The notes under the pieces: model-generated
The model's input: the letters and a program-made list of their open reading frames with translations, nothing else
Told to the model about the DNA's origin: nothing
The model's database searches: none
Program-made: the position numbers and the translations under genes
Source: Candidatus Izemoplasma sp.
GTDB taxonomy: Bacteria > Bacillota_I > Bacilli_A > Izemoplasmatales > Izemoplasmataceae
Assembly (NCBI GenBank): GCA_018402725.1
Contig: JAGYII010000007.1
Location: 1 to 64,000 of the forward strand
Direction: 5' to 3'
DNA length: 64,000 bases
Shown: positions 1 through 64,000 of the stretch, piece by piece
How positions within the stretch are numbered: the stretch's first letter is position 1
Layout: every line of letters starts with the position of its first letter

Positions 1-1
1 G

Positions 2-1780
2 GTCTCGATGGGCTCTTTGCCCCCTTATCTGATTGGACTTATGGGGCTCTTTTTCCCGATTACCACCTTCATTGAAATGGCCGCGACGATTATGACCTTT
101 CATTTGATTGGGAAGTATCTTGAAACAAGAGCGAAAGGGAAAGCGTCTCAAGCGATTAAAAAGCTGATTGAGCTTGGGGCTAAAACCGCCCGGGTCTTAA
201 TTGAGGGTGAAGAAGTTGAAATCTCGGTTAAGGAATTATCAATCGGCGACATTATGGTGATTCGTCCGGGTGAAAAGATTCCCACCGACGGTTTGATTTT
301 AGAGGGAGAATCGCTGATTGATGAGTCGATTGCAACCGGTGAATCGATGCCAGTGAAAAGAAGTCCCGGTCAGCCCGTCATCGGCGCTACACTCAATAAA
401 CAAGGGCTATTAAAAGTAGAAGTGACCAAAACTGGCGATCAAACCTTTTTATCGCAAGTCATTAAACTCGTCGAAGCGGCCCAAGGAACCAAAGTTCCGA
501 TTCAAGAGTTCGCCGATAAAATTACGGGATACTTTGTCCCGGCGGTGATGGTCCTTACTTTATTAACCTTTACCTCGTTCATGGTGTTTAGTGGCTTCCA
601 TGCCAGTATCTTATCGCGGATGGCGAGCTTCTTACCGTGGATTAATCCTGACCAAACTCCGTTGACGCTAGCCTTTATTACCGCCACCGCGGTTTTAGTT
701 ATTGCCTGCCCGTGTGCCCTTGGATTAGGGACTCCAACGGCCCTTATGGTCGGCAGTGGAATTGGGGCCGATAACGGCATCTTAATTAGAAACGGTGAAG
801 CCGTTCAGACGCTTAAAGATATCAAAGCCATTGCCTTTGATAAAACCGGAACTCTCACCTATGGTAAACCCCTTGTCACTGATATCATTACCGTGCAAGG
901 AACGGAATCAAATCTTTTAACGATTGCAGCTTCGTTAGAAAAAGGGTCCGAACACCCTCTGGCCTCAGCGATGTTATTAAAAGCCGAAGAGCAAGGCCTT
1001 CAGTTATCAGCCATTACAGCTTTTGAAGCCGTGACCGGTCAAGGCGTCATCGCTCAAATAAACGGAAAAAAAGCCCAAATCGGTAACGCTAAACTCTTTG
1101 AAAAAGCAGCGATTAAAAAAGACCTAATAACCGAGATGGCCCGCCTAGAAGCCGAAGCGAAAACCGTCATGATCGTGGCTTATGACAATGAAGTTTTAGG
1201 ACTTATTGCGGTGGCCGATGAACTTAAGAATAATGCCAAAGCGGTGATTCAAGCGATTGAAAATCTCGGCATCATCACCGTCATGATCACAGGAGATAAC
1301 GAAAGAACCGCCCAGGCCATTGCCGCGAAGGCAGGAATCTCTCACGTCATTGCAAGTGTTTTACCGGAAGGGAAAGTGGATCAGATCAAAGCCCTTCAAG
1401 AAACTTACGGGAAAGTCGCGATGGTTGGAGACGGGATTAATGATGCCCCGGCTTTAAAACAAGCGAATGTTGGATTGGCCCTAGGAACCGGAACAGACAT
1501 CGCGATTGAAGCCGCCGATGTCACCTTAGTAAGAGGGGATTTAGAAGCGATTTTATCCGCGATAATTTTATCTCAGGCAATCTTTAGAAAAATCAAAGAG
1601 AACTATTTCTGGGCCTGGTTTTATAATGCGATTGCGATTCCATTTGCGATGTTTGGACTGCTCCATCCGATGATTGGAGCCGCAGCGATGAGTGTGAGTT
1701 CACTTAACGTCATTTACAATTCTTTAAGATTAAAAAAAGTCAATGTCAAACGTCCCTTGGTGATGCATGTTAAAGGATAA
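2..1780 (+). CDS. copA: Copper-translocating P-type ATPase CopA, 5' end cut by window
   Basis: P1B-type ATPase exporting Cu(I) across the cytoplasmic membrane. The reading frame is open to the window edge, so the N-terminus (metal-binding domain and first helices) lies outside; the first Met at base 8 is internal. Visible in order are the actuator TGES loop, the membrane metal site CPC (about residue 234 of the fragment), the phosphorylation motif DKTGTLT (about 278), the SEHPLA motif of heavy-metal ATPases, GDGINDAP, and C-terminal helices with the FYN and MSVSS motifs typical of Cu(I) pumps. It overlaps csoR by 14 bases, which fits a copper-responsive operon. Substrate assignment rests on these family motifs. 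Confidence 0.95.
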   Translation, partial: VSMGSLPPYLIGLMGLFFPITTFIEMAATIMTFHLIGKYLETRAKGKASQAIKKLIELGAKTARVLIEGEEVEISVKELSIGDIMVIRPGEKIPTDGLILEGESLIDESIATGESMPVKRSPGQPVIGATLNKQGLLKVEVTKTGDQTFLSQVIKLVEAAQGTKVPIQEFADKITGYFVPAVMVLTLLTFTSFMVFSGFHASILSRMASFLPWINPDQTPLTLAFITATAVLVIACPCALGLGTPTALMVGSGIGADNGILIRNGEAVQTLKDIKAIAFDKTGTLTYGKPLVTDIITVQGTESNLLTIAASLEKGSEHPLASAMLLKAEEQGLQLSAITAFEAVTGQGVIAQINGKKAQIGNAKLFEKAAIKKDLITEMARLEAEAKTVMIVAYDNEVLGLIAVADELKNNAKAVIQAIENLGIITVMITGDNERTAQAIAAKAGISHVIASVLPEGKVDQIKALQETYGKVAMVGDGINDAPALKQANVGLALGTGTDIAIEAADVTLVRGDLEAILSAIILSQAIFRKIKENYFWAWFYNAIAIPFAMFGLLHPMIGAAAMSVSSLNVIYNSLRLKKVNVKRPLVMHVKG

Positions 1781-2027
1781 TAAAGCCGCCATCGATTTAC
1801 TTAAAACAGCGAAAGGTCAACTCGATGCCGTGATTAGAATGACCGAAGACGACCGGTATTGTGTGGATATCGCGACTCAAATCAGTGCCGTATCAGCGAT
1901 TTTAAAAAAAGCCAATTTAAGCATCTTGAAAAATCATTTAGAAACCTGTGTCGTCGAGTCGTTTGTTGACGGAACCCAGGATGAAAAGATTTCAGAAATT
2001 ATTCAAATCATTGGGAAGTACACTTAA
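1767..2027 (+). CDS. csoR: CsoR-family copper-sensing repressor
   Basis: Small all-helical repressor that releases DNA when it binds Cu(I). The 86-residue length is normal. The Cu(I) ligands are visible as Cys32, His57 and Cys61, with the same spacing as the C-H-C triad of characterised CsoR proteins. The ATG lies inside the end of copA, so the two are translationally coupled and CsoR probably autoregulates the operon. The operator would lie upstream of copA, outside the window. A terminator follows directly. FrmR/RcnR relatives are less likely given the intact C-H-C set and the CopA partner. Confidence 0.93.
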   Translation: MLKDNKAAIDLLKTAKGQLDAVIRMTEDDRYCVDIATQISAVSAILKKANLSILKNHLETCVVESFVDGTQDEKISEIIQIIGKYT

Positions 2028-2058
2028 AAAAAACAGCCTCTTTTTAGAGGCTGTTTTT
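2026..2058. terminator. Bidirectional terminator csoR / MATE gene
   Basis: A perfect stem ACAGCCTCT/AGAGGCTGT with a short T loop is flanked by an A run on one side and a T run on the other. It can therefore end csoR on the plus strand and the MATE gene on the minus strand, whose stop codon overlaps it. Confidence 0.9.
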
Positions 2059-3439
2059 ATGTCACTTTCGTCGGTTCTTCAAAAGTCAGGTTTTTAATCC
2101 AGCGATAACTCTTATACCGCGTGATCAGTAAAACAAACTTTATGAGTTCTTCCACGTTCATTAAAATCAAGATGATGGGTAAAGGCAAAGACGTCGTGAG
2201 AGCTAAAATAAAGGCGATGGGAACTCCATATAACCATAGGGGTAATAGCTCACTCAATAAAGCATAAAACGTATCGCCCCCAGAACGCAAGGTGCCTACA
2301 ATATGAAGGGCGTTCATAAATTTAACCGGTAAATATACCGCGTAGATTCTTAAGAAGAGCACCACGTTTTCTTGAACGGATTCTGATGTTGCTGTATATA
2401 TTTGAGCAATCGGTCTTGAAAAAGTGAAGAGTAAGATTCCAATAGAAAGCCCTAAAACGATATTGATTCTCACAAAACGTTTGGCATATATTTTAGCTTC
2501 ACCGAGCTGATTGTCTCCAAGTTTATGACCGAGCATGATCGCTGTAGCCGCTGAGACCCCTCCGTTTGCAAACCAAATCAGTCCCATGATTTGATTGGCG
2601 ATGGTTAATGACGTGATGGCTAAGGGTGAGATGAATCCAAAGGCAATTAAATACATCGACATCCCGAGTCCCCAAAAGGTTTCATTGGCTAAAACAGGCA
2701 TGGTCTTTTTAAGAATTCTTAAAGTAAAAGGACGGGTGATGGCTTTGGCCGCCGACCACTGGATATTATAAATCGGTGAGTTTTTAAGTCTCATATAGAC
2801 AAAGAAAGTGATCAGACCAAGACTTGAAGAAATCACCGTGGCATACGCCGCTCCGGCGACTCCGTACGCTTCAAATCCAAGTCGTCCATTGATGAGGATG
2901 AAATTTAAACCGGTGTTGATAAAAATGACAGAAATCTGGATGATTTGAGGAATCACCACATCTTCAACCGAACGCATTAAAATCGATAACATTTGGGTGA
3001 ACGTAATGGTGATATAAGAAATACTGACAATTTTTAAATAACGAATCCCAAAGGCTCTTACGGCTAAGACGTTGGTGGTATCACTTGACTGGGTGTAAAG
3101 GCCAATTAAGGCTTCAGGGAAAAAGAACGCAAGGGAGAAAAAAACAAGAGCGATGGTGGTTGAAAAACCTAATACAATAATAAATACTTTGTGGATATTA
3201 AAGATGTCTTTACTGCCATAATATTGGGCAATAAAGATGCCAAACCCAGAAAGAAGTCCCCAGTTAACCATAAACATAAAAAAGGCGATATTTGAGGCAA
3301 TCCCCACGGCGGCTACGGCGTTGTCACCGAGCTGTGAGACCATCAACGTATCCACCACACTCATTAAGCCCCCTAAAAATTGAGACAGGGCAATCGGTAA
3401 GGCTATTTTTAATACTTTACGGTAAAATCCTTCAGTCAT
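2057..3439 (-). CDS. MATE-family multidrug/Na+ antiporter
   Basis: Integral membrane exporter that uses a cation gradient to expel organic cations or drugs. The 460-residue length and about 12 hydrophobic segments fit the family. The start (MTEGFYRKVLKIALPIALSQ) runs into TM1 as is usual for DinF/NorM-type proteins, and an internal repeat of two six-helix halves is apparent. The substrate cannot be told from sequence. The gene is monocistronic, divergent from typA, with its own -10 box at 3466-3471. The ATG follows a GAGGAAG-type ribosome binding site. Confidence 0.9.
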   Translation of the reverse strand: MTEGFYRKVLKIALPIALSQFLGGLMSVVDTLMVSQLGDNAVAAVGIASNIAFFMFMVNWGLLSGFGIFIAQYYGSKDIFNIHKVFIIVLGFSTTIALVFFSLAFFFPEALIGLYTQSSDTTNVLAVRAFGIRYLKIVSISYITITFTQMLSILMRSVEDVVIPQIIQISVIFINTGLNFILINGRLGFEAYGVAGAAYATVISSSLGLITFFVYMRLKNSPIYNIQWSAAKAITRPFTLRILKKTMPVLANETFWGLGMSMYLIAFGFISPLAITSLTIANQIMGLIWFANGGVSAATAIMLGHKLGDNQLGEAKIYAKRFVRINIVLGLSIGILLFTFSRPIAQIYTATSESVQENVVLFLRIYAVYLPVKFMNALHIVGTLRSGGDTFYALLSELLPLWLYGVPIAFILALTTSLPLPIILILMNVEELIKFVLLITRYKSYRWIKNLTFEEPTKVT

Positions 3440-3465
3440 AATTCTTCCTCATATTCAGCTTTTAA

Positions 3466-3553
3466 ATTATAGCATAACGCCCTTAATATCCCCTTCATTT
3501 GAAAACGTTTTTTGATACATTTATGCACGAATTAAGGGCTTTTATGGTACTCT
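3466..3553. promoter_or_regulatory. Divergent promoters of the MATE gene and typA with paired ATTAAGGGC motifs
   Basis: On the minus strand TATAAT (3466-3471) serves the MATE gene; on the plus strand TACTCT (3548-3553) is the best -10 for typA. The nonamer ATTAAGGGC ends 7 bases upstream of the first (complement of 3479-3487) and 8 bases upstream of the second (3531-3539), giving an inverted repeat with 43 bases between arms. No good -35 hexamer is visible for either gene. The repeat could be a shared operator; no regulator is assigned. Confidence 0.5.
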
Positions 3554-3578
3554 TTAGAAGGTAGAAAGTAGAGAACAT

Positions 3579-5393
3579 ATGAATAATATTATAAATATCG
3601 CAGTCATCGCCCATGTTGATACCGGTAAATCCACATTAGTCGATGCCCTCTTACAACAAAGTGGTGTCTTTAGTGCCCATGATATCTTAGTCGATCAGGT
3701 TATGGACTCTAATGACTTAGAACGTGAACGTGGCATCACCATTTACTCTAAAAACTGTTCCATCAAGTATAAAGACTACAAAATCAATATTGTTGATACG
3801 CCGGGTCATGCTGACTTTTCAAGTGAAGTTGAACGGATCATCAAAACGGTGGATACCGTCATCTTACTCGTGGATGCGACCGATGGACCGATGCCCCAAA
3901 CCCGCGTGGTTTTACAAAAAGCCTTAAGAAATAACTTAAAGCCGATTTTATTTATCAATAAAATTGATAAAAAAGATTCGAGAGCCGAAGAAGTCATTGA
4001 AGAATGTTATGAACTGTTTTTAGATTTAGGCGCCACCGATGAACAACTGGACTTCCCGGTTTTATTTGGGATTGCCAAACACGGTATTGCTCAGCTTCAA
4101 ATCCATGAAGCCGGCGAGAACTTAAATCCTTTATTTGAAACGCTTGTGAAACAAGTGGGACCGTATTTGAAATCTAAAGATGAACCCCTTATTCTTCAAG
4201 TTTCATCCCTTGCCTATGATGATTACATTGGTCGTCTTGGGATTGGAAGAGTACTTCAAGGAACGTTTAAAGCTTCTAAAACCTACGCGATTTCTAAAAG
4301 AGATGGCACCATTGAACGTCATAAAATTGGAAAAGTCTTCATCAATGAAGGTTTAAACCGTGTCGATGTGCCTGAAGCTGTGGCCGGTGACATGGTCATC
4401 TTTAGTGGCATTGATCAACTCATGATTGGTGAAACTTTAAATGATGTCGATCATATCTTAGCCCTTCCCATGTTAGACATTGATAAGCCCACCATGCAGA
4501 TGTTTTTCTTAGTTAACGATTCCCCTTTTGTGGGTCAAAGTGGTAAGCTCGTAACCAGCCGTCAAATCAGAGCCCGTTTATTCAAAGAACTAGAAACAAA
4601 CGTGGGATTAAGTGTCGAACCGCTTGAAGGCATTGAAGGTTTCAAAGTGGCCGGACGTGGAGAACTTCATTTATCCATCCTTTTAGAACAAATGCGTAGA
4701 GAAGGGTTTGAACTGTGTGTGTCTAAACCTGAAGTTCTCTTTGACACGATTGATGATGTCTTATGTGAACCCTTTGAAGAAGTCATCGTCGCAGCCCCGG
4801 ATCATTTAATCGGTACGGTCATTGCGGCCTTAAACATCCGTAAAGGTCAAATGCAAAATCTTAAATCCGACCAAAGCTATACCACCGTCACCTACTGGGT
4901 CCCTACTCGAGGCTTAATCGGGTACCGAAGTGAATTTATGACTTCGACCCGCGGGATGGGAACGATGGAAAAATCATTCCACGGCTACTTACCGTATGCC
5001 GGTGAAATTGATGAAGACCGAAACGGTGTCTTTATTGCCAAAGAGCCTGGAAAAACGATGGCCTATTCGTTAGCCAATTTATCTGAACGCGGCGTGATGA
5101 TTGTCAGACCTGCGACTGAAGTTTATGCAGGGATGATTGTCGGGATCAACTCCCGTAAAAATGACCTCGTGGTGAATCCTTGTAAAAATAAACAACTCAC
5201 CAACGTTAGAGCGAGTGGTTCAGATGATGCGATTAAATTATCAGAGCCACAGATATTTACGTTAGAAGAAGCCTTAGAGTTTATCGCTGATGATGAGCTA
5301 TTAGAAATTACGCCTGATGCGATTAGACTTCGTAAGAAAATCCTCGATGAAAACAAAAGAAAACGCCACGAAAAAGAACAAAATTACGCGTAA
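3579..5393 (+). CDS. typA: Ribosome-associated translational GTPase TypA/BipA
   Basis: EF-G-like GTPase acting on the ribosome in 50S assembly and stress or cold adaptation. The 604-residue length is standard. The G domain shows G1 AHVDTGKST (about residues 11-19), RGITI, DTPGHADF and NKIDK, followed by EF-Tu-like domain 2, EF-G III/V-like domains (VAGRGELHLSILLEQMRREG) and the TypA-specific C-terminal domain. G1 reads VDTGKST where VDHGKTT is usual, a tolerated variation. The start gives the normal N-terminus, with only a weak RBS (AGTAGAG). Monocistronic, ended by a strong terminator. Confidence 0.97.
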   Translation: MNNIINIAVIAHVDTGKSTLVDALLQQSGVFSAHDILVDQVMDSNDLERERGITIYSKNCSIKYKDYKINIVDTPGHADFSSEVERIIKTVDTVILLVDATDGPMPQTRVVLQKALRNNLKPILFINKIDKKDSRAEEVIEECYELFLDLGATDEQLDFPVLFGIAKHGIAQLQIHEAGENLNPLFETLVKQVGPYLKSKDEPLILQVSSLAYDDYIGRLGIGRVLQGTFKASKTYAISKRDGTIERHKIGKVFINEGLNRVDVPEAVAGDMVIFSGIDQLMIGETLNDVDHILALPMLDIDKPTMQMFFLVNDSPFVGQSGKLVTSRQIRARLFKELETNVGLSVEPLEGIEGFKVAGRGELHLSILLEQMRREGFELCVSKPEVLFDTIDDVLCEPFEEVIVAAPDHLIGTVIAALNIRKGQMQNLKSDQSYTTVTYWVPTRGLIGYRSEFMTSTRGMGTMEKSFHGYLPYAGEIDEDRNGVFIAKEPGKTMAYSLANLSERGVMIVRPATEVYAGMIVGINSRKNDLVVNPCKNKQLTNVRASGSDDAIKLSEPQIFTLEEALEFIADDELLEITPDAIRLRKKILDENKRKRHEKEQNYA

Positions 5394-5423
5394 AAAAAGT
5401 GCTTTTAAAAAGCACTTTTTTTT
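5392..5423. terminator. Bidirectional terminator typA / pepA
   Basis: The stem AAAGTGCTTTT/AAAAGCACTTT carries an A run on its left and an eight-T run on its right, between convergent typA and pepA. Confidence 0.88.
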
Positions 5424-6769
5424 ATTTTGATTGGATGATAAATTCTGTTAAGGCCTTAACGACGCGTCCCGTCGCCCCTTTTTTCTTCATAGGTAACCCC
5501 AGCCACATCGAGGTGAATCCAGGGGACTTTCGAATCAACAAAGTGATTTAAGAAGGCCGCTGACACTTGCACCCGCCGTTCTAACCCCACTATTTTTAAG
5601 GTCAGCCACATGTGACTTTAAGCCTTCGATATGGGATTCATCTTGGGGCAGTTGCCACATCTTTTCTTCAGAGGTTGCCGCTGAAGCGATGAGTGCATTT
5701 AAATAATCAGGATGATTGGTAAAGGCCCCGATGTGTTCAGACCCTAACGCCGCAATGACGGCGCCGGTCAAGGTCGCCATATCAATGATACGATCGGCTT
5801 TTTGTTGCTGAGCATACCATAAGGCATCCGCTAAGGTTAAACGTCCTTCGGCATCGGTGGAGACGATTTCAATACTGGTGCCATCGGCCGCAATCACAAT
5901 ATCATCAGGGACAATCGCATGATCGCCTATTTTATTATCCGTGGCTAAGATAATTCCATCGGCATTGACCTTGGCTTCAAGGTGGAGCATGGAAGATTCC
6001 CATCGACATTGGCCGCCCCACCCATGTCCATTTTCATGGTTGGCATTGAGGTCGAAGGTTTTAATGAATACCCTCCGTATCATACATAACGCCTTTACCG
6101 ACGACGGCGGTTAAAGGAGAAGCCTCCGTTACGGTATTTGATGTGAATCAGTTTTGGGGGAATCAATGAGCCTTTGTTAACGGCTAAGAAAGCTCCCATT
6201 CCCATTTTTCAATCGCTTCTTTATCGAGTATTTCACCGTGGTGTGAGGATACTTAGCATAGGTTTTTGCGAGATCGGCTAAATCCACTGCATTTAGATAA
6301 TTACTTGGTGTATTGACTAAATCTTTAGTGACATTAATCGCTTCACTGATCACTTGGCTAAATTTTAGAGGGTCTTTATGCTCTAAATAAAGGTTAAAGA
6401 AGAGGGGGTTAAAGCTTTTTTACGCGGGACTTTACTGAATTGATAAGTCCCGAGTGAGAAGGCTTCATAGATAAAGTTTGCGGGTTCAAAACTATCTAAG
6501 ACAACGGATGTTTCTTCTTTAAGGCTTAATAATTGAGCCACCACTTTAAGCGATGACTTAAGCGATTTAACAGATTCATTCTTGACAACATAGACCCGTT
6601 TAAAATCCCCCTCCACTTCAAGGGTGAGTGAGGTCACATTTTCTGTGAGTAACTCTTTACGGGCTTCAATCATCGCTTGTAGATTCTTTAAGAGTGGGTA
6701 TGCACTGGGATATCCAACAATGAGGCTTTTTGATGAGTTTAACGGACACGCTTGATAATGAATTTTCAT
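5422..6769 (-). pseudogene. pepA: Leucyl aminopeptidase (M17), frameshifted
   Basis: Read across frames, this is a complete M17 leucyl aminopeptidase of normal size, which removes N-terminal residues from peptides using two metal ions. The start is MKIHYQACP at 6769 behind an AGGAG site. An intact stretch runs to 6383, then pieces in different frames give LVNTPSNYLNAVDLADLA, MGMGAFLAVNKGS, a metal-site region ending KMDMGGAA, and then 5535-6083 with STDAEGRLTLADAL (the NTDAEGRL signature) and DMATLTGA. The tail KALTEFIIQSK ends at 5422. At least four frame changes lie between 5535 and 6383. All catalytic segments survive, so sequencing indels are as likely as a dead gene. Confidence 0.8.
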
Positions 6770-6833
6770 AGGTTCTCCTGTAGACGTTATTTTAAGCATT
6801 ATACCAAATCGGTGCCTTATAACTCAACGGATA

Positions 6834-7614
6834 CTAAGGTCGCCTTGTTTTGAACGTGAGTAAGGTTTTAAAGCCGGTGGTCTTTAAAAAGGCTTTAGCT
6901 TGATATCAAAATCGGCCCCGACATCTTTGGGATTATGCGCATCAGACAGTGGAGATCGCCGCCCCCTTTTTCAAAATAACGCTTGATAATATCTAAATTA
7001 GGGGTTTTATTTTGATAGTCTTTCCGGTAAGGACTGGTATTAAGTTCTAGGACTTTATTTTTTGTGATTAGGGCTTCAAAGATCGCATCTAAGACGGGAT
7101 AAAAAGGGGTGAGATCGACCGCATCCGTTTTTTCTAAACTGTATCTAAAGATGTAGTCAAGATGAGCTAAAATATGGAAACCATCGAACGTTTTAATCCC
7201 CTCTAAGACTGTTTCAAAGTATCGTTGATAACTTTGAGTAAGGGTCTTATCTTTAAAGAATTCACCCCCATAAGGATCGAGCCCATCAATGTAATGGACG
7301 GATAATAAGACGGTATCAAAAGGATGCGTCGCGACCAGTTGTTTCATCGCCTCTAAAACATGGGGTTGGTACCCAAGTTCAACCCCCATTTGAAGGAGAG
7401 TTTCGGTACTTTCTTGCGCCTTATGAAGTCGTCTTTTAAAACTTATAAAGTCAGGGACTTGATTAAATAACGGAACCGGACAATCAAAATCTAAGTGATC
7501 AGTAAAGGTGATCGCCTTTACTTTTTTTTGATTGAGGAGGGTGAGGTAGTTTTCAAACGTTGCTTCTTTAGAGGCATCGGGAGAATAGACTGTATGCGTG
7601 TGCTGGTCAATCAT
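6834..7614 (-). CDS. hisJ: PHP-type histidinol-phosphatase, C-terminus frameshifted
   Basis: Dephosphorylates L-histidinol phosphate, the penultimate step of histidine synthesis, in the cytoplasm. The PHP metal-binding motifs are clear: [12 protein letters not shown] at the N-terminus, [15 protein letters not shown] and LAHLDY. The open frame stops at 6895, but after a one-base shift near 6950 the expected [16 protein letters not shown] follows. A second shift near 6900 gives [20 protein letters not shown] and a stop at 6834, restoring about 260 residues, the normal HisJ length. The ATG overlaps the end of hisIE by 8 bases, so this is the last gene of the his operon. The frameshifts may be sequencing errors. 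Confidence 0.82.
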
Positions 7615-8230
7615 GGGTTTTTCCTTGTCTATTTTTTAACTGGTTGTAGACCGCGTCTAAAGCGATCTCTTTTTGATAAAGCATGACCGTCATGTGATAA
7701 AAAAGATCACTGACTTCATTAATCAAATTTTCTTCGTTTTCTTCTTTGGCGGCGATGATGACTTCCGCACTTTCTTCGCCGACTTTTTTTAGCGTCTTGT
7801 TAAGACCTTCGGTTAATAGATATTGGGTGTAAGAACCTTCCATCGGATGTTCAGCCCGGTCTTTAACCGTGGCGTAGATCTCATCTAAGACACTGGCTGA
7901 TGCCTGAATTTCTTCACCAAAAGCGCGGTGAAAACAGCTTTTTTGAAGGGTATGACACGCCACTCCTTTTTGTTCGACAAGAAGTAAAAGCGTATCTTCA
8001 TCACAATCATAACGGAGTGATTTTAAAGTTTGGGTATGCCCAGAGGTTTCCCCTTTTTTCCACAAGGCTTTTCGGGACCGTGAATAAAAGGTGACCTCTT
8101 GAGTGTTTAATGTAATCTCTAGAGATTCTTTATTCATATAAGCAAGCATTAAAACGTCTTTGGTGGACGCATCTTGAATGATGGCGGGCACTAATCCATC
8201 GTCGTTGAATTTAATCACATCAATATTCAT
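7607..8230 (-). CDS. hisIE: Bifunctional phosphoribosyl-AMP cyclohydrolase / phosphoribosyl-ATP pyrophosphatase
   Basis: Catalyses steps 2 and 3 of histidine synthesis. The N-terminal HisI domain (about residues 1-110) has [27 protein letters not shown] and the metal-site run [20 protein letters not shown]; the C-terminal HisE domain (about 115-207) has [14 protein letters not shown] and [13 protein letters not shown]. The 207-residue fusion is the usual bacterial arrangement. Its ATG overlaps the hisF stop in an ATGA junction, indicating translational coupling. Confidence 0.97.
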
Positions 8231-8985
8231 GGGTGTCTCCTTACCGGAATACCTTCTTTATAAAGCGCTTCTTTAACGTCTTGAATTGAAATGGTTTCAA
8301 AATGAAAGACACTGGCCGCTAACAATCCCTCAGCCCCCGCTTTAGCTGCCTCTACAAAATGGTGAATCTCACCCGCGCCCCCTGAGGCAATGACAGGGAC
8401 AGGGACGAGGTTTGAAATCATCTTTATGAGGAGGGTATCATACCCTTTTAATTCGCCATCCGTATCAATCGTATTTAGAACGATTTCACCGGCCCCAAGG
8501 GCGACGGCTTTTTTGATCCATTCGATCACATTGAGGTCCGTTTTTTGCCGGCCCCCATGCGTATACACTAAATATTCATCGCCTTCTTTTTTAGCATCCA
8601 CCGACAAGACGATGCACTGAGAACCAAATCTTAAAGCCCCCTCTTTAATCAATTGGGGGTTCAAGACGGCCGCGGTATTGATTGATATCTTATCCGCCCC
8701 TTGTCTTAGAATAAAATGCATGTCTTCAACCGAAGAAATGCCACCGCCCACACAAAAAGGGATATTGATTTGTTGGGCAACTTGAGAAACAAAGGCATGA
8801 CTTATTTTTCGTTCATCTGAAGATGCAGTGATGTCATAAAAGACGAGTTCATCGGCGCCTTCATTCGAATATCTTAAGGCTAAAGTTGCGGGGTCAGCAA
8901 CATCTTTAAGGCTTTTAAATTGTTGCCCTTTGACGACCCTTCCTTGATTCACATCTAAACAAGGGATGATTCTTTTTGCGAGCAA
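8227..8985 (-). CDS. hisF: Imidazole glycerol phosphate synthase cyclase subunit
   Basis: TIM-barrel subunit that uses ammonia from HisH to convert PRFAR to imidazole glycerol phosphate and AICAR. The two catalytic aspartates are in place (IIPCLDV near residue 11 and SVDAKKEG near 130), with the phosphate loops CVGGGIS and IASGGAG. The 252-residue length is standard. Its start lies within the end of hisA (31-base overlap), as is common in compact his operons. HisH, its obligate partner, is two genes upstream. Confidence 0.97.
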
Positions 8986-9686
8986 GAAATTGCCTCCTTC
9001 AAAGGCAATATTTCTTCATACATGGCTTTCCCTAAGATGGCTTCCTCGACCCCAAACGCTTTTAAGGCTTGAATGTCTTTGCATCGAGTCAAACCGCCAC
9101 TTGCCATCACTGACAATAGAGTAATGTTTTTAATCTTGTCATAAAGTCTAATATTGGGTCCTTTTAACATCCCATCGGTTTGAATATCTGTAATCATCAC
9201 CTTAAGGTCTTTAAAAGTCGATAACACATCTAAAAATGTCCATAAAGAAATGTCAGAAGATACTTGCCAGCCATGGGTCATAATGATCTCATTTTTAATG
9301 TCTAAAGCGACCACCACTCGGTTAGGATACTCTTTAACGAATGCTTTAAGACCGCCTACATCTTGAATCGCTAACGATCCTAACACGACGGTGTCGACGC
9401 CATGATTCAAGTAGTCTCTGGCAATATCGAAATTCCGTATCCCACCGCCCACTTGAATCGGGATATTGACCGATTTCACCATCTCAAGGATGAGATCACG
9501 GTGCGCAATGACGCCTTTTTCAGTCGCTTCTAAATCAACGACGTGAATTCGACTGGCGCCATCACTTTCAAAACGCTTGACCATCGATAAGGGATCGATT
9601 GGGTAGTGTTTGCGCGTCGCAAACACCCCTCTTTCAAGACGGGTAATTTTTTGCTTATATAGATCCATTGACGGAATGATATTCAT
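8955..9686 (-). CDS. hisA: ProFAR isomerase
   Basis: TIM-barrel isomerase of step 4, ProFAR to PRFAR. Motifs include IIPSMDLYKQKITRL (catalytic Asp near residue 8), IQVGGGIRN, ITDIQTDGMLKGPN (second catalytic Asp) and MASGGLT. I chose ATG 9686 because the protein then begins MNIIPSMDL as the family does; a longer frame to 9701 adds only MGGGL. The DG after QT and the absence of TrpF features support HisA over PriA. It overlaps hisH by 32 bases and hisF by 31. Confidence 0.95.
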   Translation of the reverse strand: MNIIPSMDLYKQKITRLERGVFATRKHYPIDPLSMVKRFESDGASRIHVVDLEATEKGVIAHRDLILEMVKSVNIPIQVGGGIRNFDIARDYLNHGVDTVVLGSLAIQDVGGLKAFVKEYPNRVVVALDIKNEIIMTHGWQVSSDISLWTFLDVLSTFKDLKVMITDIQTDGMLKGPNIRLYDKIKNITLLSVMASGGLTRCKDIQALKAFGVEEAILGKAMYEEILPLKEAISCSQKESSLV

Positions 9687-10287
9687 CAATCCACCTCCCA
9701 TAATTTTTTAAAAGTTGTTCGCCCACACGGGCACTTTTTTCAGGGTGAAATTGCATACCGATGACATTTTTATGGGCCACAATCGCTGGGATGATTTCCC
9801 CGTGTGTCGTTGTGGCCACCCAGTCATCTTGGGTGGAAACGGCATAGTAAGAATGAACAAAATATACATAGCTTTCTATAAGAATACCTAAAAGAAGAGG
9901 CGATGTCGTGTGAAATGTTAAATTATTCCATCCCATGTGGGGAATTTTTGGTGCTTTGACCAACGGTTCCACCGTTCCTTTTAAGAATCCAAGGCCTTGA
10001 TGGGTCCCGTGCTCTAAAGATGTTTCATATAAGAGTTGCATCCCTAAACAAATTCCAAGCAGCGGTTTACCGGCCTTGACGTGGGCTTTTAATAAAGGGA
10101 TAAAGTTTTTTTCGTTTAAGCGTTTCATCGCCGGTTCAAAGGCGCCGACCCCGGGTAAAACTAACGAAGTGGCCTTTTCTATAATGGAAGGATCTTGGGT
10201 GATGATGCTTTCTAATCCTGCGCGTTCAAACCCACTTTGTAAACTCGCTAGGTTACCCACCCCATAATCTAGAATAACATGAATCAT
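9655..10287 (-). CDS. hisH: Imidazole glycerol phosphate synthase glutaminase subunit
   Basis: Class I glutamine amidotransferase that supplies ammonia to HisF. The catalytic triad is visible: nucleophile Cys in LLGICLGMQLLYE, His and Glu in IGMQFHPEKSA. Further family marks are DYGVGNLASLQSGFERAG and LPGVGAFEPAM. The 210-residue length is typical. The ATG forms a 4-base ATGA overlap with the end of hisB, so expression is coupled to the genes before it. Confidence 0.97.
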   Translation of the reverse strand: MIHVILDYGVGNLASLQSGFERAGLESIITQDPSIIEKATSLVLPGVGAFEPAMKRLNEKNFIPLLKAHVKAGKPLLGICLGMQLLYETSLEHGTHQGLGFLKGTVEPLVKAPKIPHMGWNNLTFHTTSPLLLGILIESYVYFVHSYYAVSTQDDWVATTTHGEIIPAIVAHKNVIGMQFHPEKSARVGEQLLKNYGRWIDEYHSVNGSI

Positions 10288-10862
10288 AAGAGTCCTTTAG
10301 TCGAGGGTAGTCCTTGGGATGAATGTTTCAAAGCCCGTCCTAAACTCTTACCGAACGCTTTAAAAATCGCTTCAGCTTGATGGTGGGCATTTTGACCATA
10401 AAACAAACTCACATGCGCCGTGATTTTAGCGTTCAAGACGAGGGCTGTAAAAAACTCACGGATATTTTCAAGGGCAAATTCACCGACACGGTCCCGTGTA
10501 AATTGAGCTTCAAAGACTAAAAAGGGTCGTCCTGATAAATCAATCACGGAACGGGCTAAACTATCATCCATCGGAACATAGGCATGGCCGTATCGTTCTA
10601 ACCCGGTCTTATCTTCTAAGGCTTCTTTTAAAAGTTCACCGATCACAATGCCGACATCTTCAACGGTATGATGATCATCGACGTGGAGATCTCCTTTGGC
10701 TTTAACAACCAATCCGACCTGGGCATGAAAGGCCATCAAGGTCAGCATATGATCAAAAAAAGGAAGGCCTGTTTCAACCGTGATATGAGACGCATCTTTC
10801 AGGTTTAAGCTGACTTCAATGGCAGTCTCTTTGGTCATTCGGTTTTTATTTAGCTTCATCAA
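10284..10862 (-). CDS. hisB: Imidazoleglycerol-phosphate dehydratase
   Basis: Mn-dependent dehydratase of step 6. Duplicated metal-binding motifs are present: FFDHMLTLMAFHAQ with DDHHTVEDVGIVIGE in the first half, and FFTALVLNAKITAHVSLFYG with NAHHQAEAIFKAFG in the second. At 192 residues it is the monofunctional bacterial form without a phosphatase domain, matching the separate PHP phosphatase at the operon end. Two in-frame Met codons open the frame (MMKLN), so the start is uncertain by one codon. It overlaps hisC by 17 bases. Confidence 0.97.
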   Translation of the reverse strand: MMKLNKNRMTKETAIEVSLNLKDASHITVETGLPFFDHMLTLMAFHAQVGLVVKAKGDLHVDDHHTVEDVGIVIGELLKEALEDKTGLERYGHAYVPMDDSLARSVIDLSGRPFLVFEAQFTRDRVGEFALENIREFFTALVLNAKITAHVSLFYGQNAHHQAEAIFKAFGKSLGRALKHSSQGLPSTKGLL

Positions 10863-11877
10863 GAATCTCCTTTAAGACCTTTAGGGTTTGCGTCATTTCA
10901 AGTTCTTGGCCGATGGTGATACGAATGTAGGGTTGATCAAACGTAAAGGGTCTAACTAAGATGTTTCTTTCTTTTAATTTTTCAAATAAATCATAAGAAT
11001 TTTTTAAGAAGATAAAGTTGGCATGACTATCATAGACCGAAAGCCCCAAAGCGAGACAGCCTTTTTTAAAGCGTTCCCGGCGTTCAATCATGGTTTTTAC
11101 ATAGTCACTGACTTCCCCGTACCGCTGAATCGCCGCTAAACCAATGGTTTGGGTCAGTTGATTGACGTTATAAGGGGTTTTAGAGAGGGTCAGAGCTTCA
11201 ATGATAGTTTTATTAGAAACCGCGTAGCCTAAACGAACCGAAGCCAACCCATAGGCTTTTGAAAAGGTGCGAGTCACAATTAGATTCGGATAGTCATTCA
11301 CCCGGTTTACAAAAGAGGTGACGTCTTTAGCAAACTCAATGTAAGCCTCATCCAGCAAGACCAGTGCATCGGTCGCTGCGAGGATGGTTTCAATCGCCTC
11401 TTTAGGAATTAAACCCCCCGTTGGATTATTGGGAGAACATAAGATAACGAGTCGAGGGTTTTCTTTTTTTAAGGCGTCTAAGAAACGTTCTAAGTTAAAT
11501 GAAAAATCTTCATTTAAAGGGACTTCAAGATAATGGAGTTCGTGAATCTTAGCATAAAACCCATACATCACAAAGGTCGGTCCGGCGGTTAAAACCGTTT
11601 GACCTTTTTCCACCGTACTTTTCATCAACCATTCGAGTATTTCAGAAGAACCTGATCCGATGAGGAGTTGATTATCTTCGAGTTGAAACGTCTTTGCGAT
11701 GGCTTTTTTTAAATCTCTCGCGTGATTATCTGGGTAACGCTCAAAAGGAACATTAAGTTGAAAGCCATCTTCAAAGAGATAATTTTCCGCTTCATTGGAA
11801 TCGAGTTTAATCGCCTGGTTTCTCTCAAGGGTCGGATAGGCTCTTAATTCACTTAAGGCGGGTTTTAAGATGTTCAT
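10846..11877 (-). CDS. hisC: Histidinol-phosphate aminotransferase
   Basis: PLP-dependent fold-type I aminotransferase that makes histidinol phosphate from imidazole acetol phosphate and glutamate. Diagnostic pieces are KLDSNEAE, the SPNNPTGGLIP loop, LLDEAYIEF, and RTFSKAYGLASVRLGYAV carrying the PLP lysine (about residue 207). The 343-residue length is normal. Its start abuts the hisD stop without a gap, consistent with coupled translation. Confidence 0.96.
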   Translation of the reverse strand: MNILKPALSELRAYPTLERNQAIKLDSNEAENYLFEDGFQLNVPFERYPDNHARDLKKAIAKTFQLEDNQLLIGSGSSEILEWLMKSTVEKGQTVLTAGPTFVMYGFYAKIHELHYLEVPLNEDFSFNLERFLDALKKENPRLVILCSPNNPTGGLIPKEAIETILAATDALVLLDEAYIEFAKDVTSFVNRVNDYPNLIVTRTFSKAYGLASVRLGYAVSNKTIIEALTLSKTPYNVNQLTQTIGLAAIQRYGEVSDYVKTMIERRERFKKGCLALGLSVYDSHANFIFLKNSYDLFEKLKERNILVRPFTFDQPYIRITIGQELEMTQTLKVLKEILDEAK

Positions 11878-13153
11878 TCAAGACTCCTTTCGTACTTGGA
11901 TGCTATAGGCATGACCATCGAGCTGTTCTTGATGAGCAAGGGTAATGACGTCACTGGCGACGTCATTAAAGGCTTCTTTTGAATACTGTAAAACACTGGT
12001 CCGTTTTAAAAAGTCATACGTCGATAATCCCGAGGCAAACTTAGCCGTTCCAGAGGTCGGTAACGTATGATTAGGCCCTCCCATGTAATCACCAATCGCT
12101 TCAGGGGTATAAGGCCCCAAAAAGATTGCCCCGGCATGATGAATATAGTTTAAGTGATAAAGCGGATCATCAAGGATAATTTCAAGATGTTCAGGAGCGA
12201 TGGCGTTCACATACGCATACGCTTCTTCTAAAGAAGCCACTTTAATTGCAAGGCCTCGTTCTTTTAATGAGACTTCAATGATAGCTTTTCTTGTCCGGTT
12301 ACTCATTTGATGAACCAGTTCTTGATTGACTTGGTCAATCAAGGCATCACTTAAAGTGACGAGGATGGATTGAGCCAGGGAGTCATGTTCAGCCTGAGCG
12401 ATTAAATCAGCGGCCACCCATTTCGGGTTCGCAGTTTCACCGGCTAAGATTAAAACTTCTGAGGGCCCCGCAAAATGATCGATGCCAATCACGGAAGACA
12501 GTTTTTGTTTCGCTAATGCTACATAAATATTCCCAGGACCCACTACCTTATCCACCGCCGGAATACTCTTTGTTCCGTAGGCTAAAGCGGCGATGGCTTG
12601 AGCGCCGCCCACTTGGTAGACTTCTTTGACTCCGCACAAATAAGCCGCCGCAAGAACCGAAGGGTCGATCCCTTCTTTTTGGGGAGGGGTGACCATGATG
12701 ATGTTTTTAACGCCCGCCACTTGTGCGGGGATGGCGTTCATTAAGACACTGGATGGATACCGCGCAGTCCCGCCTGGAATGTAAATGCCCACCGATTCTA
12801 TGGGTGTGACGATTTGCGCTCTTAAAAGCTGAGAATTTCCATCTTGAATCGTCGGGTATTTTTGAAGTTGGTGATAAGATGTAATGTTTTCTTTGGCTTT
12901 GATTAAGGCTTTTTTAAGGGCTTCTGGGCATTCATCAAAGGCTTTTTTTAAGGCTGCCTCAGGCACCTTAAAGGTTTCAACATCGACCCCATCAAACTGT
13001 TTAGTCAAGACGTCTTAAAGCCTCATCTTGATTTAAGTAAACATCTTCAATGATTGCTTGAACCGGTTGATCGTAGGTTTTTAAAGCCGAAAAACGTTGA
13101 TGTTTTCTTGATTGGATGAGGGTGTCTAGGGACTCGGTCCAACGCTTAAGCAT
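11878..13153 (-). CDS. hisD: Histidinol dehydrogenase, one frameshift near its N-terminus
   Basis: Zn-dependent NAD enzyme performing the last two oxidations to histidine. The long frame 11878-13008 opens with TKQFDGVDVE and lacks about 45 residues. These are found one frame away, from ATG 13153 (MLKRWTESLDTLIQ to LNQDEALRRL); joining DEALRRL to TKQFDGV needs removal of one base near 13010 and gives a normal length of about 423. Core motifs are intact: VGPGNIYVALAKQ, GIDHFAGPSEVLI, the Zn-site AQAEHDSLAQ, and EAIGDYMGGPNHTLPT. ATG 13153 overlaps hisG by 8 bases. A sequencing indel is the simplest explanation; the TTG at 13008 is unlikely as a real start. Confidence 0.93.
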
Positions 13154-13754
13154 GAGAATTCCTTTCCGCTTTTAAAAGCAGAGATTCAATCGCCTCTAAT
13201 TGAAAACGGTAACGGGCCTTATTTGCAAAGACGATGGCTTTTGAATCTTGGATGACATCTAATATTATAAGGCCGTTTGCTTTTAAGGTCGAGCCTGTTT
13301 CAACGATATCAACAATCACATCAGAGAGTCCGACGACCGGCGCAAGTTCTACGGATCCTTGTAAGGGAAGAAGCGTAATACTTTGTTGCTTATTTTTAAA
13401 GTATTTTTTGGTTAGATTGGGGTATTTTGTGGCGACTTTTAACCCCTCTTTTAACGCAGTATCTGTCTTTTCAAACCCTGCGAGTACGAGTTGACAGGCT
13501 CCAAAAGGTAGTTCTTTTAGGCGGTATACATCGGGGTCAGACTCATCAAGAGTATCTTGTCCGACAATCCCGATATCTGCAATCCCAGCCATCACATAGG
13601 TAATCACATCACTGGGTTTAACCCAAAGCACTTGACATGTTTCATTCTCAAAAGAGAGCTTACGTTCATCGAAGGGATTGTTTAAAGGACTTAATAAATA
13701 ATCCCACGATAAATCGCCCAGTCTTCCTTTGGGTAAAGCGATCGTTAGTTTCAT
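13146..13754 (-). CDS. hisG: ATP phosphoribosyltransferase, short form
   Basis: Catalyses the committed step of histidine synthesis, PRPP + ATP to phosphoribosyl-ATP. Motifs: IALPKGRL at the start, GQDTLDES, and the PRPP loop IVDIVETGSTLKANGL. At 202 residues this is the short HisG(S) form that lacks the C-terminal regulatory domain and needs HisZ for activity and histidine feedback; hisZ is immediately upstream with a 4-base overlap. Short-form plus HisZ is an established pairing. Confidence 0.96.
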   Translation of the reverse strand: MKLTIALPKGRLGDLSWDYLLSPLNNPFDERKLSFENETCQVLWVKPSDVITYVMAGIADIGIVGQDTLDESDPDVYRLKELPFGACQLVLAGFEKTDTALKEGLKVATKYPNLTKKYFKNKQQSITLLPLQGSVELAPVVGLSDVIVDIVETGSTLKANGLIILDVIQDSKAIVFANKARYRFQLEAIESLLLKAERNSHA

Positions 13755-14650
13755 CCACTTACCTCCATTAAGTCATCTAGGGTCAATGAAAAACCAATGG
13801 CTTCACCGTTCATTCGTTTCACGACATAACGGCCCCCTTTAATGAGGACTTTGGGACTATTTAAAGCATATATTTGAAACATAACCCCCGAATAGTAAGA
13901 CCAAGTACTCATCCCGCTAAAGTCAAAGACGACGGTCGCTGATTGAAAGCTTTCAAAGGGCTCAACACTTTTTAAAATCGATTCGAAACGATCTAAATAC
14001 CCCAGTCCGTTTAGTTTGTTTTTGAGTGTCAGTAACGATGAGTTAGGCTCGGTCAAGGTTTCTATCAGGCTTTCTAACGAAGTACTCAAATTTTGATTTA
14101 GGAGCCACGGTTTTAACTGATCAAAGGCTTTGGTTTTTAAAAGGGTCTTAAACGTGGCACTTTGTTCGCTATTAAAACCGGCTAAAGAGACGATTAAGGG
14201 AAGGACCTGGGCATGGGAAACTTCACAAATCAAGGCTAAATTAAAGGTTTGATTAAACTGATTAAGGGTACTGACTAAGTGGCGCTCACCCTCAGGTCTA
14301 GGGGCGTTGAAAAATTCAAACCCAAACTCTTTTTTAGCTTCAAGGCGTTCTTTATCTTGGTAAAAAGTAGAGGCATAATAAGACACTTTTAAAGGACCAT
14401 CCGAAGGCTTCCACTGAAGTTGATCCATCACGGATGTCGTAAGGTCCGGTCTTAATACGAGTAAGCGTCCTTCAGGGTTAGATAGTTTAATCCAATCTTT
14501 GGGGTCGTTTAAAGGTTGATCATTCCTAAAGTCATCATAATCAATGAAATAAGGGGGTTCAATTAACGTATAATCGAGTCCCTCTGCCATCGACAGTAAG
14601 GTTTTGAAGAGTTCGGTTTGACGCGATTGTTGTTGTAACCAAGTAGCCAT
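13751..14650 (-). CDS. hisZ: ATP phosphoribosyltransferase regulatory subunit
   Basis: Catalytically inactive class II histidyl-tRNA synthetase paralogue that assembles with HisG(S). Class II core traces are seen: LLVLRPDLTTSVM (motif 2 region) and a C-terminal GGRYVVKRMNGEAIGFSLTLDDLM (motif 3-like). At 299 residues it is short for a HisRS and has no anticodon-binding domain. The ATG follows a strong AGGAGG site and is the first gene after the leader terminator, so its transcription should be gated by the attenuator. Confidence 0.9.
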   Translation of the reverse strand: MATWLQQQSRQTELFKTLLSMAEGLDYTLIEPPYFIDYDDFRNDQPLNDPKDWIKLSNPEGRLLVLRPDLTTSVMDQLQWKPSDGPLKVSYYASTFYQDKERLEAKKEFGFEFFNAPRPEGERHLVSTLNQFNQTFNLALICEVSHAQVLPLIVSLAGFNSEQSATFKTLLKTKAFDQLKPWLLNQNLSTSLESLIETLTEPNSSLLTLKNKLNGLGYLDRFESILKSVEPFESFQSATVVFDFSGMSTWSYYSGVMFQIYALNSPKVLIKGGRYVVKRMNGEAIGFSLTLDDLMEVSG

Positions 14651-14666
14651 ATCATTTCCTCCTAAT

Positions 14667-14697
14667 AAAAAAAGCCAGGGTCGTTGACCTCTGGCTT
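14667..14697 (-). terminator. His-operon attenuator terminator
   Basis: Reading toward hisZ, an AGCCAG-A-GGTC arm pairs with GACC-CTGGCT around an AACG-type loop and is followed by seven Ts, ending about 17 bases before the hisZ ATG. Because the his promoter lies about 140 bases further upstream, this terminator sits inside the leader rather than after a gene. Confidence 0.85.
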
Positions 14698-14746
14698 AAA
14701 ACAAAATCATAAGCGAGATACAAGACCAACATCATCAATGTGATAA

Positions 14747-14771
14747 AGGCTTGTACCTAATGTACAAACCT
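14747..14771 (-). promoter_or_regulatory. Leader hairpin overlapping the leader-peptide stop codon
   Basis: The transcript can fold AGGTTTGTAC with GTACAAGCCT around a short loop, a ten-pair stem with one G-U. The 5' arm covers the stop codon of the His-rich leader peptide, so a ribosome stalled on the His codons or finishing at the stop would affect it. I could not define a convincing alternative pairing with the terminator's 5' arm by eye. Confidence 0.7.
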
Positions 14772-14817
14772 AAGTGGTTGAATGATGATGATGGACAGAG
14801 ATTAAAATTGTAAACAT
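14770..14817 (-). CDS. Histidine-rich leader peptide of the his operon
   Basis: A 15-codon frame reads MFTILISVHHHHSTT, with four consecutive CAT histidine codons and a TAG stop. A GAGGT site lies 7-8 bases before the ATG. Its placement between the his promoter and a terminator just before hisZ is the layout of classical enteric amino-acid attenuators, where ribosome stalling at His codons signals low charged tRNA-His. The frame, stop and spacing are seen; the regulatory role is inferred. Low-GC Gram-positive bacteria more often use T-box leaders for his genes, and no T-box sequence is visible here. Confidence 0.82.
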   Translation of the reverse strand: MFTILISVHHHHSTT

Positions 14818-14837
14818 AATTGACCTCAATTTTGTGT

Positions 14838-14867
14838 AGTATATCACAGGCCTTGAAATCGATGCAA
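14838..14867 (-). promoter_or_regulatory. Promoter of the his operon
   Basis: TTGCAT (complement of 14862-14867) and TATACT (complement of 14838-14843) are separated by 18 bases, placing the transcript start a few bases before the leader-peptide ribosome binding site. Confidence 0.7.
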
Positions 14868-14950
14868 TCATTTTAGCTCACGAAGAATGAACAAAGAAAT
14901 TCGACTGAAATAAAGGTATAATAACTCTATGACACATGAGTTGAGTGCGG

Positions 14951-16111
14951 ATGAAAATAGCTTTGTTTTCTGACACTTACTTCCCAATTGTAAATGGAAT
15001 TAGTGTGAGTGTATCTTTATTAGCGTCAGAGTTGAGAAAAAAGGGTCATGACGTGACTATTTTTACTCATGACCACGACCTAGCTCACCCTGAAAAAGGA
15101 GTCATTCGTTTCAAAGGGTTTAGACCGCCTAAACGGTCTCTTCAAGAATTTAGAATTGGTCGGGTGACTAAACAAAAAATCAAAAAAGTCATGGAAGAGC
15201 ATTTTGACATAATCCATTGTCATACAGAGCTAACAATTGGCCGGCTTGGTAAAAAAGTGGCAGAGATTTCAAAGACGCCCTTTGTGTATACCTATCACAC
15301 GATGTATGAAGATTATGTCCACTATATCTCCAAGTACTTTAAAAATCTGACCCGAAAGTTTGTAATTTTTTACAGTGTTCGCTTTGCGAATGCGTCGGCC
15401 TATTTAATTGCGCCCACTGATAAAGTGGCTTCTAAGTTTAGAGGATACGGCTACCAAGGAGACCTTGAAGTCATTCCGACGGGAATAGATCTTGAGCAAT
15501 TTAAACAATCATCCTTAGATAAAACAAAACTTCAAGAGATCAAAGAAGCCTTTGCTAAACCCTTTCCTCACGGCCTTTTTGTGGGCCGAGTCTCTCATGA
15601 AAAAAACATTGAGGCTTTACTTAAAACCATCAAAGACTGTAAAGAAGAAAAGCACCCCTGGCATCTAACCGTGATTGGGGATGGCCCTGCAAGAGCTTCT
15701 TTAGAAGCGTATGTTAAAACACATCAGTTAGAAGATAACGTCTTTTTTGCGGGAATGATTAAGCCTTCTGAGATTGCCTACTACTATCAAATTGCTGATT
15801 TCTTTGTGAGCTTTTCGACGACGGAAACACAAGGCCTTACCTATATCGAAGCGATGGCCGCTGATTTACCGGTGATTGCTCAAAGTGATCAACATTTGAA
15901 GGCCTGGATCAAAGAAGGAGAATCAGGGTTTTTAATTGATTCGGTCGAATCCTTTAAGGTCCTCTTAAAAAGAATCATCGAAGAACCTACGCTTCTAACC
16001 GATCTTAAACCCTCTGAAATGGAACTTTTACAACCTCTGAGCGCCTTGACTTATGCAACATCCATCGAAGCGTTATATCAAAAAGTAATCGCTTCTAAAA
16101 AAGTGAGATGA
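14951..16111 (+). CDS. Family 4 glycosyltransferase, probably glycolipid-forming
   Basis: GT-B retaining glycosyltransferase resembling the UDP-glucose/diacylglycerol glucosyltransferases of Acholeplasma and Gram-positive bacteria, which act at the inner membrane face to make mono- or diglycosyl-diacylglycerol. The N-terminal Rossmann part (KIALFSDTYFPIVNGISVS) is followed by VIPTGIDLEQF, FVGRVSHEKNI and the donor-site run SFSTTETQGLTYIEAMAADLPVIA. I start at ATG 14951 because the family begins MKIALFSD; an in-frame GTG at 14945 is possible. A short frame from ATG 14929 overlaps this start in another frame and could couple translation. TATAAT lies near 14916. The stop overlaps the next ATG (ATGA). 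The acceptor is inferred. Confidence 0.82.
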   Translation: MKIALFSDTYFPIVNGISVSVSLLASELRKKGHDVTIFTHDHDLAHPEKGVIRFKGFRPPKRSLQEFRIGRVTKQKIKKVMEEHFDIIHCHTELTIGRLGKKVAEISKTPFVYTYHTMYEDYVHYISKYFKNLTRKFVIFYSVRFANASAYLIAPTDKVASKFRGYGYQGDLEVIPTGIDLEQFKQSSLDKTKLQEIKEAFAKPFPHGLFVGRVSHEKNIEALLKTIKDCKEEKHPWHLTVIGDGPARASLEAYVKTHQLEDNVFFAGMIKPSEIAYYYQIADFFVSFSTTETQGLTYIEAMAADLPVIAQSDQHLKAWIKEGESGFLIDSVESFKVLLKRIIEEPTLLTDLKPSEMELLQPLSALTYATSIEALYQKVIASKKVR

Positions 16112-17055
16112 TTAAAATTAGAACTCTCTTTATGGGGCTCATCGGCCTATTCCTAATCGCGATGGCAGCCCCTAAAACGGTGGATGCAATGCCATCCCCG
16201 GCAAACATTCAGTTAAATGGTCATTCAAGACGGAAACTGATTATGCGATTGATTTTAATCGAGCCATCTTCTTCCCGTAATGAGTGAAGACCATCAATGT
16301 TCGTGACGAATCACTGAACATGAACTCAGCTCATTTCACTGGATTATTTTGAAGCAAGATCTGCTCAAAGAACTCGCCACCTCTACCAGTGATCAAGGGA
16401 AGGCCTAGACTCCACATTTTGTAAGTGGTCCCAAGATCATGCTTTATTCCGACCAATCTTCATTTAATGACTGTATGTTCCTTTATTTCAGAGTCCCCAG
16501 AATCTTCAAATCGCCCTAGGTGAGTACAAAATACGTTTATAATTCTCAGAAGTGATTTCATGATGACCCAGTTTGATTCTTGAACTCACCCGGGATGGAG
16601 GGCTTCCTGGATTTGAAAACATGGTGACATAATGTAGGCATCGTCACGGGCCTTGATAATCATCCACTCACCCAGTCGACGACCCATCTCTTCAATTCTT
16701 TTTCTGCTATTCATCAAGGCCTAAGCATTGAAACTTCATTGTTTTATCTTCATGGGCTTTTGAAAACGTGGCTTTCAATGCATTAAAGTCACACCCTCCT
16801 TAATATCATCACGCAAAGCTCCTTTTACGTTAGGCACGCTATGTGTTTTTTATTACCCTAAGTGAATGGGATTTGGAAATGTGCAATTTTCTATTTATTT
16901 TAGGCGAGATATTTGTCTTGTATTGAACTTTCTTCATGCCTCTTTTGTTGAAGAAAAAGTCTCATTTCTGGCGCATCACGTTTGCCTTATTTGTATGGCC
17001 ATTGCTCTACTCATTGCTGGATTTTCTTGATGATTGCTTTATTTAATCTATAAAA
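16108..17055 (+). pseudogene. Scrambled gene for an unrecognised membrane or exported protein
   Basis: The ATG overlaps the glycosyltransferase stop (ATGA), so a second operon gene began here. The first 35 residues are a clean signal peptide or anchor (MIKIRTLFMGLIGLFLIAMA). After that the coding sense jumps frames every few dozen bases; fragments such as KWSFKTETDYAIDFNRAIFFP and MNSAHFTG can be read. Near 16930-17030 a hydrophobic tail resembling membrane segments (LLLKKKSHFWRITFALFVWP) appears. I do not recognise the family. No frame stays open long enough to be a real product as written. Confidence 0.5.
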
Positions 17056-17065
17056 GGAGACTCAT

Positions 17066-17887
17066 ATGTTTGAAAAATTAACCCTCTCAATGATGGCGAT
17101 TCCTGTTTTAGGACTTGGGACCTGGCAAATGCCAATGGTGATCTCACCTACTGGCGGTGAAAGAGGCCTAGAAGTAGGGCAAATGCATAGACACGGGCCT
17201 AAGGCTACTAAAATGAAGAAAGTGGCCGCCAATAAAGATTCCTTAATACCTAGATAAAGATGCTTTGCACTCACTAAACTAGAAAAAGCTTCGCACGGAT
17301 CGCCAGGGGCGCTCTATGACGCTTTGGGAATCAATCGTTAAAACAGCTTGATATGGACTATAAGCCGACTTATTTATTATCCATGCCCCGCCGTGGCTGA
17401 CAGGTCTGATCATAAAAGGAAATATTGAAGTCAAGCGATAAGAAATTCTGATTAAAGTGAAGCTGGAGCTTAAAGCTATGGGGTGGAGTGTCTAATTCCT
17501 TCCCATGGATGATATCCAAAACTTATTAGACTATACTTTACGATTAAAACTGATGGCCAAATCAAATCAGTTTATTTGTCGGGTAACCTCAAAATGAAAC
17601 TTGATTATTGTCGGGGAAAAGACATTGAGATTATTGCCTATTCACCCCAGCCATCAAGCCATACTTCCTCAAGATCCTTCTGCTATTAATATCAGCGCTG
17701 ATATAAAGTTACCCTGCTTCAACCTTAGAATTCGCTATATTGGATTGATGTAATGCCACCTCCAAAGACCTGGCCAGGAATAAAGAAAACGAAATGATTG
17801 AAAATGCTCTAGGTCAACTTGAAATCTTACTGAAGATTCTTGTGCTCTTTTAGATGCGTATCAAAACGATTCATGTCGCTGAATAAT
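17066..17887 (+). pseudogene. Aldo/keto reductase remnant, multiply frameshifted
   Basis: A strong AAAGGAG site precedes ATG 17066 and the product begins MFEKLTLS...IPVLGLGTWQMP, the opening strand of aldo/keto reductases (NADPH-dependent carbonyl reduction, TIM barrel). Further on, in various frames, come DSLIPR, LEKASHGSPGAL, GNIEV, NFLPMDIQNLLDYT, then LDYCRGKDIEIIAYSP, the well-conserved strand-7 region of the family, and finally ENEMIENALGQLE. Indels and substitutions are spread along the whole length, including the catalytic region, where I cannot find an intact D-Y-K-H set. Either a dead gene or a badly read one. Confidence 0.65.
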
Positions 17888-17899
17888 ATTGACAGTATT

Positions 17900-19074
17900 T
17901 ATTGTGCTAATAAAAGAAAAGCTCAGGCAAGAAAGAATGAAAACAGAGGTGGTTAGTAATAAAATGGCTCATAATTCTGGAATCAACTACTGCAAAGACT
18001 ACCCTGGATAGGAGAACTCTAATTTTTGCTTTTATCTACCAAGGCATTACCTTGGTGGCTGGTGGCAGGTGCTGCCTTATAATCCCAGAGACAGATTTAA
18101 CCATGCTGTTGACCTGGACAATTTCATTCATGGGCGAGAACCAGTCCCTTTAGCCTTGATGACCTTCAACGCCTTTGGGCGCCCTTGGCCTATTCACAGG
18201 ATTTCCCTCGGCAAGTGACGGCGCCTTATCAAAAATCGAACGGCTGGCAACCAGGCCGGAGTGAAGTCTTGGCGAAAAACTACGGCAGATTCTTTGGATT
18301 TATGTCGATATTGTGCTGATTATGGTCTTAAACTTAATGAGGTGCCTTGCAACGATACTTTGGGATTCGTATGGGGTTGCCATCTTATCAGACTGGGAAG
18401 ATTTAGGTATCTAACAACACATTAGAATACTATCCCCAAGAAAACAATCTTAAATTACATTGAAAAGGGAATATCTACTTAAAAAGGGATTTAGAAAATG
18501 TAATGATGATGCGAAAGCTGGTCATTGTCGCAAGCCTTAGTGAGGTCCCAATGATTGAAACCCTCCTCGCCCTTAAACAAACCTAAATCTTCTGGCCCCT
18601 ACACCCTAAATGTGGGGCTATCAGAATCAGCAAATGTGTAAGACATGAAAGATCTTGGCCAAAAAAGACAAAGCTGCTCCATAAGCCGTTGGAACTTAAC
18701 TCAAGAGTGCCTGCCTGATCATCCTGCACCAGGAGTTACTACATCTATAAAAACATCTTTAGTTCTGTCTGGGGAAGAATCTTATTCTAGAAGATGAATA
18801 CCAGCCAATGGGATGATGAAAGACTTAATTCTAACCCTTAATCATACTGCACATTGAAATGGCTGCCATAATGGCTCTAGATTAATCTTCCTTCAGACAC
18901 CATTTAGAAAAAAAATAATTAATCTCATTTCTTATTGTGTTAACCACATGATTCATCAATTCTTAAAAGGCTGCTGGTTTTCATGTCTGAATTTAATCAA
19001 GCTCCTTGTGGCCCATACCGGCTGCAAAATATTGACTATCATTTCACAACTGGACTTTCAAGTCGACTCCCTAC
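17900..19074 (+). pseudogene. Scrambled N-terminal part of a CASTOR/POLLUX-like channel
   Basis: No frame is open for long, but several short pieces fit the pore-to-RCK region of CASTOR/POLLUX-type proteins: VIVASLSEVPMIETLLAL (the usual nucleotide-binding strand and helix), ILAKKDKAA, LILEDEYQPMG followed in another frame by DDERL, and DFQVDSLRD just before the clean part starts. The first 300-400 bases, where the pore helices should be, are too damaged to read and might belong to something else. The damage stops abruptly near 19075, inside what should be one gene. Confidence 0.5.
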
Positions 19075-19737
19075 GTGATTAAAGACATGGAAAAAAATGC
19101 CGGAGATGATTCATCCTTAGTGATGCTTGTGCCGACCGAATCAGCCAAAGATAAATTGTTAAGTAAGCACCCTGAGTCCATGTTCGAAGACTTTAAAGTT
19201 CAAGTTGGTATCACCTTCTCTAGACAAATCTTAGAAGAATTAAACCTCACTGAATTTGATACCATCGCCATCTTTGCGAATCAAGATATCACGGAAGAAG
19301 ATGCGGACGCTGAATCCTTGATGACGCTTCTTCATATCCATAACTTATTAGAAGATAAAAAGAAAAAACCCAGTGTCGTCATCGAAATTGAAGAAGCGCA
19401 AAACACCGAAGCCTTAGCCTATGTCAATGTCGATGATTTCTTAGTCAGTCATATCTTAATTTCTAAAATCATGACTCAGATTGCTGAAAACCGGTTTGCG
19501 CACCAAGTCATTCAAGAACTCGTTAGTGATACAGGCCCTGAGTTTTATCTAAGACGAGCAAACAGCTACATTAAATCTAAAGAAAATCTCCCCTTAATGG
19601 CTTATAAAGAAGCAGCCTTAGCAAAAAATCAAGTCATGGTAGGGTATAAGCTCGAGCAACATCCGGTCATCTTAAATCCTGATTTCACAGAAACCATCCC
19701 CTTTGGACCGAAGGACCGAATCGTGGTTGTTTCATAA
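19075..19737 (+). CDS. CASTOR/POLLUX-related ion channel, C-terminal part
   Basis: The open frame encodes the C-terminal RCK-like half of a bacterial CASTOR/POLLUX/DMI1 homologue, a family of membrane cation channels with cytosolic nucleotide-binding-like domains. Seen are FDTIAIFANQDITEEDADAE followed by SLMTLLHIHNLLE, the segment HILISKIMTQIAENRFAHQ, ELVSDTGPEFYLRRANSYI, and the family ending VILNPDF...PFGPKDRIVVVS. At 220 residues it is well short of a full protein; the missing front half lies in the scrambled sequence upstream, so the ATT/ATG near 19075 is not a real start. A terminator follows at once. Confidence 0.7.
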   Translation: MIKDMEKNAGDDSSLVMLVPTESAKDKLLSKHPESMFEDFKVQVGITFSRQILEELNLTEFDTIAIFANQDITEEDADAESLMTLLHIHNLLEDKKKKPSVVIEIEEAQNTEALAYVNVDDFLVSHILISKIMTQIAENRFAHQVIQELVSDTGPEFYLRRANSYIKSKENLPLMAYKEAALAKNQVMVGYKLEQHPVILNPDFTETIPFGPKDRIVVVS

Positions 19738-19768
19738 AAAAAAACAGACTTTATAAGTCTGTTTTTAT
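19735..19768. terminator. Bidirectional terminator channel gene / ECF S component
   Basis: The stem ACAGACTT/AAGTCTGT with a TAT loop has an A run on the left and a T run on the right, between convergent genes. Confidence 0.87.
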
Positions 19769-20283
19769 TTAAGCTCTAATTCAGGCATGGACTTTAAGAT
19801 AAAGAGTCCAAATGAGGCAATCACGATTTGTAAGATGTTGCCAGGTACACTGCCTAAAGCCGGCACCAAACCATAACCTAAGAAGAATCCTTCAAAGAGC
19901 CAGTATCCGACCACAATCACGGCCCCTCCTGCGAGGAGTGCGAGGATGTTTCTAACGAAGGATTTTCCTTGACCTTCAGGGGCTAAGGCGACTTGACCCA
20001 TCACAAAACCTGCAATCAGTCTAACGACTAAAGTCCCTGGAGCCCACTGCGTCCAGATCGACAGCAAGTCAAACAGGGCCATCCCGATTCCCCCGGCTAA
20101 AGCTCCGTAGGTGCGACCGTATTTAATCGCAATCAGATACATCACTAAGGTGCCAAGATGGACAAGCCCTCCTTGTCCCATTAAAATCGGAACAAAAATA
20201 TTAATATAAGTTGCCACAAAGACTAAGGCAACAAATAAAGCACTATATACTAAACGCTTTACATCACTTGATCGATTAACCAT
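19765..20283 (-). CDS. ECF-transporter S component, probably riboflavin-related
   Basis: Small integral membrane substrate-capture subunit of an energy-coupling factor importer, with about five to six hydrophobic helices in 172 residues (VYSALFVALVFVATYINIFV at the start; GALAGGIGMALFDLLS in the middle). The sequence resembles the COG4720/HmpT-type S components. It is the last gene of the riboflavin operon, 8 bases after ribH, so riboflavin or a precursor is the likely cargo by context; the classical RibU signature was not confirmed. The shared EcfA/EcfT module is not in this window. Confidence 0.78.
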   Translation of the reverse strand: MVNRSSDVKRLVYSALFVALVFVATYINIFVPILMGQGGLVHLGTLVMYLIAIKYGRTYGALAGGIGMALFDLLSIWTQWAPGTLVVRLIAGFVMGQVALAPEGQGKSFVRNILALLAGGAVIVVGYWLFEGFFLGYGLVPALGSVPGNILQIVIASFGLFILKSMPELELK

Positions 20284-20291
20284 AAAACTCC

Positions 20292-20762
20292 TTATTTATT
20301 TAAGATGATTTGTTTTAAATTTGCCATTTCAATCGCAGTCATGGCAGCGTCAAATCCTTTATTACCGGCTTTGGTGCCAGCTCTTTCAATCGCTTGGTCA
20401 ATGGTATCGGTCGTTAAGACCCCAAAGACAATCGGTACGCCGGTTTCTAATGCGACTTGGGATACGCCTTTAGCCGCCTCACCGGCGACATATTCAAAAT
20501 GCGGGGTGGCTCCTCTGATTACAGCGCCTAAAGTAATGATCGCATCATAGGTTTTTTTATGGGCTAAGAGTTTCGCCGCAAAAGGAATCTCATAAGCGCC
20601 GGGAACATACGTGACTTCGATGTCTTTTTCTAAGACGCCGTGACGCTTCAGTCCGTCTAACGCCCCTTCTAATAAACTGTTGCCAATCATCCCATTAAAG
20701 CGGCCAACAATGATGCCGACTTTAAGCCCTTTGGCCACTAAACTTCCTTCATATTGTTGCAT
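20292..20762 (-). CDS. ribH: 6,7-dimethyl-8-ribityllumazine synthase
   Basis: Condenses the ribityl-aminouracil with dihydroxybutanone phosphate to lumazine, usually as a 60-mer capsid. Motifs: [39 protein letters not shown] (catalytic His) and [22 protein letters not shown]. The 156-residue length is standard. Start and ribBA stop share bases at 20762, indicating coupling. Confidence 0.97.
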
Positions 20763-21973
20763 TATTTTTCCTCCATCGTGAGCCAGTGGCCCATCTTATC
20801 TTTTTTTGTTTTTAAATAGTCATGATTCACTTGATGACTTTTTATCTCAAGGGGAATTCTTTGTTCTACGGATAATCCAAATCCATCTAGCCCTTTAATC
20901 TTTTTCGGATTATTCGTCAGTAGATGCATTTTCTTAATGCCTAAATCTTTGAGGATTTGAGCGCCGACCCCGTAGGTTCTTAAATCCCCGCTAAACCCAA
21001 GCGCGTGATCGGCTTCTAAGGTATCCATGCCTTCATCTTGAAGGTGATAGGCTTTAATCTTATTGATCATGCCGATACCCCGGCCTTCTTGACGCATGTA
21101 AAGCAATACCCCACGACCGGCTTCATTAATCATTTCTAAGGCTTTATCCAGTTGCGAGCCACAATCACACCGTAATGAACCAAACGCTTCACCCGTCAAG
21201 CACTCGGAATGAACTCTGACCAAGACGGGTTCACCGGTCGTCACGTCGCCTTTAACTAAGGCGACATGATGTTCGCCGGTGAGTTTATTGACATATCCGA
21301 CCATCTTGAAATCCCCATGTAGCGTCGGCATCTTCGCATCCGCCGCTTTTTCAATCAAGGTTTCTAAAGAAAGCCGGTAATTAATCAACTCCGCAATACT
21401 AATCAGTTTGAGTCCGTGTTTTTCTTTAAACTTTATCAGATCGTCCACTCGTGCCATCGTGCCATCATCATTCATGATTTCACAGATGACGCCGGCGGGT
21501 TTAAGGCCGGCTAAGAGGGCTAAATCAATCGCAGCTTCGGTATGACCCGCCCGGGTTAAGACCCCGCCTTTTTTAGCACTTAAAGGAAAGATATGCCCTG
21601 GGGTTTTAAAGTCTTTGTCAGAAACATTATCTTGGGTGGCTTTAAGAATCGTATGACTCCTTTCAAAAGCAGAAATACCAGTCGTCGATTCAGAGGCGTC
21701 AATCGAAGTAACAAAGGCCGTCCGGTACGTATCGGTATTGACGGTACTCATCGGCGTCAGGCCGATTTGATGAATCTTTTCTTCGGTGAGGGGTAAACAG
21801 ATGAGACCCCGTCCATAGGTTGCCATGAAGTTAATCGCTTTTGGGGAGGCGTGTTCGGCTGCTATAATCAGGTCGCCTTCATTTTCACGGTCTTCAGAGT
21901 CAACGACGATGACCATTTTTCCGTTTTTAATATCTTCGATGGCGGATTGTATCGAATCAAAAGGGTTATTCAT
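20762..21973 (-). CDS. ribBA: Bifunctional dihydroxybutanone-phosphate synthase / GTP cyclohydrolase II
   Basis: Provides both branch precursors of riboflavin. The N-terminal RibB domain (about residues 1-200) has [20 protein letters not shown] and [13 protein letters not shown]; the C-terminal RibA domain has [20 protein letters not shown] (zinc cysteines) and [13 protein letters not shown] start at [11 protein letters not shown] (21973), which aligns with other RibBA; the frame is open to 22012 but those residues lie inside ribE. About 403 residues, normal. It overlaps ribE by 8 bases. Confidence 0.95.
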
Positions 21974-22577
21974 GAGTACCTTCTTTCTTTGAGGCATCGA
22001 GAAGTTTTTCAACGTATTTCGCCATCATATCAACTTCTAGATTCACAAGGTCTCCCATTTTTAAATCTTTCCAAGACGTATGCGCTGCGGTGTGTGGGAT
22101 AATCGACACTTGAAAGGCTGCAGGCAAGACTTTGACGATGGTTAAGCTGATGCCATCACAGGCAATACTCCCTTTTTCAACCATGTATTTAAGGAGATTT
22201 TCGGGGGTTCTAATCGTATAAAGGGTTGCGATCCCGACCGGTTCTATCGCCATCACAGAACCGACCCCATCGACATGCCCTGAGACCATATGGCCCCCGA
22301 GCCTGGTATTTAAGGTGACCGAGCGTTCGAGGTTTAATAGACTTCCGACCTTTAAAGATTTAAAGCTGGAGCGGTCAATCGATTCTTTCATCACATCGAC
22401 ACTAAACGAAGACGTGGTTTGATCGGTGATCGTGAGGCAGACCCCTTGGGTGGCAATACTATCACCGAGACTTGCGTCTTCTAAGACTTTGTGGGCTTCG
22501 ACGGTGAGTCTTAAGCCTTGAGCGGTTTTCGTGAGTTGTTTGACTTTTCCGACTTCTTCAATTAATCCTGTAAACAT
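21966..22577 (-). CDS. ribE: Riboflavin synthase alpha subunit
   Basis: Dismutates two lumazines to riboflavin and a pyrimidine. Two homologous lumazine-binding barrels are visible: MFTGLIEEVGKV...SIATQGVCLTI...TRLGGHMVSGHVDGVG and the second half ...KGSIACDGISLTIV...IPHTAAHT. The 203-residue length and the MFTGLIEE start are typical. It overlaps ribD by 16 bases and ribBA by 8. Confidence 0.97.
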   Translation of the reverse strand: MFTGLIEEVGKVKQLTKTAQGLRLTVEAHKVLEDASLGDSIATQGVCLTITDQTTSSFSVDVMKESIDRSSFKSLKVGSLLNLERSVTLNTRLGGHMVSGHVDGVGSVMAIEPVGIATLYTIRTPENLLKYMVEKGSIACDGISLTIVKVLPAAFQVSIIPHTAAHTSWKDLKMGDLVNLEVDMMAKYVEKLLDASKKEGTHE

Positions 22578-23665
22578 GAGGTCTCCTTTAGAGCATAGTG
22601 AAGCATGATATCTTCACCCAATACTTCGTGTTTTAAAAGCGTAAGTTTCACTGCGTCATCGATTAGGGCAATGCCTTTTCCGCCCATTAAAGTCGGGGCA
22701 CTGTCCCCCCCAATTAACTTAGGAGCGATAAAGACCACGAGTTCATCTATCAGGTTTTCTTCAATCAATGAAGCCCCAAGATGATGACCCGCTTCAATCA
22801 AGACCGAGTGAATCTTTTCATCGAGGATTTTTTCAAAGGCGACATTTAAATCAAGATGGTTTTCTTTAAGGGGCACTTCAATAAAGTGGGCCCCTTTTTC
22901 GAGGTAGGCTTTTTTAATTTCTAAGTCATGGTGTTCACGGGTAATGATGATGACTTTACCGACCGCATCTTTAAACAATTGGGAATCAAGAGGCGTTTTA
23001 AGAGGTTGGTCAATAATAATCTTAAATGGATGGGTGGTTGATTCTAAGCGAGCCGATAAAGCCGGGTCATCTTTTAAGACGGTATTCACAGAGACCATGA
23101 TGGCTTCATGACCTAGTCTTAATTCATGGCTTTTAAGGCGAGAAGAAGGATTACTGATCCATTTAGAATCATGGCTCACTGAAGCTATTTTTCCATCAAC
23201 GGTCGAGGCGACTTTTAAGGTGGTAATGGGCCGTTTTTTTTGAATCAATGTTAAGTAATGTTGGTTGATTTCTTTGAGTTCTTTTTCTAAAAACCCAATT
23301 TCAACTTCGATGCCTGCGTCTTTTAATTTTTGGATGCCTTTACCCGCTACTAAAGGATTGGGATCTTCCATGCCAATGATGACTTTTTGAATGCCTTTTT
23401 CAATGATGGCATCCACGCAAGGTGGGGTTTTTCCGTGATGACTACACGGTTCTAAAGTGACCACCATGGTGAGGCCTTCGGCGGATTGGTTTAACGCCTT
23501 AAAGGCTTCAATTTCGGCATGGGGTCCTCCGTATACTTGGTGGTAGCCTTCTGCGACTACGGTGTCTCCATCAAGGATGATCGCACCCACTTTTGGATTT
23601 GGAAATACATTCGTTCCTTTTTCAGCCAAGGATATGGCCTGTCTCATGTAGTAATGATAATCCAT
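22562..23665 (-). CDS. ribD: Bifunctional riboflavin deaminase/reductase RibD
   Basis: Deaminates and reduces the first pyrimidine intermediate. The N-terminal cytidine-deaminase-like domain has the zinc motifs GGPHAEIEAF and TLEPCSHHGKTPPC; the C-terminal reductase domain has TTLKVASTVDGKIA, WISNPSSR, and LIEAGHHLGASLI. I start at ATG 23665 (MDYHYYMRQAISLA), giving 367 residues. A frame open to 23743 runs back through the terminator hairpin and into the riboswitch and should not be used. The only candidate ribosome site, GAGGG eight bases before this ATG, is in the 3' arm of that hairpin. Confidence 0.94.
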   Translation of the reverse strand: MDYHYYMRQAISLAEKGTNVFPNPKVGAIILDGDTVVAEGYHQVYGGPHAEIEAFKALNQSAEGLTMVVTLEPCSHHGKTPPCVDAIIEKGIQKVIIGMEDPNPLVAGKGIQKLKDAGIEVEIGFLEKELKEINQHYLTLIQKKRPITTLKVASTVDGKIASVSHDSKWISNPSSRLKSHELRLGHEAIMVSVNTVLKDDPALSARLESTTHPFKIIIDQPLKTPLDSQLFKDAVGKVIIITREHHDLEIKKAYLEKGAHFIEVPLKENHLDLNVAFEKILDEKIHSVLIEAGHHLGASLIEENLIDELVVFIAPKLIGGDSAPTLMGGKGIALIDDAVKLTLLKHEVLGEDIMLHYALKETSCLQD

Positions 23666-23693
23666 AAAAAAAGCCCTCGTTTCAGGGCTTTGA
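23666..23693 (-). terminator. FMN-riboswitch expression platform: terminator that also holds the ribD ribosome site
   Basis: In the transcript AAAGCCCTGAAACGAGGGCTTT folds as a hairpin followed by a seven-T run that directly abuts the ribD ATG. The GAGGG within the 3' arm is correctly spaced to be the ribD Shine-Dalgarno, so the same hairpin could stop transcription and hide the ribosome site. Confidence 0.8.
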
Positions 23694-23732
23694 TAGAACA
23701 TGAAAAAAGATGGCTTTTTTAAGCGATCGTTT

Positions 23733-23834
23733 TCTTCTTCCATCCAGACTATACGGTCGGTGTGGGAGTTTCACCCACTCGTGCTTGCGCTCGCGGACTT
23801 TACCGCCGGTCGGGAATTGCACCCTGCCCTGAAG
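23733..23834 (-). ncRNA. FMN riboswitch (RFN element)
   Basis: The minus strand carries the conserved RFN blocks in order: CAGGGTGCAATTCCCGACCG, GCGGTAAAGTCCGCGAGC, a variable arm, GTGGGTGAAACTCCCACACC, then GACCGTATAGTCTGGATGG. It stands directly upstream of ribD and the terminator hairpin, so FMN binding is expected to turn the operon off. This matches the family consensus closely by eye. Confidence 0.97.
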
Positions 23835-23850
23835 AAATATGTACGTCAAT

Positions 23851-23879
23851 AGTGTAAAAGATAACCGATGAATAATCAA
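23851..23879 (-). promoter_or_regulatory. Promoter of the riboflavin operon
   Basis: TTGATT (complement of 23874-23879) and TACACT (complement of 23851-23856) are 17 bases apart, about 20 bases before the riboswitch begins. Confidence 0.65.
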
Positions 23880-23924
23880 GCAAGATAACTGAATATATAT
23901 TGGCTCATGTATAATAATGGTGTG

Positions 23925-24842
23925 ATGAATGAAAAATGGATTGAAGAATATCTTAAAATCAGAGCCCTCACCTATGACAATGTAGAAATTCATTTCATCG
24001 CAGGGCTTAAAAACCGATTACCCATTGACTTAACCTTTAAGGATATGACGGTGATTTATTTTATTAATGAACAATTTAAATCGCATAGGAATACCGTTCT
24101 TGAGATTGCTTCATCCTTATCCATGCAAAAAAACACCTTCTCAAATCGTCTTAAACGATTAGAAAAACTAGGCCTCATAGTTAGAAAGCCTCATCCCACT
24201 GATCAACGTAAAGCTTTGATTCAATTATCTTCTCAAGGAGAATTTTATTTAAAAGATTACACCCGTATTGTCAATGGCTTCATTCTTTATCTTAAAAAAG
24301 CGTTCCCTCCTTTAGAAAGAATCAAACTTGCTCAAGCCATGGTCAAAGCTTCAAATGCTATCACTAAAAAAGACCCCATCAAATTAAACCTCATTAAACC
24401 TTCAGGCCTCAGACGTCAAATGCTTGAAGTGTTAAGCCGAATTTATGATGATACGGTAAAAGAAGAAGAGGTTCATATTGAAGCACGGAACCTTAACTTA
24501 TCAATCATGGAATTAAGAGTTTTAATAGAGGTTTACCTCCATCCAGATGGCTGTACACAAAAACAGATCACCCAAACCTTCAAAGTGACCCAATCCACCA
24601 TGGTTAGTCTCATGAAACGTCTTGAAAAAGAAAGTTTCCTAATTAAGACGCCTGACCAAATAGATAAAAGAATCTTAAAGCTTACATTAACCCCGCAAGG
24701 AATCATTGAAGCTGAGCAATTCATAATCCACCGGCTCAAAACCATCGATACTACGATCCTTCACCCCTTATCCCCCCAAGAACAAAAGCGAACGTACCAT
24801 GCTTTTAAAACCTTAAAAGACTACGCAGACACCTTATCATAA
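23925..24842 (+). CDS. Tandem double-MarR-domain transcriptional regulator
   Basis: Winged-helix DNA-binding protein of the MarR type, but with two complete copies in one chain. Copy 1 (about residues 1-145 from ATG 23925) has NTVLEIASSLSMQKNTFSNR followed by LKRLEKLGLIVR and then DQRKALIQLSSQG; copy 2 (about 165-305) has CTQKQITQTFKVTQSTMVS followed by LMKRLEKESFLIK and then DKRILKLTLTPQG. MarR proteins are normally homodimers of 140-160 residues, so this looks like a covalent dimer. I prefer ATG 23925 over 23907 because TATAAT occupies 23910-23915. It is divergent from the rib operon and 148 bases upstream of a surface-protein gene; its targets are unknown. Confidence 0.85.
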   Translation: MNEKWIEEYLKIRALTYDNVEIHFIAGLKNRLPIDLTFKDMTVIYFINEQFKSHRNTVLEIASSLSMQKNTFSNRLKRLEKLGLIVRKPHPTDQRKALIQLSSQGEFYLKDYTRIVNGFILYLKKAFPPLERIKLAQAMVKASNAITKKDPIKLNLIKPSGLRRQMLEVLSRIYDDTVKEEEVHIEARNLNLSIMELRVLIEVYLHPDGCTQKQITQTFKVTQSTMVSLMKRLEKESFLIKTPDQIDKRILKLTLTPQGIIEAEQFIIHRLKTIDTTILHPLSPQEQKRTYHAFKTLKDYADTLS

Positions 24843-24848
24843 TTTCTT

Positions 24849-24880
24849 AAAAGGCTTTTTACAGAAAAAGGCCTTTTTAA
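24849..24880 (+). terminator. Terminator of the double-MarR gene
   Basis: AAAAGGCTTTTT pairs with AAAAAG-G-CCTTTT (one bulge) and runs into a T-rich tail. Confidence 0.75.
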
Positions 24881-24926
24881 TTTTAATCAAAAATGTTTAA
24901 AAATTTATAAACAAGTGATAATATAA

Positions 24927-24960
24927 CGATATGTGAACTATATAAAACGATGTGTGAACT
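24927..24960. repeat. Tandem 13-base direct repeat upstream of the surface-protein gene
   Basis: CGATATGTGAACT (24927-24939) recurs as CGATGTGTGAACT (24948-24960), a centre-to-centre distance of 21 bases or two helical turns, ending 29 bases before ATG 24990. The phasing suggests adjacent binding sites for a regulator; the double-MarR protein next door is one candidate, without direct evidence. Confidence 0.6.
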
Positions 24961-24989
24961 GCATCAATTTCTGTGAAATAGGAGTATAT

Positions 24990-27134
24990 ATGTCAAATCT
25001 AACCCCTGGTCATAATCAGAAAAATAAAAAAAGAAGAAAAAAGATTATTTTTTGGTTTTTTATAAGCTTGTTTCTTGTATTAAGTACATTTACGGTACTT
25101 TTACTGGCTCAAAACAATGAGCCAAATTCATATGTAAAAGTAAACGAAGCTTATTATATCTTAAACGAAGGTGAATCCACCTTAGTTACCTTTGAGGCTT
25201 CCCAAGATTTAGGCGCTTTTACGTATACATCCAATGATACATCCGTGGTTCAATTTATCGAAAACCGTTTAATCACGGTTGGGACAGGTTCAACAACGAT
25301 TACCGTAAGTAGTCAATCCAATCCTTCCATATTCCAAACGGTTTCGGTCATCGTCAGAGAACGGGTGATTGAACCCAATGTTCCTGAGGTTCCCGTAGAA
25401 CCGGAAGTTCCCGTTGATCCCGAGGGCCCGGTTGAACCTGAGCCTGAATTACCGGAAGAGCCTGTTAATCCAGAACCGGAAGTACCAGTTGACCCTGAAC
25501 CTGAAGTGCCAGTCGATCCGGATGATGAGAGTGTTGTCACTCCTCCTACCATCTATACCATCACCATCACCAATGAAACGGGTGCGGTGATTACCACCCT
25601 TGAACTTGAAGAAGGGTCTTTCATCACGACTTCAGGACTAGATCTCCCAGAAACCTTCAAAGGCTTTTATTTTGAAGGGGAAACTTGTACAGACGAACCG
25701 TTTGATTTAGAGACGCCTATTACTGAAAACGTAACGCTGATTCAAGCGTCTTTTAACGATCAAGCGCCCTGTCTACAACTGGACTACATTGTCTTAAGTG
25801 GTAAACCCATTGCGGGGACAGAACTTACCGTAGATATATTCCCCCTCGGTGCCAACGTCACCATCAGCTGGTACACCTCGGTCAACAACAGAACCTACCG
25901 TGAGATCACTGGAGAATCCGGTTCAACCTTTACCGTAAGACCCGAAGACAGTGGGAAGTTCATTCGTGTCTATGTAGTCAGTGATTCCAATCCACCGGTC
26001 GTCAGATATGACACCATCAAACTGGATGTCTTTGGGACGGTCAGTGATGGTGGCGGAAGTCAAGGTGGAAGTAGTTCGGCATGTACGGTATTTACAGACA
26101 TTAATAGCACGAGTGATTTTATAAACATGACTCCAAATGGGTGTTATAAATTGACTTCAAACATTGATTTATCAGGATTGAATATATTGAGTCAAAGTGC
26201 ACTTAATTTCACGTTTCAAGGCACTTTGGATGGAGACAACTATACCATAGAAAATTTATCCATTAGTAGTGCAGTTATTCAGGTAGGGTTATTTTCAAAA
26301 CTGGATGGTGCTACCATTAAAAACTTAACTCTGTCTGCGTTTAATATTACTGGTAGTAATTATGTGGGTGGAATTGCGGGTTTTGCAGAAAGTACTAATA
26401 TATCTAACATAAATTTAGTTAGAAGTAATATCAACGCATCACTTTTTACAGGTGGACTAGTTGGGTATAGCACTAACTCAGCAATTTTAAATTCTACATT
26501 TGATGGAACCGTATCAGGAAGCACCGATCAAGTCGGTGGACTGGTTGGGTATAGCTTTAACTCAGCAATTTTAAATTCTACATCAAACGGGACCGTTTCT
26601 GGATTGAATTCTGTAGGTGGACTAGTTGGACAGAGCCAATACTCAATTATCTCAAATTCCGCATTTGATGGAACCGTTTCTGGGAGATTTTCCGTAGGGG
26701 GCTTAGTCGGGGTTCTTAGGTTCGAATCAATTATTGAAAGTTCGTTCAATACAGGTTTAGTGATATCTACAAAACTTACTAGTGGCTTAGCTTACTCAGG
26801 AGGCTTAGCCGGATACATGAATCATAGTAGTCAAATCTTAAACTCGTATAATACGGGTAATGTATCTTCTTCTGGTCAACGTGTTGGGGGTATTGTTGGC
26901 GTTGTTTCGGATGGAACTGCTGAAAATCCAAATCTAATTTTCAATAGCTATTCAGCTTCCAATGTCACAGGTTCAGGTATTGTGGGGGGAGTTCTAGGCT
27001 TTATATTTGATACAACCCCAGTTACATTTACAGATGTATTTTGGAATACAGATATCGGTTCATTATCGAACGGCACGGAAATACAGTATCTGAGCTGTTA
27101 CAAATGGTTCAATCACAGGAATTACATCCACTGA
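24990..27134 (+). CDS. Membrane-anchored surface protein with Ig-like and GLUG repeats (intact first part)
   Basis: Large cell-surface protein. After a basic N-terminus (KNKKRRKK) one hydrophobic segment (IIFWFFISLFLVLSTFTVLL) anchors it. Next come a BIG2-like Ig domain (about residues 50-115), a Pro/Glu linker built of PVEPEVPVDPE-type units (about 120-175), a domain similar to Listeria-Bacteroides repeats, another Ig-like domain, a Gly/Ser spacer, and several GLUG motifs of the GGLVGYS...ILNSTFDGTVSG type. The ATG has an AGGAG site. After about 27080 the frame is lost: the last residues (SCYKWFNHRN) are out of frame, while SAVTNGSITGITSTEMKT is read in the next one. Adhesion is a family-level guess. 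Confidence 0.8.
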   Translation: MSNLTPGHNQKNKKRRKKIIFWFFISLFLVLSTFTVLLLAQNNEPNSYVKVNEAYYILNEGESTLVTFEASQDLGAFTYTSNDTSVVQFIENRLITVGTGSTTITVSSQSNPSIFQTVSVIVRERVIEPNVPEVPVEPEVPVDPEGPVEPEPELPEEPVNPEPEVPVDPEPEVPVDPDDESVVTPPTIYTITITNETGAVITTLELEEGSFITTSGLDLPETFKGFYFEGETCTDEPFDLETPITENVTLIQASFNDQAPCLQLDYIVLSGKPIAGTELTVDIFPLGANVTISWYTSVNNRTYREITGESGSTFTVRPEDSGKFIRVYVVSDSNPPVVRYDTIKLDVFGTVSDGGGSQGGSSSACTVFTDINSTSDFINMTPNGCYKLTSNIDLSGLNILSQSALNFTFQGTLDGDNYTIENLSISSAVIQVGLFSKLDGATIKNLTLSAFNITGSNYVGGIAGFAESTNISNINLVRSNINASLFTGGLVGYSTNSAILNSTFDGTVSGSTDQVGGLVGYSFNSAILNSTSNGTVSGLNSVGGLVGQSQYSIISNSAFDGTVSGRFSVGGLVGVLRFESIIESSFNTGLVISTKLTSGLAYSGGLAGYMNHSSQILNSYNTGNVSSSGQRVGGIVGVVSDGTAENPNLIFNSYSASNVTGSGIVGGVLGFIFDTTPVTFTDVFWNTDIGSLSNGTEIQYLSCYKWFNHRNYIH

Positions 27135-29121
27135 AATGAAAACGTAAACACATTTAGCCCATTTTGATTTTAATGATGTGGGCCATCGATAGTAATTTAA
27201 AATGAAGGTTACCCTTACTTACAGTGGGCAGAGGTTAGTTTGAATAATCTAAGATTCACATCGTTACTAGATCAAGGGTATATACCAAGCTATACTGATG
27301 GCTGATTTACAAAACATGAATCTTTAGTTCTGCCACAACATTTGCGATTGGAACCTCATTTGAAGGTTCCTTTACTCCTGACCTTATCAAGTGACTATGT
27401 AATAGTTCAAGACATCATTTTTGGCAGTGAAATATATACTGAAGCGATTGTTACAGGTTCTTTTAGTGGTAACTTAAGTGGTATGATTCTCTATATCAAA
27501 TGCAAATATCAGCGGGAGTGCATCTTCAATTGACTATTTGAAAAATTAATGGTGTAAATATTGAAAACTTAACTTTAGCCATAGACACATGAGCTCTGGG
27601 CACAAGGATCTGTGGGTCTCTAGCGGGTGAAGTTTCGGGTAACGTGGTTATAAAAGATTTACATGTCACTAATGCGTCAATAATAGGTGTTAAGCATGTA
27701 GGGGGAGTATTTGGGTTCGTACCAAGTCAAGCGATTGCAACTCTCTCAGGAATAGCTGTAGAGGGCGAAATTAAAGCCGTTGACGGGACTGGAGTAGGTG
27801 GCTTGATTGGATATGATAATAATACTAGTAATAATATTAATATATATAATAGTGTCAATTATTCTAGAGTTATAGGTTTAAATATATTGTCTGGTACAGG
27901 ATTCATAGGTAGTGCTAGATCAACTATTAAAATTTCTGAATCGATCAATTTTGGAAACATCACAGGAACAGGATTTGCTCAAGGAGGATTCCGATATGGT
28001 CTAAACAACTCAGGATCAATAACAATTATAAACTCCATAACATTGGTACAGTCTATAACTCACGCCCATTGAATAGTGAGTTAGGTGGATTTGTTGGAGG
28101 GGCTGATAGAACTGGTAGTGGTTACAAATTTGTCTTAACCAATAGTTATAATGCTGGAGAAATTATAAGAATATCACCACATAATAATGACAAAATTGGA
28201 GCGCTTATTGGCCACCACACCCCCACAGCTATCACAGTGACAGCATCATATTATCTATCTGGCACAGCATTGAGTGGATCAGGTGCTAATTCAAACTTTG
28301 ATAATTTAGCTAAGACCAATCAAGAACTAACTTCACTGTCTACATTTAATTCATCTTGGGACATAACATGTTACTCAAACTTTAATAATGATGATTCTGT
28401 TTGGGTCATTGACGATAAAGATAATCAAGCCACCTATCCATGGTTAAGATGGATGGAAGAACCTACCTTAGCTCAGGTGTTTTCGTCTAGCACAGGACTC
28501 GTCGCATCGGATTGTCTCGTTGTAAGTCTTGATGCAGCTGATCCAAGTTCATTTGCATCTTATACAATAGGCAATGGTGTAACGGTAACTTCCATCACCA
28601 ATACATCTGTTTTTAATTTCGACTCTAGCAATAACACAAAAAATGCAAATATTGATTTAGGTCAGCCCCTAGAAAGTGGTAATAGTTTTACTTTTGAAGC
28701 TTGGGTGTATGATAATGGAATAGGTACTAGCAGAAATATTATTAGTTCACAATCTACCGTTTTTTTTTTCAAACAACAACACTTTATGGTGGCGTTACAA
28801 TGAGTTTCAAATTACTCAATATCCGAATAATAATAACTTTCAACACCCTTTCCGATAAAAATATGGAAGCATGTTGCATTAAGTTTCGATGACCTTAACG
28901 GAACTATAAAGATGTTCATTGACGGGATAGAGGTTGACTCAAAGATTACTGATAAGTCATTTAATAAAGAAACAATAAATGCAGGGGCTCATTCTGATAC
29001 TACAAGCGTATTTTCGTTTTGGAACGGGCAAATGAATCAAATTCGAGTTTATAAACGCGCATTGACGGCCAATGAAATCTCTGACAATTACAATAATACA
29101 AAAGATGATTACACGCCATAG
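27135..29121 (+). pseudogene. Remainder of the GLUG/LamG surface protein, broken by frameshifts
   Basis: This continues the preceding gene in shifting frames. FDFNDVW and GYPYL fragments near 27165-27230 are the usual close of a GLUG block. A second GLUG block is open at 27644-28072 (VGGVFGFV, VGGLIGYD), continuing at 28069-28803 (LGGFVGGA) through a second ATYPWLRW closing motif into a LamG/concanavalin-like domain (LESGNSFTFEAWVYDN). That domain is cut at a ten-T run (28760-28769) and again near 28845, then resumes as KMFIDGIEVD to MNQIRVYKRALTANEISDNY and a stop at 29121. Joined, the protein would have about 1,370 residues. A pseudogene or indel errors are both possible. Confidence 0.65.
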
Positions 29122-29440
29122 TAATAAGTCGTAGTTTAAATTCTCTTACTACAAATTTTAGAGAGATAACCATGAATATTGAGATGTATAATTGGGCTGC
29201 ACCATATTCTTAATCACTTCTTTTATTGGAGGCAGTTTGGGTGAAGCAATCTAAGTGTTGGATATTGCCTTTTGATTGCTTAATGTCAAGTAAGTTATAA
29301 AAGGTAGTACTATTCTGTTTACTTTAGGCTATGATCTCTTTAAACCATTTAAATAATTGATTTTAGATAAATTAAGATTACTGAGGTTTTACTTACATTA
29401 TTTTATGGATTAATAACAGTGATTATAATCAAACCAAAAA
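29122..29440. other. Gene-poor AT-rich stretch, possible small membrane-protein remnant
   Basis: No open frame is maintained. On the plus strand, in one frame interrupted by three stops, 29190-29350 reads FLITSFIGGSLGEAI, VLDIAF and STILFTLGYDLFKPFK, which has a membrane-protein look and may be a broken small gene. Nothing else recognisable is present before the terminator at 29441. Confidence 0.25.
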
Positions 29441-29480
29441 ATTCAATATTTAGCACTTATAAATATTGAATTTTTTTTTT
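29441..29480 (+). terminator. Terminator before the amino-acid dehydrogenase gene
   Basis: A perfect 11-base stem ATTCAATATTT/AAATATTGAAT with a nine-base loop is followed by a run of about ten Ts. Confidence 0.85.
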
Positions 29481-29599
29481 ATAAAAGAGATTAAAGAACC
29501 AAGCTTGAAACCCTAAATATGTGCTAAAATAAAAGCGTATTAAACTGATTAAAAATCCGTTAAAAAACGTTAAATGAAAGCCGATCTTAGAGGATTGCC

Positions 29600-30814
29600 A
29601 TGAAAAGATATTCACCGAATATCACCCGCATTGATGCTTACTTATCCGGACAAGAGACCCACCCTTTTTTCAAACCATTAAAAGCCTATCAAAATCATGA
29701 AGCTGTTTATTACGCTGAAGATGAAAAGATAAATTTTAAAGCCTACATCGCCGTTCATAGTACGAAAAGAGGGCCTTCATTAGGAGGCGCTCGCTTTCGC
29801 TCTAATTATAAAGTAGACTCTTTTGAACCCTTAGAAGATGCTTTAAGACTCTCCCAAGCCATGACCACGAAAAATACCCTAGCGGGTCTTGATTTAGGCG
29901 GCGGGAAAGCCGTGATTGTCGGGACCGAAGGTCAAGAAAAACCCACTAAAGCGCAGCTAAAAGCTTTTGGGGTTTTTGTCGATTCATTAAAGGGTGCCTA
30001 CGTGACTGCTGAAGACATGAATATGACGGTCAAAGACCTGATTAGAGTGTCTAAATATACCAAGTATGTCGCCGGGATTTCCCTTAAAAAAATGCAAAAA
30101 CGTCATGGTCAAAAAGTCTCTCGTGTTGTTCCGGCTCCTAAACCCAACCCCGCTCCTTATACGGCGCTTGGTACGCTCATGGGGATTCAAGCAGCGTGTG
30201 AAATTGTCTTTAAGAATCCGTCACTAAAAGATAAAGTGGTTGCGATTAAAGGGGCGGCCGGTTCTGTTGGTAAAAGAATCACCCGGCTTCTCTTTAATGA
30301 AGGTGCTAAACTGATCATTTCAGATATGGATGACCATCCCGCTAAACAACTCACCCTCATTGATTTAAAAAACAGATACAACGCCCGGATTGTCTCATCT
30401 AAAGACATCTTAAAACAAAGTGCTGATATTTATGCCCCGTGTGCTACCGGAGGAGACATTACCAGTGCCTCCCTAAAAACGATGAAAGCGAAGATTATTG
30501 CAGGGGCTGCGAATAATGTCCTGGCCGAACCTTCCGTAGAACTTGAGGCCTTAGAAAGAGGCATTGTCTATATTCCTGATTTCATCATCAATGCTGGGGG
30601 TGTTATTTCAGTGGGGTATCAATACTTATGGGCGACTAAACCACATGCCTATGACCCGCCGACCGATCCTGAGATAGAAGATAAGATTAGAGATATTAAA
30701 AGTGTCATCCTTGATTTACATGCGGATACCAAATCAGCCAATATCCCTTTAGGGTTAGCGGCCTTAGAAAAAGCAAAAACCATTTTACAAACTGAAATCC
30801 CTGCCGCTCACTAA
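29600..30814 (+). CDS. Leucine dehydrogenase-like Glu/Leu/Phe/Val dehydrogenase
   Basis: NAD(P)-dependent oxidative deaminase of amino acids, two-domain fold. The substrate-binding domain shows RGPSLGGARFR, AMTTKNTLAGLDLGGGKAVIVG (two catalytic lysines) and TAEDMNMTVKDL; the Rossmann domain shows VAIKGAAGSVGKRI and ends with AGAANNVLAEP and PDFIINAGGVI. The pattern matches leucine/valine/phenylalanine dehydrogenases rather than glutamate dehydrogenase. At 404 residues it is 30-40 longer than Bacillus leucine dehydrogenase, mostly an N-terminal extension. ATG 29600 has a TAGAGGA site. It likely feeds or drains branched-chain 2-oxo acids; exact substrate is open. Confidence 0.85.
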   Translation: MKRYSPNITRIDAYLSGQETHPFFKPLKAYQNHEAVYYAEDEKINFKAYIAVHSTKRGPSLGGARFRSNYKVDSFEPLEDALRLSQAMTTKNTLAGLDLGGGKAVIVGTEGQEKPTKAQLKAFGVFVDSLKGAYVTAEDMNMTVKDLIRVSKYTKYVAGISLKKMQKRHGQKVSRVVPAPKPNPAPYTALGTLMGIQAACEIVFKNPSLKDKVVAIKGAAGSVGKRITRLLFNEGAKLIISDMDDHPAKQLTLIDLKNRYNARIVSSKDILKQSADIYAPCATGGDITSASLKTMKAKIIAGAANNVLAEPSVELEALERGIVYIPDFIINAGGVISVGYQYLWATKPHAYDPPTDPEIEDKIRDIKSVILDLHADTKSANIPLGLAALEKAKTILQTEIPAAH

Positions 30815-30827
30815 GGCGGGGTTTTTT
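30799..30827 (+). terminator. Terminator of the amino-acid dehydrogenase gene
   Basis: CCCTGCC pairs with GGCGGGG around the stop codon and is followed by six Ts, so the hairpin begins inside the last codons. Confidence 0.65.
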
Positions 30828-30852
30828 AACTCATCATTTTAAAGGATAAACC

Positions 30853-31680
30853 ATGGTTCAGATCATCGATCATCATCATCAAATCTTCACCGGAACACTT
30901 GCGGCTTTTTTGAATCAAAAAGAGGTTCCGTTTTTCCCAGTACCCTTGATGCAAGCCCAAAACATTCTTCACCTTCCATTTATAGGGGGTCATCATCCGT
31001 TTACTGAAGGCATGAAAGCCTATCACTTAAACCCCGATATCGACGTTGAAGATTCCCCAATGGGTCAGTTTTATCAGCAGTTTCAGCCAAAAAATCTTTT
31101 GGAAGCCTTTTTTAGTGATGAGAACCATCCCTTAATTCGCTCCTTCCCAAAAAGTGAAACTGAAATTCTAAAAACCATGTCTTCAAAATGGTATGTGGTC
31201 CCCTGGGTCAAAGAACCGATTGAAATGGGAGGATTTGGAGAAGCCATGCCTAAAGAAGAAGGATCTCACTACTTAGGACCCACGTCTAAGCGCCATCTTC
31301 ATAGTGAATGGAACCGGCTTAAATCCATTTATCATTCAGTCAAAGAGGGCTTTGATTTAAATAAGCAATCGGATACCATTCGGGGCTACTTTCTAGCCCA
31401 TAAACAAAAGACCGTCGCCGTCATGGTCGGGGGAAACCACCGAACCGGGGTCTTATCTGCGCTTAATGCGCCTTACATCCCGCTGGAGCTTCATCCTGAT
31501 CGACCTGCTTTAGTTACGTTAGATCAAATTGATTCTTGGCCTTTAGTGAGGAGTAAGCAATTCAGTCCCGCTTTAGCTCAAGCCGTTTTCTTAAGCTTTT
31601 TACATAAAAAAACACTTCATTTGAAGTGTTTTTTATTCATTGGGTTCAATCAAGCGGCCGATTCGCGGCACTTGATTTAA
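30853..31680 (+). CDS. Unrecognised soluble protein with a GxHR motif
   Basis: I do not recognise the family. The product has about 250 meaningful residues, no signal peptide and no membrane segment. A run VMVGGNHRTGVLSALNAPYIP near residue 195 resembles the G-x-HR motif of ParB/sulfiredoxin-like domains, a weak resemblance only. The start has an AAAGGA site. The last 20 or so residues (KKTLHLKCFLFIG onwards) are translated from the terminator hairpin and from the antisense of the next gene, so the true stop has probably been lost by an indel near 31600. Confidence 0.55.
   Translation: MVQIIDHHHQIFTGTLAAFLNQKEVPFFPVPLMQAQNILHLPFIGGHHPFTEGMKAYHLNPDIDVEDSPMGQFYQQFQPKNLLEAFFSDENHPLIRSFPKSETEILKTMSSKWYVVPWVKEPIEMGGFGEAMPKEEGSHYLGPTSKRHLHSEWNRLKSIYHSVKEGFDLNKQSDTIRGYFLAHKQKTVAVMVGGNHRTGVLSALNAPYIPLELHPDRPALVTLDQIDSWPLVRSKQFSPALAQAVFLSFLHKKTLHLKCFLFIGFNQAADSRHLI
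31606..31634. terminator. Bidirectional terminator
   Basis: AAAAAACACTTCA pairs with TGAAGTGTTTTTT with a two-base loop, between the convergent unknown gene and the cytochrome-b5-like gene. Confidence 0.88.
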
Positions 31681-31981
31681 GACCGATCGCCCATGAGGCG
31701 ATTCAGTATCAATCATTAAAGTTAAATCTTTTCCTGCTTCAACGCGGCCTTGATGAATCCCGTTCCGCCAGTAGCTTGAATTAGAGACATCATAAATAAA
31801 GCCGGCCACCGCAATATAGGCATCGCGACCGTCTTTCCCGTCAAACGCCGCTAATTCTAAAGCGGTGAGTTCAATCAGTTCAGATTCTTCGACTTGTGGG
31901 ACTTCCGGGTTTGTTGTTCCGCCAGCAAGCACTTAGGGTCATAATTGAAATAAGTGTTAAAACGCTGAGCCATAATTTCAT
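31633..31981 (-). CDS. Cytochrome b5-like heme-binding lipoprotein, frameshift at the lipobox
   Basis: Predicted extracytoplasmic lipoprotein with a small cytochrome-b5/MAPR-type domain (ELTALELAAFDGKDGRDAYI, AGFIYDVSNSSYWRNGIHQGR, AGKDLT), the pattern of predicted heme/steroid-binding proteins; one histidine sits in the NGIHQGR loop. The long frame starts after the lipobox. ATG 31981, with an AGGGA site, gives MKLWLSVLTLISIMTLSAC, and removing one base after the Cys joins it to GGTTNPEV, a classic LSAC-GG lipobox. Divergent from a di-heme flavocytochrome, a plausible redox partner. Confidence 0.78.
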
Positions 31982-32105
31982 GAAATCCCTCCATTAAAAA
32001 TTATTTTATCATACAATTATATTCAGAGTAGTTAGAGATACTTTGTTGCAAAAAGAGTTCAGTCTTTAGTGCTGTGATAGCATATTAATATAGAGAGGTA
32101 GAAGT

Positions 32106-33423
32106 ATGAAAAAACTACGTTCTTACAGTGGTCTTATATTTGTCACAGGAATATTTTAATCAATGCTTTGTTTGGTTTACTGCCGAACCCTTGGTGGAAC
32201 AACCTTTTGAAAGTTTTTTCGTTCAATGGCAAGGCTCTAACATCTTACTTGGTTTTACCTTGGTCTTTTTCTTAGCGACGAAAAACCGGGTTGTGGTTGG
32301 GGTTTTTGATGGCCTTGAGCGCTCTTATAAATATCACCGGATTCTTGCGATGGGCTCATTGTTGTTTATTTTTGCTCACTCCTATTTATCCTACTTAATT
32401 GTTCAAAACTTTATTCCCGGGCTTCCATTTGATTCAAGAGCAATGGGAGCGTTAGCACGTAATTTGTTTATTGGCCTTATTATATTAGCGTTGATGGCGA
32501 AATACATTAAGTACGAACATTGGCGGATGATTCACCGGTTGATGGTGATTCCTTATTTAGCGGCGAGTTATCATGCGTTTACCTTATCTTCTTATCCCCT
32601 TCTTAACTTTTCACCGCTTTCACTCTGGATGATTTTCATAGTGAGCGTTGGAACCCTATCGTCCGTCTATATGATCTTTATGTATCGTTATGTCGGGTTT
32701 CCATTTAAAGGAACGATTCTTAACGTCACCCGTTTAAATGAAGCCGTCACCGAACTTGAGGTCGAGTTACCAGAACCTTATTCCTTTAAGAGTGGTCAGT
32801 TCACCTTTATTAAAATCAAAGAGAAACCTTTTAATAATGTGCCGCATCCATTTTCGATTTCAGGCTCAAAAGATGGAAATCTCTTGTTTACGATCAAAGC
32901 CATTGGGGACTTCACGCATGATATTTATAAACACCTTGAAGCCGGAACGTCAATTGCTTTAGGAAAAGCCCTAGGCCACATGACTTTTGATGATCATAAA
33001 GACACCCAAGTATGGATTGCGGGTGGCATTGGGGTGACACCCTTTTTATCTCATCTCCGGACTAACCCCCATCCCGATCAAACCATCAAACTTTATTATG
33101 CGGTGAACCAAATCAAAGAAGCCGTTCATCTAGACTTACTAAAAAATACCCAGAAAGAAAACCCGCGTTTCACCTATGAAATCATCGAGGCGAAAACCGA
33201 GGGGTACTTAACAGTCGATAAGATTGATTTCACCGGCGATCCCGATATTTTGATGTGTGGCCCTCGATTGATGGCTCTAAGCTTATCAAAAGCCCTCAAG
33301 AAAAAGGTGCCCCATTTAAGACTGACCTTTGAAGCCTTTAGTTTTACCGGGACCCTCGTTGAAGATACCGTAAGACAGGTGAAAACGGGCCTTAAAAAAC
33401 TTAAAAAAAACCATCCCGCTTAA
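32106..33423 (+). CDS. Di-heme ferric reductase-like membrane flavoprotein, N-terminus frameshifted
   Basis: Ferric-reductase/NADPH-oxidase type transmembrane electron carrier. Two histidine pairs mark heme ligands: YHRILAMGSLLFIFAHS and MIHRLMVIPYLAASYHAF, spaced 13-14 residues on different helices. The C-terminal FNR half has HPFSISGS (FAD), AGGIGVTPFLSHL (NAD(P)H) and DILMCGPRLMA. The long frame begins at 32128, but ATG 32106 with an AGAGGT site gives MKKLRSYSGLIFVTGIF. Shifts near 32157 and in a T run near 32215 join it through NALFGLLPNPWWNN to the main frame. It would move electrons from NAD(P)H across the membrane to an unknown acceptor. Confidence 0.82.
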
Positions 33424-33437
33424 ATGGGATGGTTTTT
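33405..33437 (+). terminator. Terminator of the ferric reductase-like gene
   Basis: AAACCATCCC pairs with GGGATGGTTT around the stop codon, followed by Ts. Confidence 0.85.
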
Positions 33438-33520
33438 CATTGAAACACTTGACGGAAGAGGTTAGATTGTTTACACTAATTAAAAAGATTACTCTATGAA
33501 GCAAAGTAAAAGAGGTTCTT

Positions 33521-34132
33521 ATGAAAAAGCTGTTCACCATCCCTAACAGTTTAAGTTTATCGCGCCTTGTGTTCTTACCGCTCTTGTATATCTTTCTCTG
33601 GAATAATCAAATTGCTGCCTTTTTTATCACGTTTACGATTTTAGGTTCCACCGATTTCTTTGATGGCTATTTAGCGAGAAAATGGAATCAAGTCTCTCGC
33701 CTCGGAAAAAGCCTAGACACCGTTGCGGATATGTTCTTTTATATCTCGGTCGCTTATTTCTTATTTGTCTTATCCCCTGAAGCCATCATGTATAATCGCT
33801 ATTTACTGATTATGGCCTTTAGTGTGTATGGATTAAGCTTCCTCGTCCCGTTACTAAAATTTGGTAAACCATACACCCTTCATACCCGGATCTTAAGAAG
33901 TAACGCGGTGTTAGTGTACGCGATGATGATTTTATCAGGCCTGATGAATACCACGTTTGTTTTAGCGGTGGTACTAATCATCTTTGTGATTGGATTCCTT
34001 GAAGAAATCTTTATCTTTTTACACTTTGGACCGGTTGATCAAGACACCAGTTCATACCTGATGGCCAGCATGGAACGTAAATTAAATGAATGGCTCCTAG
34101 AAATCCCAAGGATTCGCCGTAAAAAAATATAA
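33521..34132 (+). CDS. CDP-alcohol phosphatidyltransferase
   Basis: Integral membrane enzyme that transfers a phosphatidyl group from CDP-diacylglycerol to an alcohol, giving phospholipids such as phosphatidylglycerol phosphate. The signature D-G-x2-A-R-x8-G-x3-D-x3-D is complete in DFFDGYLARKWNQV...GKSLDTVAD (about residues 44-70). Its 203 residues and several hydrophobic helices fit PgsA-like enzymes. PgsA is the likeliest identity, but the acceptor alcohol cannot be fixed from sequence. A GAGGT site precedes the ATG; a terminator follows immediately. Confidence 0.85.
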   Translation: MKKLFTIPNSLSLSRLVFLPLLYIFLWNNQIAAFFITFTILGSTDFFDGYLARKWNQVSRLGKSLDTVADMFFYISVAYFLFVLSPEAIMYNRYLLIMAFSVYGLSFLVPLLKFGKPYTLHTRILRSNAVLVYAMMILSGLMNTTFVLAVVLIIFVIGFLEEIFIFLHFGPVDQDTSSYLMASMERKLNEWLLEIPRIRRKKI

Positions 34133-34138
34133 AACAAA

Positions 34139-34177
34139 GAAAAAGCCTTCACTAAGTTTAAGTGAAGGCTTTTTTTA
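34139..34177. terminator. Bidirectional terminator
   Basis: AAAGCCTTCACT pairs with AGTGAAGGCTTT; A and T runs flank it between convergent genes. Confidence 0.9.
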
Positions 34178-35209
34178 TTCCGTTTCATCAAGAATCGAAC
34201 GCATCAGACTGATCCGGTCGGTGATGATTCCATCCACATCCATCGCGATCAGTTCACGCATGACGGCTTCATCATTAATCGTCCAGTAATGCACAGCGAT
34301 ATTGTGTCGTTGGGCGGTTCGAATAAATAAAGAAGTACTGAGGGTAAACCCATCACTGGTCAGAGGCACTTGTAAGGTAGCGACCGGGGCTGTAAAAAAG
34401 GTGGTGAGCCTTGCGAGATGTAAGATGAAGTAATTCAGCACCACATCATTTTGCGGGGAGAACAAGAGGTCTTCATGCGTGGTTTCTTTGACGCTTACAA
34501 ACCGGTCATAGATATCACGGTGAAAGGAACTTAAAGCCACGCGGTGATAAATGTTTTGGGTGGGATTTTCAGCGTTAAGCAGATCAAACAAATTCAATAA
34601 AGCTTCAAACGCAAGGGCGCCGTCTTCACCGGATTGTTTAATCTCCATCGTGACGCGTTGGTTTGGGAACGCCCTTAGGAGTTCTTCCACGGTCGTGATT
34701 AAGAAGACGTCTTCGTCCCGGTTTAAGATATGGGACGGACAGTTAGCTTCTAACGGGGTGACGGGGTTTCCTAAGTAATTCGTGTAAGGAATCAATTCAC
34801 CTTGACGGGTTCCGTTGGGTTGGTCGAGTTGATTTTTATAAGCGAAATTGACCCTATTTTCAATCAATGATTGATAGGTGACGTCTCTAACGGGTTGACC
34901 GGGTGGTAAATCACTGTTGCGGTCAAAACTACGGTCATGAGAGATCACTAAGACGTCATCTTTGGTGAGGACGACATCCGCCTCAAAGACGATATTTGAA
35001 TCGACGTTATAGGCGTGACAATAGGCTTCCATGGTGGATTCAGGAAATTCTGCATAGCCCCCGCGATGCGCAATGATAAGCGGAGCATCACCGGCCGGTC
35101 TAAACAAGTTTTCACCCCGGACTTGTTGGGGTTTAGGACTGATCGCTAAGGCGCCCCAAATCACTAATAATCCTAAGAAAAAAACACCGGTTCTTTTTAA
35201 TATCTTCAT
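34175..35209 (-). CDS. Membrane-anchored glycerophosphodiester phosphodiesterase
   Basis: Hydrolyses glycerophosphodiesters to glycerol-3-phosphate and an alcohol. The GDPD catalytic set is visible: IIAHRGGYAEFPESTMEAYCHA (His, Arg, Glu), the EADVVLTKDDVLVISHD run, and MEIKQSG. A hydrophobic segment (TGVFFLGLLVIWGALAI) near the N-terminus suggests an outward-facing enzyme. I start at ATG 35209 (MKILKRTG) with a GGAGAT site; the frame open to 35233 lies inside the esterase gene. It ends DGIITDRISLMRSIL as GDPDs do. Co-directional with the esterase upstream. Confidence 0.9.
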   Translation of the reverse strand: MKILKRTGVFFLGLLVIWGALAISPKPQQVRGENLFRPAGDAPLIIAHRGGYAEFPESTMEAYCHAYNVDSNIVFEADVVLTKDDVLVISHDRSFDRNSDLPPGQPVRDVTYQSLIENRVNFAYKNQLDQPNGTRQGELIPYTNYLGNPVTPLEANCPSHILNRDEDVFLITTVEELLRAFPNQRVTMEIKQSGEDGALAFEALLNLFDLLNAENPTQNIYHRVALSSFHRDIYDRFVSVKETTHEDLLFSPQNDVVLNYFILHLARLTTFFTAPVATLQVPLTSDGFTLSTSLFIRTAQRHNIAVHYWTINDEAVMRELIAMDVDGIITDRISLMRSILDETE

Positions 35210-35219
35210 TGCATCTCCT

Positions 35220-36107
35220 TTAAGGGGTGTCATTTATAAATTGAGAGAAGAACGTCCAAATAATGTCCGAAGCTTCAAGCCCAGGGTCAAACGTTTCAGT
35301 CCGTCTTTGACTGGGCCAGAAATGCCCATAACCCTCAATTAAATAAAGTTCAATGATTTGATTTTGAGACGAGGTCTTCATCTGGGTGATGAGGGAATTA
35401 TACGGTGTATCAGTAAAAGCGGGTAAATTAAATTCAAGCCTTAAAGTTTCAAGGAGATCAAGCAATACCGGTCCCCCACCAAATCCAAAAACAGGAAACA
35501 TCGGAGTCAAAGAGGGAACCACCGTATCCCCCGTCCCGTGGATATGAAGAATACTGAGGTCATCGGGTTGGTTACAATCGGCGGCGGTGGCCTCACTCAT
35601 TAAACCTGCCACCGGAGCGATGGCTTTAAAAAGACCATTGGTTTCGCACATTAGCGTATAGGCCATGAACCCACCGTTACTAAACCCACTCACAAAGACA
35701 TCCCTTGAGCTGAGGTTATAGGTTTCTTGAAGGGTTTGAATTAAGGTTTCAATAAATGAAACATCGTTGACTTCAGATAATTGAAGTCCCGCATTCCAGT
35801 GAGGCTGTCCGAGAAAACGGTCTCTCGTCCCTAAGGGATACACCACCGCAAACGAGTGTTCATCAGCCACGGCGTCCATCTGAGACAATTCTTTAAGTTC
35901 TAGATGCGTCTGGGTAAACCCATGAAGCATCACCACTAAAGGTGCGCCTTCAAAGGTATTTTCAGGAATGTAAAGTTGATACTCCCTTAAGATTCCATCG
36001 ATTTCAACTTGAAAAAGGGCATCGACAGGTTCGATAGGGATTGTTTCTGCGGCAGGCTCGCACCCGGACAATAAGAAGATGAGACTGAATAATATCCATA
36101 TTTTCAT
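35220..36107 (-). CDS. Secreted PHB-depolymerase/feruloyl-esterase-like hydrolase (lipoprotein)
   Basis: Alpha/beta hydrolase of the LpqC/PHB-depolymerase-like family. It starts with a lipoprotein signal (MKIWILFSLIFLLSGC) with the lipobox Cys at residue 16. Family marks are LVVMLHGFTQTH, the nucleophile elbow GFSNGGFMAY, ILHIHGTGDTVVP (acid and oxyanion region) and GYGHFWP carrying the probable catalytic His. 295 residues. The physiological ester is unknown. It is directly upstream of the GDPD gene, so the two may process lipid or polymer esters outside the membrane. Confidence 0.82.
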   Translation of the reverse strand: MKIWILFSLIFLLSGCEPAAETIPIEPVDALFQVEIDGILREYQLYIPENTFEGAPLVVMLHGFTQTHLELKELSQMDAVADEHSFAVVYPLGTRDRFLGQPHWNAGLQLSEVNDVSFIETLIQTLQETYNLSSRDVFVSGFSNGGFMAYTLMCETNGLFKAIAPVAGLMSEATAADCNQPDDLSILHIHGTGDTVVPSLTPMFPVFGFGGGPVLLDLLETLRLEFNLPAFTDTPYNSLITQMKTSSQNQIIELYLIEGYGHFWPSQRRTETFDPGLEASDIIWTFFSQFINDTP

Positions 36108-36163
36108 AAAATAATTGTACCATTATTTGATTGAAAATTCAGGGCCCTTGCTTGCGTGAATTG

Positions 36164-36193
36164 CTTGAAAGCTCGCCGATTTTCAAGTATGAT
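36164..36193 (+). promoter_or_regulatory. Promoter with an internal inverted repeat upstream of the epimerase-like gene
   Basis: TTGAAA (36165-36170) and TATGAT (36188-36193) are exactly 17 bases apart. The arms CTTGAAA and TTTCAAG (36164-36170, 36181-36187) form an inverted repeat that covers the -35 box and touches the -10 box, a good position for a repressor site. Confidence 0.6.
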
Positions 36194-36214
36194 TAAATCG
36201 TAAAGGAGGTCCTT

Positions 36215-37003
36215 ATGAACATCGTTGTAACTGGATCAAGAGGGACCATAGGCAAAGTCTTAATGAAGACTTTGAAAAAAAGAAAACACACAGCCATCCC
36301 CCTCATTCATGATGAGGTGGATTTTAATGATCAAAAGGTCATCACCGCTTTTTTAGAGAAACACCAACCGGATGCCATCATGCATCTGGCTAAAGCCGAA
36401 GAAGCGATCACCGCGACGTTAGCTAAATGGGCGTATGAAAACCGTAAATCATACCTTTATACTTCATCTTATAAAGTCTTTAGTGGGAAAAAAGTTGAAG
36501 GCCCGTTTAAAGTCACCGATACCCCCGATGGCACGGATGAACTGGCATTATATAAACAACGTCTTGAAAAAGTGAGCTTTGAGAATAATCCCAATAGTTA
36601 TGTGGCTCGCCTTTCATGGCAAATCGCTGATGATCCATCCGGATACGGGATTCTCATGTTTTTAAAAGCCCAAATGGATAAAGCCAAAAAAGTATCGGTA
36701 TCAGAAAACATGTATCCATCGTTGATGTTTATTGACGAGACCGCTAACGCGCTAATTGATTTGGTTGAAAAATACCAACCTGGACTTTATCATCTTAACC
36801 AAAACGATTGGTATAGCTTTTATGACATTGTCGATTATCTCATTCAGGAAAAAGGCCATGACTGGATTGTCTTAGACCCACCCCGTACCATCCGTAAAAT
36901 TGAGATGCTCGATAATCAAAAGATTAAACTCAAATCTCTTTCTGAGTACGGCATCAAGTATCATAAAGAACCCGAAATCTTTAAAACAAAAAAGAAGGCT
37001 TAA
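36215..37003 (+). CDS. NAD(P)-dependent epimerase / RmlD-like reductase
   Basis: Extended short-chain dehydrogenase with the dinucleotide loop GSRGTIG at residues 7-13. The layout (DFNDQKVITAFLEKHQPDAIMHLA, then YLYTSSYKVFSGKK and YKQRLEK, a Y-x3-K) resembles dTDP-4-dehydrorhamnose reductases, which reduce a nucleotide-sugar ketone. 262 residues, slightly short. A strong AAAGGAGG site precedes the ATG. No other rhamnose-pathway genes are near, so the substrate is uncertain. Confidence 0.75.
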   Translation: MNIVVTGSRGTIGKVLMKTLKKRKHTAIPLIHDEVDFNDQKVITAFLEKHQPDAIMHLAKAEEAITATLAKWAYENRKSYLYTSSYKVFSGKKVEGPFKVTDTPDGTDELALYKQRLEKVSFENNPNSYVARLSWQIADDPSGYGILMFLKAQMDKAKKVSVSENMYPSLMFIDETANALIDLVEKYQPGLYHLNQNDWYSFYDIVDYLIQEKGHDWIVLDPPRTIRKIEMLDNQKIKLKSLSEYGIKYHKEPEIFKTKKKA

Positions 37004-37018
37004 TTTAAGCCTTCTTTT
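36988..37018. terminator. Bidirectional terminator
   Basis: AAAGAAGGCTTAA pairs with TTAAGCCTTCTTT; it overlaps the ends of the two convergent genes. Confidence 0.88.
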
Positions 37019-37835
37019 TACTACTCATAATGATTCTATATGCCGTTTTTGAATACCCTTTTAAGCCTAAAAGCGCTTTTAAAAGGGGATAACCTTTTGC
37101 ATCGATCGTCGTTCGGTAGACCCATTTTGGATGTTTGGATTCAAGCGCTTTTACCATCGCTTTTATCGTTGAGTCCATCCCCGCCGCGTTTTGATAGCTT
37201 TTTTGAATAAAAGGATTAAAGGCGGCTAGTAGGTTTTGATAGGGGCCTTTTAAAGAGACATCATCAAGTGCTGGGACCGCGACCGTATCAAAGCCCGTTT
37301 TTACGGCTCCAGGTTCAATTAAAGTGACGGTAATGGCATAGGGGGATAGTTCCATTCTAAGGGCTTCAGACATCGCTCTAAGGGCGTGTTTTGATGAAGC
37401 ATACCACCCAATTCCAGGAATTGCGATATGTCCGACTAAAGAAGCCGTAATAATCAACCTGCCATAGCCCTGTTGTCTTAAGAAGGGTAAGACCGCGTTA
37501 TGGACTCTTGCGACCCCAAACAGATTAACGTCATACATGGCTTTGACTTTATCAAGGTTAGGTTCTTCGATGACGCCGTATTCCCCATATCCGGCATTCG
37601 TGTAGACGGCGTCCAAACGGCCTTCTTGAAGAATTAAGGCGTCCACCATGGCTTTAATGCTTTCTTCACTCGTGACATCGAGCTTAAAAATATGGGCTCC
37701 TTTGTTTGCCAACGGTTTCATTGCCTCAAAACGTCTAGCCCCTGCATAGACGGTGTGGCCTTTTGTTAAAAGCGCTAAGGCTAAAGCATACCCAAAGCCG
37801 GAAGACGCCCCAGTGATCATCACTATTTTTTTCAT
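37005..37835 (-). CDS. Short-chain dehydrogenase/reductase
   Basis: Classical SDR. The cofactor loop is GASSGFGYALA near the N-terminus, NAGYGEYG follows, and the catalytic set is Ser in TASLVGH with YASSK (Y-x3-K). The 276-residue length fits. VYAGARR after strand 2 suggests NADPH. Substrate unknown; many such proteins are generic ketone/aldehyde reductases. Monocistronic between the epimerase-like gene and the ABC importer operon. Confidence 0.85.
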   Translation of the reverse strand: MKKIVMITGASSGFGYALALALLTKGHTVYAGARRFEAMKPLANKGAHIFKLDVTSEESIKAMVDALILQEGRLDAVYTNAGYGEYGVIEEPNLDKVKAMYDVNLFGVARVHNAVLPFLRQQGYGRLIITASLVGHIAIPGIGWYASSKHALRAMSEALRMELSPYAITVTLIEPGAVKTGFDTVAVPALDDVSLKGPYQNLLAAFNPFIQKSYQNAAGMDSTIKAMVKALESKHPKWVYRTTIDAKGYPLLKALLGLKGYSKTAYRIIMSSKKKA

Positions 37836-37865
37836 GGTTCACCTCTTAATCATTATATCAGTCGA

Positions 37866-37893
37866 TAAAAAAAACCGCTTAAAAAGCGGTTTA
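37866..37893 (-). terminator. Terminator of the phn-type ABC operon
   Basis: On the minus strand AAACCGC pairs with GCGGTTT and is followed by eight Ts, just after the last permease gene. Confidence 0.87.
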
Positions 37894-38709
37894 TTCTCCG
37901 GACGCAATTTTCTTCCGAATCCGGGTAGAGAAGTATTCAATAAATAAAACCACGATGATGATGCCCCATAAGGCAGCCGCGGCATCATTCCAGCGATACG
38001 CACTCATCGCAGAAATCAACGTAAACCCAATCCCCCCAGCTCCTACAAGCCCTAAGATGGTGGCGTTACGGACGTTGATTTCAAAGCGGTAAATCGAGTT
38101 AGAAATAAAGTTTGCGGATAACTGAGGAATAATTCCATACCGAATCTTTTGAAGGGTGGTCGCTCCCGTTGCATCTAACGCTTCTAAAACGCCTTTATCG
38201 ATGTCTTCGATTGATTCAACATAAAGTTTCGTCATCATCCCAATCGAGGCCACACTGATCGTCATGACTCCCGCAAAAGGACCCGGTCCCGTGACCCTGA
38301 TAAACATGAGGCCTAAGATAAAGACCGGGAAGGTTCTAATCATCGTCACGGCCACAATTCCGATAAAGGAATAAAAGCGACCGGTGATGTTGCGAGCACT
38401 TAAGAACGCCATCGGAATGGCCATAATCGCCCCAAAGAAAGTGCCTAAAAAGGCAATCGCCACCGTTTCATACATTTGATAAGGAATTGAAGAAGGGCCC
38501 CACGATAATAACCAATCCCAGTTAGGATTAGCAAACGACCTTATAATCGACCCGACGATTACCAGTCCACTGTCATTAATCTCAGGGACTCTAATCACTG
38601 ATAATGACCAAATCGACATTCCTAAAATCGTCACGAACGCGAGGGTAATCGGAAGCCATCTTTTAGGCGCTTGCGCAAGCATTTCAAGCGGCGTATTTAC
38701 TTTTTGCAT
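37891..38709 (-). CDS. phnE: Phosphonate-type ABC transporter permease, second subunit
   Basis: Six-helix inner-membrane permease of the PhnE family. The ABC-permease coupling loop is visible as ALDATGATTLQKIRYGIIPQL, and the family run ILGLVGAGGIGFTLISAM closes the core. 272 residues. Its ATG shares one base with the stop of the first permease gene, so the two are coupled and probably form a heterodimer. Cargo is inferred only from family and partners. Confidence 0.9.
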   Translation of the reverse strand: MQKVNTPLEMLAQAPKRWLPITLAFVTILGMSIWSLSVIRVPEINDSGLVIVGSIIRSFANPNWDWLLSWGPSSIPYQMYETVAIAFLGTFFGAIMAIPMAFLSARNITGRFYSFIGIVAVTMIRTFPVFILGLMFIRVTGPGPFAGVMTISVASIGMMTKLYVESIEDIDKGVLEALDATGATTLQKIRYGIIPQLSANFISNSIYRFEINVRNATILGLVGAGGIGFTLISAMSAYRWNDAAAALWGIIIVVLFIEYFSTRIRKKIASGE

Positions 38710-39557
38710 TACGTTAACCTCCGTCTTAAGTAACGGGACAACGATTCAATGGTAAAGACCACCACAAACAACATAATAATCAAAACGGCCACATCATCAT
38801 AACGGCGCCAGGCCATCCGGTCATCAAATAATAACCCGATTCCTCCAGCCCCAACATAACCTAAAATCGCGGCGTAGCGGATATTGATTTCAAAACTATA
38901 TAAAGAAAACGATAAATAAGACGGTAAGATTTGGGGAACAATCGCCGTTAAAAACGCCCGACTTTTCGTTGCGCCGGTGGCCTCGATGGCAATGTAGGCC
39001 GACAAATCAATGGTTTCAATGTTTTCATATAGCATCTTACTTAAAATTCCAAACGTAAAGATGGCAATTGCCACCGTTCCCGCAAACACCCCAAAGCCAA
39101 AGACCAACGATAAGATCGCGGCGTAGACTAAGACCGGTAAAGTTCTCACCAAAGACAAACTAAACCGAGTCGAAGAAAGAACCGCTTTATTTTTAGTGAT
39201 GTTATTAGCTGATAAAAAGGCCACCGGTAAGGCCAATAAGGCCCCAATCAAACTGCCTAAAAAAGACATTTGAATGGTGTCAATCATCGGTCCTAAGGCC
39301 CGGTCAAAATAACTCCACCGAGGTTCTGCCATTCTCAGTAAAACATTAAAGAAGTTTTCAATTCTTAAGAACATCCGAATCAAATTAACATTCGTCACGT
39401 TCCACGCAAAAGCAGAGACCACGAGTAACGCAAAGATAATTAAAGGCGTGTAAGAATAGGGTTGTTTGACTTCTTTGCCGTTACTCAAATAAAATTGACG
39501 AGAATCTTGGGTTTGAAAGGTCGCTTTTTCGATCCAAAGTTTCAGTTTATTGACCAT
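38709..39557 (-). CDS. phnE: Phosphonate-type ABC transporter permease, first subunit
   Basis: Paralogue of the next permease in the operon, 282 residues with a longer cytoplasmic N-terminus before TM1 (about residue 37). The coupling loop reads AIEATGATKSRAFLTAIVPQIL and the core ends ILGYVGAGGIGLLFDDRM. The start directly abuts the stop of the ATPase gene. Two different PhnE-type subunits per operon are common in this transporter family. Confidence 0.9.
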   Translation of the reverse strand: MVNKLKLWIEKATFQTQDSRQFYLSNGKEVKQPYSYTPLIIFALLVVSAFAWNVTNVNLIRMFLRIENFFNVLLRMAEPRWSYFDRALGPMIDTIQMSFLGSLIGALLALPVAFLSANNITKNKAVLSSTRFSLSLVRTLPVLVYAAILSLVFGFGVFAGTVAIAIFTFGILSKMLYENIETIDLSAYIAIEATGATKSRAFLTAIVPQILPSYLSFSLYSFEINIRYAAILGYVGAGGIGLLFDDRMAWRRYDDVAVLIIMLFVVVFTIESLSRYLRRRLT

Positions 39558-40346
39558 TTATAGACCCTCATTGTCTTCTGGCTTAAACATGATGTCTTCA
39601 TCGGTGATTTCACGGCCATAGATATCTTTAAGTAAGGCTTCATTGACTTCTTTAGAAGGCCCATCAAAAATGACTTCGCCGCCGCGAATTCCGATGACTC
39701 GGTTCGCATATTTAAGGGCCATGTCGACATGGTGCATGTTGGCAATGACGGTGATGTTGAGCTCTTTATTGATTCTCTCAAAGTCTTTCATGACTTGATT
39801 AGCCGTGATCGGGTCTAAGGAGGCGACCGGTTCATCCGCTAAAATAATATCTGGGTTTTGAGCGAGGGTCCGCGCTAAAGCGACGCGTTGTTGTTGGCCC
39901 CCTGAAAGTTGATCGGCCCGTGAGTAAGCTTTTTCTAAAATCCCGACTTTATCTAAAGCCTCTAAAGCCAATAAACGGTCTTCTTTGGTGTATAAGCCTA
40001 ACAAGCTTTGCATCAAGCTCATATCCGCCACCCGTGCGGCTAAGACATTCTTGATGACGCTGGTCCGTCCAATCAAATTAAACGATTGAAAAACCATCCC
40101 AATTTTTCTTCGGAATTTTCTTAGCTCTTTCCCTTTTAAAGTACTATCCACCGTAATCCCGTTGACCACGAGATCCCCTAAGGTGACTTCGTGCATCTTA
40201 TTGACGAGTTTAACTAAGGTGGATTTACCCGCCCCGGATAAACCAATCACGGCGACAAATTCACCTTGTTTAATTTCTAAAGAGACATTTTTTAAGGCTT
40301 CAACACCGTTAGGATAGGTCTTACCAACGTTTTTAAACTGAATCAT
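39558..40346 (-). CDS. phnC: Phosphonate-type ABC transporter ATP-binding protein
   Basis: ATPase subunit with Walker A GLSGAGKSTLVK, signature QLSGGQQQRVALAR, Walker B ILADEPVASLDP and the switch His in NMHHVDMA. 262 residues, as in PhnC. It energises the two permeases downstream. The gap to the binding-protein gene holds a stable hairpin without a T run. Confidence 0.93.
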   Translation of the reverse strand: MIQFKNVGKTYPNGVEALKNVSLEIKQGEFVAVIGLSGAGKSTLVKLVNKMHEVTLGDLVVNGITVDSTLKGKELRKFRRKIGMVFQSFNLIGRTSVIKNVLAARVADMSLMQSLLGLYTKEDRLLALEALDKVGILEKAYSRADQLSGGQQQRVALARTLAQNPDIILADEPVASLDPITANQVMKDFERINKELNITVIANMHHVDMALKYANRVIGIRGGEVIFDGPSKEVNEALLKDIYGREITDEDIMFKPEDNEGL

Positions 40347-40362
40347 AAAACTCCTTTAAATA

Positions 40363-40390
40363 ATAAGGCTTGCCCGAGGACAAGCCTTAT
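40363..40390 (-). repeat. Intercistronic hairpin between phnD-like and phnC-like genes
   Basis: A perfect 10-base stem ATAAGGCTTG/CAAGCCTTAT with an 8-base loop lies 24 bases after the binding-protein stop and has no T run. Such hairpins often protect the 3' end of the binding-protein message so that it is made in excess over the membrane subunits; that role is inferred here. Confidence 0.7.
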
Positions 40391-40413
40391 ATTGAATCAC
40401 GGATTATCCGTAC

Positions 40414-41418
40414 TTAGTCTTGAAGAATGGATTGAGCGGTACGGGCTGCTTCGTAATCTTCATCGGTGACGACTTTATAACCTTGGTGGTTATAGATGGC
40501 AAAGATTTCTTTACCTACATCGGTGCCAATAATGTTAATGAAGGCTTCTTGTAACGCTTCTTTTAACGCGGCATTCACGGTTTCATTCGATACTGAAATG
40601 GTATCGTTGAAGATTCCGTCAGTGACTAAGATAACATCAGTCTCTGCCCAAATGGAGGCAGGACGTCCGTACGTCGTAGTCCATGCTTCAGCGTAATCAC
40701 GACGTGCATCCGCATAAATGGTGGCAACGTCACAGTTTTGAGCAGCTAAGGAAGCCATAGAAGGTCCATATCCGCCGGGTGCAACGGTGCTATTTAAGTC
40801 AGAAACTTTATTTCCAAAACGGTTGAATAATGCAACCGATGGATAAATCGTTCCGGCTGAAGAAGTCGGTGATTGAATACACCATGTGGCGCTATTGAAG
40901 TCTTCCCAAGTCAACTCTTGTCCAGCATTGACTTTATCAGCAAGAGCACGACCGACTGCACTAGGACCAGCGACCAATAAACTACGATAGTAAGTAACTT
41001 GGTTTGAGGCATCGCCTTCAGTAGGGAGTCCATCATTCCAATCTGCTGCGTTGGCTGAATCTTTATTTAACCCGCCTCGTGTCGAAGCAAGGATAACATC
41101 AATTTCACCATCGCCTGAATATAAAGCATAGGTTCCACCGGGTAAGAATCCAACATCGACGGTACCAGCGATCATCCCTTCGCCAACAGCCTCATAAGAA
41201 CTTCCCACTTGAATCACGACTTCATTGACATTAAATCCAAGTTCAGCAAGCTCAGCTTTTAAGAGCTCTGCTAAAGGTGCGGTGGTATCTAAAATTTCTT
41301 GAGCATCTCGTGAGGGTACAAATAATACCGTTAAGGTATCAATATCTCTGCTGCCACCGCAGGCAGCTAAAGAGAATAAGGCGACTAAAAGCGTCGCAAA
41401 TGCAAATAACTTTTTCAT
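40414..41418 (-). CDS. phnD: Phosphonate/phosphate-type ABC substrate-binding lipoprotein
   Basis: Periplasmic-type binding protein anchored by lipid. The signal MKKLFAFATLLVALFSLAAC ends in a clear lipobox at Cys20. The PhnD-type fold is indicated by LTVLFVPSRDAQEI, DVGFLPGGTYAL, SPTSSAGTIYPSVAL (anion loop) and VATIYADARRDY. 334 residues. I start at ATG 41418 with a GGAGGA site; the frame open to 41430 adds MEER. No C-P lyase genes are present, and mycoplasma relatives of this family (p37/Cypl) bind other phosphorylated ligands, so the cargo is open. Confidence 0.88.
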   Translation of the reverse strand: MKKLFAFATLLVALFSLAACGGSRDIDTLTVLFVPSRDAQEILDTTAPLAELLKAELAELGFNVNEVVIQVGSSYEAVGEGMIAGTVDVGFLPGGTYALYSGDGEIDVILASTRGGLNKDSANAADWNDGLPTEGDASNQVTYYRSLLVAGPSAVGRALADKVNAGQELTWEDFNSATWCIQSPTSSAGTIYPSVALFNRFGNKVSDLNSTVAPGGYGPSMASLAAQNCDVATIYADARRDYAEAWTTTYGRPASIWAETDVILVTDGIFNDTISVSNETVNAALKEALQEAFINIIGTDVGKEIFAIYNHQGYKVVTDEDYEAARTAQSILQD

Positions 41419-41570
41419 TCTTTCCTCCAATTTTTTTGATGCTTTTAATGGTTAAATTATAGCACAGCAAAATTCAATTTTTGAAACAATTTACCCCTTT
41501 TTTTAATTTTAATCAAGGATGTATTATTTGATAATCTTATCGTGATAAAATAAGCTACACGGAGTATATT

Positions 41571-43082
41571 ATGAAAATTTCAATCCTTTATACGTCTGAT
41601 GTCCACGGACAGCTGACCGCAAGTCATTATCCTTCAAACACTCAAAAAAACATGGGCTTAGTCCGCTTACCCGCGTATTTAAAAACCTTTGACCACCCCA
41701 CGTTACTCCTTGATAACGGGGACGTCCTCCAGGGGAGTGTCTTACTGGATTATGCGCGCCAAAACCACCACGACTTCCCCGTTGCTAAGGTGATGAATCA
41801 TTTAAATTACCAAGCGATGACCTTAGGGAATCATGATTTTAATTATGGCCTGAATTTCTTATCGACCTTTACTGACTCACTCCAGTTCCCCGTCTTATGT
41901 GCCAACATTGTCAATGATCAAGGTCATTCCGTTTTTAAAACCCATGAAATCTTTGAAATTGAAGGCATTAAAATCGGCGTGATTGGCCTCATCACCCCGT
42001 ACGTTCCGGTCTGGGAAAAACCTGAACATATTCAAGGCCTCACTTTTAAAGACCCGGTCCTCACCGCTAAAAATTTAGTTAACACTTTAAGGCCTAAAGT
42101 CGATATTCTCATTGCTTTATATCATGGAGGATTTGAAAAAGACCCGGTCACTTTTCAACCCATCGGAAGAAGTACCCTTGAAAACCAAGGAGTCGCCTTA
42201 TCTCAAGTGCCTGGAATTGATGTTTTGTTAACCGGTCATCAACACCTTTCCACCGTCCTCAATCAAAAACCAGCGATCCTTCAAACTCCCGCCGGTGCCA
42301 CTCATGTCGGACGAGTGACGTTGACGATAGAAAATAAAACCATCATCCATCAAGACGTCGCATTAGACCCCTTAGATAACCCCATTGATCAACCCTTACT
42401 GGAGATGATCAGACCCTTAGAAGAAGCCGTTGAAATTTGGCTAGACCAGACTCTTGCGACCAGTGAAAACGACCTTTCCATCACCGATCCTTTAAAGGCC
42501 CGATTAACTCCTCATCCCTTATTTCACTGGATGAACCAAATTCAGCGGTCAGTTACCGGGGCGATGCTTTCAGCCGCCGCCCTTCCGAATGAACCCGTAG
42601 GCTTTAAAAAAAGAATCACGATCAGAGATGTCGCGGCTAACTTTGTTTACCCCAATACCTTAGTGGTCTTAGAAGTTACGGGTCAAATGATTCAAGATGC
42701 GCTTGAACAAACGACTTCGTACTTCGCCTTAGACAACGATCAAATCACCATCAATCAAGCTTTCTTATATCCTAAAATTGAACACTATAATTATGATGTT
42801 TATGATCCCTTAGACATCACGGTCGATATCTTAAAACCCTTAGGCTCAAGAGTCAATGCCCTTTATAAAAATAAACCCTTAGACTTAAAAAAGACCTATA
42901 CCTTAGTGCTCACCAATTACCGCGCTTCAGGGGGCGGGGACTATATAATGTTTAAAGACGCCAAAGTCATTAAGGAATATGACCAACCCTTATTCGACAT
43001 CTTTTTCACCCACTTAAAGGAAGAAAAAATATTTAAATGGGAGATAAATTCATCGATTAACATTATCCGTAAAATTAAATAA
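41571..43082 (+). CDS. 5'-nucleotidase / 2',3'-cyclic phosphodiesterase family metallophosphatase
   Basis: Calcineurin-like metallophosphatase plus 5'-nucleotidase C-terminal domain. Metal motifs: YTSDVHGQL, LLDNGDVLQGS, MTLGNHDFNYG, ALYHGG and GVDVLLTGHQH-type LLTGHQHLS. The C-terminal domain (after about residue 310) has the family's NTLVVLEVTGQMI and YTLVLTNYRASGGG. Unlike secreted UshA-type enzymes it has no signal peptide: Met1 is followed directly by the first strand, as in YunD-like proteins, so it should be cytoplasmic. Likely role is nucleotide salvage. It is divergent from the phn-type importer. Confidence 0.85.
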   Translation: MKISILYTSDVHGQLTASHYPSNTQKNMGLVRLPAYLKTFDHPTLLLDNGDVLQGSVLLDYARQNHHDFPVAKVMNHLNYQAMTLGNHDFNYGLNFLSTFTDSLQFPVLCANIVNDQGHSVFKTHEIFEIEGIKIGVIGLITPYVPVWEKPEHIQGLTFKDPVLTAKNLVNTLRPKVDILIALYHGGFEKDPVTFQPIGRSTLENQGVALSQVPGIDVLLTGHQHLSTVLNQKPAILQTPAGATHVGRVTLTIENKTIIHQDVALDPLDNPIDQPLLEMIRPLEEAVEIWLDQTLATSENDLSITDPLKARLTPHPLFHWMNQIQRSVTGAMLSAAALPNEPVGFKKRITIRDVAANFVYPNTLVVLEVTGQMIQDALEQTTSYFALDNDQITINQAFLYPKIEHYNYDVYDPLDITVDILKPLGSRVNALYKNKPLDLKKTYTLVLTNYRASGGGDYIMFKDAKVIKEYDQPLFDIFFTHLKEEKIFKWEINSSINIIRKIK

Positions 43083-43083
43083 A

Positions 43084-43118
43084 AATAATAAAAATTCAGC
43101 TCAATTGAGCTGAATTTT
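43084..43118. terminator. Bidirectional terminator
   Basis: AAATTCAGCTCA pairs with TGAGCTGAATTT, flanked by A and T runs, between the nucleotidase gene and fabV. Confidence 0.9.
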
Positions 43119-44225
43119 TTAGTTTAAGAATCCATTGATTTCATAAAATTCATCAATGAATATTTTCATGCCTTTAAGACTTAATATTGATTCATCCGCC
43201 TTTTGAAGTCTAGTATTCACCGTCTCTTGAAGACTGGGTTCTAATTCTAAGGTATCTAGACAGAGTCTTCCTTCTTGATCAAAGACTCGAGACCCTCCGT
43301 AGACGTTATCTCTAAAGAGTCTTTCGACATGTTGTAAAGTGGATTCATGGACCCCTCTTTTGATCATCTCATCAAATAAGATGCCCCCATACGCGGCGAT
43401 CCCAGGGATAAACATGCTGGCTTTGGTGACGATGGCTTTCAGCCTTGCGACCATCGCTTCGCCGCCTTTTTTCTTGAGGTGTGCATCGAGTTTATAGGTA
43501 TAGGCTTCTAAATCATCTTTGGCTTTACCTAAGGTGCCGTCTCGGTAGATGGGTTTAGTGAAGGTCCCCCCGACATAGGAATACGTCATGGCTTTCACGT
43601 GATCAGATAAAATCCCAGCTTCATCACACGCCATCACCCAATCATAAAAATCAGAACCACCCATGACATAGACGGTATCTTTGGTTTCTTCATCCGTGGC
43701 CGGTTCTAAGGTCATCTCCGATAAGCTTTTTGAGGCCACATCTAAATGTAAACCGGTATAGGCTTTGCCTAAAGGTTTTAAGGCTGATCTTACCATCTCA
43801 CCCCTAGGACCGGGTCTCACCCCGGAAGCGAGACTATAAATAATCAAGTCTATTTTTACCCCTAGAGATTGATAGTACTTAATCACGTCTTGTTTGGTTT
43901 CTTTAGCGAAAGCATCTTGATTAAGATCAAGGTGACCGTCTTTAAAGTGCTCCATGAAATAGGTGTTATTCCAATACCCGGCGCTCCCGGTTTTTTCATC
44001 CTCGGGGGCTTTTTCAAAGGAAACACTGACTGTTTTGGTGCCTTGTTCAGCAAGCACTAATCGACTCGCGAATCCGTACCCACTTGACCCCCCGATAATC
44101 AGTGCATGTTTGGGGGCTTCAAAACGCGGAGACGATTTTAAATCATTCAGCTGTTGGTGCATCAACGACTTTAAGCCTTCTGGGTTACAGTTTAAAAAGA
44201 TATTTCTTCTGACTTTCGGTTCCAT
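43119..44225 (-). CDS. fabV: Enoyl-ACP/CoA reductase, FabV/TER family
   Basis: Reduces trans-2-enoyl thioesters, the last step of each fatty acid elongation cycle. The cofactor loop IIGGSSGYGFASR (about residues 43-55) and the active-site block YSYVGGTFTKPIYRDGTLGKAK (catalytic Tyr-x8-Lys pattern) identify FabV/TER rather than FabI, FabK or FabL. 368 residues, some 30 shorter than typical FabV. It is the last gene of the fatty acid operon, two bases after fabZ, which argues for an enoyl-ACP role. FabV enzymes are known for triclosan tolerance in other bacteria. Confidence 0.93.
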   Translation of the reverse strand: MEPKVRRNIFLNCNPEGLKSLMHQQLNDLKSSPRFEAPKHALIIGGSSGYGFASRLVLAEQGTKTVSVSFEKAPEDEKTGSAGYWNNTYFMEHFKDGHLDLNQDAFAKETKQDVIKYYQSLGVKIDLIIYSLASGVRPGPRGEMVRSALKPLGKAYTGLHLDVASKSLSEMTLEPATDEETKDTVYVMGGSDFYDWVMACDEAGILSDHVKAMTYSYVGGTFTKPIYRDGTLGKAKDDLEAYTYKLDAHLKKKGGEAMVARLKAIVTKASMFIPGIAAYGGILFDEMIKRGVHESTLQHVERLFRDNVYGGSRVFDQEGRLCLDTLELEPSLQETVNTRLQKADESILSLKGMKIFIDEFYEINGFLN

Positions 44226-44226
44226 C

Positions 44227-44655
44227 TTATTTCACCGCGAAAGTAATCACACATGTAGCCGCAAGTTCACCGTTAACATAGGCCACCCCTTGTGCTTTTC
44301 CAATCGGTCCTTTTCTTTTGATGACTTCTACATGCAAGTCTAATACTTCACCTGGGTTCACAACTCTTTTAAAGCGACACTCATCAATCCCCCCAAAGAA
44401 GGGGATTTTTCCTTTTAAGCTTTCATCTTGCATGAGAAGAATCGCGCCGGTTTGGGCGAGCGCTTCCACGATTAAGACCCCAGGGAATACGGGTTGAACT
44501 GGGAAGTGTCCTTCAAAGACCGGGTTAGTGGCATCGACATCGAGCTGGGCATGAATCTTTGTTTCATCTAACTTAATGACCCGGCTTACCCACAAGAAGG
44601 GGTCCCGGTGAGGAATGATCTCTTTAATATAGGCTTGGTCCATCAGTCCCTCCAT
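44227..44655 (-). CDS. fabZ: 3-hydroxyacyl-ACP dehydratase
   Basis: Hot-dog-fold dehydratase. The active-site His is in IIPHRDPFLWVSRV, the partner acid in HFPVQPVFPGVLIVEALAQ (Glu). The 142-residue length is standard for FabZ and excludes FabA. Its start overlaps fabF by 13 bases. Confidence 0.96.
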   Translation of the reverse strand: MEGLMDQAYIKEIIPHRDPFLWVSRVIKLDETKIHAQLDVDATNPVFEGHFPVQPVFPGVLIVEALAQTGAILLMQDESLKGKIPFFGGIDECRFKRVVNPGEVLDLHVEVIKRKGPIGKAQGVAYVNGELAATCVITFAVK

Positions 44656-45881
44656 TTCTTTAAGGCGATGGTGGCGTTATGACCGCCAAACCCTAAGGAG
44701 TTACTGATCGCTAATTGAATGTCTTCATGACGTCCTTGATTAGGGACGATATCTAAATCACATTCAGGGTCTTTGGTTTGATAATTTACGGTTGCGGGGA
44801 TAAAGCCATTTTGTAAGGCGAGGGTGGTGATTAAAGCTTCGACCGCTCCAGATGCTCCAAGTAAATGCCCCGTCATTGATTTAGTGGAGGATACTTTAAG
44901 TTGATAGGCATGGTCCTCAAATAGACGTTTAATCGCTAAGGTTTCAGTTTTATCATTTAAAGGCGTCGAGGTACCGTGGGCATTGATGTAATCAACGTCA
45001 TGTAAGGCATGTCCGGATTCTGTGACGGCTTGACGCATCGAAGAGACCGCACCTTCACCAAGAGGATCAGGGGCGGTAATATGCGAGGCGTCACACGACT
45101 GTCCATACCCGACGATTTCGGCGTAGATTTTAGCGCCTCTGGCTTTAGCCAGTTCAAGTTCTTCTAAAATCAGGGTCGCTCCGCCTTCTCCCATCACAAA
45201 CCCTGAACGGTTTAAATCAAAAGGCGTTGAGGCGTGGTTAATATCATCCCCCGCATGAAGAGCATGCATGACTTGAAAGCCGCCAATGCCTAGCGGAGTA
45301 ATCGCGGCTTCAGACCCGCCGGTGATGGCGCGGTCAATGTAGCCATCTTTAATCGCTCTAAAGGCTTCCCCAATACTATTGGTCGCCGACGCACAGGCAG
45401 TCACGTGGGCTAGGGCGGGTCCTTTGATTCCGTATTCAATCGCGATATTTCCCGCCGCTAAATTAATAATGGCCATCGGAATAAAGAAGGGGCTAATCCG
45501 GTTAAACCCGGATTCTAAACCTTTGCGTTCTTGGGCAGAGATTGATTCTAACCCGCCAATCCCACTACCATAATAAACGCCAATCTTAGTCGCGTCGAGG
45601 CTTGAAATATCGAGGCCTGAATCTTCCATCGCTTCTTTAGTGGCGACTAACGCGACCTGGATAAAACGGTCATACCGTTTGATGAGTTTAGGTCCGAAAA
45701 AGGCTTCAAAATCAAAGTCTTTGATTTCACCGGCGATTTTGATTGCTTTTTCTCCGGGGGTATAGCGCTTAATGGTGTTGATCCCGTGTTGATTGTTAAG
45801 GACGGCTTGCCAAGTATCTTTTGTATTATGGCCTAAAGGGTTAATGGTCCCTAACCCAGTAATCACGACGCGTCGTTTCAT
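44643..45881 (-). CDS. fabF: 3-oxoacyl-ACP synthase II
   Basis: Elongating condensing enzyme of type II fatty acid synthesis. The Cys-His-His triad is visible in VTACASATNSIGEAF, NAHGTSTPLNDKTE and SMTGHLLGASGAVE. The start MKRRVVITGLGTINPLG is canonical. 412 residues. The ATG overlaps the fabG stop by 4 bases. It is the only elongating synthase in the operon; initiation is by FabH. Confidence 0.97.
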   Translation of the reverse strand: MKRRVVITGLGTINPLGHNTKDTWQAVLNNQHGINTIKRYTPGEKAIKIAGEIKDFDFEAFFGPKLIKRYDRFIQVALVATKEAMEDSGLDISSLDATKIGVYYGSGIGGLESISAQERKGLESGFNRISPFFIPMAIINLAAGNIAIEYGIKGPALAHVTACASATNSIGEAFRAIKDGYIDRAITGGSEAAITPLGIGGFQVMHALHAGDDINHASTPFDLNRSGFVMGEGGATLILEELELAKARGAKIYAEIVGYGQSCDASHITAPDPLGEGAVSSMRQAVTESGHALHDVDYINAHGTSTPLNDKTETLAIKRLFEDHAYQLKVSSTKSMTGHLLGASGAVEALITTLALQNGFIPATVNYQTKDPECDLDIVPNQGRHEDIQLAISNSLGFGGHNATIALKKWRD

Positions 45882-46609
45882 CCGATCATTCCTCCGTTTA
45901 CATGTAAGATTTGTCCGGTCATATAATTCGCACTCTGTGCTAAGAATAAAACGACCTCCGCAACATCATAAGGGGTGCCAAAACGTTGCATCGGAATTTG
46001 GCTAAAGTAGTATTGTTTGATATCTTCAGCCAACCCCCCTGTCATTTCCGTTTCAATGAATCCCGGAGCCACCGCATTAACGGTGATGCCTTTTTTGGCG
46101 ACTTCCTTAGCAAGGGCTTTGGTAAACCCCTCAATCGCGGCTTTAGAAGATACGTAGTTGACTTGACCGGGATTACCGAGCGTCGCGACCACACTGGAGA
46201 TATTGATAATGCGACCGGATTCATTTTTAATCATGGATCTAATCACGGCTTTAGAAAGATTAAAGACACTGCCTAAATTAGTATGGACGACCTTCCAAAA
46301 GTCATCCTCACTCATCCGCATAAAAAGTTGATCTTTGGTCATCCCTGCATTATTAACAAGCGTATGAAGGGTCCCTAAAGAGGACGTAACCTCATCCACC
46401 AGACGCTTGGCCTCATCCGCACTTTCTAAATCGGCTTGAAAGATTTCAGCGTTAACGTTTTCTTTTAAACATAACGCTTTTAAAGCGGCCGCTTTATCAG
46501 GGTTTGACCGAAAATGAAGGGCCACATCAAAGCCGGCTTTCGCAAAGGTTAAAGCGATCGCTTCACCGATGCCACCGGTCGCTCCGGTAATTAAGACAAC
46601 GTTAGACAT
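45878..46609 (-). CDS. fabG: 3-oxoacyl-ACP reductase
   Basis: NADPH-dependent SDR reducing the 3-oxoacyl-ACP. Cofactor loop GATGGIGEAIA, NAG in LVNNAGMTKD, catalytic Ser in INISSVVAT and Tyr/Lys in YVSSKAA, and the FabG tail YMTGQILHVNGGMIG. 243 residues. Its position in the fab operon separates it from the unrelated SDRs elsewhere in the window. Confidence 0.96.
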   Translation of the reverse strand: MSNVVLITGATGGIGEAIALTFAKAGFDVALHFRSNPDKAAALKALCLKENVNAEIFQADLESADEAKRLVDEVTSSLGTLHTLVNNAGMTKDQLFMRMSEDDFWKVVHTNLGSVFNLSKAVIRSMIKNESGRIINISSVVATLGNPGQVNYVSSKAAIEGFTKALAKEVAKKGITVNAVAPGFIETEMTGGLAEDIKQYYFSQIPMQRFGTPYDVAEVVLFLAQSANYMTGQILHVNGGMIG

Positions 46610-46617
46610 AAAGACTC

Positions 46618-47496
46618 CTAAAAAGGTAAGGCGTGGATGGACGCTAAATCGGTCACGGCGTGAACGGTAACGTCGGCGTTGATTTGTTGGATGGTCTTAG
46701 AAAGGACCGAAGAGGGTCCAATTTCAATAAAGGTCTTTATCCCGTCATCGATCATGGCCTTTATGATGGGATAAAACTGGACCGGTTTTATGAGGTGATC
46801 TAAAAGACTTTCTTTGGTGATCTTTGATTCTTTTTGACCGGATACATTTTGATATAGATTGATCTCTGGGTTTTTAAACGTCACTTCATTGAGTGCCGTT
46901 TCAAAAGGCGGTAAAGCCCCCCTCATGTAAGGCGTATGAAAGGCGCCTTCGGTTTTAAGAAGAATCAGTCGTTTAATGCCGAAAGGAAGTTCAGTGACCG
47001 ACTCAAACGCTTTCTCACTGCCCCCAATCACGGCCTGGGAGGGACTATTGAGATTGGAAAGATATAAACCATCGATGTTTAACAGTTCATCTAAGCTTGA
47101 AAGATCGCCGAGGGCGGCTTTCATGATGGTCTTTTCGGTTAAAGCTTGGTTCATCGCAATTCCGCGTTTAATCACTAATTTTATGGCTTCATCAAAAGTT
47201 AAGACCCCTGCAGCAATCAGCGCGTTGTATTCGCCTAAAGACTGTCCCGCCGTAGCATTTGGCGTCAGCTTTAAGAGTCTTCTTAAAGATTCTTGAACCA
47301 ATAAAATGAGCGGTTGCACGGTTTTGGTTTTTGAAAGCATCGCTTCATCTTGAACAGCTTTTATAAAATCAATCCCGGTCCTGAATGAAACATCATCCCA
47401 GAGTTGTTTAATGCTGGGGACCGTTAGACAATCAAGTCCCATCTCAATCACTTGCGAGCCTTGGCCCCCAAAAATAAAGGCTGTCTTAGTACTCAA
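46618..47496 (-). CDS. fabD: Malonyl-CoA:ACP transacylase
   Basis: Loads malonyl groups onto ACP. Markers: AFIFGGQGSQ at the start, the nucleophile GQSLGEYNALIAAG, and the catalytic His in EGAFHTPYM. 292 residues. It overlaps fabH by 11 bases and precedes fabG by 8. Confidence 0.95.
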   Translation of the reverse strand: MSTKTAFIFGGQGSQVIEMGLDCLTVPSIKQLWDDVSFRTGIDFIKAVQDEAMLSKTKTVQPLILLVQESLRRLLKLTPNATAGQSLGEYNALIAAGVLTFDEAIKLVIKRGIAMNQALTEKTIMKAALGDLSSLDELLNIDGLYLSNLNSPSQAVIGGSEKAFESVTELPFGIKRLILLKTEGAFHTPYMRGALPPFETALNEVTFKNPEINLYQNVSGQKESKITKESLLDHLIKPVQFYPIIKAMIDDGIKTFIEIGPSSVLSKTIQQINADVTVHAVTDLASIHALPF

Positions 47497-48448
47497 CGAG
47501 CACGCCTCCCCAGGTTAACCCGCCTCCAAAACCGACCATAACGACTTTGTCTCCGCGTTTAATCATGCCTTGTTCGAGGGCTTTTCCAAACGCAATCGGG
47601 ACAGACGCTGAAGAGGTATTGCCGGTATATTCTAAGGTCGATACGAGCTTAGAACTATCAATCCCAAAATCTTTCGCCGCTTTATCTAAAATACGTTGGT
47701 TGGCTTGGTGAAGAACGAAAGCATCGATGTCTTCAGAGGTGTATCCGGTTTGGTCTAAGAGGTTTTGAATGACTTTAGGGACTGCATCAACCGCAAAGCG
47801 GAAGACTTCCTTGCCTTGCATTTGTAAGAAGGGCCAAGCCCCATGGGGTGTTAATAGATTCTCTTTTAAAGGGTAGCCTTCTAAGGCCAAAGATTCGACA
47901 ACGCCATCAGCGTGGATATCAACCGCTTTAAAATGGGGATGATCAGACGCTTCTAAAACAAACGCGCCGGCTCCATCTCCAAATAAGACGCAGGTATTGC
48001 GGTCCGTGAAATCAACAATTTTAGTGAGGACTTCGGCCCCAATCACCAAGCCTCTTTGATAGCGTCCCGTGGCGAATAAGCCTAAGGCATTTTCAAGGGC
48101 ATAAATAAAACCGGTACAAGCCGCGTTGATATCAAGCGCATACACTTGTCTCATCCCTAAGCGTTTTTGTAACATCGCGGCGACACTCGGGAAGACATAA
48201 TCAGGCGTAATCGTCGCAACGATAATGAAATCAAGACTTTGCGGGTCGATTTGGCCTTTATTTAAGGCATCCATCGCCGCATGGTAAGCGAGGTCTGACG
48301 TATTTTCATCGGTCGCCATGTGTCTTGAACCGATGCCCGTTCTTGAGCGGATCCACTCATCCGACGTATCGACCATTTTAGATAAGTCATCGTTGGTGAG
48401 GGTGCCTTTAGGTAAATAGTGGCCTGAACTTAAAATTTTAGCGTTCAT
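47486..48448 (-). CDS. fabH: 3-oxoacyl-ACP synthase III
   Basis: Initiating condensing enzyme that joins acyl-CoA with malonyl-ACP and sets chain type. The Cys-His-Asn triad is present: [12 protein letters not shown] (about residue 112), LHQANQRI, and [11 protein letters not shown]. 320 residues; the start [19 protein letters not shown] is typical. Straight or branched primer preference cannot be told reliably from sequence. A 4-base overlap follows accA. Confidence 0.96.
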
Positions 48449-49404
48449 TTTGACTCCTCTGGGCGAACATTAAAGCGTTGGTAAAAGCCCATGTTCCGGT
48501 ATTTTTGATAGCGTCCATAAATCAAAGCGTCATCAGGTCTTGATAAATAAATTTCTAAGGAACGTCTTAAGGCATCTTTTAAAGATTTATAAAAGGCTAA
48601 AGGATCGCGGTGAGCCCCGCCTATAGGTTCTTTAATGATGCCATCAATCAGTCTCAGTTCTAATAAATCAGACGCGGTGAGTTTCATGACTTCAGCGGCC
48701 TCTTTAGACCGTGAAGCATCTTTCCATAAGATACTCGCATAACCTTCAGGGGAAAGCACGGAGTAGATACTATTTTCAGTCATTAAGACATGATTAGAGA
48801 CCGCTAAAGCTAAAGCGCCCCCGGATCCACCTTCACCTAAGATGACGGTGATCACCGGGACGTTGATGTGACTCATTGCTTTTAAATTTTGGGCAATCGC
48901 TTCAGCTTGACCGCGTTCTTCCGCCCCAATTCCAGGGTACGCCCCCGGCGTATCAATGAAGGTCATGATCGGCCGTTTAAATTTCGCCGCTTGTTTCATG
49001 AGTCTTAAGGCTTTACGGTACCCTTCAGGATGCGGCATCGCGAAATTAGTTTCAATGTTTTCAGCCGTATTCGATCCCTTCCGGTGACCAATCACGGTAA
49101 CAGGAAGTCCATTGAAAAAAGCTAAGCCGCCCATGATGGCTGGGTCATCACCAAAAAAACGGTCTCCGTGAAACTCGGTGAAGTCTTGAAATAACGCGTC
49201 AATCACCGCTTCAATGTGAGGTCTTTTCGGATGGCGAGCAAGTAAAACACGGTCCCACGCCGTTAAAGACTTCATGGATTGATGCAGGGCATCAATGACG
49301 CCGTCCATCGCCCCTTGGGCCTTTTCATCGGTAAGGCTATCGCGTTCTTTTAAGAGCTGATCAAGTTTTTTTTCTAAGTCAAGAATACTTTGGTCTTTAG
49401 GCAT
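48445..49404 (-). CDS. accA: Acetyl-CoA carboxylase carboxyltransferase alpha subunit
   Basis: With AccD it transfers CO2 from carboxybiotin to acetyl-CoA, the first committed step. The crotonase-fold motifs [19 protein letters not shown] and [13 protein letters not shown] are clear, with the typical RHPKRPH and FHGDR pieces in the N-terminal half. 319 residues. It overlaps accD by 8 bases, in line with equal production of the two subunits. Confidence 0.96.
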
Positions 49405-50260
49405 GATAGTGTAAGATCCTTCCTAAGACAGTTTTCATTTCAGGGCGCGGTACGATTTTATCGACAAAGCCTTTTTTCAGTAAGAATTCACTCGTCTGGA
49501 AACCTTCGGGTAAGGTTTCTTTAATCGTTTGCTCGATCACTCTAGGTCCCGCAAATCCAATCAAGGCTTTCGGTTCGGCTAAAATAATGTCCCCAAGCAT
49601 CGCAAACGAGGCCGTCACTCCGCCCATGGTCGGGTCGGTGAGGACTGACACAAATAACAAGCCCGCTTGGTCAAGTAAATAAAGCGCTGAAGAGGTCTTA
49701 GCCATCTGCATCAAGCTAAAGATACCTTCTTGCATCCGGGCACCGCCTGATGCGACAAATATGATTAAGGGGTATTTTTTTAAATAAGCATATTCAATCG
49801 CTTTGGTGACTTTTTCCCCCACCACAGATCCCATCGAGCCCATCATAAAATGACTATCTAAGACGCCGATGACGCACGGTTCAGCGTCAATCCGGGCGGA
49901 CCCATAAATAAACGCATCTTCTAGGTGGGTTTTATTTTTATTTTCAATGATCTTATCATCATAGGTCTTATCAAAAAAGGGATTTAATGTAATGTAGCCT
50001 TTGCCTTTTTCAATGAAAGACCCCGCATCCACGGTCATGTTGATGCGGTCAATGGATCTTAGTCTTAAGGGTTTTTCGCAGTGATGACAGACAAAGAAGT
50101 TTTTTTCTAAAGTTTCTTTGTTGAGTTTGCGCTGACAAAAAGGACAGTCTTCATATAGTCCTAATGGAACTTCGACTTGGACGGGTTGGGTTTCAGCAAC
50201 TTTTATTTTTTGAGGGGGTCTTTCTTTTTGAAGGTGCTTTTTTAAGATTTCAAAACTCAT
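49397..50260 (-). CDS. accD: Acetyl-CoA carboxylase carboxyltransferase beta subunit
   Basis: Zinc-ribbon carboxyltransferase subunit. The four-cysteine zinc finger (CPFCQRK, then CHHCEK) lies near residues 38-60, followed by the carboxyltransferase core with [20 protein letters not shown] and [16 protein letters not shown]. 287 residues, normal. It overlaps accC by 4 bases. Confidence 0.96.
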
Positions 50261-51600
50261 GGCAACCTCCGACTTAAAAAAGCAGGAATAAAGCCTGTAT
50301 GATAATCCCCTTGAATAAACGAAGAGGTGGCTATTAATCGTTTCAAGAAGCCTTGATTATGATCAATGCCTTCAATCACGAGTTCATCTAAGGCCGCATT
50401 TAAAGCGTGGATGGCGAGTTCTCTGGTGTCATGATAGACAATCAGTTTCCCCATCATCGAGTCATAAAAAGGCACCACAGACGCACCTGAATATAAGTAA
50501 GAATCGATTCTCACGTGGGGGCCCCCCGGAAAATGGACAAAGGGGATTTGACCCGGGCTTGGTTTAAAGGCATCATCCGGCTTTTCAGCATTGAGTCTCA
50601 CTTCAATCGAATGGCCTTTGAAAGTAATGTCACTTTGACTAAAGGGAAGTTTTTCTCCCCCCGCAACCCACAACTGCATCGCCACTAAATCAATCCCTGT
50701 AATCATCTCAGTGATCGGGTGCTCAACTTGAATCCGGGTATTCATTTCAATGAAATAATAATCATGACCCGTGACTAAAAATTCAACCGTCCCTGCGTTC
50801 ACATAATTCACGGCTTTAGCCGCTATGATAGCGGCCGAAGTAATCTTTTCTTCTAATTCTTTAGGTAAAAACGCGGGGGCTTCTTCAATCACTTTTTGGT
50901 GATTACGCTGAGCACTGCAATCCCGGGTGCCTAAATGGACGGTATTCCCGTAAGAATCGGCGAGAATTTGGACTTCAATATGACGAGGATTAATTAAGTA
51001 TTTTTCTAAATATAGTTCACCATTTGAAAAAGCCGCTTCGGCTTCTGATTGGGCGGCTAAAAAATGGGTTTTAAAGGCGGCTAAGTCATCAACTCTGCGC
51101 ATCCCTTTTCCGCCGCCGCCAGCGACGGCTTTTAAAAGAATTGGGGGTTGAATTTTAGTGGCAAGTTCAAGGGATTTTTCTAAGTTTAAAGGGACATCAC
51201 TACCGGGGACCAAAGGGACCCCCGCTTTTTTCATGGTTTGTTTGGCGATGGCTTTATCCCCCATCGCTTCAATGACTTTCGCACTCGGTCCAATAAAGGT
51301 AATGCCGGCGTCTTCACAGGCTCTCACAAATTTAGGGGACTCACTTAAAAAACCATAGCCCGGATGAATCGCATCCGCGCCCTCATTAAGGGCCGCTTGG
51401 ATGATCGAGGGGATATGAAGATAAGAAGATTGCGGCGAGGGCCCACCGATGCAAACCGCTTTGTCGGCAAGAACACGGTGAAGGGCTTTTTCATCGGCCG
51501 TGGAATAGATCGCCACGGTCTCAACGCCTAAAGCTTTACAGGCTCTAATAATGCGAACCGCGATTTCACCGCGGTTCGCAATCAATACTTTTTGAATCAT
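50257..51600 (-). CDS. accC: Acetyl-CoA carboxylase biotin carboxylase subunit
   Basis: ATP-grasp enzyme that carboxylates biotin on AccB. Motifs: KVLIANRGEIAVRIIRA, HPGYGFLSE, LKAVAGGGGKGMR (ATP loop), RDCSAQRNHQKVIEEAPA and EMNTRIQVEHPITEM. 447 residues. Its ATG abuts the accB stop. All four Acc subunits are in one operon here, unlike many genomes where accA/accD are separate. Confidence 0.97.
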   Translation of the reverse strand: MIQKVLIANRGEIAVRIIRACKALGVETVAIYSTADEKALHRVLADKAVCIGGPSPQSSYLHIPSIIQAALNEGADAIHPGYGFLSESPKFVRACEDAGITFIGPSAKVIEAMGDKAIAKQTMKKAGVPLVPGSDVPLNLEKSLELATKIQPPILLKAVAGGGGKGMRRVDDLAAFKTHFLAAQSEAEAAFSNGELYLEKYLINPRHIEVQILADSYGNTVHLGTRDCSAQRNHQKVIEEAPAFLPKELEEKITSAAIIAAKAVNYVNAGTVEFLVTGHDYYFIEMNTRIQVEHPITEMITGIDLVAMQLWVAGGEKLPFSQSDITFKGHSIEVRLNAEKPDDAFKPSPGQIPFVHFPGGPHVRIDSYLYSGASVVPFYDSMMGKLIVYHDTRELAIHALNAALDELVIEGIDHNQGFLKRLIATSSFIQGDYHTGFIPAFLSRRLP

Positions 51601-52007
51601 TAGACAATCTCAATCAGTGGTTGATCATACTCCACGTAATCTTTATCTTTCACAAAAATCGCTTGGACGCGACCTTCTTTGGTGGCGACGATTTCGTTCA
51701 TGACTTTCATCGCTTCGATGATGCCGATCGGATCCCCTTTTTTAATCTTTTGGCCGGTTCTGACAAACGGGGGTTCACCGGGGCCTGGGGAGGCATAAAA
51801 AATACCGACAATTGGGGCTTTCACGATGTCGTGACTGGACGGTTTTTGGGGGAGGCTTTTTTCAGTAACGACCGAGGTGTTTGACACCGAAGTAGAGGTA
51901 GGCATAACCCCCATCGATATTTCAAATTCAGCGGTTTTAATCGTCAAAGAACCAAGACCTGATGCTTTGAATAATTCAATGTAAGATTCTATCGTTTTTT
52001 TATTCAT
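51600..52007 (-). CDS. accB: Biotin carboxyl carrier protein of acetyl-CoA carboxylase
   Basis: Carries the biotin that shuttles between AccC and AccA/D. The C-terminal biotinyl domain has the attachment motif EAMKVMNEIVA (Lys is the biotin site; EAMKMMNE is more usual) and PIVGIFYASPGPGEPPFV with the protruding thumb. The N-terminal helix (TIESYIELFKASGLGSL) and a Ser/Thr/Pro linker match the family. 135 residues. It overlaps acpP by 4 bases; its ligase BirA is encoded next door. Confidence 0.95.
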   Translation of the reverse strand: MNKKTIESYIELFKASGLGSLTIKTAEFEISMGVMPTSTSVSNTSVVTEKSLPQKPSSHDIVKAPIVGIFYASPGPGEPPFVRTGQKIKKGDPIGIIEAMKVMNEIVATKEGRVQAIFVKDKDYVEYDQPLIEIV

Positions 52008-52228
52008 TGAAGGTTTTGTAAGTGGTTGATTAGATCACCCACTGTTTCCATTTTCTCAGCTTCTGAATCATCGATGGACACATCAAAACTTTCTTCGATG
52101 GCCATAATCAGTTCGACAACGTCTAAAGAGTCCGCGTTTAAATCATTAATGATATGGGTGTCAGGGGTGATATCTAGATCGGTCACGCCGAGCGTATCTT
52201 CAACTATTTTTTGTAATTTTTCTAACAT
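52004..52228 (-). CDS. acpP: Acyl carrier protein
   Basis: Carrier of the growing acyl chain. Phosphopantetheine attaches to the Ser of NADSLDVVELIMAIEE (about residue 36). The acidic helical protein of 74 residues is standard. I choose ATG 52228 (MLEKLQKI) with a GAGGT site 7 bases upstream; the frame open to a GTG at 52237 would add MKF. It heads the fatty acid operon directly after a near-consensus promoter. Confidence 0.96.
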   Translation of the reverse strand: MLEKLQKIVEDTLGVTDLDITPDTHIINDLNADSLDVVELIMAIEESFDVSIDDSEAEKMETVGDLINHLQNLQ

Positions 52229-52246
52229 AAATTTCACCTCTTATTC

Positions 52247-52275
52247 ATTATATAAAGCCCTTAAAGGCTTGTCAA
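52247..52275 (-). promoter_or_regulatory. Promoter of the fatty acid synthesis operon, with a palindromic spacer
   Basis: TTGACA (complement of 52270-52275) and TATAAT (complement of 52247-52252) are separated by exactly 17 bases, a consensus sigma-A promoter. The spacer region carries AAGCCTTTAAGGGCTT, an imperfect palindrome centred between the boxes and a plausible operator. It does not match the FapR or FabT operator sequences I know. Confidence 0.85.
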
Positions 52276-52314
52276 ACCATTCTGTGAGTCCTTTTTGATT
52301 ACAAAATTTAGAAT

Positions 52315-52337
52315 AAAAAACCGCTTATACATGCGGT
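52315..52337 (-). terminator. Terminator of birA
   Basis: On the minus strand AAACCGC pairs with GCGGTTT and is followed by Ts, between birA and the acpP promoter. Confidence 0.8.
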
Positions 52338-52351
52338 TTGTAAAGAGTTTG

Positions 52352-52999
52352 TTAAATTATTTCAAAATTCAAATGAGCCATCGAGATGATTCCAAGGGAT
52401 GTTTCACAGGTAAAATTGGGAAAAAGGGTAAATACATCGACTTCTTTAGTTTGATAAAAGACCTTAAGTTGCTTCCAAGGAATATAGGATTGATAGCGTT
52501 CAAATAATGTTTTTAAAGAGGCTTTAAACTGGGTATTAAGGCTTTCTTGAAAGCGAGCGATTAAGACCTCTAAGGAGTCACCTGATTGGACATGACTATA
52601 GGCTTGGTTGGATTTTGGGATTAAGTTAATGCCAATGCCTACCGTGGTGAGTGTTTGGTGGCTATAGGGCTTTTGCTCGATCAAGATGCCGCCACATTTT
52701 TTTTGATTGATAAGAAGGTCATTCGGGGGCTTGATCATCAGGCCATCGCCTAAAATATCAAGTAACGAAAGAGAAATCATCATCACAAGTTCACTGGGGG
52801 ACATCTTTTGGTGAAGAAAACTAAAGCTGAAAATTAAATCACCTGGTTCTGAGATCCAAGTTCTTTGGTGAGTCCCTCTCCCTTTTTCTTGATGGTTCGT
52901 GGTGACCACCGTATTTAAAAGTGGGGGTGTCATATTTATCAGATAATCTTGCGTCGAAGGGATGGACGCTAAGATAAGTGGTGGTTTCCAATCAATCAT
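52352..52999 (-). CDS. birA: Biotin--[acetyl-CoA-carboxylase] ligase, catalytic-only type
   Basis: Attaches biotin to AccB via biotinyl-AMP. The catalytic core shows SIPSTQDYL, TTNHQEKGRGTHQRTW (biotinyl-AMP loop, GRGTHQR for the usual GRGRRGR) and KPPNDLLINQKKCGGILIEQ. ATG 52999 (MIDWKPPLILAS) gives about 216 residues with no N-terminal helix-turn-helix, so it should be an enzyme only, not a biotin repressor. A frame open to 53089 runs into the divergent promoter. Its position beside accB-accC fits its function. Confidence 0.9.
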   Translation of the reverse strand: MIDWKPPLILASIPSTQDYLINMTPPLLNTVVTTNHQEKGRGTHQRTWISEPGDLIFSFSFLHQKMSPSELVMMISLSLLDILGDGLMIKPPNDLLINQKKCGGILIEQKPYSHQTLTTVGIGINLIPKSNQAYSHVQSGDSLEVLIARFQESLNTQFKASLKTLFERYQSYIPWKQLKVFYQTKEVDVFTLFPNFTCETSLGIISMAHLNFEII

Positions 53000-53038
53000 A
53001 AAGACCCTCCTTAACAGTGTATCACTTGTGAGTAAAAT

Positions 53039-53047
53039 TGGTATAAT
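53039..53047 (+). promoter_or_regulatory. Extended -10 promoter of the flavin-reductase-like gene
   Basis: TGGTATAAT is an extended -10 element about 23 bases before ATG 53070; no good -35 hexamer is visible at the usual distance. Confidence 0.6.
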
Positions 53048-53069
53048 GGAACCACGAAAGGATACTAAT

Positions 53070-53690
53070 ATGCCCTCATTTAACCCCAAAGATCATCATC
53101 CTCGATACTTTTATCAACTTTTCATGGGAGCTTTGGCCCCTCGCCCCGTGGGATGGGTCAGTACGCTTAATGAAGACGGTTCTGTAAATTTAGCTCCGAT
53201 GAGTTGTTTTAACGCCATCAACACACGCCCTCCCATGGTCATGATATCGGTGGGGAATCAAGACGGGGAACTTAAACACACCACCGAAAACATCTTCAGA
53301 GAAAAAGAGTGTGTCATCCATATTCCGGAATATCATCAACTCGATCTCGTCCATCAGTCGGCGGGTCACTTCCCGAAAAACCAAAGTGAGGTTGCATTAT
53401 TAGGGTTATCCACCATTCCTTCTGAAACCATTAAGACCCCCGCTTTAAAAGAGGGTAAAGTCCGGTTTGAATGTACCCTTCATTCCGTCCATGAACTTCC
53501 GACCAATCATGTGATTTTTCTGACCATTACGAACTTAGTGATTGATGAAAGCTTGATGGAAAACGGCATCATTTCGATGGAACAATTTCATCCAATTGCT
53601 CGACTTTCGGGAGGCAGTTACGCACCGATAGGTGAAAGTGTTCATCTTAAGAAGTATTCGATTAACCCCTCAGAAGAAGGACAAGATTAA
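53070..53690 (+). CDS. Flavin reductase-like FMN-binding protein
   Basis: Split-barrel FMN-binding protein of the flavoredoxin/flavin reductase-like family. The motif GALAPRPVGWVSTLNEDGSVNL followed by APMSCFNAI is the family's FMN-phosphate region, and RLSGGSYAPIGE near the end is also typical. About 206 residues from ATG 53070, which has a GAAAGGA site; a longer frame to 52962 runs through the promoter. Redox role is clear by family, the substrate is not. Confidence 0.85.
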   Translation: MPSFNPKDHHPRYFYQLFMGALAPRPVGWVSTLNEDGSVNLAPMSCFNAINTRPPMVMISVGNQDGELKHTTENIFREKECVIHIPEYHQLDLVHQSAGHFPKNQSEVALLGLSTIPSETIKTPALKEGKVRFECTLHSVHELPTNHVIFLTITNLVIDESLMENGIISMEQFHPIARLSGGSYAPIGESVHLKKYSINPSEEGQD

Positions 53691-53710
53691 ATAAATGAGT
53701 AGGATTAAAT

Positions 53711-53744
53711 AAAAAATCACTTCATCATGAAGTGATTTTTTTTT
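53711..53744. terminator. Bidirectional terminator
   Basis: AAATCACTTCAT pairs with ATGAAGTGATTT, with an A run before and a T run after; the crtO-like stop codon lies within it. Confidence 0.88.
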
Positions 53745-54225
53745 GCGCTTTATGTTTGAGTTTTGTCAATCGGGGCCTTGTATGTCTTTGCGCCACAATC
53801 GGAGCCAGGTTTCCTAAGATAAAATACCCCGTTACGACGTAAGCGGCCCATAAGGGATTAAATAAGTAAAAAAGCGCGGCCGGTAAAATTTGAATGTAAT
53901 GGGACCATTCCGCCCGCCGTGTTTCGGCGATAAAGATGTCGATATATTCAATCGAAAATTCTTCGAAGTGTTTTTTCGCAAACCCCCCCGCAAAGAGTTT
54001 AGCTCCGTCGGGTAAATACTTTTTCCAGACCTTAATGAAAAAGTATTTCTCATAAATCATCCCGCCTTTTTCAAAGGCTCTTTCTTTCGACCACCAGCGC
54101 TCTTTTTCGAAATAAGAACGAGGAATTTTAATCGTGAAATAAGAAATCACGAGATGGGTGATGGGGATTAAAATGAAATTAAGTAACGCCACATAAATCA
54201 GTTCAACTTGGAGGAGTGGCATCAT
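53725..54225 (-). CDS. crtO: CrtO-like glycosyl-carotenoid acyltransferase
   Basis: Resembles Staphylococcus aureus CrtO, which esterifies the glucose of glycosyl-4,4'-diaponeurosporenoate in the last step of staphyloxanthin synthesis. Shared features along the length are IKIPRSYFEKE, FEKGGMIYEKYFFIKVWKKYLPDG (split here by family gaps), ETRRAEWSHYIQILPA and APIVAQRHTRPRLTKL. 166 residues with hydrophobic segments at both ends. It overlaps the crtQ-like gene by 4 bases. No carotenoid-forming genes (crtM, crtN, crtP) are in the window, so the acyl acceptor could be another lipid glycoside. Confidence 0.78.
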   Translation of the reverse strand: MMPLLQVELIYVALLNFILIPITHLVISYFTIKIPRSYFEKERWWSKERAFEKGGMIYEKYFFIKVWKKYLPDGAKLFAGGFAKKHFEEFSIEYIDIFIAETRRAEWSHYIQILPAALFYLFNPLWAAYVVTGYFILGNLAPIVAQRHTRPRLTKLKHKAQKKITS

Positions 54226-55310
54226 TCATCTCCCAAATCAATATTGCGTCCACGCCATGCCACATTTTTAGTAAATTTGGTTTTAAAGAAGGAGAGTCCA
54301 AAGACCCCTAAAAAATAAAGGGCTTGAAGCGGATATAAAACAATCGTTAAAAACGTAAAGTTACCGACCCGACGGCCCATCCAATAAAGCTGAATCCCAG
54401 CGATGATAAAGACGAGACCTTGAAGGGGAGTGAATTCTGGAATGAGAAGCGGTCTAAATAAAATACTAAAGATCGCCGTAATCCATAATGAGACCATCAA
54501 CATGTTCCAAAAGCCAATCAGTTTAGCACCGGTCGCAAAGCTTTTTGACCAGCCTGAGACACTTTCTTTAAAGCCCCCAGGATACATTCTAAAGGAGACA
54601 GCGCCTTGACCGCCTAAGGCTCTAATCGGACGTCCTTTTTCTAAAAAGACCTTGCCCATCTCGATATCGTCTAACACGGAAGAATTGACTTTCTTATCGG
54701 TTCCTACTGTATGGTAATCGTCTTTTTTCATGACCTGGACCGGCCCATAAAAGACTCTCGGTTTTAGTCTAGTTTGAAAAGGGGTATATAAATTAGAAGA
54801 CATCAAGATGACGACGTTAAACATTAGGGATAGTTGTTCATACGGTTTTTTCATTTGATGATAAGGTTGAATCGATAACGGCGTCTCATCTTGATAAAAG
54901 AGATGCACAATTTTTTTAATTCCATCTTTTTCAAAATGGGTATCGGCATCTAAGAGCATGACCACTTCAAAAGAAGAAGCCTCGACCCCTTGATATAAGG
55001 CCCATGATTTACCCCGCCAGCCTTTGGGGAGAGGTTTAGATGAAATGACTTTCGCCCCGTATTTTAAAGCGATTGCGGCGGTTTGATCGGTGGATTCATC
55101 ATCAATCACAATGAGTTCACCATCAAAACCCTGAGCTTGAATCGATTTAAGGAGGGGTTCAATCCGTTTTTCTTCATTCCGAGCTGGAATTAAAATCGAG
55201 ACTTTACTGGTTTTAACGTCCCCTTTAAACGGCTTTAAAAAACGTGGGATCTTCCACATCAAAATAAAACCACTAAGTAAAAATGCTAATTGAATATAGT
55301 CAGCCCACAT
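54222..55310 (-). CDS. crtQ: CrtQ-like family 2 glycosyltransferase
   Basis: GT2 enzyme similar to 4,4'-diaponeurosporenoate glycosyltransferase CrtQ. The nucleotide-sugar domain has VSILIPARNEEKRIEPLLKSI, VIDDESTDQTAA and MLLDADTHFEK (DxD-type metal site); later LSIQPYHQMKKPYEQLS, SFRMYPGGFKESVSGWSKSFATGA and RRVGNF match CrtQ closely. An N-terminal membrane segment and C-terminal helices anchor it. 362 residues. Paired and overlapping with crtO, it would add a hexose to an acidic lipid that CrtO then acylates. Confidence 0.8.
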   Translation of the reverse strand: MWADYIQLAFLLSGFILMWKIPRFLKPFKGDVKTSKVSILIPARNEEKRIEPLLKSIQAQGFDGELIVIDDESTDQTAAIALKYGAKVISSKPLPKGWRGKSWALYQGVEASSFEVVMLLDADTHFEKDGIKKIVHLFYQDETPLSIQPYHQMKKPYEQLSLMFNVVILMSSNLYTPFQTRLKPRVFYGPVQVMKKDDYHTVGTDKKVNSSVLDDIEMGKVFLEKGRPIRALGGQGAVSFRMYPGGFKESVSGWSKSFATGAKLIGFWNMLMVSLWITAIFSILFRPLLIPEFTPLQGLVFIIAGIQLYWMGRRVGNFTFLTIVLYPLQALYFLGVFGLSFFKTKFTKNVAWRGRNIDLGDE

Positions 55311-55338
55311 AAAAAGTTCTCCTTAAATAAATTATAGC

Positions 55339-55365
55339 AAAAAAAACACCCGAATGGGGGTGTGA
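55339..55365 (-). terminator. Terminator of pyrR
   Basis: On the minus strand ACACCCCCATTCGGGTGT folds as a hairpin followed by eight Ts, separating pyrR from the crtQ-like gene. Confidence 0.82.
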
Positions 55366-55368
55366 TGG

Positions 55369-55866
55369 TTAGGGATGTATCAAGGTCACGGTGCCTTTTT
55401 CTAGATCGACTAAGATGTTTTCATCTTTAGAAGTTGGAATGTTTTTCCCAATAAAGTCAGGCCTTATCGGAAGTTCACGGTGACCCCGGTCAATCAAAAT
55501 CGCGAGTGAAATAGACTGAGGTCTTCCTTTTTCAACCACCGCGTCCATCGCCGCTCTCACTGAGCGTCCGGTGTATAAAACATCATCAATCAAAATGATG
55601 TCTTTTTGATGGGCCTGCAAGAAGTTTTTTTGCGCTTCAACGCCTTTTTGATCATCCCGGTAAGCGGTGATATCTAAGGGGACACACGGGATGTCTTTTC
55701 CGGTAAATGATTTGAGATGTTCTTGAATTTTTTTAGCAACAAAAAAACCTTTATTGAGGATCCCAACTAAGATCACTTGGGATAAATCTGGGTAGCGTTC
55801 AATGATCTCATGGGTCATTCTTTTAAGGGTTCTTTCAATACTTTCTTGGTTTAAGAGTTCTTTCAT
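55369..55866 (-). CDS. pyrR: Pyrimidine attenuation regulator / uracil phosphoribosyltransferase PyrR
   Basis: RNA-binding regulator that, when loaded with UMP or UTP, promotes termination in leaders of pyrimidine genes, and has weak uracil phosphoribosyltransferase activity. The PRPP loop ILIDDVLYTGRSVRAAMDA and the family-specific RGHRELPIRPDFIGKNIPTS are clear. 165 residues. It is divergent from the uracil permease gene, whose leader contains a matching PyrR-type hairpin, so regulator and target are neighbours. Confidence 0.95.
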   Translation of the reverse strand: MKELLNQESIERTLKRMTHEIIERYPDLSQVILVGILNKGFFVAKKIQEHLKSFTGKDIPCVPLDITAYRDDQKGVEAQKNFLQAHQKDIILIDDVLYTGRSVRAAMDAVVEKGRPQSISLAILIDRGHRELPIRPDFIGKNIPTSKDENILVDLEKGTVTLIHP

Positions 55867-55898
55867 TTAATCACCTAAAAATAGTATATCAAAAAACC

Positions 55899-55927
55899 TT
55901 GAACCCGATAAACTTTTGTGGTAAATT
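55899..55927 (+). promoter_or_regulatory. Promoter of the uracil permease gene
   Basis: TTGAAC (55899-55904) and TAAATT (55922-55927) are 17 bases apart, just before the PyrR leader. Confidence 0.65.
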
Positions 55928-55941
55928 AATGGAAGTAGAGG

Positions 55942-55974
55942 TCCTTTAAAGCATGCCTGTGAGCATACTAAGGA
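55942..55974 (+). ncRNA. PyrR-binding leader hairpin
   Basis: TCCTT pairs with AAGGA and ATGC with GCAT, enclosing the loop CCTGTGAG and a purine-rich internal bulge. This is the layout of PyrR binding sites, in which CCnGnGAG is the recognised loop. It is followed by a terminator and a uracil permease gene, and pyrR lies on the other side of the promoter. Confidence 0.83.
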
Positions 55975-55998
55975 ACGGAAATTCTTCATGCGATGAAG

Positions 55999-56024
55999 GT
56001 GCCTTTAATCAGGCACTTTTTTTT
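55999..56024 (+). terminator. PyrR-controlled attenuator terminator
   Basis: GTGCCT pairs with AGGCAC and is followed by eight Ts, 35 bases before the permease ATG. It is expected to form when PyrR-UMP stabilises the upstream hairpin. Confidence 0.85.
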
Positions 56025-56058
56025 ATAGGGTCCTCTAACTACCTATAAGGAGGTTTCA

Positions 56059-57330
56059 ATGTCTACATTGAGACTGGGGATTAAAGAAAAACCCCAAAGT
56101 AAAGTACAGTGGCTCGTTTTGAGCTTGCAGCATGTTTTTGCGATGTTTGGAGCGACCGTTTTAGTTCCGCTCTTAACAGGCCTTTCCGTATCTGTTGCCC
56201 TTTTTGCATCAGGGCTTGGCACCTTGATTTACATCGCGATCACTAAAGGGAAAGTTCCGGTTTATTTAGGGTCGTCGTTCGCGTATATAGCAGCGATTAT
56301 TGTGGCGTCTAATCTGTATGGTTTTGGCGCAGCGTTTGTTGGACTGATGAGTGTCGGGGTCGTCTATGTGATTGTCGCTCTTGTTGTTCGTTTTGTTGGA
56401 ACCGCATGGCTTCAAAAAGTCTTGCCTCCAGTGGTCATTGGACCGATGATTGCAATCATCGGGATTGGCCTTGCGGGTGTGGCCACGGGTCAAGCTGGAT
56501 TAGTCAGTGGGTCAAGTGATGCTTTCTTTGCCTTCTTAGCGACTGATCTCGTCAATCCCCTTATTGCACTTGTGTCCTTTTCTTCGGTGGTGATTTTAGC
56601 GATATTTGCTAAAGGCTTCTTCAAAGTCGTCCCTATTTTAGGCGGTATTGTGATTGGGTATGTCTTCGCCATTGTCATGGGTGCTGTAGATTTTAGCGTC
56701 TTATCAGGGGCTCCCCTTATCGCAATCCCAGATTTTCAAATCATCGGAACCTATGCTTTAGATTTTAGAGCCGTCCTCATTTTCTTACCGTTATCGATGG
56801 TCACGATTGCTGAACACATTGGTGACCATAAAGTCTTAGGGTCGATCACAGGAGAAGATTTCCTGACTGATCCGGGTCTAGACAAAACCTTATTAGGGGA
56901 TGGAATTGCAACGTTTGTATCAGCTCTATTTGGCGGTCCTGCGAATACGACGTACGGTGAAAATACCGGCGTCATCGGAATGACTAAAGTGGCTTCTATT
57001 TACGTCGTTGGAGGCGCTGCGGTGATTGCGGTCGTCTTAAGTTTCGTCAATGTATTCACCGGCCTTATCAGTACGATTCCAGCGCCGGTTATGGGCGGAG
57101 TCCTCATCTTACTCTTTGGACTCATCGCCGGTAACGGTCTTAAAGTCATGATCGATGCGAAAGTGGATTTAGGTCAAATGCGTAATATCATCATCGTCTC
57201 CACCATGTTAGTGATTGGACTCGGGGGTGCGAACTTCGTCATCAATGACGCCGCCACGTTATCAGGCATGGCGTTAGCTGCCCTCTTCGGGGTTGCATTA
57301 AATCTTGTTTTACCGCAAAAAGATGCCTAA
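56059..57330 (+). CDS. uraA: Uracil permease (NCS2/UraA family)
   Basis: Proton-coupled nucleobase importer with about 14 hydrophobic segments in 423 residues. The substrate-site stretches MVTIAEHIGDHKVLGSIT (Glu and His) and GGPANTTYGENTGVIGMTK, the nucleobase-transporter motif, are UraA-like. A strong AAGGAGG site precedes the ATG. The PyrR attenuator in its leader supports uracil rather than xanthine as cargo. Confidence 0.93.
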   Translation: MSTLRLGIKEKPQSKVQWLVLSLQHVFAMFGATVLVPLLTGLSVSVALFASGLGTLIYIAITKGKVPVYLGSSFAYIAAIIVASNLYGFGAAFVGLMSVGVVYVIVALVVRFVGTAWLQKVLPPVVIGPMIAIIGIGLAGVATGQAGLVSGSSDAFFAFLATDLVNPLIALVSFSSVVILAIFAKGFFKVVPILGGIVIGYVFAIVMGAVDFSVLSGAPLIAIPDFQIIGTYALDFRAVLIFLPLSMVTIAEHIGDHKVLGSITGEDFLTDPGLDKTLLGDGIATFVSALFGGPANTTYGENTGVIGMTKVASIYVVGGAAVIAVVLSFVNVFTGLISTIPAPVMGGVLILLFGLIAGNGLKVMIDAKVDLGQMRNIIIVSTMLVIGLGGANFVINDAATLSGMALAALFGVALNLVLPQKDA

Positions 57331-57374
57331 GTTGTGATAAAATAAAATTAAGTTAAGACACAGTAAGTGATAGA

Positions 57375-57411
57375 GTGCGTAAAAAAGTTTTTCTTTTTTA
57401 CGCACTTTTTT
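57375..57411 (+). terminator. Terminator of the uracil permease gene
   Basis: GTGCGTAAAAAAG pairs with CTTTTTTACGCAC-type sequence and ends in six Ts. A long reading frame passes through it but is not genuine coding there. Confidence 0.85.
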
Positions 57412-57434
57412 ATGTCTTCTTGGAGGCTGGAATT

Positions 57435-58520
57435 ATGGATTATCTGATTATTGGTTCAGGGGTCATTGGTTCTTTTTTAGCGCATCAGCTCGCCCCGTAT
57501 GGTTCCGTGGGCGTAATTGAAAAAGAGGCGGATGTCGCCCAGGTTCAAACCACCCACAACAGTGCTCTAGTGCACTCTCCGGTATTAATTAGTCCAGAAA
57601 AAGGCACCCTTAAATCCGCCCTTGCCTTAGAAGGTAATCTCTTTTATCAAACGTACGCTGAAAGCTTAGGGGTTCCGGTTTTAAAAAACGGGGCCTTATT
57701 GATTGCGAAGACGGCCCAAGAGATGGAAGAGGCTTTAAAAATCGCTGAAGAAGCGAAAGCGAGAGGGATGGATGCTTTTGAAATCTTATCAGGCGCAGCC
57801 ATGAAGATGCTTGAACCGAATCTTTCAGATGATATCGTCGGCGGGTTAAGACTCCCCACCGCGATGACCGCAGATACTTATCAACTTTGTCAGGTTTTAA
57901 AAAAATCGGCCGAAGGTCACGGGGCTGAGTTTCACTTCAATGAAAAAGTAAGGGCCATTACATGGGTTAATGACATCTTTGAAGTCGTCACTCAAGAAGA
58001 TACGTATTATGCGAAACATGTGATTAATGCAGCGGGAACTTATGCCGAAAAAGTGGCGGCCATGATTGAAAAAAACGTCCCCTATCAAATGCGTCCCAAT
58101 CGAGGAGAGTACTTAGTTCTAGGTAAAGAGGCCACTAAACTCGTTAAACATACGCTATTTCCGGTCCCCTCAAAAATATCAAAAGGCATCCTCGTCATTC
58201 CCCAGCCTGATGGCACGATTCGGCTTGGTCCGACGAGTCACTTTCAAACATCCTTAGACGATGATACCGTCTTAGAAGACGGCCTTCAAGAAGTGAAAGA
58301 GGGGGTCAATCAACTCGTTAAAAACATTCCTTATCACCACGTCATAAAAACATACGTTGGGATCCGTTCTAGTACGACCTATAAAGATTTTTATATTAAG
58401 CGTTCAACTGAATTCACAAACTTTATTCATGTTGCGGGAATTGATTCCCCCGGGGTGACCGCAGCCCCAGGAATTGCTCGGTATGTGGCTGAAGAAGTCT
58501 TAGGATTAAAACACCGTTAA
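57435..58520 (+). CDS. FAD-dependent oxidoreductase, GlpO/LhgO-like
   Basis: DAO-superfamily flavoenzyme. The FAD loop is LIIGSGVIGSFLAHQL at the N-terminus, followed by TTHNSALVHSPV (similar to the HNSGVIH run of GlpO and LhgO), GGLRLPTAMTADTYQL and the C-terminal VAGIDSPGVTAAPGIARYVA. About 361 residues from ATG 57435 (GGAGG site); the frame open to 57375 is translated terminator. It most resembles the glycerol-3-phosphate oxidase of mycoplasmas or L-2-hydroxyglutarate dehydrogenase. With two glycerophosphodiesterases in the window a glycerol-3-phosphate role is attractive but unproven. Confidence 0.78.
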   Translation: MDYLIIGSGVIGSFLAHQLAPYGSVGVIEKEADVAQVQTTHNSALVHSPVLISPEKGTLKSALALEGNLFYQTYAESLGVPVLKNGALLIAKTAQEMEEALKIAEEAKARGMDAFEILSGAAMKMLEPNLSDDIVGGLRLPTAMTADTYQLCQVLKKSAEGHGAEFHFNEKVRAITWVNDIFEVVTQEDTYYAKHVINAAGTYAEKVAAMIEKNVPYQMRPNRGEYLVLGKEATKLVKHTLFPVPSKISKGILVIPQPDGTIRLGPTSHFQTSLDDDTVLEDGLQEVKEGVNQLVKNIPYHHVIKTYVGIRSSTTYKDFYIKRSTEFTNFIHVAGIDSPGVTAAPGIARYVAEEVLGLKHR

Positions 58521-58535
58521 GGCGGTGTTTTTTTT
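58508..58535 (+). terminator. Terminator of the FAD oxidoreductase gene
   Basis: ACACCG pairs with CGGTGT around the stop codon and is followed by eight Ts, which run directly into the next promoter. Confidence 0.82.
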
Positions 58536-58543
58536 GTTATAAT
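58535..58543 (+). promoter_or_regulatory. Extended -10 promoter overlapping the first ATG of the nuclease gene
   Basis: TGTTATAAT sits immediately after the previous terminator. Its last bases are the first ATG (58542) of the next frame, so transcription would start close to 58550 and the message would begin at or beside the second ATG (58551). Confidence 0.6.
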
Positions 58544-58550
58544 GAAGCCT

Positions 58551-59156
58551 ATGGAAATCATTCAGCTTAAAGAATACATCGTCGAGTTTGACCCCATCCA
58601 ACATCAGTACCGCGTCAATAATCAAAACGTCATTAGTGTGACGCAACTGATTGATGAGGTCTTAGGGAAACCGTACAAGAATGTCGATCCCGGTATCTTA
58701 CAAAAAGCGGCCGAAAAAGGGACCGCTCTTCATGACATGATTGAACGTTATGAGACAAAGGGCGAGAAAACAGCATCGTCTGAGTTTCGCGGTTACATGG
58801 CCTTAAAAGGCCAACACCAAATTGAAGTCTTAGAAAATGAAAAAATCGTCGTCATTGAAGCGTATGGCGTCCCGATTGCAGCTGGCCGTTTTGATATGGT
58901 GGTGAAAAGTCCCTACATGGACGGATTTGGGATTGTTGATGTGAAGCGGACGCTTAATCTCAACGAAGAGCGCTTAAAGCTACAGCTCAATTTATATAAA
59001 CGCGGTTACGAACAAACCTATAAGAAAAAAATCAAATATTTAAAATGCATGCACATTAGAAACCATTATTTTAATTATGTGGACGTCTTAGTTGATCCTT
59101 TATATACCGAATCGATGATTGAAAAATATCTCATCAAACATCCAATTAAATACTAA
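58551..59156 (+). CDS. Stand-alone PD-(D/E)XK nuclease-fold protein
   Basis: Predicted Cas4/RecB-type nuclease fold of about 201 residues. The elements are in order: EKGTALHDMIERYET (the G-x3-H helix motif, about residues 60-75), AAGRFDMVV followed by GIVDVKRT (the D and D-x-K active-site residues, about 110-130), and LKLQLNLYKRGYEQ (the Q-x3-Y motif). There are no cysteine clusters, so it is not an iron-sulfur Cas4, and no helicase or CRISPR genes adjoin it. I start at ATG 58551, as the ATG at 58542 is inside the -10 box. DNA repair or phage-type exonuclease roles are possible; the true role is unknown. Confidence 0.78.
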   Translation: MEIIQLKEYIVEFDPIQHQYRVNNQNVISVTQLIDEVLGKPYKNVDPGILQKAAEKGTALHDMIERYETKGEKTASSEFRGYMALKGQHQIEVLENEKIVVIEAYGVPIAAGRFDMVVKSPYMDGFGIVDVKRTLNLNEERLKLQLNLYKRGYEQTYKKKIKYLKCMHIRNHYFNYVDVLVDPLYTESMIEKYLIKHPIKY

Positions 59157-59178
59157 AAAACCACCCAATGGGTGGTTT
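59155..59178. terminator. Bidirectional terminator
   Basis: AAAACCACCC pairs with GGGTGGTTTT with a three-base loop, between the nuclease gene and the convergent ABC permease gene. Confidence 0.88.
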
Positions 59179-60350
59179 TATTTATTAAACATCATTTTTT
59201 CTGAATCAAAGGCGAGGGTCAAGAGATAAACGCCGATTCCAAGTAAGGTCAAGTTTGAAAGAATCGTAAAGGTCAATTGCGGAATGGAGATTGATAAGTC
59301 AAACACCGCGGTCAAACTTTGAACCGAGTTATAAATCGGAATCAAGTAAAACCATAGATTGGTTTGACTAGTGCCAAACAAGGACGTTACGCCCACTAAA
59401 TAAATCACAATCATTAAAGGCGCGGCTAGGGTGGCGGCTTCTTTAATCGATTTGGCGTAAGCACTTATTAAAGATAGCAAGACCACAAAGATCAAGACAG
59501 TCGTCACGATAATCACAAACAACAATAAATAGGTTTCAAGCCCATAAATGGCTAAGGTAAATGAATCATCGCCCACCAGTTGCGGCAAGGATAACATCAC
59601 CCCTAAAAAACTTGAAGACGCACTGACTAAAGCCGTAATCGATAAGGCAATGATTTTTCCTAAAGCGATTTGGGACCGTGAAGTGGGGGTAGCGAGTAAG
59701 GTTCCCATCGTATTTCTTTCTTTTTCACCGGCAATCGATTCAACTGCAATGGCTTGAGAACCACTGAATAAGAAAATCATCAATAAAAAAGGGACTAATC
59801 CGGTGACAAACTGTCTTGAAAAATCAGCAGCGGTGGCTTGATTATAAGAAACTTCCACGGAGCGGTTGATATCAAACTTATTAGAGATTTGACGCTCAAA
59901 GGCATTTAACATCCCGGTGTAGTATTGATAGATCGCGCCTGATTCTTCAGCGGCCGAATTATAAAAGATTTCAACATGCGGAGCCGGGAGGCCGGAAGCA
60001 ATGTCATACGCCACCATATTCGCATAAAAATCCGCTTCAAAAACAATGTATAAATCCAAAGTTCTTTCTTCAACGTCTTGAATCCGGTCATCATTTTCTG
60101 ATGTTAAGAACTGTACATCGAGGGGCGATTCAAACTGATCATGGATAAAACTGAGTTCTTCAGGGAAATTGACGACGGAGACTTGATAAATATAACTGTC
60201 ATCCACCTCGCCCACCGAGGCCCCAACATTCCCAATCACGGTATACAAGATATAGATGAAGACGCCGGGGAGGAGTAAGGTCGATAACATCCGGCGGTCG
60301 GTGAAGAATCGTTTGAGTTCTTTATTAATCAACGTTTTTAGCTTAAACAT
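59178..60350 (-). CDS. ABC-2 type exporter permease, NatB-like
   Basis: Membrane subunit of an ABC exporter. One N-terminal helix (STLLLPGVFIYILYTVIG) is followed by a long extracytoplasmic domain (about residues 45-180) and a cluster of five to six helices, with the conserved cytoplasmic run AVESIAGEKERNTMGTLLATP. 390 residues, the architecture of NatB-type Na+ exporters and related systems. It overlaps its ATPase by 8 bases. The cargo is not determined. Confidence 0.85.
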   Translation of the reverse strand: MFKLKTLINKELKRFFTDRRMLSTLLLPGVFIYILYTVIGNVGASVGEVDDSYIYQVSVVNFPEELSFIHDQFESPLDVQFLTSENDDRIQDVEERTLDLYIVFEADFYANMVAYDIASGLPAPHVEIFYNSAAEESGAIYQYYTGMLNAFERQISNKFDINRSVEVSYNQATAADFSRQFVTGLVPFLLMIFLFSGSQAIAVESIAGEKERNTMGTLLATPTSRSQIALGKIIALSITALVSASSSFLGVMLSLPQLVGDDSFTLAIYGLETYLLLFVIIVTTVLIFVVLLSLISAYAKSIKEAATLAAPLMIVIYLVGVTSLFGTSQTNLWFYLIPIYNSVQSLTAVFDLSISIPQLTFTILSNLTLLGIGVYLLTLAFDSEKMMFNK

Positions 60351-61110
60351 GAGATGTCATCCCTTCTTCAAAGAGTTTAAAGAATACATTTTCCAACCGG
60401 TCAACTTTTAATAAGTCTTCCACCGATTCAGAAAGCCGCATCTGGCCATAAATAATAATGCCCACTCGGTCACACAATTTTTCCACAAGTTCAAATATAT
60501 GCGTCGACAAGATGATAGTTTTTTCTTCTTTTTTTAAAGTCAACAAGAAATCCGTTACGGTCTTCGCCGTTAAGATATCAAGGCCATTTGTCGGCTCATC
60601 AAAGATGATCACTTGCGGGTCGTGGATGATGGAAATAACCAATGAAACTTTTTGTTTCATCCCCGTCGATAAATCTGCTACTTTAACTTCTTTAAAAGGC
60701 TCAATCCCAAATTGATCAAAGAGTTTAATCTTACGTTCAGCCAGGGTTTTTTCATCCACCCCGTGAAGCCGTCCAAAGTAATCAAATAAATAATTGGGGG
60801 TAAAAAAGTCATCGAGTTTAAGTTCACTGGTTAAAAACCCAATCTTACTTCTGACTTGACCCGGGTTTTCTTTCACACTGATGCCGTCAATAAACGCATC
60901 CCCCGAATCGGCTTTTATTAAAGATGCCATGATTCTAAGGGTTGTGGTTTTACCCGCACCATTAGGACCTAACAGCCCATAGATTTCTCCTTTGTTAACG
61001 GAAAAAGACAAATCATCAACGGCCACTTTCAGTTTGGTTTTAGTCTTTTCAAGTTTTTGTTGTTTCTTAGAAAGCTTGAATGTTTTTCTTAAGTTCTTTA
61101 CTTCAATCAT
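60343..61110 (-). CDS. ABC transporter ATP-binding protein, NatA-like
   Basis: ATPase for the permease that follows. Walker A GLLGPNGAGKTTTLR, signature DLSTGMKQKVSLV, Walker B VIIFDEPTNGLD, and switch His in ILSTHIFELVEKL. 255 residues. The start is preceded by a GTGAGGCG site and a promoter whose spacer contains a perfect palindrome, so the pair is probably repressor-controlled. Confidence 0.9.
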   Translation of the reverse strand: MIEVKNLRKTFKLSKKQQKLEKTKTKLKVAVDDLSFSVNKGEIYGLLGPNGAGKTTTLRIMASLIKADSGDAFIDGISVKENPGQVRSKIGFLTSELKLDDFFTPNYLFDYFGRLHGVDEKTLAERKIKLFDQFGIEPFKEVKVADLSTGMKQKVSLVISIIHDPQVIIFDEPTNGLDILTAKTVTDFLLTLKKEEKTIILSTHIFELVEKLCDRVGIIIYGQMRLSESVEDLLKVDRLENVFFKLFEEGMTSHV

Positions 61111-61145
61111 GAAAACGCCTCACATTCGTATAATTATGATATGCC

Positions 61146-61171
61146 ATTATATCGTACTATGATATATCATA
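61146..61171. promoter_or_regulatory. Promoter and palindromic operator in the padR/natA intergenic region
   Basis: TATAAT on the minus strand (complement of 61146-61151) serves the NatA-like gene. The perfect 14-base palindrome TATGATATATCATA (61158-61171) lies in the spacer of that promoter, and related ATGATAT and TATATCAT pieces recur at 61136-61142, 61174-61180 and 61229-61236. The divergent PadR-family repressor is the natural candidate to bind here. Confidence 0.65.
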
Positions 61172-61263
61172 CCATGATATAAAAATTGTGCAATCCATTT
61201 TGATGGCTTTTATGATTTCTTGCCTTTTATATATCATCATGCTATATTATACATGGTGATGAC

Positions 61264-61770
61264 ATGAAAAATCAAAATAAAGTGCAATATCCCATTTTAG
61301 GTTTTCTTATCCAGTATCCCATGAGTGGGTATGCCCTCAAAAAACAGATGGATGTATCTGTCGCGAATTTTATGAGTCCGAGCTTTGGGAATATATATCC
61401 AACGCTTAACCGCCTTAAAGAAGCAGGGATGATTGAAGCCATACCCCAAAAGGATGCGCGCAAGAAAGTAATCTACCATGCCACTGAAAAAGGAAAATCA
61501 CATTTTTTAACATGGATGCGGGGAAAACCTGAAGACCCCTTTTTAGCCCAGGTATATTTCATGAACTTGATTTCAAAAAAAGAACGTGCAAAGTTGATTC
61601 AGTCATACATAGAAGAAAAGACCTCCACCGTTAAACATTTAGAGGATTTAGAAAAAAGGTATCGAAAAGAGATGGGGCATTACGCTCATCAAACCCTTAC
61701 CTATGGAAAGTATATCTACACCCAAGAAATCACTTTTTACAAAGGAATGTTAGAAGGAGAAAATCAGTGA
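61264..61770 (+). CDS. PadR-family transcriptional regulator
   Basis: Winged-helix repressor with the PadR opening ILGFLIQYPMSGYALKKQMD, recognition helix region FGNIYPTLNRLKEAGMIE and wing KKVIYHATEKGKSHFL, then a C-terminal dimerisation helix domain of the long (168-residue) type. It is the first gene of a padR-ATPase-permease operon (4-base overlap with the ATPase), a frequent arrangement for drug- or bacteriocin-induced ABC exporters. It probably also controls the divergent NatAB-like pair. Confidence 0.9.
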   Translation: MKNQNKVQYPILGFLIQYPMSGYALKKQMDVSVANFMSPSFGNIYPTLNRLKEAGMIEAIPQKDARKKVIYHATEKGKSHFLTWMRGKPEDPFLAQVYFMNLISKKERAKLIQSYIEEKTSTVKHLEDLEKRYRKEMGHYAHQTLTYGKYIYTQEITFYKGMLEGENQ

Positions 61771-62669
61771 GTTATTTAGAAGTCAAAGATCTTGTAAAAA
61801 GTTATGGAACACTTAAAGCTGTTAAAGGCATCAGTTTTAAGGTCGAAAAACAAGCCTTTTTCGCTTTTTTAGGACCTAATGGTGCTGGTAAAAGCACCAC
61901 GATCAATATGATTTCGACGCTCTTAGAAAAAGATGGTGGCTCCATTTCAATCAACGGCCACCTCATTGGAAAAAATGATAATGCTATTCGGAAAGAAATC
62001 GGCATTGTTTTTCAAACGAGCATGCTCGATGATTTATTATCTGTCAAAGAAAACTTAGAAATCAGAGGTCGCTTTTATGAGATGTCAAAAGCGAAACTCA
62101 AAAGCCAGATTAAAAAACTCACTGAGGAACTCTCAATGGGTAATTTCATCGATCAAAAATATGGGAAGCTTTCAGGCGGCCAACGCCGCCGAGCTGATAT
62201 TGCTCGGGCCCTCATCAATGAACCCAGTTTATTGATATTAGATGAACCCACCACTGGGTTAGACCCAAAAACCAGAGAAGAAGTATGGACCTACATCGAA
62301 GAACTTAGATCGCGTCAGATGACCATCTTTTTAACGACGCACTACATGGAAGAAGCTGCTAAAGCTTCTCATGTAACCATTATCAATCAAGGGGAAATTG
62401 TGGCGGAGGGAACGCCGACTGAACTAAAACGAAAATATTCATTTGACCGTGTTCGCCTTAGTGGTAAAAAGACAAAAATCAAGGCGGTCTTAAAAGAAAG
62501 AAATATTCCTTTTGTATTAAAAGATGATGTGATTGAAATAAAACAGTCGAGTCTTGATAGTATCGAGTTATTGACTATCTTAAGATCTAATTTAGAATCA
62601 TTTGAAGTGCTTCAAGGTTCAATGGATGATGTCTTCATAACCTTAACAGGGAAGGAGCTCAATGGATGA
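61767..62669 (+). CDS. ABC exporter ATP-binding protein, DrrA-like
   Basis: ATPase of an ABC-2 exporter. Walker A FLGPNGAGKSTT, signature LSGGQRRRADIARAL, Walker B LLILDEPTTGLDP, switch LTTHYMEEA, and the C-terminal extension of DrrA-type ATPases ending SMDDVFITLTGKEL. 300 residues. It overlaps the padR and permease genes by 4 bases each, so the three are coupled. Cargo unknown. Confidence 0.9.
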   Translation: MSYLEVKDLVKSYGTLKAVKGISFKVEKQAFFAFLGPNGAGKSTTINMISTLLEKDGGSISINGHLIGKNDNAIRKEIGIVFQTSMLDDLLSVKENLEIRGRFYEMSKAKLKSQIKKLTEELSMGNFIDQKYGKLSGGQRRRADIARALINEPSLLILDEPTTGLDPKTREEVWTYIEELRSRQMTIFLTTHYMEEAAKASHVTIINQGEIVAEGTPTELKRKYSFDRVRLSGKKTKIKAVLKERNIPFVLKDDVIEIKQSSLDSIELLTILRSNLESFEVLQGSMDDVFITLTGKELNG

Positions 62670-63541
62670 GAAGTATCACGACCTTAGTGAAAAGGAATTT
62701 ACTGAATTACTTTTATGATCCTTCTACCGTCTTTTTTTCTTTCTTATCGGTTTTTATACTAGTTGGTGTTTATACCCTATTTCTTGGAACCTTACAAGTT
62801 AACGATGTTCAGTTTTCAGTGGGTGAGATTGAAGGAATTCGCTGGTTGGTAAATGCGTGGTTAATCGCAGGACTTTTAACGGTCACAAGTTTTACAGTAC
62901 CACTTTCTATTTCTAGCAATATGGTGAGTGATTTAGAAAAAAGAGTTTTTGATGACTTTTTAGTCGCTCCAATCAAGCGGTCTAGTATTGTCTTTGGTTA
63001 TGTCCTAAGTGCTTTTTTAATTGGGGTCTTAATGACGACCTTAACTTTTTTTGTGGGTCAACTCTTCTTAGTCATCACAGGGGGAGAGTGGTTAAATATA
63101 GGCGCCCAGTTTACGATGTTAGGGTATATCGTCTTATCTAACATGATTTTTTCAAGCGTCAGTTTTTTTATTATTTCATTCATCAAAAGCACGGCGAGTG
63201 TTAACGCCGTAAACACCATCATTGGGACTTTGTTAGGTTTCTTGGCTGGTATTTACGTCCCTCTAGCTGCACTTTCAGAGAATTTAGGAAACATCTTAAA
63301 GTTAAATCCGGCGGCTCAAATGGTAGTGTTATTTAGAAAAACAATGATGAAGGCTCCGTTGGAGCTTGTTTTTGAAGGGGCCCCTCAGTCTGTTCAAGAA
63401 AGTTATATGAACATTTATGGCGTTAATTTAGAAATTTTCAATGTCATCTGGTCTCCTTGGATGATAATGGCCTATGGACTTTCGTTTGGTGTTTTAATAC
63501 TTTTTATCAGTATTTTTAGGCTTAACCGATATAAAAAATAA
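62666..63541 (+). CDS. ABC-2 type exporter permease, DrrB-like
   Basis: Six-helix permease partnered with the preceding ATPase. It has the usual conserved cytoplasmic segment MVSDLEKRVFDDFLVAPIKRSSIV after TM2 and a periplasmic loop before the last helix. 291 residues. Overlapping start and the shared PadR regulator indicate one export system. Substrate unknown. Confidence 0.87.
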   Translation: MRSITTLVKRNLLNYFYDPSTVFFSFLSVFILVGVYTLFLGTLQVNDVQFSVGEIEGIRWLVNAWLIAGLLTVTSFTVPLSISSNMVSDLEKRVFDDFLVAPIKRSSIVFGYVLSAFLIGVLMTTLTFFVGQLFLVITGGEWLNIGAQFTMLGYIVLSNMIFSSVSFFIISFIKSTASVNAVNTIIGTLLGFLAGIYVPLAALSENLGNILKLNPAAQMVVLFRKTMMKAPLELVFEGAPQSVQESYMNIYGVNLEIFNVIWSPWMIMAYGLSFGVLILFISIFRLNRYKK

Positions 63542-63556
63542 AAAGACTTTCAAGGG

Positions 63557-64000
63557 TTAGTCCCATGAAAATCCTTCAAAAATGACATTATCACAATGTT
63601 TAAGAGCGTCTAAGGACGCTTTTTTTGATTGGGCGGTGTAAACGATTAAGGGTCTTTTTAAGCGCGCTTTTCTGACCCAGGGTTTAGAAAGATGATTTAA
63701 ATCATAGACGATATAATCAGGTTGGATAAAAAGATTCCTCACCATCCGGGATAGCCCCCATTTTTTAATCGGCTTCATTTTAGAATCTTCAAACATACCA
63801 CTAATTTGACCGCGGATGATCGCTGGGTTAAGCTTTTTAATCAACTTAACAATATTGGGATCAAAAGATTGTAAGGTATAAAGGCCTGCGTAGTCTTGTA
63901 AGGTTTCAATCACCGCTTTGGTTAAAGATACATAGGGACTTTCAGACTTAATTTCAATCAACAAAGGGACCCGGCCATCAATGACTTTAAGCACGGTTTC
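63557..64000 (-). CDS. Glycerophosphodiester phosphodiesterase, cut by window edge
   Basis: C-terminal part of a GDPD. The frame is open to the window end (ETVLKVIDGRVPLLIEIKSE), so the N-terminus with the first catalytic histidine lies outside; the GTG at 63994 is an internal Val. Visible are LLIEIKSE (metal-binding Glu), LQSFDPNIVKLIKKLNP and the closing strand NVIFEGFS. No signal peptide can be assessed. It is a second, different GDPD from the membrane-anchored one near 34-35 kb. Confidence 0.83.
   Translation of the reverse strand, partial: ETVLKVIDGRVPLLIEIKSESPYVSLTKAVIETLQDYAGLYTLQSFDPNIVKLIKKLNPAIIRGQISGMFEDSKMKPIKKWGLSRMVRNLFIQPDYIVYDLNHLSKPWVRKARLKRPLIVYTAQSKKASLDALKHCDNVIFEGFSWD

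Follow-up and report, generated by a model that had tools for sequence, protein, structure and literature searches.

A putative histidine-codon attenuator precedes the his operon in an Izemoplasma genome and in its relatives

Results

The his operon and the elements of its leader

We analysed a stretch of 64,000 nucleotides from a Candidatus Izemoplasma sp. contig, hereafter the window, to which all coordinates refer. Its minus strand carries a complete histidine operon in the gene order hisZ-G-D-C-B-H-A-F-IE. The first gene, hisZ (ATP phosphoribosyltransferase regulatory subunit, 13751..14650, with its ATG at 14650), matches NCBIfam TIGR00443 with an E-value of 2.5e-35, and hisG, hisD, hisC, hisB, hisH, hisA, hisF and hisIE, likewise found by NCBIfam matches, occupy 7607..13754. 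The hisZ match is below its curated cut-off and that of hisA slightly under, but both E-values are clear. The same strand also carries an FMN riboswitch at 23728-23840 (RF00050, 105.9 bits) and, at 5535-6083 and 6383-6799, two adjacent frames that, judged by eye, resemble parts of a single leucyl-aminopeptidase gene and may reflect a frameshift or a pseudogene.

An earlier note on this DNA had described a promoter, a GAGGT site, a 15-codon frame with four His codons, a strong hairpin over the stop codon of that frame and an intrinsic terminator before hisZ. We located these on the minus strand in the order extended -10 element, GAGG, His frame, hairpin, terminator and hisZ. The promoter claim holds in part: the extended -10 element TGATATACT is present at 14838..14846, while its -35 element (TTGCAT, 18 nt upstream) is weak and a mechanical consensus promoter scan of the window did not list the site. 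The form TGnTATAnT recurs in relatives, where 23 of 35 loci have a site like it, scoring at least 7/8, ahead of the leader, compared with 11% in shuffles. The Shine-Dalgarno GAGG (14824..14827) is followed by the leader peptide frame MFTILISVHHHHSTT and its stop codon (14770..14817), with four consecutive CAU control codons for His (CATCATCATCAT, 14782..14793). The run CAYCAYCAYCAY occurs twice in the 64 kb, against an expectation of 0.08; the second occurrence lies on the plus strand at 25559-25570 (CATCACCATCAC).

Downstream of the His codons, five segments can pair in alternative ways. Segment B (AGGUUUGUAC, 14762..14771) begins inside the leader stop codon and forms the hairpin B:C (14771-14747) with segment C (GGUACAAGCCU, 14747..14757). 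C can instead pair with segment D (CUUGUAUCUCGCUU, 14711..14724) through CUUGUAUC, and D in turn, with its bases 14723-14711, can pair with segment E (AAGCCAGAGGUC, 14686..14697) as a putative antiterminator. E is also the 5′ arm of the intrinsic terminator E:F (14697-14667), for which segment F (GACCCUGGCUU and the U-run, 14667..14682) provides the 3′ arm and the tail. This terminator is part of the predicted fold, and a mechanical terminator scan of the window found none at its settings despite the plain stem and T-run. The 201-nt leader region has a minimum free energy of -54.5 kcal/mol, compared with -36.2 +/- 4.0 for shuffles (z -4.6), and in its minimum-energy fold the His codons are paired with GAUGAUG in the spacer between C and D.

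The leader is conserved upstream of hisZ

hisZ is present in 24 of the 90 genomes of the order. Among loci with upstream sequence (one, L032, is cut by a contig end), the layout upstream of hisZ is near-universal and consists of a His-run peptide, GGUUUG, GAUACAAGCCU, CUUGUAUC and then a terminator of variable sequence. A covariance model built from 29 leaders gave 29 matches in the order, distributed over 20 of its 90 genomes (E 2.9e-10 in the window's own genome), and, in a sample of 395 genomes from the class, matches in 34. Outside the order we inspected 14 loci (families f10, f12 and f15), all of which have a His-run peptide and a downstream hisZ. At one locus (L066, 1640-2300) the leader terminator and hisZ are about 600 bases apart, which sets this locus off from the others inspected. 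A phylum-wide search added no further groups, with every match falling in genomes already found by the class search, and scanning 84,980 species for the leader pattern returned 11 matches, all in Mollicutes, Tenericutes, Acholeplasmatales, Izimaplasma or Haloplasma records.

Two loci are exceptions. The hisZ genes of L011 (genome G002, of the same genus as the window) and L031 (G086) have no leader, and directly upstream of both lie a yerC/TrpR-family gene matching TIGR02531 (hisR) and operator-like TTTA/TAAA boxes. The earlier note had named absence of the His-run frame from close relatives as an observation that would speak against the leader, and G002 does lack it; the leader is nevertheless found in the same-genus genome G003 and in 18 genomes from other genera of the order, and its absence from G002 therefore looks like a replacement and not an artefact. 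Conservation is the strongest support that the predicted leader is real.

Competing pairings covary and are cognate-specific

In the enteric his leader, segments A to F adopt either B:C with D:E or C:D with E:F, and A pairs with B. We examined the corresponding pairings in 44 leaders, all of which encode a His-run peptide. In the alignment of these 44, which is fitted to the model structure, 94.8% of the cells of C:D and E:F are paired, 13 of the 16 pairs show double changes, the covariation is 0.572 (0.207 when shuffled and at most 0.130 when slid) and 129 cells carry double changes, against 31 in shuffles. A cross-check on an unfitted MAFFT alignment of 29 leaders gave the same result at lower strength (87.6% paired, covariation 0.347 vs 0.201). 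Double changes occur in all eight pairs of the E:F stem. RNAalifold on the MAFFT alignment recovers C:D only, presumably because the sequences and spacings of the terminators differ. The earlier note had proposed relatives as a check for conserved His runs and covariation in two stems, and this is what we find for the His runs and for C:D with E:F; the B:C hairpin is paired in 92.7% of cells, with letters mostly conserved, and adds little covariation of its own (two of its six pairs are invariant).

Because the spacing of D and E varies, we scored this helix by permuting partners and not per column. Cognate D:E pairs have a mean energy of -10.5 kcal/mol compared with -8.1 for permuted pairs, a difference reached in 0 of 20000 permutations of the 44 leaders, in 0 of 100000 for the set of 29 and likewise for a thinned set of 21, in a procedure that leaves relatedness in place. 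The helix is spelled quite differently at the same place in different leaders: UCUAAUGA/UCAUUAGA in f15, GUAUCUAUC/GGAUAGAUAC in several f1 leaders, UAUCCGU/ACGGAUA in the second leader of L015 and GGUCU-ACC/GGU-AGACC in that of L027. When leaders are compared one by one with their own shuffles, the signal for D:E is weak in many of them, and the window's own duplex is no better than with shuffled D (p 0.51); the family-wide permutation is the only decisive comparison. The assignment of the window's putative antiterminator rests on its position and on the family. A first by-eye candidate, GUUGGUCUU with GAGGUCAAC, was dropped in favour of D with E after relatives were compared. The earlier note had found the antiterminator not obvious and suggested a geometry other than the enteric one; the relatives reveal D:E, and the core alternation of B:C and D:E against C:D and E:F is the enteric one.

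Predicted folds depend on the position of the ribosome

We folded nascent transcripts ending immediately ahead of F after removing the part under and behind the ribosome, a proxy that uses equilibrium folding of the nascent chain and assumed footprint edges. For the window, a ribosome stalled on the His codons gives 12.4 expected pairs for D:E, 8.9 for B:C and 0.1 for C:D, and a ribosome at the stop codon gives 5.1, 0.0 and 8.6, respectively. The stalled-ribosome folding that the earlier note had suggested thus predicts a shift to B:C and D:E when the ribosome is stalled and to C:D when it is at the stop. Across the 44 leaders, B:C is higher in the stalled state in 37 and C:D is higher at the stop in 38; D:E gains pairs on stalling in 27 leaders and loses them in 6 (Wilcoxon p 1.3e-4, with kinship ignored). 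In these predictions it is the position of the ribosome that selects the fold.

We therefore consider it highly probable (about 0.9), on the basis of sequence comparison and modelling, that the window element is a ribosome-mediated transcription attenuator of the his operon. What computation establishes is the set of elements, their conservation, the covariation of C:D and E:F, the family-wide specificity of D:E and a predicted dependence on ribosome position. From these we infer that the leader peptide is translated, that ribosomes stall on it and that transcription responds to histidine. Under such a mechanism, the level of charged tRNA-His would be sensed as a short His-rich peptide is translated. 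At a low level, the ribosome would wait at the CAU run upstream of B, which would allow B:C to pair; D would then be free for E, no terminator would form and RNA polymerase would continue into hisZ. With ample charged tRNA-His, the ribosome would proceed to the stop codon and cover B, and C would capture D; with D held by C, E would be left for F, and the E:F hairpin and the U-run would end transcription.

Codons before the His run may set the default state

In 22 of the leaders, a CAAG in the region of the codons immediately preceding the His run (the peptide often reads ...QVH or ...QAH) resembles C and pairs with D. The cognate energy of this A:D pairing is -15.7 compared with -13.0 for permuted partners (0 of 20000 permutations), and the effect is weak in the other 22 leaders (263 of 20000). 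Since A can hold D directly, termination would be favoured when the leader is untranslated. The opposite default, in which the untranslated RNA would fold into B:C and D:E and be read through, unlike the enteric his leader, fits the window's own nascent fold, which without a ribosome has 9.8 pairs for D:E and a weak A:D of 0.6 pairs. We regard such a default-on attenuator as less likely than not, if a serious candidate, given that A:D is able to hold D in many relatives and that in the window's minimum-energy fold the His codons pair with the C-D spacer.

Other modes of control

Three other readings compete with attenuation by a leader peptide. The operon could be governed by a tRNA-sensing T-box, with the His run a coincidence. 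A T-box senses uncharged tRNA and a leader peptide senses charged tRNA. The window's genome does have T-boxes, with eight matches, seven of which precede valS, serS, thrS, asnS, alaS and pheS (identified by eye from translations) and hisS (NCBIfam TIGR00442; L005, G000:C23:78192-78367). None of the eight lies at the his operon, the T-box model (RF00230) has no match at gathering score anywhere in the window nor at E up to 10 within 14500-15000, and the His run is kept in all 44 leaders, which makes control by a T-box here close to negligible. The earlier note's central claim of a His-codon leader and not a T-box is thus upheld by the conserved His runs, the covarying stems, the cognate-specific antiterminator and the lack of a T-box match, and the genome would have two RNA sensors for histidine, a T-box at hisS and a leader peptide at the biosynthetic operon. 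Its further premise, that T-boxes are the usual his control in low-GC Gram-positives, is contradicted by the main text of PMC9413887, which counts HisR sites in 395 Firmicutes genomes and T-boxes in 129.

Alternatively, the terminator could attenuate at a fixed level or close a different transcript, with the His frame being a small ORF that has no regulatory role; operons are often preceded by intrinsic terminators. This we judge very improbable, because the pairings that would exclude the terminator are conserved and cognate-specific, and because the His run is fixed in its position before B while the other residues of the peptide vary. Control mainly by a protein, either a HisR-like repressor or an RNA-binding protein for which the leader is a mere target, draws on the nine relatives in which HisR and its operator stand alongside the leader. 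We nevertheless hold this to be very improbable for the window, since its own genome (about 86% complete) has no match to hisR (TIGR02531) and the window promoter lacks the HisR operator TTTA-N6-TAAA / cacTTTAnnnnnnTAAAgtg, its best site having two core mismatches. Ribosome-mediated attenuation remains our preferred reading.

HisR operators and tandem leaders in relatives

Using the operator consensus given in the main text of PMC9413887, we found a HisR-type operator at most 37 bases from the leader start in 9 of 9 leader-bearing genomes with hisR and in 0 of 26 without it, so that operator and hisR are concordant in 35 of 35 genomes. Eight of the nine operator cores are perfect TTTA-N6-TAAA and the ninth (G025) has one mismatch. 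The loci that combine attenuator and operator at one promoter are L021, L022, L024, L026, L029, L030, L064, L066 and L075.

Furthermore, nine genomes of the order (G039 to G045, G067 and G070) carry two complete leaders in series upstream of hisZ, at L013, L014, L015, L017, L018, L019, L023, L025 and L027. Between the T-run of the first leader and the start codon of the second lie 8 to 26 bases, too few for a separate promoter, and this layout suggests that the second leader would be reached by read-through of the first. hisR is present in none of the nine tandem genomes compared with 6 of 12 single-leader genomes (Fisher 0.019, ignoring phylogeny and with tandems in three genera only), which suggests that the second attenuator may compensate for the lost repressor. 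A division of labour in which copy 1 has A:D and copy 2 does not was rejected, copy 2 pairing more strongly in four of the nine pairs.

As a tentative reading, to which we give somewhat less than even odds, these observations may reflect an exchange of regulatory layers at one promoter: HisR alone, HisR with an attenuator, one attenuator (as in the window) and two in series, the second replacing the lost repressor. In the same reading, the codons that lead into the His run, which frequently encode Gln-Val or Gln-Ala, would be kept mainly for RNA pairing with D, as an A:D protector compared with the enteric A:B.

Discussion

The window element shares with the enteric his leader a run of His codons, the same competing pairings and a terminator before the first his gene. 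The two differ in sequence, and the first gene here is hisZ; the Rfam model of the enteric leader (RF00514, His_leader) finds nothing here, either at its gathering score or at E up to 10. A further difference concerns many relatives of the window, in which D is the partner of the segment ahead of the His codons, in place of the enteric A:B.

Within the Firmicutes, the main text of PMC9413887 describes His attenuators in the B. cereus group, Peptostreptococcaceae and Erysipelotrichales, and His leaders of Bacillus hisZ and hisS* have been reported (PMC2965389). As far as these accounts go, they share with the window element a run of 3 to 5 His codons and, ahead of hisZ or the his operon, hairpins for termination and antitermination. 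The window element thus belongs to a known kind, as Firmicutes His leaders are already published. Family f15, which our covariance model matches, is probably the published Erysipelotrichales group. The main text of PMC9413887 does not name the window's order and does not mention tandem attenuators. It states that the search for attenuators was confined to genomes lacking both HisR and T-boxes, and a combination of attenuator and HisR would therefore have been invisible there.

Units in series have precedents in the tandem attenuators of Salmonella mgtCBR (PMC3641672) and in the tandem T-boxes at several operons noted in the main text of PMC9413887. These resemble the relatives of the window in placing two units in series before one operon; in the relatives, unlike those cases, a single biosynthetic operon is preceded by two His-codon leaders, and the window itself has a single leader. 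In the main texts of the open-access literature we found no report of His attenuation in the window's order, which is not proof of novelty. Also unreported in those texts are tandem His attenuators (nine genomes, none with HisR), an attenuator combined with a HisR operator (nine genomes) and pairing of the codons before the His run with the antiterminator strand, as seen in many relatives.

Taken together, the predicted attenuator would extend ribosome-mediated control of his genes to an order that is related to the Mollicutes and has small genomes, and the putative antiterminator of this leader is made explicit with the backing of many sequences. The relatives provide a natural series, from repressor only through repressor with attenuator and one attenuator to two attenuators, which allows testing whether serial attenuators replace a repressor and sharpen the response.
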